From: a virus
Strand: one strand, 5' to 3'
Length of the DNA stretch: 22,312 bases
IMG/VR virus record: IMGVR_UViG_3300037502_002175
Location: 1 to 22,312 of that record
Below the pieces are notes generated by a model, which was not told the DNA's origin, did not search any database, and was given only the letters and a program-made list of their open reading frames with translations. Below, piece after piece: positions 1 through 22,312 of the stretch (its first letter is position 1; each line of letters starts with the position of its first letter). A program made the position numbers and the translations under genes.

Positions 1-132
1 AAAAGTAAGGATATTAGGGAGTTTTGATGTTATTAAATCAGTAGTTTTATAGTTTTATTTAAAATAAAGAACAATTAAAACAAGTGAATAATAGGACATG
101 AATCGGACAAACCTTATTGTCCTTATGAATTT

Positions 133-252
133 TTAAACAGCATTTCCAACTTGTTTGAGAACATTTAAAATGAGTGGGGATACTTGTATCAACACATACC
201 CCAATCCAGCATTTTGGATCATCCCCCAGGCTTTATCCGTGCTACTGTACAT
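133..252 (-). CDS. possible 39-residue hydrophobic peptide (weak)
   Basis: A short open frame of 39 codons starting MYSSTDKAWGMIQ and ending LKQVGNAV. The middle is hydrophobic (GLGYVLIQVSPLILNVL), so the peptide could sit in or on a membrane. Against it: there is no ribosome binding site before the ATG, and the ATG directly follows a strong terminator hairpin that closes the upstream minus-strand gene. I do not recognise the family. It may be a degraded gene or chance. No other gene is visible in bases 1 to 297. Confidence 0.2.
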   Translation of the reverse strand: MYSSTDKAWGMIQNAGLGYVLIQVSPLILNVLKQVGNAV

Positions 253-290
253 AAAAAATAAACCGTCTCATTACGAGGCGGTTTATTTTT
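253..290. terminator. bidirectional rho-independent terminator
   Basis: A stem of about 12 bp (AAACCGTCTC paired with GAGGCGGTTT, one G-T wobble) with a 5-base loop, flanked by A-rich and T-rich runs on both sides. It lies just after the stop of the LexA-like gene and could also stop rightward transcription entering from the left. Confidence 0.85.
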
Positions 291-297
291 GAACATG

Positions 298-549
298 CTA
301 GTTATCTTGGTTAATCAACGAAATGGATCTCGCTTTTTTAGGTTGCCAGTCGATTAATCCTTTTTTCTTTAACCTATGCATATAACTAAGCACAGTACTT
401 TTAGATCCCAAATTTGATTTCCTTTTGATTTCTTCCATTGATGGGGAAATTTTATTTTTATTAATATGTTGTTTGATGATGTTATAAATCTCATTTTCAG
501 TATTTTCAATTCTTTCTGTTCGTGATGGTTGTTCGTCAAAATAGTACAT
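298..549 (-). CDS. LexA DNA-binding-domain-only repressor, no protease domain
   Basis: An 83-residue protein matching the N-terminal winged helix of LexA over residues 14 to 80: a helix (ENEIYNIIKQHINKN), then PSMEEIKRKSNLGSKSTVLSYMHRLKKKGLI, then the wing (QPKKARSISL). It stops where LexA would continue into its linker and Ser/Lys autoprotease domain, so RecA-triggered self-cleavage is impossible. Inference: it binds LexA-like operators and may compete or cooperate with host LexA. It starts at an ATG after AAGGGG and has a consensus promoter whose spacer holds a LexA-like box, which suggests autoregulation. It is transcribed divergently from the next plus-strand gene. A truncated fragment of a longer LexA is less likely, because a clean stop and terminator follow. 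Confidence 0.8.
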   Translation of the reverse strand: MYYFDEQPSRTERIENTENEIYNIIKQHINKNKISPSMEEIKRKSNLGSKSTVLSYMHRLKKKGLIDWQPKKARSISLINQDN

Positions 550-590
550 CTCATTCCCCTTCTTTCCATTTAATAGCGTATTTTCTATAT

Positions 591-619
591 ATTATATACG
601 AACATACATTCTATTTCAA
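591..619 (-). promoter_or_regulatory. sigma-A promoter of the LexA-like gene with LexA-like half box
   Basis: On the minus strand TTGAAA (614-619) and TATAAT (591-596) are separated by exactly 17 bases, a full consensus match. The spacer contains GAATGTATGTTCG, which on the plus strand reads CGAACATACATTC (599-611). This has one perfect half of the Bacillus SOS box CGAAC-N4-GTTCG and a degenerate second half. Confidence 0.85.
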
Positions 620-647
620 TTGATTTTCGAACAAATGTTTGTATAAT
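620..647 (+). promoter_or_regulatory. promoter with SOS (LexA) box in its spacer
   Basis: TTGATT (620-625), a 16-base spacer, and TATAAT (642-647). The sequence CGAACAAATGTTTG (628-641) fills most of the spacer and differs from the Bacillus SOS consensus CGAAC-N4-GTTCG at one position. Its -35 directly abuts the -35 of the divergent minus-strand promoter. Confidence 0.8.
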
Positions 648-669
648 TTAGTTAAAGGAGGTGGTTTTG

Positions 670-1035
670 ATGCATATACCTGATGACGATCGTAAAATCA
701 TGGAGCAATCCATTTTATTGCCTATGCTCTTAACTGTTTTAGAGAGAGATAGGCAATTGTTTGAGCAGTTACCTTTTAAACTCAAACCACCCTATTTGGC
801 TCTAATTGAAAAAACGATGATCGCTGTTCAGAAAGAACTTAGAGAAGTAAAGTTAAAAATGAAAAAAGGCAATATGAAGGTCTTTGAAAAAACAAGAGAT
901 GAAGCCTTCACAATGTATACTTTTTTCTACAACGGCTACGAAGAACCTCATAATTATTACAATCTCAACATTCGTAATAAAGTAGAAAAGCTACTTGAGC
1001 ATTATTTGTTAAACATGCAACCCCCTCTTGATTGA
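670..1035 (+). CDS. hypothetical phage protein under an SOS-type promoter
   Basis: A 121-residue, charged, mostly helical protein. The ATG at 670 is chosen over the in-frame GTG at 661 because AAAGGAGG (654-661) sits 8 bases before it. Visible features: an acidic start (MHIPDDDRKIMEQ), a hydrophobic helix (ILLPMLLTVL), a long basic helix around residues 55 to 80 (KELREVKLKMKKGNMKVFEK), and an aromatic patch (YTFFYNGYEEPHNYYNLN). No catalytic motif or membrane anchor is recognisable. Expression is probably controlled by LexA-type repression through the box at 628-641 and ends in a hairpin overlapping its stop codon. Family and function unknown. Confidence 0.75.
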   Translation: MHIPDDDRKIMEQSILLPMLLTVLERDRQLFEQLPFKLKPPYLALIEKTMIAVQKELREVKLKMKKGNMKVFEKTRDEAFTMYTFFYNGYEEPHNYYNLNIRNKVEKLLEHYLLNMQPPLD

Positions 1036-1048
1036 GGGGTTATTTTTT
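1022..1048 (+). terminator. rho-independent terminator overlapping the stop codon
   Basis: CCCCTC (1022-1027), a 6-base loop and GAGGGG (1034-1039) are followed by a T-rich run. The TGA stop of the preceding gene (1033-1035) lies at the loop/stem edge. Confidence 0.85.
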
Positions 1049-1070
1049 AATATAAAAAGTTTTTATAAAC

Positions 1071-1112
1071 TGTTGACTTTATCATACAGATTGTTGTATG
1101 ATAAAGTCAACA
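1071..1112 (+). promoter_or_regulatory. promoter embedded in an 18-bp-arm perfect palindrome
   Basis: TGTTGACTTTATCATACA (1071-1088) and its exact reverse complement (1095-1112) are separated by 6 bases. TTGACT (1073-1078) and TATGAT (1097-1102), 18 bases apart, form a promoter for the gene at 1133. The palindrome spans both elements, so a dimeric repressor bound there would block RNA polymerase. The helix-turn-helix protein encoded just downstream is the obvious candidate (inference). Confidence 0.75.
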
Positions 1113-1132
1113 AAACAAGAAGGGTGATTAAA

Positions 1133-1555
1133 ATGAAAATTAATGAGTACACTTTAGTTAAAGAAGAAGGAAAGCACATGGACGGAACGCCTTGGCAATT
1201 TTGGGCAGTTAAATTAGGGGATAACCTTTATTATCAAACTCATGATGACAAACAAATTAAAACGGTACAAGAAATTGAGTTTGCTTCCCGCATTGCGACG
1301 GAACAATTTGCACTTGAACAAATTGGATTTCTTCAAAACTTTTTTGACGAGAATGGTCTTATAAGAACTGAGAATGCAAATAAAGAAATACCACCACTAG
1401 TTGGTTTAGCAGAAGCCGCAGAAATGTTAGGCTGGGATAAGAGAAAAGTAAGCACGTATGTTTCAAGAGGAACATTCCCAGCACCGCTTAGAAAATTAGC
1501 ATCCGGTCCGATATGGACTTATAAGCAAATTGAAGATTACAAAAATTCTCTATAA
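1133..1555 (+). CDS. helix-turn-helix DNA-binding protein (AlpA/MerR-like C-terminus)
   Basis: A 140-residue protein beginning MKINEYTLVKEEGK at an ATG preceded by AAGAAGGGTG. Residues 1 to 85 form an uncharacterised domain with a WQFWAVKLGDNLYYQT segment. Residues 89 to 136 look like an AlpA/MerR-type winged helix: LVGLAEAAEMLGWDKRKVSTYVSRG, then a PAPLRKLASGPIWTYKQIEDY recognition and wing part. Such domains occur in small phage regulators and excisionases. Its promoter lies inside a long palindrome, so autoregulation is plausible. It is convergent with the lysis genes, with a shared terminator between them. DNA binding is fairly secure; the specific role is not. Confidence 0.75.
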   Translation: MKINEYTLVKEEGKHMDGTPWQFWAVKLGDNLYYQTHDDKQIKTVQEIEFASRIATEQFALEQIGFLQNFFDENGLIRTENANKEIPPLVGLAEAAEMLGWDKRKVSTYVSRGTFPAPLRKLASGPIWTYKQIEDYKNSL

Positions 1556-1560
1556 GCAAA

Positions 1561-1591
1561 AAAGCCCCTACTCAAAAAGAGTAAGGGCTTT
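1561..1591. terminator. bidirectional terminator between convergent genes
   Basis: AAAGCCCCTACTC (1561-1573) pairs with GAGTAAGGGCTTT (1579-1591) with one A-C mismatch. A-rich and T-rich flanks allow it to act for the plus-strand regulator and for the end of the minus-strand lysis operon. Confidence 0.85.
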
Positions 1592-1596
1592 AACTT

Positions 1597-2262
1597 TTAC
1601 AACAATCGGCCATTAAGCACCAAATTAAGGTACTCAATCTCATCAAACGTCAGATTCTTGGCTGCAGCCTTCTTTTCCCACTCATTCGAAGATAAAATAC
1701 CCTTTACTCTTGCTTTTTTGTAGATTTCTGCAGCTTCTTTCCACTGCCAATCTTTCCAGTTTGGTTTCATTCCGCTCAACTTCCTTTCAGATGTTTTTGT
1801 TTTAGGATTTAAGTTTGATAATATCTCGGCCTTTAAATCTGCCATCCTAAAGTTTTTACCAGGGCAAGCAGTAGCAGCTAAATCACGATGGCCAAGCACA
1901 TCATTAATCTGCAATCCATGCTCTTTGATTAGTTTAGCGATCAACCATCCGCCAGCCTTAACCTGTGCATCCGTCATATGTTGCTTATCAAAATCACCTT
2001 GAAAGCAAACTCCTAGCGTATCGCTATTACGCCCCGAACAATGTGCCCCTACATTTTTCCCTCTTCCCTCTTGGATACGGCCATCTTTGCAAATTAAGTA
2101 GTTGTACCCTATGCCTGCCCATCCTTTAGAGTTTTTGTGATAATTGTGTATCTCCATAATGCCCCACGTTGGGTGCGCAGGATGGTGGCAAACCACCTTA
2201 TTTACTTTTTTAATCGGAGTAAGTTTGCCCTTAAAAGCCAGTTTTGGCTTTTCGATCTGCAT
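1597..2262 (-). CDS. N-acetylmuramoyl-L-alanine amidase (endolysin)
   Basis: A 221-residue endolysin that should cut the amide bond between N-acetylmuramic acid and L-alanine in peptidoglycan. Residues 18 to 150 are an Amidase_2/PGRP-like zinc domain. Likely ligands are His26 or His27 (CHHPAHPTW), His125 (GHRDLAATACPG) and Cys133. The GIGYNYLI and QEGR segments are typical of the fold. Residues 160 to 221 form a separate helical tail, rich in Trp and Lys, probably for cell-wall binding. No signal peptide is present, so export depends on the holin. The ATG at 2262 overlaps the holin TGA (TGATG), which implies translational coupling; an in-frame GTG at 2265 is the alternative start. Confidence 0.93.
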   Translation of the reverse strand: MQIEKPKLAFKGKLTPIKKVNKVVCHHPAHPTWGIMEIHNYHKNSKGWAGIGYNYLICKDGRIQEGRGKNVGAHCSGRNSDTLGVCFQGDFDKQHMTDAQVKAGGWLIAKLIKEHGLQINDVLGHRDLAATACPGKNFRMADLKAEILSNLNPKTKTSERKLSGMKPNWKDWQWKEAAEIYKKARVKGILSSNEWEKKAAAKNLTFDEIEYLNLVLNGRLL

Positions 2263-2501
2263 CACTTGTCATCCCCTTTAGTCACAATTTTGGTCTGGTC
2301 AAAAAGACCAGCCGCAGACAAACCAATCATCAAACCGTACATGATTTTCTCTTCAACAGTTCCGCCGACATAAAAAATACCCGCCAGTAACCCTAGTACA
2401 AGAGATACAGCAGGCAAGTATTTTGTATTAATAACCTCTAAACGTTTCACAAACTCGGTAAGTGCCAACACAACAGCTATAATAAGCGCTAATTCAAACA
2501 T
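2262..2501 (-). CDS. phage holin, small membrane protein
   Basis: A 79-residue membrane protein. Hydrophobic segments lie at residues 2 to 19 (FELALIIAVVLALTEFV), 29 to 47 (YLPAVSLVLGLLAGIFYV) and 53 to 68 (IMYGLMIGLSAAGLF), followed by a charged tail ending KGDDK. Length, two to three membrane passes, charged C-terminus and position directly before the amidase match phage holins, which form the lesions that release the endolysin. The start ATG has AAAGGAGAGG upstream. The exact holin family is not certain. Confidence 0.88.
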   Translation of the reverse strand: MFELALIIAVVLALTEFVKRLEVINTKYLPAVSLVLGLLAGIFYVGGTVEEKIMYGLMIGLSAAGLFDQTKIVTKGDDK

Positions 2502-2515
2502 TCAAATCCTCTCCT

Positions 2516-2788
2516 TTATTTCGTTAATAGATTGATTAACCCAATGACCCCAGAAACAACAATCGAAAAAACGCTGACAACAAAGGCATTATTCGCCTTT
2601 TTGTTTTCCTTGATTTCTTTTAGTTCCTCTTCGACATTCTTAAATCGGATGTCGGCTTCATTCCTGGTGATAAAATTGGTTCCGAAATTGTCAAGTTTCT
2701 TTTCAATTCTGTCTAAACTCTTCGCAAATTGTTCTAGTTGGGCTTCTAATGTGGCAATTCTTTCGTTTTGTTCCAAGATAGACACCAT
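2516..2788 (-). CDS. xhlA: XhlA-like hemolysin/lysis accessory protein
   Basis: A protein of about 90 residues. The N-terminal 65 residues are a predicted coiled coil (RIATLEAQLEQFAKSLDRIEKKLDNF and RFKNVEEELKEIKENKK), followed by one C-terminal membrane helix (NAFVVSVFSIVVSGVIGLINLL). This layout is that of the XhlA family, which acts with holin and amidase in PBSX-type lysis cassettes. The start is uncertain: ATG at 2788, GTG at 2785 and TTG at 2794 all lie near a GAGG. It is the first gene of the lysis cassette and sits 14 bases before the holin gene. Confidence 0.85.
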   Translation of the reverse strand: MVSILEQNERIATLEAQLEQFAKSLDRIEKKLDNFGTNFITRNEADIRFKNVEEELKEIKENKKANNAFVVSVFSIVVSGVIGLINLLTK

Positions 2789-2803
2789 CCTCAAAACAAA
2801 TAA

Positions 2804-2821
2804 GAGTCCATCTATGGACTC
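2804..2821 (-). terminator. hairpin between zinc-ribbon gene and lysis cassette
   Basis: Perfect 7-bp stem GAGTCCA/TGGACTC with a 4-base loop. On the minus strand it is followed by TTATTTGTTTT. The loop holds part of the TAG stop of the upstream gene. It is terminator-like, though the T run is interrupted, so it is probably an attenuator in front of the lysis genes. Confidence 0.55.
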
Positions 2822-3120
2822 CCCTTTTTACTCGCTATAAAATCCTCCCGAATCTCACGTTGCAAGATTCTGATATAATGACGGGATATCTCTTCCTCGA
2901 CAGGAATTTCGCCCGTTGCTATATCTTCATCCACATCATCGACTGGAATATTCATATTAATAATGGTGATCGTCCCACATTCACATTGGACTTGGAAATT
3001 CTCATACTCCCCAAACTCTTTTATAAACTTCATCATTTTTCCCATGACATTATATTCGGTTTCTTTTCCACAATTTTCGCATCGAACGGTTAATTTTTTA
3101 TCTATTAAACTTTTAATCAA
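2812..3120 (-). CDS. hypothetical phage protein with zinc-ribbon cysteines
   Basis: A 102-residue protein. Two cysteine pairs, CENCG near residues 14 to 18 and CECG near 47 to 50, make a four-cysteine zinc ribbon likely. The rest is acidic (DDVDEDIATGEIPVEEEI) followed by a basic helix (RHYIRILQREIREDF). It starts at TTG (3120), with AAGGGTGG upstream between the tail gene stop and the start. It lies between the tail fibre and lysis genes, where phages often carry small tail-associated or accessory proteins. Function unknown. Confidence 0.7.
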   Translation of the reverse strand: MIKSLIDKKLTVRCENCGKETEYNVMGKMMKFIKEFGEYENFQVQCECGTITIINMNIPVDDVDEDIATGEIPVEEEISRHYIRILQREIREDFIASKKGSP

Positions 3121-3136
3121 TCAACTAGCCACCCTT

Positions 3137-5467
3137 CTATGCTCGGTAGGTTCCACGCCAATATCTCCAATTTTGAACCCCATCACCAATTAGATATAAC
3201 CAGAACCCATCATCCGTTATTGCCGTTACGCTTGGTGATTTACCATGATTCGTACCAGTATTAGGAAACACCGTTAAAGAAATACTGCTTGGAATATAGG
3301 TTTTCTTCGTGCGGAAATTAATCATGCTTCCAGCGAAAACACCTGTAGTCGTACCACTGAAATTATACCCAGATGTACCACATGAACCTTCTTCCGTTTG
3401 ATTCGTAACTGGTTCAGAACCTAAAAACTGAACCTGTCCATAAGCATAAAGATTCCCATATTGATAAAGGTTTCCATACATTCGGGTCGGCTGGGATTTA
3501 CTATCAATATCAATCGCACCAGAATTATAAAGGCGAAGAAGGGCTGTCTGTTCCAAATACCAGTCCAAAGTTTCTAACGTAATGTCTTTTCCTTGATTTT
3601 TGATATTTAACCCTTTAGATGAATCCACTACCACACTAGGAAACTGAAGTATGAATGAACCGTCTTCTTCCATTAATCCAAGACCCTTTTCGCCAAGATA
3701 CGATTCAAATAATCCGCCGACAACTCTGAAAAATCCGTTTTCCATATACATAGTAGGGTTGCTATAAGTAGGGTGTACCACCACAACCCCAGAATCCCGA
3801 ACGGTCGTGCCTCCCATACTTGCCGCTTTCGGTTGTGTTTCAATATTCCCGACAAGCTTTAAATTCCCATTCGTATCTACGAAAAAGACATCGGTCCACG
3901 CATCTGTTGTGGAAGCTCTTCTCTGAATTTGAATCCCACCCGTTGCATTCATGACCACTCGGACTAAGCCATCACTTCTGATCACTTCGAATCCATTTTG
4001 ATTGCCAATCGAAATACCGTTATACAGATTATCTTGAATAACCGCATTTTCTTGATACATCAAAGACCATGTATAATCAGCAGGATTTGTACTTTCGGTC
4101 GGTGAAGTTTGATTATTGGCTATCCCTAGATACTTCTTTCCTTCAGGACTATCGCTCATTCCATTCCCGAATTCATCATCCGCATATTTTATCCAAGTGT
4201 AAAAGGTTTGACCATCTTCTCCTGGAGGTCCTTCTGGACCGCCTGGACCCTCTTTCCACATGCCAAGGTCGGCATCCCATCTTTTCCAGACATCCATATC
4301 AGGATTGGAAGTGTCAATCCATAGTTGGTCATGGTACGGTTGTGGTGGAGGTGTAGGCGATTTATACATACTCACCTTTAAGTCTAGTCTTGCTTTTAGT
4401 TGCTTATAGACTGCCATAATTTCATCTTCACTATATTCAATGAAATCGCCGAGAATAAACTTTTTCCTAGACCGATTGGAAACAGCCCTTTCCACGTCAA
4501 TTACTCTAGCTTCTAAATATAAGGGCGGTGAGTAAGATGTATCTTTAATTCTTGCTGTATCGCCAAGTCGGACTTTCTCATGTTCAAAACCGAAAATATG
4601 CTCAATACTTTCGACATCAGCTTCGTATTGGACTGCGGTGTTTATCCTTTTGTTTAATTCGGTTCTGGTTAGTGTAGTCAAACGTTCTTCTGTCATATTT
4701 AAATCATCGGTTTCTGGCGTATAGATACCCCATAAATGTTTGCCATTTTTCCCCCAACGTTGCAGGGCATCTTTATCCTCCACTCGAACAATAATCCTGC
4801 TTCCATCTTCTCTTTCGGGTCCCAGACCGACTAAAGCGGTAACGATATCACTATTCTCTCGCCGTCTGACCCCGATTAAATCTTTACCAAGCACGATTTC
4901 TTTTTTATTATCACGCCCAACCCGATTTACAAAATCAACGTATCGTCCAATAATCCGATTAGCACTTATCTCCACTCTAAACCGCAATTCGAGTTCAAAT
5001 ACACTCGCTAAATCATGTAAAGCTTTTAAAGCGTTCACATGCTCTTTCCATTCGATCGTACGACTTCCTGAAAACTCGGTTATACCTAACTGCCATTCAG
5101 TACCTTGTAGCACATATTCACCTGCTGTAATGATGGTCTGACCGCTTAATCTAGCAGGGTTCAAGATTTTTTGTTTAGCAATCTCCACAAAAGAAGCTTC
5201 ACTTCTGACTTCTTTTCTTCGGTCATATTGATAGGTTTCTAAAATAATAAATTCCCGATAAAAACCATCTTCATCGGAAATAACAATTAAATTTCGTTGG
5301 CTTACAAACTCAGCTGCGGGAACTGTGGCTTGCATAGTAAAATCAAATGTTTCTAGATTATCTTTAAGGGATTCCTTGTGATTATCATCCCAGAACAAGG
5401 GAGCTGATTCTTTATTATCCAGAGTGGCTAATATTTTTTCAGTTTTATAATCCAAAACATGTATCAA
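3137..5467 (-). CDS. phage tail endopeptidase / tail-tip fibre protein
   Basis: A 776-residue tail-tip protein. Residues 1 to about 340 match the prophage tail endopeptidase (Tal-like) fold that forms the hub below Dit: a gp27-like start (MIHVLDYKTEKILATL), a central ASFVEIAKQKILNPARL region, and a conserved end near VRLGDTARIKDTSYSPPLYLEARV. A linker with Pro-rich stretch (SPTPPPQPYHDQLWIDT) leads to a short collagen-like run (GPGGPEGPPGEDGQ, near 398 to 411), then beta-rich repeats and a Gly/Tyr-rich C-terminal receptor-binding-like part. It begins at TTG (5467), whose bases overlap the Dit TGA stop; GGAGGG lies upstream. Peptidase activity is not shown by any motif I can see. Confidence 0.85.
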   Translation of the reverse strand: MIHVLDYKTEKILATLDNKESAPLFWDDNHKESLKDNLETFDFTMQATVPAAEFVSQRNLIVISDEDGFYREFIILETYQYDRRKEVRSEASFVEIAKQKILNPARLSGQTIITAGEYVLQGTEWQLGITEFSGSRTIEWKEHVNALKALHDLASVFELELRFRVEISANRIIGRYVDFVNRVGRDNKKEIVLGKDLIGVRRRENSDIVTALVGLGPEREDGSRIIVRVEDKDALQRWGKNGKHLWGIYTPETDDLNMTEERLTTLTRTELNKRINTAVQYEADVESIEHIFGFEHEKVRLGDTARIKDTSYSPPLYLEARVIDVERAVSNRSRKKFILGDFIEYSEDEIMAVYKQLKARLDLKVSMYKSPTPPPQPYHDQLWIDTSNPDMDVWKRWDADLGMWKEGPGGPEGPPGEDGQTFYTWIKYADDEFGNGMSDSPEGKKYLGIANNQTSPTESTNPADYTWSLMYQENAVIQDNLYNGISIGNQNGFEVIRSDGLVRVVMNATGGIQIQRRASTTDAWTDVFFVDTNGNLKLVGNIETQPKAASMGGTTVRDSGVVVVHPTYSNPTMYMENGFFRVVGGLFESYLGEKGLGLMEEDGSFILQFPSVVVDSSKGLNIKNQGKDITLETLDWYLEQTALLRLYNSGAIDIDSKSQPTRMYGNLYQYGNLYAYGQVQFLGSEPVTNQTEEGSCGTSGYNFSGTTTGVFAGSMINFRTKKTYIPSSISLTVFPNTGTNHGKSPSVTAITDDGFWLYLIGDGVQNWRYWRGTYRA

Positions 5468-6903
5468 TTAAATCGCTCCCTCCACTCTATGGTTAAATCA
5501 ACAGCATCCGCTGGTCCATATTGGATAATGTTCTCCCCTTTTTCAAGCGGAAAATAAGACGCTCCGAAATCTTTTAAATCAATTCTAGATTCACCATTTA
5601 TCCGAATATCATTTGTTTGGTGGTTAAATTCAATCACATCGCCAGCATGAGCGATATAAGGAATTCGATTTTCTGTTCGCTGGTTGATACGCCATATCTT
5701 GATATCTTTTATTTTCATCGGAACTGGCGTAGAATTTGGCCATATTCGAAAGGCAACTTGTACCTGAGCGACTTGAGCCATATATTTTTGGTCAACGTCC
5801 AGATAATATAAACTTCCGTCAGAACCTCGCATATGAATATGTCTGCCGTCCTTGATTACAGCAAAATAAGCCTTCCACTCATTTCCGATTCTTTCAATTC
5901 GCAATATGCCGTCAAAATCCTGCCAGTACTCTCTAATCCTCGCTGTTTCATTCGCAAAAAATATACCTGTTGCATTATCTCCTGCTCTCGCGAAAGCACG
6001 GGTTTCTGCCGTTGCGTTGTATCGGTCTTGGACACCAATTTTCCCGACAACACTATTAGCAGCATCAAGTAAATAAATTTCAAGTATACCCGTTTGACCA
6101 GATAAGTTTTTCAATTCGATTAATGCATCCATCCGAAAATCCTGTACATTTTCACTTAGAGATCGTTTTAAGGATGGACCCTGGAACATTTTCGGCTCTA
6201 TTACAGCTCCGAATGATTCTGGATAAAAGGCAGCCCCATCTGTTTGAATACTTCCTGCAACGTAACCATTATCAACGCTAGTCGCTTCCCCCCAGCCTAC
6301 TAGTGTTCCCATAGAATCACTTAAAATGATCGTCTCTGGCTGAAATGGTGTTGTATCAGCTTCATATGGTTGCCCTATCCTCATGTAGCCGTTTTCAGCA
6401 ACGATATCCAGGTGTGTAATAGATTGATTGACATTTGCCGTAAAGATCGGATACGTTTTAACGCTGCCTAGATTGTGAATGTTCTCTAGATCGGATGCAA
6501 AATCTATTGTTTTTATAGTGTTTGAATATTTGAATGGATCCGGGCAAATAAAAGAAATAACTCCCTCGCCCCATTGCGGATAATCATCTAGTATTAATTC
6601 ACCAGTAACTTTTGCATAATATATCCGATTGGGCTTATGAGGGAATGTCAAGGGCTTCGGTTCGTCTGTCACTAGCCATGCTGCTAAATCTTCCTCAACA
6701 TCTTCCAAACTAGCAAAACCTTTTTTGTATACTCGGATGGGCACATTAAGCCTTCTTACTTTTTTCTTTTCGCTAGTAATAACTCCGCCAGGGAGGCCAG
6801 GTATTTCAAGAATTTCTTCTTCAATCGGTGCCCATGCCGGACGTTCAATCCCTGCCAATACCCTTACATAACTTTTTTTTATGCCATTAAACGTGAACGA
6901 CAT
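5464..6903 (-). CDS. distal tail protein (Dit), enlarged form
   Basis: A 479-residue distal tail protein, the hexameric hub joining the tail tube to the endopeptidase. Residues 1 to about 130 are the Dit core (starts MSFTFNGIKKSYVRVLAGIE, with PLTFPHKPNRIYYAKVTGE and FICPDPFKYS). The last 75 residues contain the usual galectin-like ending (GDVIEFNHQTNDIRINGE and ENIIQYGPADAVDLTIEW). Between them, about residues 190 to 400 form an extra beta-rich domain resembling a concanavalin-like carbohydrate-binding insert. Ordinary Dit proteins are roughly 250 to 300 residues, so this is of the 'evolved Dit' type. ATG at 6903 follows AAGGGGTGATTCC; the tape-measure stop lies 4 bases upstream. Confidence 0.87.
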   Translation of the reverse strand: MSFTFNGIKKSYVRVLAGIERPAWAPIEEEILEIPGLPGGVITSEKKKVRRLNVPIRVYKKGFASLEDVEEDLAAWLVTDEPKPLTFPHKPNRIYYAKVTGELILDDYPQWGEGVISFICPDPFKYSNTIKTIDFASDLENIHNLGSVKTYPIFTANVNQSITHLDIVAENGYMRIGQPYEADTTPFQPETIILSDSMGTLVGWGEATSVDNGYVAGSIQTDGAAFYPESFGAVIEPKMFQGPSLKRSLSENVQDFRMDALIELKNLSGQTGILEIYLLDAANSVVGKIGVQDRYNATAETRAFARAGDNATGIFFANETARIREYWQDFDGILRIERIGNEWKAYFAVIKDGRHIHMRGSDGSLYYLDVDQKYMAQVAQVQVAFRIWPNSTPVPMKIKDIKIWRINQRTENRIPYIAHAGDVIEFNHQTNDIRINGESRIDLKDFGASYFPLEKGENIIQYGPADAVDLTIEWRERFN

Positions 6904-6907
6904 GGAA

Positions 6908-9202
6908 TCACCCCTTAAATCTATTATTTCTTTGTTCTCTGAATTCTATTTCTTGTGACATATCATCAACGGTTGCAAAAACAATTTCTCGCCCGTCTAT
7001 TTGCACGGATACTGGCCTTGAAGCTAAGTCTTTAATAGCACTGATCAAATTATTAAAACGCTGGCTTGAAAAACCATTGTTTAATGCAGGATTCATTGCA
7101 TTTGCTCCTGCTGTGATAGTAGCAGGAATGAGGTTTCCAAGTGATAAATTTGCACCTCTCAATCGATTGGTTACACCTATTCCGACCTGCGCTTGGTCAG
7201 TCAAACTTTCAGCCAAGCCTTTCATACTTTTTAGTGCAGATTTTTCATTTTTCTCAATACCTACGCCGATACCGGCTGGAATCCATTTTGCTATGTCTGC
7301 CATTACTTTGGATGGAGAATGAATACCTAATGCGTTTTTAAATCCATTTGAAATGCTTTTTCCGATACTTTTTACTTTATCAACAACTGCACTTGCCATA
7401 GATCCAATACCATTTATTAGACCTTGAATGATGTTTTTCCCTATATCCTTAAGATCTATGGATTTTACTTTGTCTATAATTTCATTTTTGATTTCCGAAA
7501 ATTTGTTAACAACATTGTTTTTTAGATTGCTTATTGTATTTATAAAGTTATTTGCCATATTCTTGGCAAATTCCCAAACTTTAGAAGCCATTCCTGAGAC
7601 CTTGCTAGCTGCATCGTCAGCAAATGTCTTAAAAAAGTTAACAATACTTGTCCACATGTTTTTGACAATAGTAACGCCATTTTTAAGCAAGTTTGTTAAT
7701 ATCCTTCTGATTCCACCAAGGAATGAAAGCGACATCCAACCCACAATTAAATCAATAGCACCTTTAAAAATGGATTTTATACCTTCCCATAGTTGAGAAA
7801 AATCACCTGTGAAGATACCTGTGAATACTTGGATTAATCCTTGAATAATAGATAAAGCGCCACTAATAATATCTTGAATAGCTGACCATACTATTTCGAT
7901 TACAAATTTGATTGCAGGCATTACAAATTCGATAACACTTTGTATAAATTTGAAGGCATTTTCAACAGCTTGCATTATTTGTTGGCCGTTTTCTTGCCAG
8001 AATTGTTGCAGGTTCGCTAATTGTTCTTGAACAAATGGTAGAACCCTACTACCTAGTACATCGCTGATAACGTTGTAAATACCTGTAAATGCCGTTTGCA
8101 CTGTGTTCCAAACGCCTGTAAAAAATGTTATGGCGCTAGATAATATTGACTGACCGTTTTGTTGCCATACATTCACTAGATTCGCGAAAGCTTGCTGTAC
8201 AAATGCAATGGCGCCGCCTAAAAGATTTTGAATTATATTGCTAACTTCTGTGAATGATGGAATCCAAGGATCCAACGCTTCTTTGACAGAACGAATTGCT
8301 GCAGCTACCAATGGAATTTCACTTACTATCCAGTCAAAAACTTGATTTATTCCGACTTTCACTTTGTCTAAGTGTGACGCAATAGTACCTGTACCGCCTA
8401 ATGCTTGGTCAATTGCATCAATTACGTTTGCTACACCTTTGACAACAGCATTCCTCATATTTGAGAAGGACGTTGCAATACCCGAAGTACTGTTTTTAGC
8501 AATATCAGCAAATCCGCCTGTTGTATTACTAAGTTCGATAAGTTTTGCGTTGAATTCAGAGAATGTAATAGTTCCACTTTGTAACGCTTCTAATAGATTA
8601 TTTTGCGCCGATTCTCCAGCAAATCCGAACGCTTCCGCAGTTCTAGTCAATGCGTAACCCATAGTTTCTTGCAGCGTGTACCACGATTGTGCATCTACTT
8701 TTCCTTTTGATAACATCTGTACATATTGCGTTAAACCACGTTCGGCATCTGCTGCACTTGAACCACTCGCCAGAAAGGCATTATTTAGCGCCAAAGCTGT
8801 ATCCGTTGCAAGTTCTAAATCTCCAGTTAATAAAGCAATCCTTTTTGTATTTGCTACAATGCTATCAAGTGTTGTAGGTAAGCCGTCTATTCCGTCAGAT
8901 AACTTATTGATAGAATTTTGCGCTTGTTCTGCACTAAAACCTATTTGTTCCATAACAACCGGGAAACTTTTCAGCGTATCATAACGGGCGATGGCACCAT
9001 CTAGTGAGTTTTTCACTGCATCTATAGCTTTGGAAGCGAGTGCTACAAGTCCTAACGCTGTTACCATTTCCTTTATTCCAGCTGCTGCACGTTTTCCGGC
9101 ATTGGTTACGCCGCCTAGTTTTTTGTCTATGTTTGCTACACCTTTAGCGACAGTGCCATCTTCGAGAATGACATCTATTACAACCTTGCCATCACTAGCC
9201 AT
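6908..9202 (-). CDS. tail tape measure protein
   Basis: A 764-residue tape measure. Residues 60 to 230 hold the recognisable tape-measure N-terminal domain (YDTLKSFPVVMEQIGFSAEQAQ, KRIALLTGDLELATDTALALNNAFLASGSS in two parts, YVQMLSKGKVDAQSWYTLQETMGYAL). The middle is long, helical and hydrophobic, with two related blocks (VWQQNGQSILSSAITFF and FWQENGQQIMQAVENAF). The C-terminus has the usual LGIHSPSKVMADIAKWIPAGIG motif. At about 1.5 angstrom per residue it would set a tail near 115 nm (inference from the family rule). The start ATG follows AAAGGCGGTGAG. Confidence 0.95.
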   Translation of the reverse strand: MASDGKVVIDVILEDGTVAKGVANIDKKLGGVTNAGKRAAAGIKEMVTALGLVALASKAIDAVKNSLDGAIARYDTLKSFPVVMEQIGFSAEQAQNSINKLSDGIDGLPTTLDSIVANTKRIALLTGDLELATDTALALNNAFLASGSSAADAERGLTQYVQMLSKGKVDAQSWYTLQETMGYALTRTAEAFGFAGESAQNNLLEALQSGTITFSEFNAKLIELSNTTGGFADIAKNSTSGIATSFSNMRNAVVKGVANVIDAIDQALGGTGTIASHLDKVKVGINQVFDWIVSEIPLVAAAIRSVKEALDPWIPSFTEVSNIIQNLLGGAIAFVQQAFANLVNVWQQNGQSILSSAITFFTGVWNTVQTAFTGIYNVISDVLGSRVLPFVQEQLANLQQFWQENGQQIMQAVENAFKFIQSVIEFVMPAIKFVIEIVWSAIQDIISGALSIIQGLIQVFTGIFTGDFSQLWEGIKSIFKGAIDLIVGWMSLSFLGGIRRILTNLLKNGVTIVKNMWTSIVNFFKTFADDAASKVSGMASKVWEFAKNMANNFINTISNLKNNVVNKFSEIKNEIIDKVKSIDLKDIGKNIIQGLINGIGSMASAVVDKVKSIGKSISNGFKNALGIHSPSKVMADIAKWIPAGIGVGIEKNEKSALKSMKGLAESLTDQAQVGIGVTNRLRGANLSLGNLIPATITAGANAMNPALNNGFSSQRFNNLISAIKDLASRPVSVQIDGREIVFATVDDMSQEIEFREQRNNRFKG

Positions 9203-9230
9203 TTACTCACCGCCTTTCTTTTAGGCAAAT

Positions 9231-9253
9231 AAAAAAGAGCCCTTAAAGGCTCT
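9231..9253 (-). terminator. rho-independent terminator after the lipoprotein gene
   Basis: On the minus strand AGAGCC, TTTAAG, GGCTCT is followed by TTTTTTATTT. It lies 9 bases after the lipoprotein stop and before the tape measure start, so it insulates or attenuates the step into the tape measure gene. Confidence 0.85.
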
Positions 9254-9262
9254 AAAATTTTA

Positions 9263-9808
9263 TTATTCATTTGTTAAGTTAATAGTGAATTTTTGAGTTT
9301 CTTCTGTTTCGGTTAATGGAGTAAAGTATAGATCAATTGGCGTTTCGTTATCCTTTAGTTTATATGTTAGCTCTACTACCCACACTTGATTTAATTTATT
9401 CGGCACAAATACTGAACTCCTATCTTTATTCTCAACATTCCAAGCGTCATTAATTTCATTCAGAACCGCTTCACCTTGTTTCACTTCAAGTGTTGTAGTA
9501 GTATAAAGTGTTTTTTCTGGATAACCGTAGTCGTAATCCCTATTTACCCAAGCCAATATAATATCAGCATGCAGTTCGTCTTTCTTTTCTTTCACTTTCA
9601 CTCTTCTGATTTCTACATCGAACTTCTCAAAGGTTAATTGTTCACCAATTTCAATTTTGTAATTAATTGGTTTCTTTACTTCTTCCTGCTGTTCTACTTC
9701 CTCAGTCGGCTCATTCTCAACCTCTTGATTTTCTGTTTCGTTGCCACAAGCGACTAAAGATAAACTAACAATAAGCGAAATGGTTAAAAACAACCACTTT
9801 TTATACAT
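9263..9808 (-). CDS. secreted lipoprotein (moron within the tail operon)
   Basis: A 181-residue predicted lipoprotein. The ATG at 9808 is preferred: GGAGGGGAAAAGG precedes it, and it places a normal signal peptide (MYKKWLFLTISLIVSLSLVA) directly before the lipobox cysteine at 21 (LVAC-G). An acidic linker (ETENQEVENEPTEEVEQQEE) leads to a beta-rich domain of about 135 residues (VEIRRVKVKEKKDELHADI, then VELTYKLKDNETPIDLYF), similar in style to DUF4352/DUF5067 extracellular domains. It should be anchored outside the host membrane. A host-surface lipoprotein beside the tape measure is not a virion part; superinfection exclusion is a reasonable guess by analogy with phage TP-J34 Ltp, which acts against DNA injection. 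It has its own terminator and a 60-base upstream gap with paired repeats. Confidence 0.8.
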   Translation of the reverse strand: MYKKWLFLTISLIVSLSLVACGNETENQEVENEPTEEVEQQEEVKKPINYKIEIGEQLTFEKFDVEIRRVKVKEKKDELHADIILAWVNRDYDYGYPEKTLYTTTTLEVKQGEAVLNEINDAWNVENKDRSSVFVPNKLNQVWVVELTYKLKDNETPIDLYFTPLTETEETQKFTINLTNE

Positions 9809-9819
9809 CCTTTTCCCCT

Positions 9820-9863
9820 CCACATTATGTATATATTTCAAAAACAATATTAACATTATGTGG
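9820..9863. repeat. paired ACATTATGT repeats upstream of the lipoprotein gene
   Basis: The near-palindromic 9-mer ACATTATGT occurs at 9822-9830 and 9853-9861, 31 bases apart (about three helical turns). The flanking bases CC and GG extend them into an imperfect inverted repeat. They fill the only intergenic gap before the lipoprotein gene, so they are candidate operator sites. No convincing -35/-10 pair can be named here. Confidence 0.5.
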
Positions 9864-9868
9864 GGTGA

Positions 9869-10420
9869 CTATTCATCTAATTTGTAGATTTCTTTCAATT
9901 CTCTTATGTGTTTACGCTGTTTTTCTGTACCTTTTCCGGTTGGCAGTTCCATTGTTCGTATGTTAACAATTTCTTTAAATTTCGTATCTGGCCTTAATCC
10001 TTCTAACAGTGCCTTAAACTTTTCCCAGTGTAATTTTCCTTGCATTTCATATAGATCAATTCCATAGTCCTGGTAAAAGGACGCATAAATATAAGGTGCG
10101 TCTTGTTTGATAGAATACACCTTTTCCTCTTTTTTTGCAGGCATTGGGTTACCTTCAATGTCTACTGGAATATTTTCCTCTACTTCTTTCCCAATCGTTT
10201 CATAGAAAATTTGGTAAAAGATTTCTTCCTTTTTTTCAATTGGGTAATCAAGGTCTACACCAAGCAACATTAATAGGCCTGTCTCTATTTGCACTATATC
10301 GCTTAATTCTTTATCGTTTAACATATCTATCAATCTAAGAACATTATCAAACGACAAATCAATCTGGTAGATTTTCCCGTCAATCTCAACAGTTTCAGTC
10401 AAAGGATAAGCCAAATCCAT
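9869..10420 (-). CDS. phage Gp15 family tail assembly chaperone
   Basis: A 183-residue protein of the bacteriophage Gp15 type: start MDLAYPLTETVEIDGKIY, then a helical core (NVLRLIDMLNDKELSDIVQIE, LLMLLG), a basic linker and a conserved YASFYQDYGIDLYEMQGKLHWEKF stretch (in two parts). It is the second of two genes between the tail tube and tape measure genes, the usual place for chaperones that coat the tape measure during tail assembly. ATG at 10420 is chosen because AGGTGAG precedes it; the frame continues upstream without interruption to the TAG of the preceding gene. Confidence 0.83.
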   Translation of the reverse strand: MDLAYPLTETVEIDGKIYQIDLSFDNVLRLIDMLNDKELSDIVQIETGLLMLLGVDLDYPIEKKEEIFYQIFYETIGKEVEENIPVDIEGNPMPAKKEEKVYSIKQDAPYIYASFYQDYGIDLYEMQGKLHWEKFKALLEGLRPDTKFKEIVNIRTMELPTGKGTEKQRKHIRELKEIYKLDE

Positions 10421-10429
10421 GGCACTCAC

Positions 10430-10810
10430 CTATTTCTTTTGTGCTAAATATTTCTTTGCTAGGTCCTTTTGCGATTGTGAGAACCCCATATTTTTAAGCT
10501 CTTCATCAATTCCAATTGCAATTTGGACAAAGTATTGCATACACAAAACTAAGGAGGGAGAAATATCATAAATTTTTTTAAAAGATCCCTCGCCGAGCAT
10601 AATTTCAAACCCACGCTTTAACGCCTCTTTTGCTTGTTCGAGTGCTTGGTCGTCGTTATCGGAAATAGCAATTTCTTCTAATTCCTTTTGAACCTTAATC
10701 GCTTCGTTACGAAACTTCTTTATTGATTCGTCAGATACATTGAAAGAGAATTTCAAGTCTCCAATTTCAACAGGTATTTCCGTTTTCTGCGTTTGAATTT
10801 TAATAGCCAT
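10430..10810 (-). CDS. tail assembly chaperone (gpG position)
   Basis: A 126-residue, mostly helical protein (MAIKIQTQKTEIPVEIGDLK, then KKFRNEAIKVQKELEEIAIS and QALEQAKEALKRGFEIMLGEG). Size and place immediately after the tail tube gene match the first tail chaperone of siphophages. Its ATG follows AGGAGGGATATT. A strong terminator separates it from the tail tube gene, so it should be made in lower amount. No classic slippery heptamer is seen at its 3' end; instead the next gene lies in the same frame directly after TAG. Confidence 0.75.
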   Translation of the reverse strand: MAIKIQTQKTEIPVEIGDLKFSFNVSDESIKKFRNEAIKVQKELEEIAISDNDDQALEQAKEALKRGFEIMLGEGSFKKIYDISPSLVLCMQYFVQIAIGIDEELKNMGFSQSQKDLAKKYLAQKK

Positions 10811-10830
10811 AATATCCCTCCTAAAGTATT

Positions 10831-10857
10831 AAAAAGAGGACTTCGATAAGTCCTCTT
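10831..10857 (-). terminator. strong terminator after the major tail protein gene
   Basis: A perfect 10-bp stem AAGAGGACTT/AAGTCCTCTT with a 4-base loop, followed on the minus strand by TTTTT. The tail protein TAA stop lies at the base of the stem. It allows high tail tube and low chaperone and tape measure expression. Confidence 0.9.
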
Positions 10858-11305
10858 ATGCTCCAGTTGTTGCTTTTGTAATTGTTGGTTTCTTATCCCA
10901 TGCGATTGTACATTCAAACGTTGCATATTCTGTTGCTTCGCCACCCGTAACCTTGATTTCAGATACAGTAGCTTTTCCCTCGAGTGTATCTCCATTGGTG
11001 CGAACCTGTTTAAACATAATTTTTCGTGCTTCTCCCGTTTCAAATTCAAGACCAGCGATAAATTTCATGGCTGGGTCTTCCTCGTCATAAGATCCTTCAA
11101 ACGTATAGGTTTTTTTCACACTGATGACATCGGTTTCCGGAGTACCGTCACTATCATAAAAACCCTGATCCTCTGTTTCCTCTTCGGAATCATCCGTTAC
11201 AGTAGAAACCCATTTAGCTAAACGGAAGTATTCAGTTGTTTCCATTTCACTTGCTGGAATATCACCGACATAATATTCCGTTAAAGCATTCTTTTTTCGT
11301 GCCAT
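10856..11305 (-). CDS. major tail (tube) protein
   Basis: A 149-residue tail tube protein: start MARKKNALTEYYVGDIPASE, an acidic loop (DDSEEETEDQGFYDSDG), then KKTYTFEGSYDEEDPAMKFIAGLEF and a final beta region (ATVSEIKVTGGEATEYATFE). This is the tail tube protein pattern of Gram-positive siphophages: hexameric rings stacking to form the tube. The ATG shares its A with the TAA of the upstream gene (TAATG), and a strong terminator follows, both consistent with a high-copy structural protein. Confidence 0.9.
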   Translation of the reverse strand: MARKKNALTEYYVGDIPASEMETTEYFRLAKWVSTVTDDSEEETEDQGFYDSDGTPETDVISVKKTYTFEGSYDEEDPAMKFIAGLEFETGEARKIMFKQVRTNGDTLEGKATVSEIKVTGGEATEYATFECTIAWDKKPTITKATTGA

Positions 11306-11706
11306 TACACTTCAACTCCCTTATAAATCGTGATTTTTGCACTTATAGAAAGCACATAAACCCAATACCCTTGTTCATCCCGTTCTAACAGGGATGGAAG
11401 GGATTGGGTTGTAATTCCTTGAAAGTCATAGCTGCCGTTTTCGCTCGGCAAATCGTCTAAGTTTTCAAGAGTTTGATAGATTTTCGTTAATGCATTAAAG
11501 CAATTCAACTGGTTTTTACTTTTAGCGTTCACTTGCACGTTGTATGATTTATCCCTTGTTCCGTCAAAAAAAGCCGTTTCTTCTCCACCGGGCATGGCCA
11601 TAATAGAAATGGATTCATCAGCACCCAGCAAGCCAATCCTGGAACTTGCAAAAAGGTTCATGCTATTGATTTTTTTATTTAACTGATCCATAAAATCTAA
11701 TTCCAT
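11305..11706 (-). CDS. minor capsid / tail terminator protein
   Basis: A 133-residue protein resembling the 'minor capsid protein from bacteriophage' family: MELDFMDQLNKKINSMNL, then ISIMAMPGGEETAFFDGTRD, SYNVQVNAKSKNQLNCFNAL and a C-terminal beta strand (YWVYVLSISAKITIYKG). Such proteins sit just before the tail tube gene and act as the tail terminator capping the tube. Head-to-tail gene order supports this. Confidence 0.82.
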   Translation of the reverse strand: MELDFMDQLNKKINSMNLFASSRIGLLGADESISIMAMPGGEETAFFDGTRDKSYNVQVNAKSKNQLNCFNALTKIYQTLENLDDLPSENGSYDFQGITTQSLPSLLERDEQGYWVYVLSISAKITIYKGVEV

Positions 11707-11707
11707 A

Positions 11708-12037
11708 TCACTTCATCGCCTTCTTTACTATTCGTTCCCATGATTTTCCGTGGATTGCCAATGCCTTTGAATCCCATTTAGGACCTGTTCCTGGAGTAGT
11801 GAATTTAGCGCCGTAGTTGTAGTACTGCCTTCGTGCATAGGGTACATTCCAAATAATTTGTTTATTGTCCGGCGAAACATTGGATTGATTCCTTAAATCA
11901 CCTGATTTCCTTGGTGCATACAGATTGCTGTCAGCGTGTACTTGGTTTGCCAAGGCATATTGCCCTTGTTTTGTCATTTGGGCTGTTCGCTTAACAACAC
12001 CTTTTAGATTTTTCGTGACCTTTACTCTAACAGCCAT
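11708..12037 (-). CDS. minor capsid protein / HK97 gp10-like tail completion protein
   Basis: A 109-residue protein: basic helical N-terminus (MAVRVKVTKNLKGVVKRTAQ), QVHADSNLYAPRKSGDLRNQS, a strand IIWNVPYARRQYYNYGAKF and a basic helical end (SWERIVKKAMK). The APxxSGxLR pattern followed by a YARxQ strand is typical of gp10-like and Minor_capsid_2 proteins at the head-tail joint. ATG at 12037 shares its A with the upstream TGA, with GAGGTGATTTG before it. Confidence 0.82.
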   Translation of the reverse strand: MAVRVKVTKNLKGVVKRTAQMTKQGQYALANQVHADSNLYAPRKSGDLRNQSNVSPDNKQIIWNVPYARRQYYNYGAKFTTPGTGPKWDSKALAIHGKSWERIVKKAMK

Positions 12038-12381
12038 CAAATCACCTCAAGTTCCCAGTGGTGGATCTCGTTTTTATGCGGATAATAGCAAGGTACAACC
12101 TTCTGGATGACATAATCCTTTTGACCAAATTTCACTTTCGATTGCTCTTTAAAATCTAGAATAGGCGTACTGTTCATGGCATCTACAAAGATAATCGCAT
12201 CCGCTAAGACTTTAGTTTGCAGATTATCCCTTGAAAACACAGTAGAATCGTCAAATCTTACATGCTTTATGGTGATTGGTTCCTCAAATTGCTCATTTCC
12301 CCAATCATCCTTTTCACCAGTGAATCCCTCATACTCGATTTCATGGATTAGCCACGCTTTAGGCAATGGTCTAACATACAT
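12037..12381 (-). CDS. head-tail closure (Minor_capsid_1-like) protein
   Basis: A 114-residue beta-rich protein: MYVRPLPKAWLIHEIEY, WGNEQFEEPITIKHVRFDD, ADAIIFVDAMNSTPILDF, GQKDYVIQKVVPCYYPHKN and a final IHHWELEVI. The pattern resembles the stopper or 'putative minor capsid protein 1' group in A118-like phages. The ATG directly follows the upstream TAA, and AGGGGTGG supplies the ribosome site. Confidence 0.8.
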   Translation of the reverse strand: MYVRPLPKAWLIHEIEYEGFTGEKDDWGNEQFEEPITIKHVRFDDSTVFSRDNLQTKVLADAIIFVDAMNSTPILDFKEQSKVKFGQKDYVIQKVVPCYYPHKNEIHHWELEVI

Positions 12382-12771
12382 TTAAACCACCCCTAAACCC
12401 TTGTAAAGAAGTCCGGTGTCCTTTAGATAGAAATACACGTCTTTACTAATCAAATGGTTCTGAGGGGATTGCTGTGAGTTTTTAGCACCAACCGACAGTA
12501 CTGTTCTTCCAATCTGTACAGTTGATGGTTCATTCAATCCGTGCGAATTTGTTGCTCCCATTTCGTGAAAATATTCTATTTGGGCAGCAATCGCCTTTTT
12601 AAATTGCTCCCTGCGGAAAGAAACATCTTCTTCTAGATTGCTATATTTATAAAAATGGCGGGTGACACCATCAACGGCATCACTCGCCCTTTTTAGCAAT
12701 CTATCGAATTCAGTTTGTTCTATTTCCGCAAAGCCTAGTTCCTGGTATTCGATATAAGTTAAGTAAGGCAT
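12382..12771 (-). CDS. head-tail connector (adaptor) protein
   Basis: A 129-residue protein. N-terminal helices (YLTYIEYQELGFAEIEQTEF, LLKRASDAVDGVTRHFY, REQFKKAIAAQIEYFHEMGA) are followed by a small beta part (PSTVQIGRTVLSVG) and a C-terminal VYFYLKDTGLLYKGLGV. This is the gp6-like adaptor architecture that binds below the portal. AGGAGGTTAGCCC precedes its ATG. Confidence 0.85.
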   Translation of the reverse strand: MPYLTYIEYQELGFAEIEQTEFDRLLKRASDAVDGVTRHFYKYSNLEEDVSFRREQFKKAIAAQIEYFHEMGATNSHGLNEPSTVQIGRTVLSVGAKNSQQSPQNHLISKDVYFYLKDTGLLYKGLGVV

Positions 12772-12784
12772 GGGCTAACCTCCT

Positions 12785-12816
12785 AAAAAAAGAGGAAAGC
12801 CTATTCGCCTTCCTCT
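12785..12816 (-). terminator. terminator after the small post-capsid gene
   Basis: Minus-strand AGAGGAAGGC and GCTTTCCTCT form a stem with a short loop and one wobble, followed by a run of seven T. The TAG of the upstream gene lies at the 5' edge of the loop. It should step down transcription after the capsid gene block. Confidence 0.8.
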
Positions 12817-13025
12817 ACTTCTTCATTTTCTTCTTTCTTTGGATCTTTCTCTGGATCCTCTGACTTTTTATTGTCAATGCGTTCTAAAAATTCGCCATCG
12901 TACTTTTTCAAGTTCTCGATGGCTTCATTAGCACGTTTGACTGTCATTTCGATTTCTTGGCCAGTTTCGTAAACTTCATCAGTTTCAACGTCTTTAAACT
13001 TTTTTAATGCTTTATATTTAGCCAT
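12801..13025 (-). CDS. small acidic phage protein after the capsid gene
   Basis: A 74-residue protein: a compact N-terminal domain of about 45 residues (MAKYKALKKFKDVETDEVYE, GQEIEMTVKRANEAI) and a very acidic, low-complexity tail of about 25 residues (SEDPEKDPKKEENEEVEEGE). Small proteins of this kind often follow the major capsid gene in Firmicutes phages, sometimes annotated as head-associated proteins. AAGGTGATCTAA precedes the ATG. Function unknown. Confidence 0.72.
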   Translation of the reverse strand: MAKYKALKKFKDVETDEVYETGQEIEMTVKRANEAIENLKKYDGEFLERIDNKKSEDPEKDPKKEENEEVEEGE

Positions 13026-13035
13026 TTAGATCACC

Positions 13036-13926
13036 TTACCCAACCGGTACTTCCAATACGACTTTAGCAACGGCCTTTTTGTTGTCATCCAAGATAAATT
13101 CTCCCGCTTTACCAGCACCTTGTAGAGCTACACCGTCAAAGTCCTCAGATTCGATTGTGCGAGCAGTATTAATACCCGTAAATGCTTTACCGATACCAGT
13201 GATATAAACATAAGCGACTTCTCCGTCTTGCAATAACTCGTCTGGTACTTCGTTAATTGTAAAACCTTTAAATCGTACAACGTTGTTCTCGTCAATATTT
13301 GCTGTTGAGTGTTTACCAGTTGTCATTAATGGATGGTCAACGATAGCGTTATACAAATCAGCATTTACGTTAGCCACTTTATTTCCGATGGCTTGAATGT
13401 TGATATAGTACTTTGACAACTCATTAAATAAAGCAAGTACATTGTCAGCGCTGTAGTCTGCTAGTGTTTCAGTTTTAGCAGCAATACTTGAGATAAACTT
13501 ACTGTGCTGTGAATTGAACTTCTTAATTTTGGCTTGCGCCTGTAAATCTAGACGATCAGCGACTGCAGCTTGAAAATCATTGTTAACAGTGTGACGGTCA
13601 ATCCCTTCGTGGTAAACCCATTCCCATGTGTAAGGTACTGGTGTATCTTGATAGATTATTTCAGTTCTTGGACCAAATCTATTACTGTTGCTTGTTCCTG
13701 TTCCGAATGCAGTATTTGGATCTTTGTCATACTCTGTTCCTACAACAACCGGAATATCGCTAGTTTTAACGTAAAAAGCGTTTTCGTTGTGTTGTACCCC
13801 GTCCAGCGCTTCAATTTCTCCGCCGAAAAAGTCACGGAAATATGCTTGTGTGCGGAATACCGCTTGAAGCAATTGTCTAAATTGCTGTTGATAACTACGT
13901 GCTGCTTGGTTTTGGTTTTTTGTCAT
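13036..13926 (-). CDS. major capsid protein
   Basis: A 296-residue capsid subunit. It begins MTKNQNQAARSYQQQFRQLL and has no obvious cleaved prodomain, in keeping with a separate scaffold gene. Recognisable stretches are VYHEGIDRHTVNNDF, DLYNAIVDHPLMTTGKHS, NVVRFKGFTINEVPDELL and a C-terminal AVAKVVLEVPVG, as in A118-like capsid proteins. It follows the scaffold gene and precedes the connectors. AGAGGTAGTGTGAA precedes its ATG. Confidence 0.9.
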   Translation of the reverse strand: MTKNQNQAARSYQQQFRQLLQAVFRTQAYFRDFFGGEIEALDGVQHNENAFYVKTSDIPVVVGTEYDKDPNTAFGTGTSNSNRFGPRTEIIYQDTPVPYTWEWVYHEGIDRHTVNNDFQAAVADRLDLQAQAKIKKFNSQHSKFISSIAAKTETLADYSADNVLALFNELSKYYINIQAIGNKVANVNADLYNAIVDHPLMTTGKHSTANIDENNVVRFKGFTINEVPDELLQDGEVAYVYITGIGKAFTGINTARTIESEDFDGVALQGAGKAGEFILDDNKKAVAKVVLEVPVG

Positions 13927-13944
13927 TTCACACTACCTCTTTCT

Positions 13945-14622
13945 TTAATTATTGTATTTTGCCAACTTGGCAGCAAATGGATCGTTATTTGGATTTCCAG
14001 ATGTCTGATGCTGCCCTGTTGTAAAGGTTGGCTTGCTTCCTTCTCCCTGCTGCGGTTCCTCTGCTGAAAACTGTGGATATTTTTCAACAACTTGCTTAAT
14101 GGCATCGTCAATCGTGACATCATCACTCACTAGCCGTTCGGCAAGCGCTACAACATCCTCAACTGAATCAGCTTTAACACCATGTTTTAATGCGCTTAAT
14201 TGAGCCTTTAAATTTTCATTTTCAGATGCAAGTGATTCTTTTTCGTTGGAAAGGCTCTCAAGCTGTTCCTTTTGTTTTTGCGCTTCTGTTTTTTGGCTTT
14301 CCTGCCACTCTTTAAACTTTTCAAGGCCTTCTTTTGCGGAATTAAAGTCATCAATCCCTAGTTGTTTTAATAGCTTTTCTTGGGCCTTTTTCGCTTCTTT
14401 GGCGGCGATATTGTTTATATCCTCCTGCGTAAACGTTTTAGGTGGATCCTGTGGTTTTGGTGGTTCAGCAGGTGGATTGGCTCCAGGTTCATTCCCCCCT
14501 GGTGGGTCGCTTGGTGCCGGATCTCCTTCTGCGAAAAATTGGAGATCCATAGGCAAAAATGACTTTTTGATTCCTTCAAGATTTTTAGTCGCTTGATCGA
14601 CTTTTTTATAATTAAATTGCAT
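13945..14622 (-). CDS. capsid scaffolding protein (DUF4355-like)
   Basis: A 225-residue scaffold. Residues 20 to 35 carry the recurring SFLPMDLQFFAEGD motif found at the start of many Firmicutes phage head proteins. A Pro/Gly-rich linker (residues 36 to 62) follows, then a long Glu/Lys/Gln-rich coiled coil (about 65 to 150), a helical region and a flexible end. Such proteins guide capsid assembly and then leave the shell. The start at 14622 has GGAGGG seven bases upstream; an internal ATG at the MDLQFFA motif is less likely. Confidence 0.88.
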   Translation of the reverse strand: MQFNYKKVDQATKNLEGIKKSFLPMDLQFFAEGDPAPSDPPGGNEPGANPPAEPPKPQDPPKTFTQEDINNIAAKEAKKAQEKLLKQLGIDDFNSAKEGLEKFKEWQESQKTEAQKQKEQLESLSNEKESLASENENLKAQLSALKHGVKADSVEDVVALAERLVSDDVTIDDAIKQVVEKYPQFSAEEPQQGEGSKPTFTTGQHQTSGNPNNDPFAAKLAKYNN

Positions 14623-14742
14623 GTTTTAACCCTCCATAACGGATAAAATTTCCTTCTGTTTCTTTAACGCCTAACAGATAAAAGGCATAATAAAAAGCCC
14701 TGTTTATAGCGTCTATTGGCCAAAGACAAGACATTATTTTTA
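14623..14742 (-). other. 120-base gap between MuF and scaffold genes
   Basis: No gene fits here. It contains the palindrome TTGGCCAA inside an imperfect hairpin (GTCTATTGG/CCAAAGAC), a poor TTGTCT/TATAAA pair with a 15-base spacer on the minus strand, and a weak GGC/GCC hairpin. It may hold a weak promoter or processing site for the capsid genes. Confidence 0.3.
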
Positions 14743-15054
14743 TTACGAATGATTCCCACCCCGGACAATCACTCTTTCCTTATCATATCTTCGGATTAGA
14801 TTATGCTCTGCAACAAACTCTCTCAGTGTAGCTTGTCTGGACCTAACCAAACGTTTATAGCGCTGTATCGTTTCCTCGTCTCCGATTTCTTCGGCAAGCA
14901 TAAGTGAACGCTTTGCCTTTCGTACTTGCCTTTCAAGATAACGTTGTTTTTGAGATAATTCACGGTTACGAGCCATTGTTGCTTCGTCATATTGTGGTTG
15001 ATTATTCGTGTTTAAGCCCTCAACCCACGGATGGAACATGTGACGACAGTTTAT
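14743..15054 (-). CDS. MuF-type minor head protein, exon 2
   Basis: The 3' exon, coding for 103 residues plus stop. It begins INCRHMFHPWVEGLNTNNQP, the conserved Cys/His end of phage minor capsid protein 2 (MuF-like) domains, and ends in a basic coiled-coil tail (SQKQRYLERQVRKAKRSLML). It starts with ATA straight after the intron's terminal G and joins in phase 0 to exon 1 (16068-16904), giving GGLRG-INCRH, the expected continuous motif. Read alone it would need a weak in-frame start inside the intron. The joined protein is 382 residues. Confidence 0.88.
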   Translation of the reverse strand: MNCRHMFHPWVEGLNTNNQPQYDEATMARNRELSQKQRYLERQVRKAKRSLMLAEEIGDEETIQRYKRLVRSRQATLREFVAEHNLIRRYDKERVIVRGGNHS

Positions 15055-15200
15055 CAATCTTTTCTCATATCACTATGAGGATTGGACTATATCTTCACGT
15101 TAAATAACGTGCAACGCGCTTCGAGTGGTAACTCATCGTCCACCCTACTCTACTCACTAAAAAGCACCCTTGACGGATGCTTAATTGCTTTCGATAGTCT

Positions 15201-15908
15201 CTACACCTTTTCTTCGAGGTATTTCCAAACGTAACCACCGGCTGTTTTTCGGTATTTGTCACCTTTCGCTACTTTTTGAATTGTTTGGTGGGAAATCCCG
15301 GTTTGTCTACCAGCTTCTCTAATTCCATCATAAATAGCGATAAGGTTTCCATCTTTATCATATTGGGCAACTTGTTTTTTCATTTTGTCTGTCGCTTGTT
15401 TTAATTGTTTGGTTTTTTCAGCATGGTATTCAGGATCTTTCAATCTTTCTTTTTGCAATTTACTAGATGCTTCTGATTTCATTTTTCGATATTCAGGATT
15501 TTGCCATTGTTGTAAATTCCATTTTCTAATTCTCTTACCATGCATTTTCATAATCCTTGGACTATGTGATTTAGCTACTATTTTAGGGTCTTGGAAAGGT
15601 TTTGCGTATTTTGTCCGGTTGTACCCTATTTTTTCATTAGTTGCATTATAATTTTCGATATAATACATTTCTTTTTCGTCTAATTCACTTTCATCACATA
15701 TTTCAAGGATTTCTAACTTGAAATTTTCATGACCGTATTTTCGCATATCATCATATAACGCTTTTCGACCTCTACGGTCATCTACTCTTTCACAATCTTT
15801 TATGTGTGTTCTCACTCTTTCAGCTATATCTTTACTTTGCCCAATATATATTTTGCCATTGATTACGTTTGTTAATTTGTAAATTCCAGTTATTTTTAAA
15901 CTGTTCAT
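15201..15908 (-). CDS. GIY-YIG homing endonuclease, intron-encoded
   Basis: A 235-residue homing endonuclease. GIY lies at residues 8-10 and YIG at 21-23; Arg31 and Glu80 are the likely catalytic residues, and a GYN motif is near 96. A basic linker (about 100 to 175) and a C-terminal NUMOD1-type helix-turn-helix (NLIAIYDGIREAGRQTGISH, 190 to 225) give target specificity, as in the I-TevI and I-BmoI style of modular enzyme. It should cut intronless copies of the MuF gene and spread the intron. The ATG follows GGGGGTGATTGT. A promoter TAGACA-N17-TATAAT lies upstream inside the intron. Confidence 0.93.
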   Translation of the reverse strand: MNSLKITGIYKLTNVINGKIYIGQSKDIAERVRTHIKDCERVDDRRGRKALYDDMRKYGHENFKLEILEICDESELDEKEMYYIENYNATNEKIGYNRTKYAKPFQDPKIVAKSHSPRIMKMHGKRIRKWNLQQWQNPEYRKMKSEASSKLQKERLKDPEYHAEKTKQLKQATDKMKKQVAQYDKDGNLIAIYDGIREAGRQTGISHQTIQKVAKGDKYRKTAGGYVWKYLEEKV

Positions 15909-15968
15909 ACAATCACCCCCAAGAACTTGGCACGGGATTGCCTTATAAAAGGTTTCCCCGTTAGCTTA

Positions 15969-15997
15969 ATTATACCAAACAATTGTTCTTGTGTCTA
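15969..15997 (-). promoter_or_regulatory. intron-internal promoter for the GIY-YIG gene
   Basis: Minus-strand TAGACA (15992-15997), a 17-base spacer and TATAAT (15969-15974) with an extended TGG before it. It lies downstream of P1 and upstream of the endonuclease start, allowing expression independent of late transcription. Confidence 0.65.
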
Positions 15998-16067
15998 CAA
16001 TTGATACCGTATAATTAAACACCCTTGAGTAATGAGGTTCACGTTGTTTAGACGCGGCATAAAGTTT

Positions 16068-16904
16068 ACCGCGTAATCCCCCAGGCTCACCATATCCAAA
16101 TTCATAAATGGATGGATACTTAGGATTGCTTGATGGATTTTTGATTGACGCCACCTTACCCTGTATTGGTGCACATGCTTCCCTCGGGTCAGGATGACTA
16201 CTAACTAAAACAAGATCAACACCGTATTCACCCATACGAGATATACGCAACTCGTTGTAAGTACGATTGACTGTAGATCGAATAACAGTATCAGCATATC
16301 TTTCAAGGCTCCAAACATTGCCGCCACGATCAACAAATGCGGTTTCGATGCCCTTGTCGGACCATCTAATGACTGTTTCAGCCACCGCTTTATTAATTGT
16401 CGTGGTTCCTGCTAAAACCCTTCCAGTGGTTTCCTCAACGATTTTACGATACATCCGGGTTACGGTTCCTTCACCGTAGTTTGTCGTAATAAGACTTTGA
16501 TTGACAAAGTTATCAATTTCCCTAAATGTTTGTTTGACATAGGTTTCTAGAATTGTGTCGATATGATTTGGCATTGGTAACTGTTCAAACTCATGTTTAA
16601 GTTCACTGTCTACACTTGCTATGGTTTTATATCCGACATCCTCAATGGCTTTGATAATCTCTTTTTCAGCTATTTTAGTAGTTTTTGATAATGCTTTAAT
16701 TGTTTCTTGGTTTAATATCCTCAATTCTTGCATTTTCTCAACTTGCCATTGGAGAACATAATCTTTGCCTACTTTGTTACCTGTTTTTAACCGTTTGGCA
16801 ACCATTTGAAAGACTTCATCCTCCAAGGCTCGGTAAATGTCGGTTACCGGCTCAGTGAATAGGTCTAGTTGTGTAGGTGTGATTTTTGGTTTTTCTGGAT
16901 TCAT
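16068..16904 (-). CDS. MuF-type minor head protein, exon 1
   Basis: The 5' exon, 279 codons, of a phage minor capsid protein 2 (MuF-like) gene. It encodes the helical N-terminus (NPEKPKITPTQLDLFTEP) and the conserved core (WSLERYADTVIRSTVNRTYN, LVLVSSHPDPREACAPIQGK, IYEFGYGEPGGLRG). The protein attaches to the portal and inner capsid and helps head assembly. Without splicing, the frame runs 33 codons into the intron (KLYAASKQREPHYSRVFNYT onward) to a TAA at 15966; that tail is intron-encoded. ATG at 16904 directly follows the TAA of the small zinc peptide gene and lacks a good ribosome site, which suggests coupling. Confidence 0.9.
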
Positions 16905-17018
16905 TTAAACACGCAACTTTCCACATTTGGAACACTCATAGAAAGAGCCACCTTGAAGGTCTTTCCGAACAAAAAGGGAATATTTATGTTTGCAAAAAAT
17001 CCTTTTTAAGACATTCAC
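16905..17018 (-). CDS. 37-residue zinc-ribbon peptide
   Basis: A small gene filling the gap between portal and MuF. It starts at GTG 17018, with GAGGGAGTG overlapping the portal stop, and ends in TAA immediately before the MuF ATG. The product has CKH near residue 9 and CSKCG near residue 30 (VLKRIFCKHKYSLFVRKD, then SFYECSKCGKLRV), so Cys9, His11 and the CxxC pair could bind zinc. Tight packing, a ribosome site and a sensible motif support it as real. Small treble-clef-like peptides occur at this place in related phages (from memory). Role unknown. Confidence 0.75.
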   Translation of the reverse strand: MNVLKRIFCKHKYSLFVRKDLQGGSFYECSKCGKLRV

Positions 17019-17023
17019 CAAAA

Positions 17024-18517
17024 TCACTCCCTCGCGCCAAATAAGGCGCCTTCCGCCTGTAATTCCTCTAATTCAGGGGATTGCCGCCTTTCTTCTTGAT
17101 ATATTTCATTCAAGATTTTTGATGCTTCATCCTCAGTGATACCCAAAACCTTCATAATTGCACGTTTTTTAGACATAAGACCATTTGTTACTAACTTAAC
17201 TTGTTGATCAATTTCTGCATTCTTATCCTCTGCTATGGAATCATCAAAAGTGACTGTAACCTCGTATTTATCAGGCACTGTGATCATTTCATACAATTCA
17301 CCCATAGCAACAATAGATTCGATTAACTCCTGCAATCCGGCTTCAATGATAACCTCATGAGATTGTTTGCTTTTGAATGTCTTAGATTGCTCGGAAACAA
17401 CCTCTGTTGCCGTTTTCATGGATTGACCATCAAATGTAAAGGTGCCACTAGAAAAACCTGTCTGCATAGCAAACAGGTTCAGAAATGCATTGATGGCAGC
17501 GATATGTTCCTCTACCCTCAACTCAACGGAAATATCTTTAATTTCATTGTCATCCATACTCCCACCATTAAAGGCTTCGTATGTTTCATCGGTATCATCA
17601 AAATATCTATGCGCTTTTCCTGTGTCTGGGTCAATAACCACCTTCACCATATGAGCAGGAACAAGAATCCTTTTTCTCCCTAGCCTAAATTCACGGTGGA
17701 AACTATCAAACGCTGTGTCGATCGCCTTTAAGGTATCAAGTGCATTAGCGAATATAGAAATTCCCAACGGGCTTTGTGTGTCAATATTATTCGCCGTGTT
17801 TGGCTTAAAATAAGCGAAAATAGGACGTTTTATATGACCTATTCTTACCTCTTCCTCTAAGTCAGGGAAATGGTCTTTTAACGGTACTTTAATACCTAAA
17901 TCAACGCCGTTTTGAGATTCATAGACTTCATTTCGGACGATATACTCACCGTTTTCCCACAAATGCCATTCTAAATGAGTATATTTCTTATCCCTTTTCT
18001 TGAATTCATACGGAAAAACAGCTTCATGAATGGTATCATTGCGCCATGAAATCGGAATAAAGCAATCAGCTGTGACAAAGGAAAGTAGAATTTTCTCATT
18101 TTCAACATACGGTTTTATGACCATGCCACCATGTGCAAGCATGTACTCAAGATAATCTTGGAACTTTTTATCAAATTTATTGTCCTTAAATACTCCTTCG
18201 ATAAACTCAGAAACTTTATCATTATCAATACTGATTTCGCACTTTTCGTTATAGATTAACGATGCCATTTCCGAAGCAGCCGCCTTCGGCATGTTAAGGG
18301 TCAGCATAGTACGGTTTTTCAATCCACCGATGGTTTTATACTCGACTTTATGAAACGGCTCATGGTAGCCCTTATATAGGGCTTTCCAGATTTCTATTTT
18401 CCGAAACATTTCTTCGTTAATGGAAATATCCTTATGGTCTGTTAGCTTTTCGATGCTTTTCAATAGTCCTATCTTAACCAACCCCCTTTTCAGTGCGGTA
18501 ATTATCCTTTGAAACAT
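17024..18517 (-). CDS. phage portal protein (SPP1 gp6-like)
   Basis: A 497-residue portal subunit, the dodecameric ring at the capsid vertex through which DNA is packaged. Visible family stretches: IEIWKALYKGYHEPFHKVEY, LTLNMPKAAASEMASLIYNE, VKPYVENEKILLSFVTADCF (reads VIKPYVEN), PLGISIFANALDTLKAID and GTFTFDGQSMKTATEV. Residues 400 to 497 are the helical clip/crown region, ending acidic. AGGTGGTGATGCA precedes the ATG. It follows TerL by 11 bases and precedes the zinc peptide and MuF genes, the standard order. Confidence 0.93.
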   Translation of the reverse strand: MFQRIITALKRGLVKIGLLKSIEKLTDHKDISINEEMFRKIEIWKALYKGYHEPFHKVEYKTIGGLKNRTMLTLNMPKAAASEMASLIYNEKCEISIDNDKVSEFIEGVFKDNKFDKKFQDYLEYMLAHGGMVIKPYVENEKILLSFVTADCFIPISWRNDTIHEAVFPYEFKKRDKKYTHLEWHLWENGEYIVRNEVYESQNGVDLGIKVPLKDHFPDLEEEVRIGHIKRPIFAYFKPNTANNIDTQSPLGISIFANALDTLKAIDTAFDSFHREFRLGRKRILVPAHMVKVVIDPDTGKAHRYFDDTDETYEAFNGGSMDDNEIKDISVELRVEEHIAAINAFLNLFAMQTGFSSGTFTFDGQSMKTATEVVSEQSKTFKSKQSHEVIIEAGLQELIESIVAMGELYEMITVPDKYEVTVTFDDSIAEDKNAEIDQQVKLVTNGLMSKKRAIMKVLGITEDEASKILNEIYQEERRQSPELEELQAEGALFGARE

Positions 18518-18528
18518 TGCATCACCAC

Positions 18529-19438
18529 CTAGAATTTCAGACCTAATTTTCGAAGGTTGTCATTAACATAGTACTGGAACATATCTACGGTATGATCATC
18601 TTCTTTGATAACTTTTGGATCCTCAGTGTTTAAAGTATCCGGATCCCACTGGTATTTCTTGTGTTCCTCGATAAATATTTTGTTATTTGGAGTATCTAAA
18701 TAATAAAAACGCCCTTGAGCTAATAAGTCATGGACGTTATCAATCATATCTACTTTTTTCTTTTTTGCTATTGGATGTAACCTAATTCCGTAATCTTTAA
18801 AAACTTGGTTACGCAAAGCTCCTTCTGCTGAATCGATTGTCAGCACATCAATAGGTTTCTTGTAAGTTTCTCTAACCTTATTCATCCATTCATAAAACTC
18901 CTTCGATAAATCGCTAGGAGCCTTCTTATTTGCCTTGTTCTCCGGCGAATAATAGTAAGTATCTAATAAGATAACTCTTTGCTTTTTAGTTAGTGCAAAA
19001 GCGCCATGTGTTGTTGCTGATACCTGGTGTCCTGTATCTGTTGCCGTATCAATTAGCAGGATATCATCGTCATCCGGCAACTCATCCAAAGGGTGAAATA
19101 AAGCTATATTATAAACATTTGTTCCAAGTCCTACCGGCTCACCTAAATAAATATAACGATAATAATCATAGTCATTGCTTTTTATTCGCTCAATATCAGC
19201 AAGCATCTGCTCAGTCACAAAGCCTAGTTCGTCATTAAGATAACTGGATTCATGGACAAGATAGTTATCTTCGCCTTTTAAACTGTCCGACCACTCGTTA
19301 ATCCAATGATAAGGATTTCGTGGTGGATTGTAAGACCAAAAGAACTGGACAAAAGGAGCTAATGGATGCTTTTGCCGCATAAATGTAACATTTGTTTGGT
19401 CGAATTCTTCTGAGTCGTCAAATTCTGCTGCTTCTTCA
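18529..19438 (-). CDS. terL: terminase large subunit, exon 2 (nuclease part)
   Basis: The 3' exon of TerL, coding for residues 139 (second part) to 441. It begins EEAAEFDDSEEFDQTNVTFM, the end of Walker B and coupling region of the ATPase, continues through FVQFFWSYNPPRNPYHWINE, and contains the RNase H-like nuclease with likely metal ligands Asp269 (LLIDTATD), Asp341 (TIDSAEG) and Asp424 (DDHTVDMFQY). The first in-frame ATG lies about 19 codons inside the exon, so a naive call starting at 19380 is truncated. Joined to 20268-20683 it gives 441 residues, the usual TerL length. Confidence 0.93.
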
Positions 19439-19620
19439 CATTATGTTGCGAATATACCGTTTCCGTATATTCTCTATATGTTTCCATATAGATCAGACTA
19501 TATCTTCATCTAGGCAATAAAAAAGAGAGCCTAGATGCTCCCCGTTTCGAGTTCACTTGAACCCTACTCTACTCCCTTCCGTCAGATGACGTGGTTTCGA
19601 TAGTCGTTACACGTTTTATG

Positions 19621-20115
19621 TTAATCAAAATGACCGTTTACTACCCTTAGAATTGTTGTACTTTCCACTCCGTATTTTTTAGCCAATGCAACAGAACCAT
19701 AACCTTTTTTATATCGTTTGTAAGTTCTTTTTATTTCTTTCATTTCTTCTTCTGTTAGAACTTTACATCCTTTTTTAGGTTTCTTGAAGCCCATTTCGTA
19801 GGCGTGTTTCATTTGTTCTGACATTGACATCCATTCTAAGTTTTCAGCCCTATTATCATCTTTTATACCGTTTTTGTGATTTATGGTTGTTTTCTCAGGG
19901 TTATCATGTTTTGGTAAAAACTCTTGAGCTACAAGTCTATGAACCATAAACTCTCGTGTTTTTCCATCTTTTCTTAATGCAACCTGAACATATCCGTCAT
20001 GATTGTATCTTTTATTGGAAAGTATCTTGCCAGATTTAATACCCTTAACCATCCCCGTATCACTAACCATATAAAGTCCTTCATAACCAGTTACCCATTT
20101 CCATCGTTCAGCCAT
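19621..20115 (-). CDS. HNH homing endonuclease with NUMOD4, intron-encoded
   Basis: A 164-residue endonuclease. Residues 4 to 45 form a NUMOD4 motif (WKWVTGYEGLYMVSDTG). Residues 50 to 100 hold the HNH site: VHRLVAQEF (His59), TINHKNGIKDDNRAENLEW (His80, Asn88/Asn92). The basic C-terminus ends in a helix-turn-helix (GSVALAKKYGVESTTILRVV) for target binding. The layout is that of I-HmuI-like phage intron enzymes, which nick intronless alleles to promote intron spread. GAGGTGATATT precedes the ATG, and an extended -10 (TGTTATAAT) lies 18 bases further upstream. Confidence 0.93.
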   Translation of the reverse strand: MAERWKWVTGYEGLYMVSDTGMVKGIKSGKILSNKRYNHDGYVQVALRKDGKTREFMVHRLVAQEFLPKHDNPEKTTINHKNGIKDDNRAENLEWMSMSEQMKHAYEMGFKKPKKGCKVLTEEEMKEIKRTYKRYKKGYGSVALAKKYGVESTTILRVVNGHFD

Positions 20116-20132
20116 AATATCACCTCAGTAAT

Positions 20133-20161
20133 ATTATAACATAGTTTGGTATAGGTAACTA
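20133..20161 (-). promoter_or_regulatory. intron-internal extended -10 promoter for the HNH gene
   Basis: Minus-strand TATAAT (20133-20138) with the extended TGT before it. The -35 position (TAGTTA, 20156-20161) is weak, so activity would rely on the extended -10. Confidence 0.5.
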
Positions 20162-20267
20162 GCGTAATTTTACCATTTTGATTAACATAACTTCGCTCGG
20201 TATTACCCTCGGCTTTACGTTAGGGTGTCCACCGAATTAGAGGAGTTTATTGTGATCCATTTTGTTA

Positions 20268-20683
20268 AACCACACAGCAATAATGTTGCCAATATCGTTT
20301 GATTTTAATTTTTGGAAGTCATCCTGCCCATAAAAGTAGAATGTTGATCCTGTTTTTCTGTGCGTAATTTTAAAAGGTGCTACGGTAGGCTTAAACCGCT
20401 TGGTCATTCCAAATAGTTTAATCGCCCATTGAATCTTGTTGAATACAGAATCACGAATCGTATTACCAACTTTACGGATAACGACTACATTAGCTTTTTC
20501 GCCCTTTATGATGTACATAATCATCATAAAAACCAGCTTCAAGGCAATGACAGACGATTTAAACGAGTTACGCCCACCTTTTAAGATGTTATATGGCTTA
20601 TTTGATGTCCAAACATCTTTAAAGTGTGGATTGACATTCTTCTGGACATCAAAGACAACTCTATTTTTCTTCTTAGTTGCCAT
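20268..20683 (-). CDS. terL: terminase large subunit, exon 1 (ATPase part)
   Basis: The 5' exon, 138 codons plus two bases. The ATP-binding P-loop is GGRNSFKSS (residues 36 to 44), a variant of the more common GGRGSGKS. The exon ends at IIAVWF, the hydrophobic strand of Walker B; the acidic residues EE come from exon 2. TerL is the packaging motor and nuclease that cuts concatemers and drives DNA into the prohead. Three ATG codons lie in a row (20689, 20686, 20683); GGAG at 20692-20695 favours the third. It overlaps the terS end by 11 to 17 bases. Unspliced, the frame runs on to a stop at 20237. Confidence 0.92.
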
Positions 20684-21473
20684 CATCATCGCTCCATTCA
20701 TCGACAATGACGATCTCTTCTAAATCATCATCTGAATGCTCTTTGGTGATTCTTTCGGCTTCTGCTTTCGCTTTTGCTATTTCAGCCTTCAACTTCTCTT
20801 CCTGTAATCGTTTCTTGTCATTTTCTGATAACAAGTCAAAGTATTTGGAGAGCATTTCAAGGGCTTTCATCTTGTCAACAAGCTTAACTGATACACCATC
20901 TTTACCTTGTTTTACTTCAGTTATCAAAGTGCCGTCTACCTCGGTTGACTCTTTAAACTTCACTCTGTTCACTTCAAAAGGATTTCCTAAATCATCAAGT
21001 ACTTCCTCACGACCAAATTCAACAAAGTCGGTTATATCTGCAAAAGCAATATCAATATACTTTTGGAGTATGTCTTGTGCTTCCAAGAATATACCCTGCT
21101 GCCGTTCCCGCTTTAATCTCTCAATCTCAGTAGCTATCTTATGGTTTCTTAGTAAGCCATGTCCGTTTACCATAGCAGTTGAATAGGCACACCCATAAGC
21201 TTTTTGATAAGCCTTAGTTGCATTGAAATACTTAATATAGTATAAGCAGAATAACTCTTGCTTGTCTGTTAAATCAGTCGATTCAATAACTGGTTCCACG
21301 GTTGCAACCTTTTTATTTTTGGTTGCATCTTTTTTAGGCGATCCTCTTGACCACCCTTCGCGGCTTTTACGACTTTTTAATGTACCTAGTTTAATATCGT
21401 GTTTCTCTGCTAATGCAGCTAATGTTGTTTTTGATGTTTCAAATTCTTTTCTAATCTCTTCCCAGTTAGGCAT
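20673..21473 (-). CDS. terS: terminase small subunit
   Basis: A 266-residue TerS. Residues 1 to 45 form a helix-turn-helix for DNA recognition (WEEIRKEFETSKTTLAALAE, LGTLKSRKSREGWSRGSP). Residues 65 to 120 are the conserved Terminase_2 core (LTDKQELFCLYYIKYFNATK, AYSTAMVNGHGLLRN). A DITDFVEFG segment and a long charged coiled coil (about 205 to 245) lead to a highly acidic tail (DDDLEEIVIVDEWSDDDGN), probably contacting TerL. It recognises the packaging site and loads TerL. ATG 21473 follows AGGTGATATGTG; GTG 21476 is an alternative. Confidence 0.93.
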   Translation of the reverse strand: MPNWEEIRKEFETSKTTLAALAEKHDIKLGTLKSRKSREGWSRGSPKKDATKNKKVATVEPVIESTDLTDKQELFCLYYIKYFNATKAYQKAYGCAYSTAMVNGHGLLRNHKIATEIERLKRERQQGIFLEAQDILQKYIDIAFADITDFVEFGREEVLDDLGNPFEVNRVKFKESTEVDGTLITEVKQGKDGVSVKLVDKMKALEMLSKYFDLLSENDKKRLQEEKLKAEIAKAKAEAERITKEHSDDDLEEIVIVDEWSDDDGN

Positions 21474-21506
21474 CACATATCACCTACACCTCCGATATTG
21501 TTTTGG

Positions 21507-21536
21507 GCAAAAGAAAAAGCACCGCTAAGGGTGCTT
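21507..21536 (-). terminator. rho-independent terminator after HNH-AP2 gene, before terS
   Basis: Minus-strand AAGCACC, CTTAGC, GGTGCTT is followed by TTTCTTTT, only 4 bases after the endonuclease stop. It lies between the upstream regulator and terS with about 33 bases left before terS. Confidence 0.85.
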
Positions 21537-21540
21537 AGTG

Positions 21541-22050
21541 TTAATCTTTTATGTATGTTGCTTCTTTTGAAAATGGAAAGTATTTAGCTCGCCCTTTAAT
21601 CACTGCGGCTTCTGCTTCTTCTTTTGTGTCATAATAACCCAAGTTAATATCCTTTCCATCCACTCTAAGTCTTGCTCTCCATCTTGGGTTCCACCTGTTA
21701 TCTAAAGATACACCTCTAATACCAACCTTACTTCGCTTATTGGAAGTTATATTTTGTGTATTTTGACCCCAAGTAACGATTCTTAAATTACTTCTTCGAT
21801 TATTAAGCGGATTGCAATCAATGTGATCTACCACCATATCCTTAGGTGGATTTGTAATTAATCTATGCAATAATTCCACTCGTTGTTGAATCACTCTTCT
21901 TATGTAGCCCCTATTATCAAGGTGCCATGTCCCTTTAAAATTTGATACTAACTCTAAATCATCAGTATCAATCATTACTTCATAAGTTTCTCCTTTACGC
22001 TTAACAAATATGATTGTGTAATCATCCTTAATTTCGTAAAGGTTTTTCAT
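21541..22050 (-). CDS. HNH homing endonuclease with AP2 DNA-binding domain
   Basis: A 169-residue endonuclease. The HNH site spans residues 60 to 95: LLHRLITNPP (His62), VVDHIDCNPLNNRRSNLRIV (Asp75-His76, Asn83, Asn88). Residues 110 to 158 match an AP2 DNA-binding domain (IRGVSLDNRWNPRWRARL, INLGYYDTKEEAEAAV). It lies between the late regulator and terS. No P3/P7 intron core or split host gene surrounds it, so it is read as a free-standing homing endonuclease. GTGGGAGGTT precedes the ATG. A promoter, a structured leader and a terminator make it a self-contained unit. It is distinct from the single-domain HNH proteins that assist terminase in some phages, because of the AP2 domain. Confidence 0.9.
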   Translation of the reverse strand: MKNLYEIKDDYTIIFVKRKGETYEVMIDTDDLELVSNFKGTWHLDNRGYIRRVIQQRVELLHRLITNPPKDMVVDHIDCNPLNNRRSNLRIVTWGQNTQNITSNKRSKVGIRGVSLDNRWNPRWRARLRVDGKDINLGYYDTKEEAEAAVIKGRAKYFPFSKEATYIKD

Positions 22051-22063
22051 TGTTATAACCTCC

Positions 22064-22145
22064 CACAGTTATTTCCCTAGGAGTGCTAAAGGGCAGAAGT
22101 TGGGAAACTTCTTGTCGAATGGGTAGCTAATCCATTCCTAGCCCT
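22064..22145 (-). ncRNA. structured leader RNA of HNH-AP2 gene (three-way junction, possible pseudoknot)
   Basis: On the minus strand, AGGGC (22141-22145) pairs with GCCCT (22090-22094), enclosing two hairpins: GAATGG/CCATTC (22117-22122, 22132-22137) and GAAGTT/AACTTC (22096-22101, 22106-22111, loop TCCC). CTAGGA (22136-22141) can also pair with TCCTAG (22077-22082), crossing the closing stem; one base is shared with each neighbouring stem, so the pseudoknot would use about 4 to 5 bp, or be an alternative fold. The ribosome site follows about 20 bases later. Its identity is not known to me. Confidence 0.6.
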
Positions 22146-22152
22146 CATAATC

Positions 22153-22182
22153 ATCATACCACACTTTTCAAATCTGTGTCTT
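22153..22182 (-). promoter_or_regulatory. extended -10 promoter of the HNH-AP2 cassette
   Basis: Minus-strand AAGACA (22177-22182), an 18-base spacer and TATGAT (22153-22158) with TGG just before it (extended -10). It overlaps the last codons of the upstream gene. The predicted start lies near 22145, exactly where the leader structure begins. Confidence 0.55.
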
Positions 22183-22312
22183 TTGTGCCATTTGTGCCAT
22201 TTGTTTCCTTTGCTAACTGCACGACAATAGAATCACGAATTCTTTTGATGTGGGAAAACGATAATCCCATGTGATTCCCAATCCATCTATAGCTTTTTCC
22301 ATCTAGGAGCCA
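22154..22312 (-). CDS. late transcription regulator, C-terminal part (sigma region 4 / ArpU-like)
   Basis: A partial gene cut by the window edge; the last 52 codons are seen. The segment SYRWIGNHMGLSFSHIKRIRDSI is a helix-turn-helix like sigma-70 region 4 and like the ArpU/RinA-type late regulators of Gram-positive phages. The end contains TNGTNGTK, made by a tandem 9-base repeat (ACAAATGGC). Regulators of this type lie just before the terminase genes and activate the packaging and structural operon. The N-terminal part is outside the window, so the exact family cannot be set. Confidence 0.72.
   Translation of the reverse strand, partial: WLLDGKSYRWIGNHMGLSFSHIKRIRDSIVVQLAKETNGTNGTKDTDLKSVV

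Follow-up and report, generated by a model that had tools for sequence, protein, structure and literature searches.

A folded leader RNA related to int-alpA in front of a phage HNH-AP2 endonuclease gene

The int-alpA RNA (Rfam RF02996) lies, as its name implies, between integrase and alpA genes, and is typed in Rfam as 'Gene; sRNA'. Structured RNAs are also found directly 5' of HNH-containing open reading frames (ORFs), as for HEARO and the omega-RNA with IscB, and the free-standing homing endonuclease genes of phage T4 carry simple hairpins that sequester the Shine-Dalgarno (SD) sequence. No function of int-alpA was found in the searchable papers, its sole mention there being as an entry among candidate sRNAs listed for E. 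coli (PMC12370729). Among phage regulators, Ltr of S. aureus phi13 activates a late promoter just behind its own gene via direct repeats (PMC13123087). Here, we compare these systems with a leader in the window, i.e., the whole 22,312-nt stretch of viral DNA analyzed.

Leader RNA and its relatives

The minus strand of the window carries an HNH-AP2 ORF of 169 aa (21541-22050; Pfam HNH_3, E 1.8e-8, and AP2, E 5.6e-5), hence the leader in front of it was read as the minus strand from 22148 to 22051. A three-way junction at 22146-22089 was the predicted fold at all lengths folded, and the three clean stems of the original prediction (P1, P2, and P3) were all recovered (Table 1), with support from homology and covariation. 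The P2 loop contains TTAGCTA, as it does in two relatives (L351 and L230). Folding energy was no better than chance for the 82-nt stretch (z -0.58) and moderately better than chance for 121 nt (z -2.6), and since such single-sequence energies are not decisive, the reality of the leader RNA was judged from homology and covariation.

Table 1 Features of the leader and its cassette in the window.
Feature	Position	Strand	Basis
Entire structured leader RNA	22048-22148	minus	match to covariance model R1, built without the window
P1 5' strand GAGGGC	22146-22141	minus	folding and covariation
P1 3' strand GCCCTT	22094-22089	minus	folding and covariation
P2 hairpin, GAATGG (22137-22132) / CCATTC (22122-22117)	22117-22137	minus	folding and covariation
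P3 hairpin, AGAAGTT (22112-22106), TCCC loop, AACTTCT (22101-22095)	22095-22112	minus	folding and covariation
Pseudoknot strand 1, UUUCCC at P3 tip	22102-22107	minus	complementarity and covariation
Pseudoknot strand 2, GGGAAA	22072-22077	minus	swap test
SD hairpin AUAAC-UGUGGGAG-GUUAU, ribosome-binding site in loop	22055-22072	minus	helix 4 of covariation test
Shine-Dalgarno GGGAG	22060-22064	minus	sequence
-35-like hexamer AAGACA (predicted)	22177-22182	minus	consensus scan
-10 hexamer TATGAT with extended TG, 6-7 nt 5' of P1 (predicted)	22153-22158	minus	consensus scan
Cassette (promoter, RNA, and HNH gene), replacing the native Ltr late promoter region and 200-aa ORF of L159	21537-22176	minus	comparison with L159

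Rfam returned nothing for the window at its cut-offs and only chance matches at E ≤ 10: RF02996 matched neither at its gathering score of 35.8 nor at E ≤ 10, and no match was obtained in the window to HEARO (RF02033) or to self-cleaving ribozyme families, nor to group I introns at the leader. The earlier suggestion of a remnant or reduced ribozyme thus found no support, nor did a group I remnant or HEARO. Relatives of the leader, however, do match int-alpA. When 397 genomes of the order were searched at the DNA level, a single locus emerged, L186, which represents the same element as viral L198; it matches the 3' half of the leader, lies 5' of an unrelated 63-aa ORF, and shows compensating changes in the P3 stem. 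A structure-shaped pattern then recovered L230, L241, L290, and L302, and a narrower one L247, L331, and L341, while the pattern scans GGNTAGGAATGGNTTAG and AAWTWACTGTGGGAGG gave chance matches, L198 excepted. Searching Bacillota genomes with RF02996 retrieved L350 and L351, along with L356 and L357 just over the cut-off. Against this cut-off of 35.8 bits, L350, L302, and L351 scored 56.3, 44.2, and 42.3, respectively, and L290 fell just under it (31.1).

A covariance model (R1) built only from L350, L290, L198, and L302 matched the window at 22148-22048 with 50.9 bits (E 4.4e-10), the sole match in 22 kb at E ≤ 10; R1 is not wholly independent of the window, since its seeds L198, L290, and L302 were reached from it by sequence, whereas L350 and L351 were found through Rfam's own model and are hence independent. 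The window thus belongs, at a significant score from a model that excludes it, to the int-alpA-like leader group of R1. The same model also matched L351, L247, L354, L241, L331, L341, L355, and L230, and scored the E. coli int-alpA copy (L359) at 35.2 bits. In an alignment of 13 sequences (A8), which includes the four model seeds, 94% of cells held standard pairs, a percentage inflated by fitting the alignment to the structure, and 17 of 20 pairs showed two-sided changes (five of six in P1, all four modelled pairs in P3). None of 500 shuffles reached any of the covariation measures, and the signal was lost once partners were slid, so that the covariation originally proposed as a check on this leader is indeed strong among its relatives. 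Taken together, these comparisons confirm that the window leader encodes a genuine folded RNA and a distant relative of int-alpA. Of the original prediction of an undescribed structured RNA, the structure therefore stands, but as relatives pass the Rfam cut-off, the RNA is best read as a divergent variant of int-alpA rather than as wholly undescribed.

Pseudoknot and Shine-Dalgarno hairpin

The P3 loop and the segment directly 5' of the SD hairpin are complementary and co-vary across relatives: UUUCCC/GGGAAA in the window corresponds to UCCCGA/UCGGGA in L290 and L350, UCCCUAUA/UAUAGGGA in L230, UCCCA/UGGGA in L241, and CCUGA/UCAGG in L351, and an equivalent pairing, CCUUA/UAAGG, can be read from the E. 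coli copy. This complementarity was not found in L302 or L247. With loop and linker limits set by hand, real pairs beat swapped ones across 13 sequences (p 0.0004) and outperformed shuffled linkers (p 0.0005), and the window pairing by itself reached p 0.0025. A pseudoknot had been proposed originally between CTAGGA (22141-22136) and TCCTAG (22082-22077); this complementarity exists, as does a pseudoknot, but because relatives keep UUUCCC/GGGAAA instead, the proposed pairing was dropped.

The SD sequence lies just past the three-way junction, i.e., directly 3' of the structure as had been anticipated, in the loop of a hairpin with two-sided changes in five of its six modelled pairs. Its stem is AUAAC/GUUAU in the window and AAUUAC/GUAAUU, AACAAC/GUUGUU, ACUAC/GUAGU, or UUUUUAC/GUAAAAA in others; the hairpin was not evident in L302, L355, L356, and L357. 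Thermodynamic folding of the window favors another SD-blocking helix, CUCCUA with UGGGAG, and this anti-SD CUCC of the linker was not adopted, being absent (as read by eye) from the linkers of L350, L290, and L230. The P3 loop UUCCC is itself complementary to the SD GGGAG. Overall, the fold, the pseudoknot, the SD hairpin, and the placement directly 5' of start codons are shown by comparison of related sequences.

Promoter, cassette, and neighboring genes

A consensus scan identified a promoter-like AAGACA-18-TATGAT with an extended -10 (22182-22153), which predicts that transcription begins on or close to the first base of P1, as the original prediction had it. Extended -10 elements resembling TGGTATAAT occur at an equal short spacing 5' of P1 in the window, L230, L241, L290, and L350. 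No terminator-like site was found between the RNA and the ORF in the window.

Upstream of the leader, the ORF at 22154-22312 encodes the C-terminal part of a phrog_1058/phrog_36 regulator, the family of phi13 Ltr. Relatives carry a conserved late promoter and initial transcript, TGnTAAAATGGGAGGCAGGACGGGGAGGC, directly after the Ltr-type gene; in Bacillaceae prophages, this TGnTAAAATGGGAGGCAGGACGGGGAGGC box lies 7 nt past the stop codon of Ltr (phrog_1058) genes (L007-L061, L062-L141), and AGGNAGG is present in 37 of 41 unique loci found through the protein alone. The AGGCAGGACGG box of the LtrC-type late leader, which lies at a fixed distance from the -10 in Bacillaceae prophages, is absent from the window, and no paper containing this string was found. 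Around the late box of these prophages, the variable sequence on the 3' side pairs with the box itself (mean z -1.35, 57 loci), and an intrinsic terminator follows within 200 nt in 17 of 56 cases versus 1.25 expected; this arrangement is similar to that of lambda Q / pR' / tR', which suggests that Ltr promoters are subject to antitermination. Spo0A-box-like sites (TTGTCGAA/TTCGACAA) occur within 300 nt downstream of the late box in 19 of 56 leaders versus 0.7 expected from dinucleotide shuffles, a possible link of prophage genes to sporulation. No support was obtained for the idea that the site behind the Ltr gene generally serves as cos, because the PVL record ends past its HNH gene, ~1 kb downstream of orf61.

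In the near-identical relative L159, a late box, a terminator, and a 200-aa gene stand where the window has the promoter, leader, and HNH gene, so that the segment specific to the window extends from ~22176 to 21537. Since promoter, RNA, and HNH gene are replaced jointly, the RNA is part of the endonuclease cassette and not of the phage late operon, an assignment based on one close relative in a comparison that gives no direction of exchange. Separately, L013, a viral contig whose regulator gene is very similar, ends where the window departs from its relatives (~22168), which may reflect a break in the assembly at a variable cassette.

The RNA directly precedes a start codon in nearly all members, including E. 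coli, where the model match (1193-1284) overlaps the start (1282) of a 318-aa ORF located after an integrase. The genes behind it encode HNH-AP2 proteins (window, L351), zinc-ribbon HNH proteins (L350, L290, L230), a 314-aa protein with a zinc ribbon and an endonuclease-like composition (L354), DUF1376 proteins (L331, L341), small ORFs (L198, L241), and a probable winged-helix protein (L355), and L302 likewise has the RNA just upstream of a gene. With genes this diverse, no single regulatory logic is obvious. The closest parallel is L351, in which an int-alpA RNA over the Rfam cut-off lies directly 5' of an HNH_3 homologue of the window endonuclease (LKNDYEIVGDVTKIFVKDS against MKNLYEIKDDYTIIFVKRK) and follows a regulator that carries a sigma-70 region 4 domain. 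The RNA was absent at seven other HNH-AP2-type loci (E3, BcoS-136, SP8, Stahl, CHPC930, L002, and L003), and relatives of the RNA precede unrelated genes. The tie to this enzyme family is thus frequent but not obligatory.

Other traces of mobile elements were also observed. In L350 (1380-2600) and L290, the RNA and zinc-ribbon HNH gene interrupt a tape-measure-like gene between common intron-like flanks (ACCGGGCAAAAYCGGTG ... AACACCGWGGTAAC...GTCCGGC), for which Rfam revealed no known intron, and no group I match at E ≤ 0.5 in the L350 flanks. In the window, terL (18529-20707) comes in two pieces, a Terminase_3 N part at 20237-20707 and a C part at 18529-19380, and a NUMOD4-HNH ORF (19621-20115) sits between these; this interruption is probably an intron, and gave no Rfam match at the cut-offs. 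A GIY-YIG/NUMOD1 endonuclease ORF between morphogenesis genes (15201-15908) is the third homing-type gene of this phage.

Proposed role and comparison with known RNAs

We consider it likely that the leader is a divergent int-alpA-type RNA acting in cis as the 5' UTR of the HNH-AP2 gene, with translational control through the pseudoknot and SD hairpin. Transcription is predicted to start at P1. By comparison with relatives, the RNA folds as a three-way junction whose joining segments (CUAG, CGAAA-type, and CUG-type) are conserved, and the P3 loop UUUCCC pairs with GGGAAA immediately 5' of the short hairpin holding the SD in its loop. This fold would most likely hold endonuclease translation low, and a phage or host factor or a ligand may bind the conserved junction and thereby shift the balance between pseudoknot and SD hairpin; a second state, closed by pairing of the loop UUCCC with the SD GGGAG, would be plausible. 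As one close relative shows, the endonuclease gene travels together with its promoter and RNA as a single cassette. The RNA thus probably controls translation of the gene behind it, and, of the roles originally put forward, regulation of endonuclease translation is the best reading, to which the SD hairpin and the placement before start codons point.

Several other roles were weighed against this one. The RNA could be an sRNA acting in trans, as filed by Rfam, with its position before an endonuclease gene incidental: the promoter directly at P1 would allow a discrete RNA to be made. However, the window lacks a terminator between RNA and ORF, and nearly all members, including the E. coli copy, lie directly 5' of a start codon with a covarying SD hairpin, which makes a trans-acting role unlikely. 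Alternatively, the leader may stabilize the 5' end and present the ribosome site without any switching, P1 blocking decay and the hairpin presenting the SD; a predicted transcript beginning at P1 and an SD in the open loop of a conserved hairpin are consistent with this, but conserved junction sequences and a covarying pseudoknot exceed the needs of a stabilizer, and we regard such a constitutive function as quite improbable. A protein-binding or guide-like partner of the endonuclease, resembling HEARO or omega-RNA and serving in cutting or mobility, would agree with the repeated pairing with HNH and zinc-ribbon endonucleases (window, L230, L290, L350, L351, L354), the RNA lying 5' of the ORF as in HEARO, and the cassette moving as a unit. 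Yet the same RNA precedes DUF1376 and small non-nuclease genes, the seven HNH-AP2 relatives listed above do without it, the Pfam matches to the window endonuclease include no RuvC domain, and no HEARO match was found, so that this role seems very improbable. Both the trans-acting and the guide-like or protein-bound roles account for the SD hairpin less well than a cis-acting leader. Finally, a leader of an Ltr/LtrC-activated late operon outside the HNH cassette, likely at first from the conserved late box behind Ltr regulators and the position directly behind a phrog_1058/Ltr-type gene, where relatives keep a late promoter and leader, is rejected as next to impossible because the window leader lacks AGGCAGGACGG and near-identical L159 has the box without the RNA.

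The cis-acting leader gives int-alpA, an orphan family filed as sRNA, a concrete and testable role, and indicates that mobile phage endonucleases can bring along a promoter and a regulatory RNA of their own, a point relevant to how they persist without harm to their host phage. More speculatively, int-alpA as a whole might be not an sRNA but a broad group of translational switches in phages and mobile elements, in which the junction senses a phage-state signal, the P3 loop pairs with either the GGG strand or the SD, and homing endonucleases use the promoter and RNA as a portable module; we hold this broader proposal only tentatively.

Among described systems, HEARO and the omega-RNA share with the window a structured RNA directly 5' of an HNH-containing ORF, but the window RNA has another fold, no Rfam match, and no RuvC domain found in its associated protein, and its relatives are not confined to nuclease genes. 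The T4 hairpins are likewise candidate counterparts as translational control elements 5' of mobile endonuclease genes, although they are simple, whereas the window leader places a pseudoknotted junction ahead of its SD hairpin. Closest is int-alpA, with its three-way junction joined by CUAG, CGAAAAG, and CUG, and a P3 loop complementary to a 3' GGG: the window retains CUAG and CUG, has CGACA in place of CGAAA, and carries its GGG segment as GGGAAA (22077-22072). Unlike the family as described, however, the window RNA is too divergent for detection by the RF02996 model, is flanked by an Ltr regulator and an HNH gene rather than by integrase and AlpA, and belongs to a group found in phages of Bacillota 5' of endonuclease genes. 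In addition, the 71-position Rfam match extends no further than the GGG strand, whereas the window continues with a covarying SD hairpin and start codon, which places the hairpin outside that family description. Compared with Rfam's int-alpA, sequence analysis therefore points to a divergent branch in Bacillota phages, located in endonuclease cassettes, with a covarying pseudoknot and an SD hairpin as new elements.
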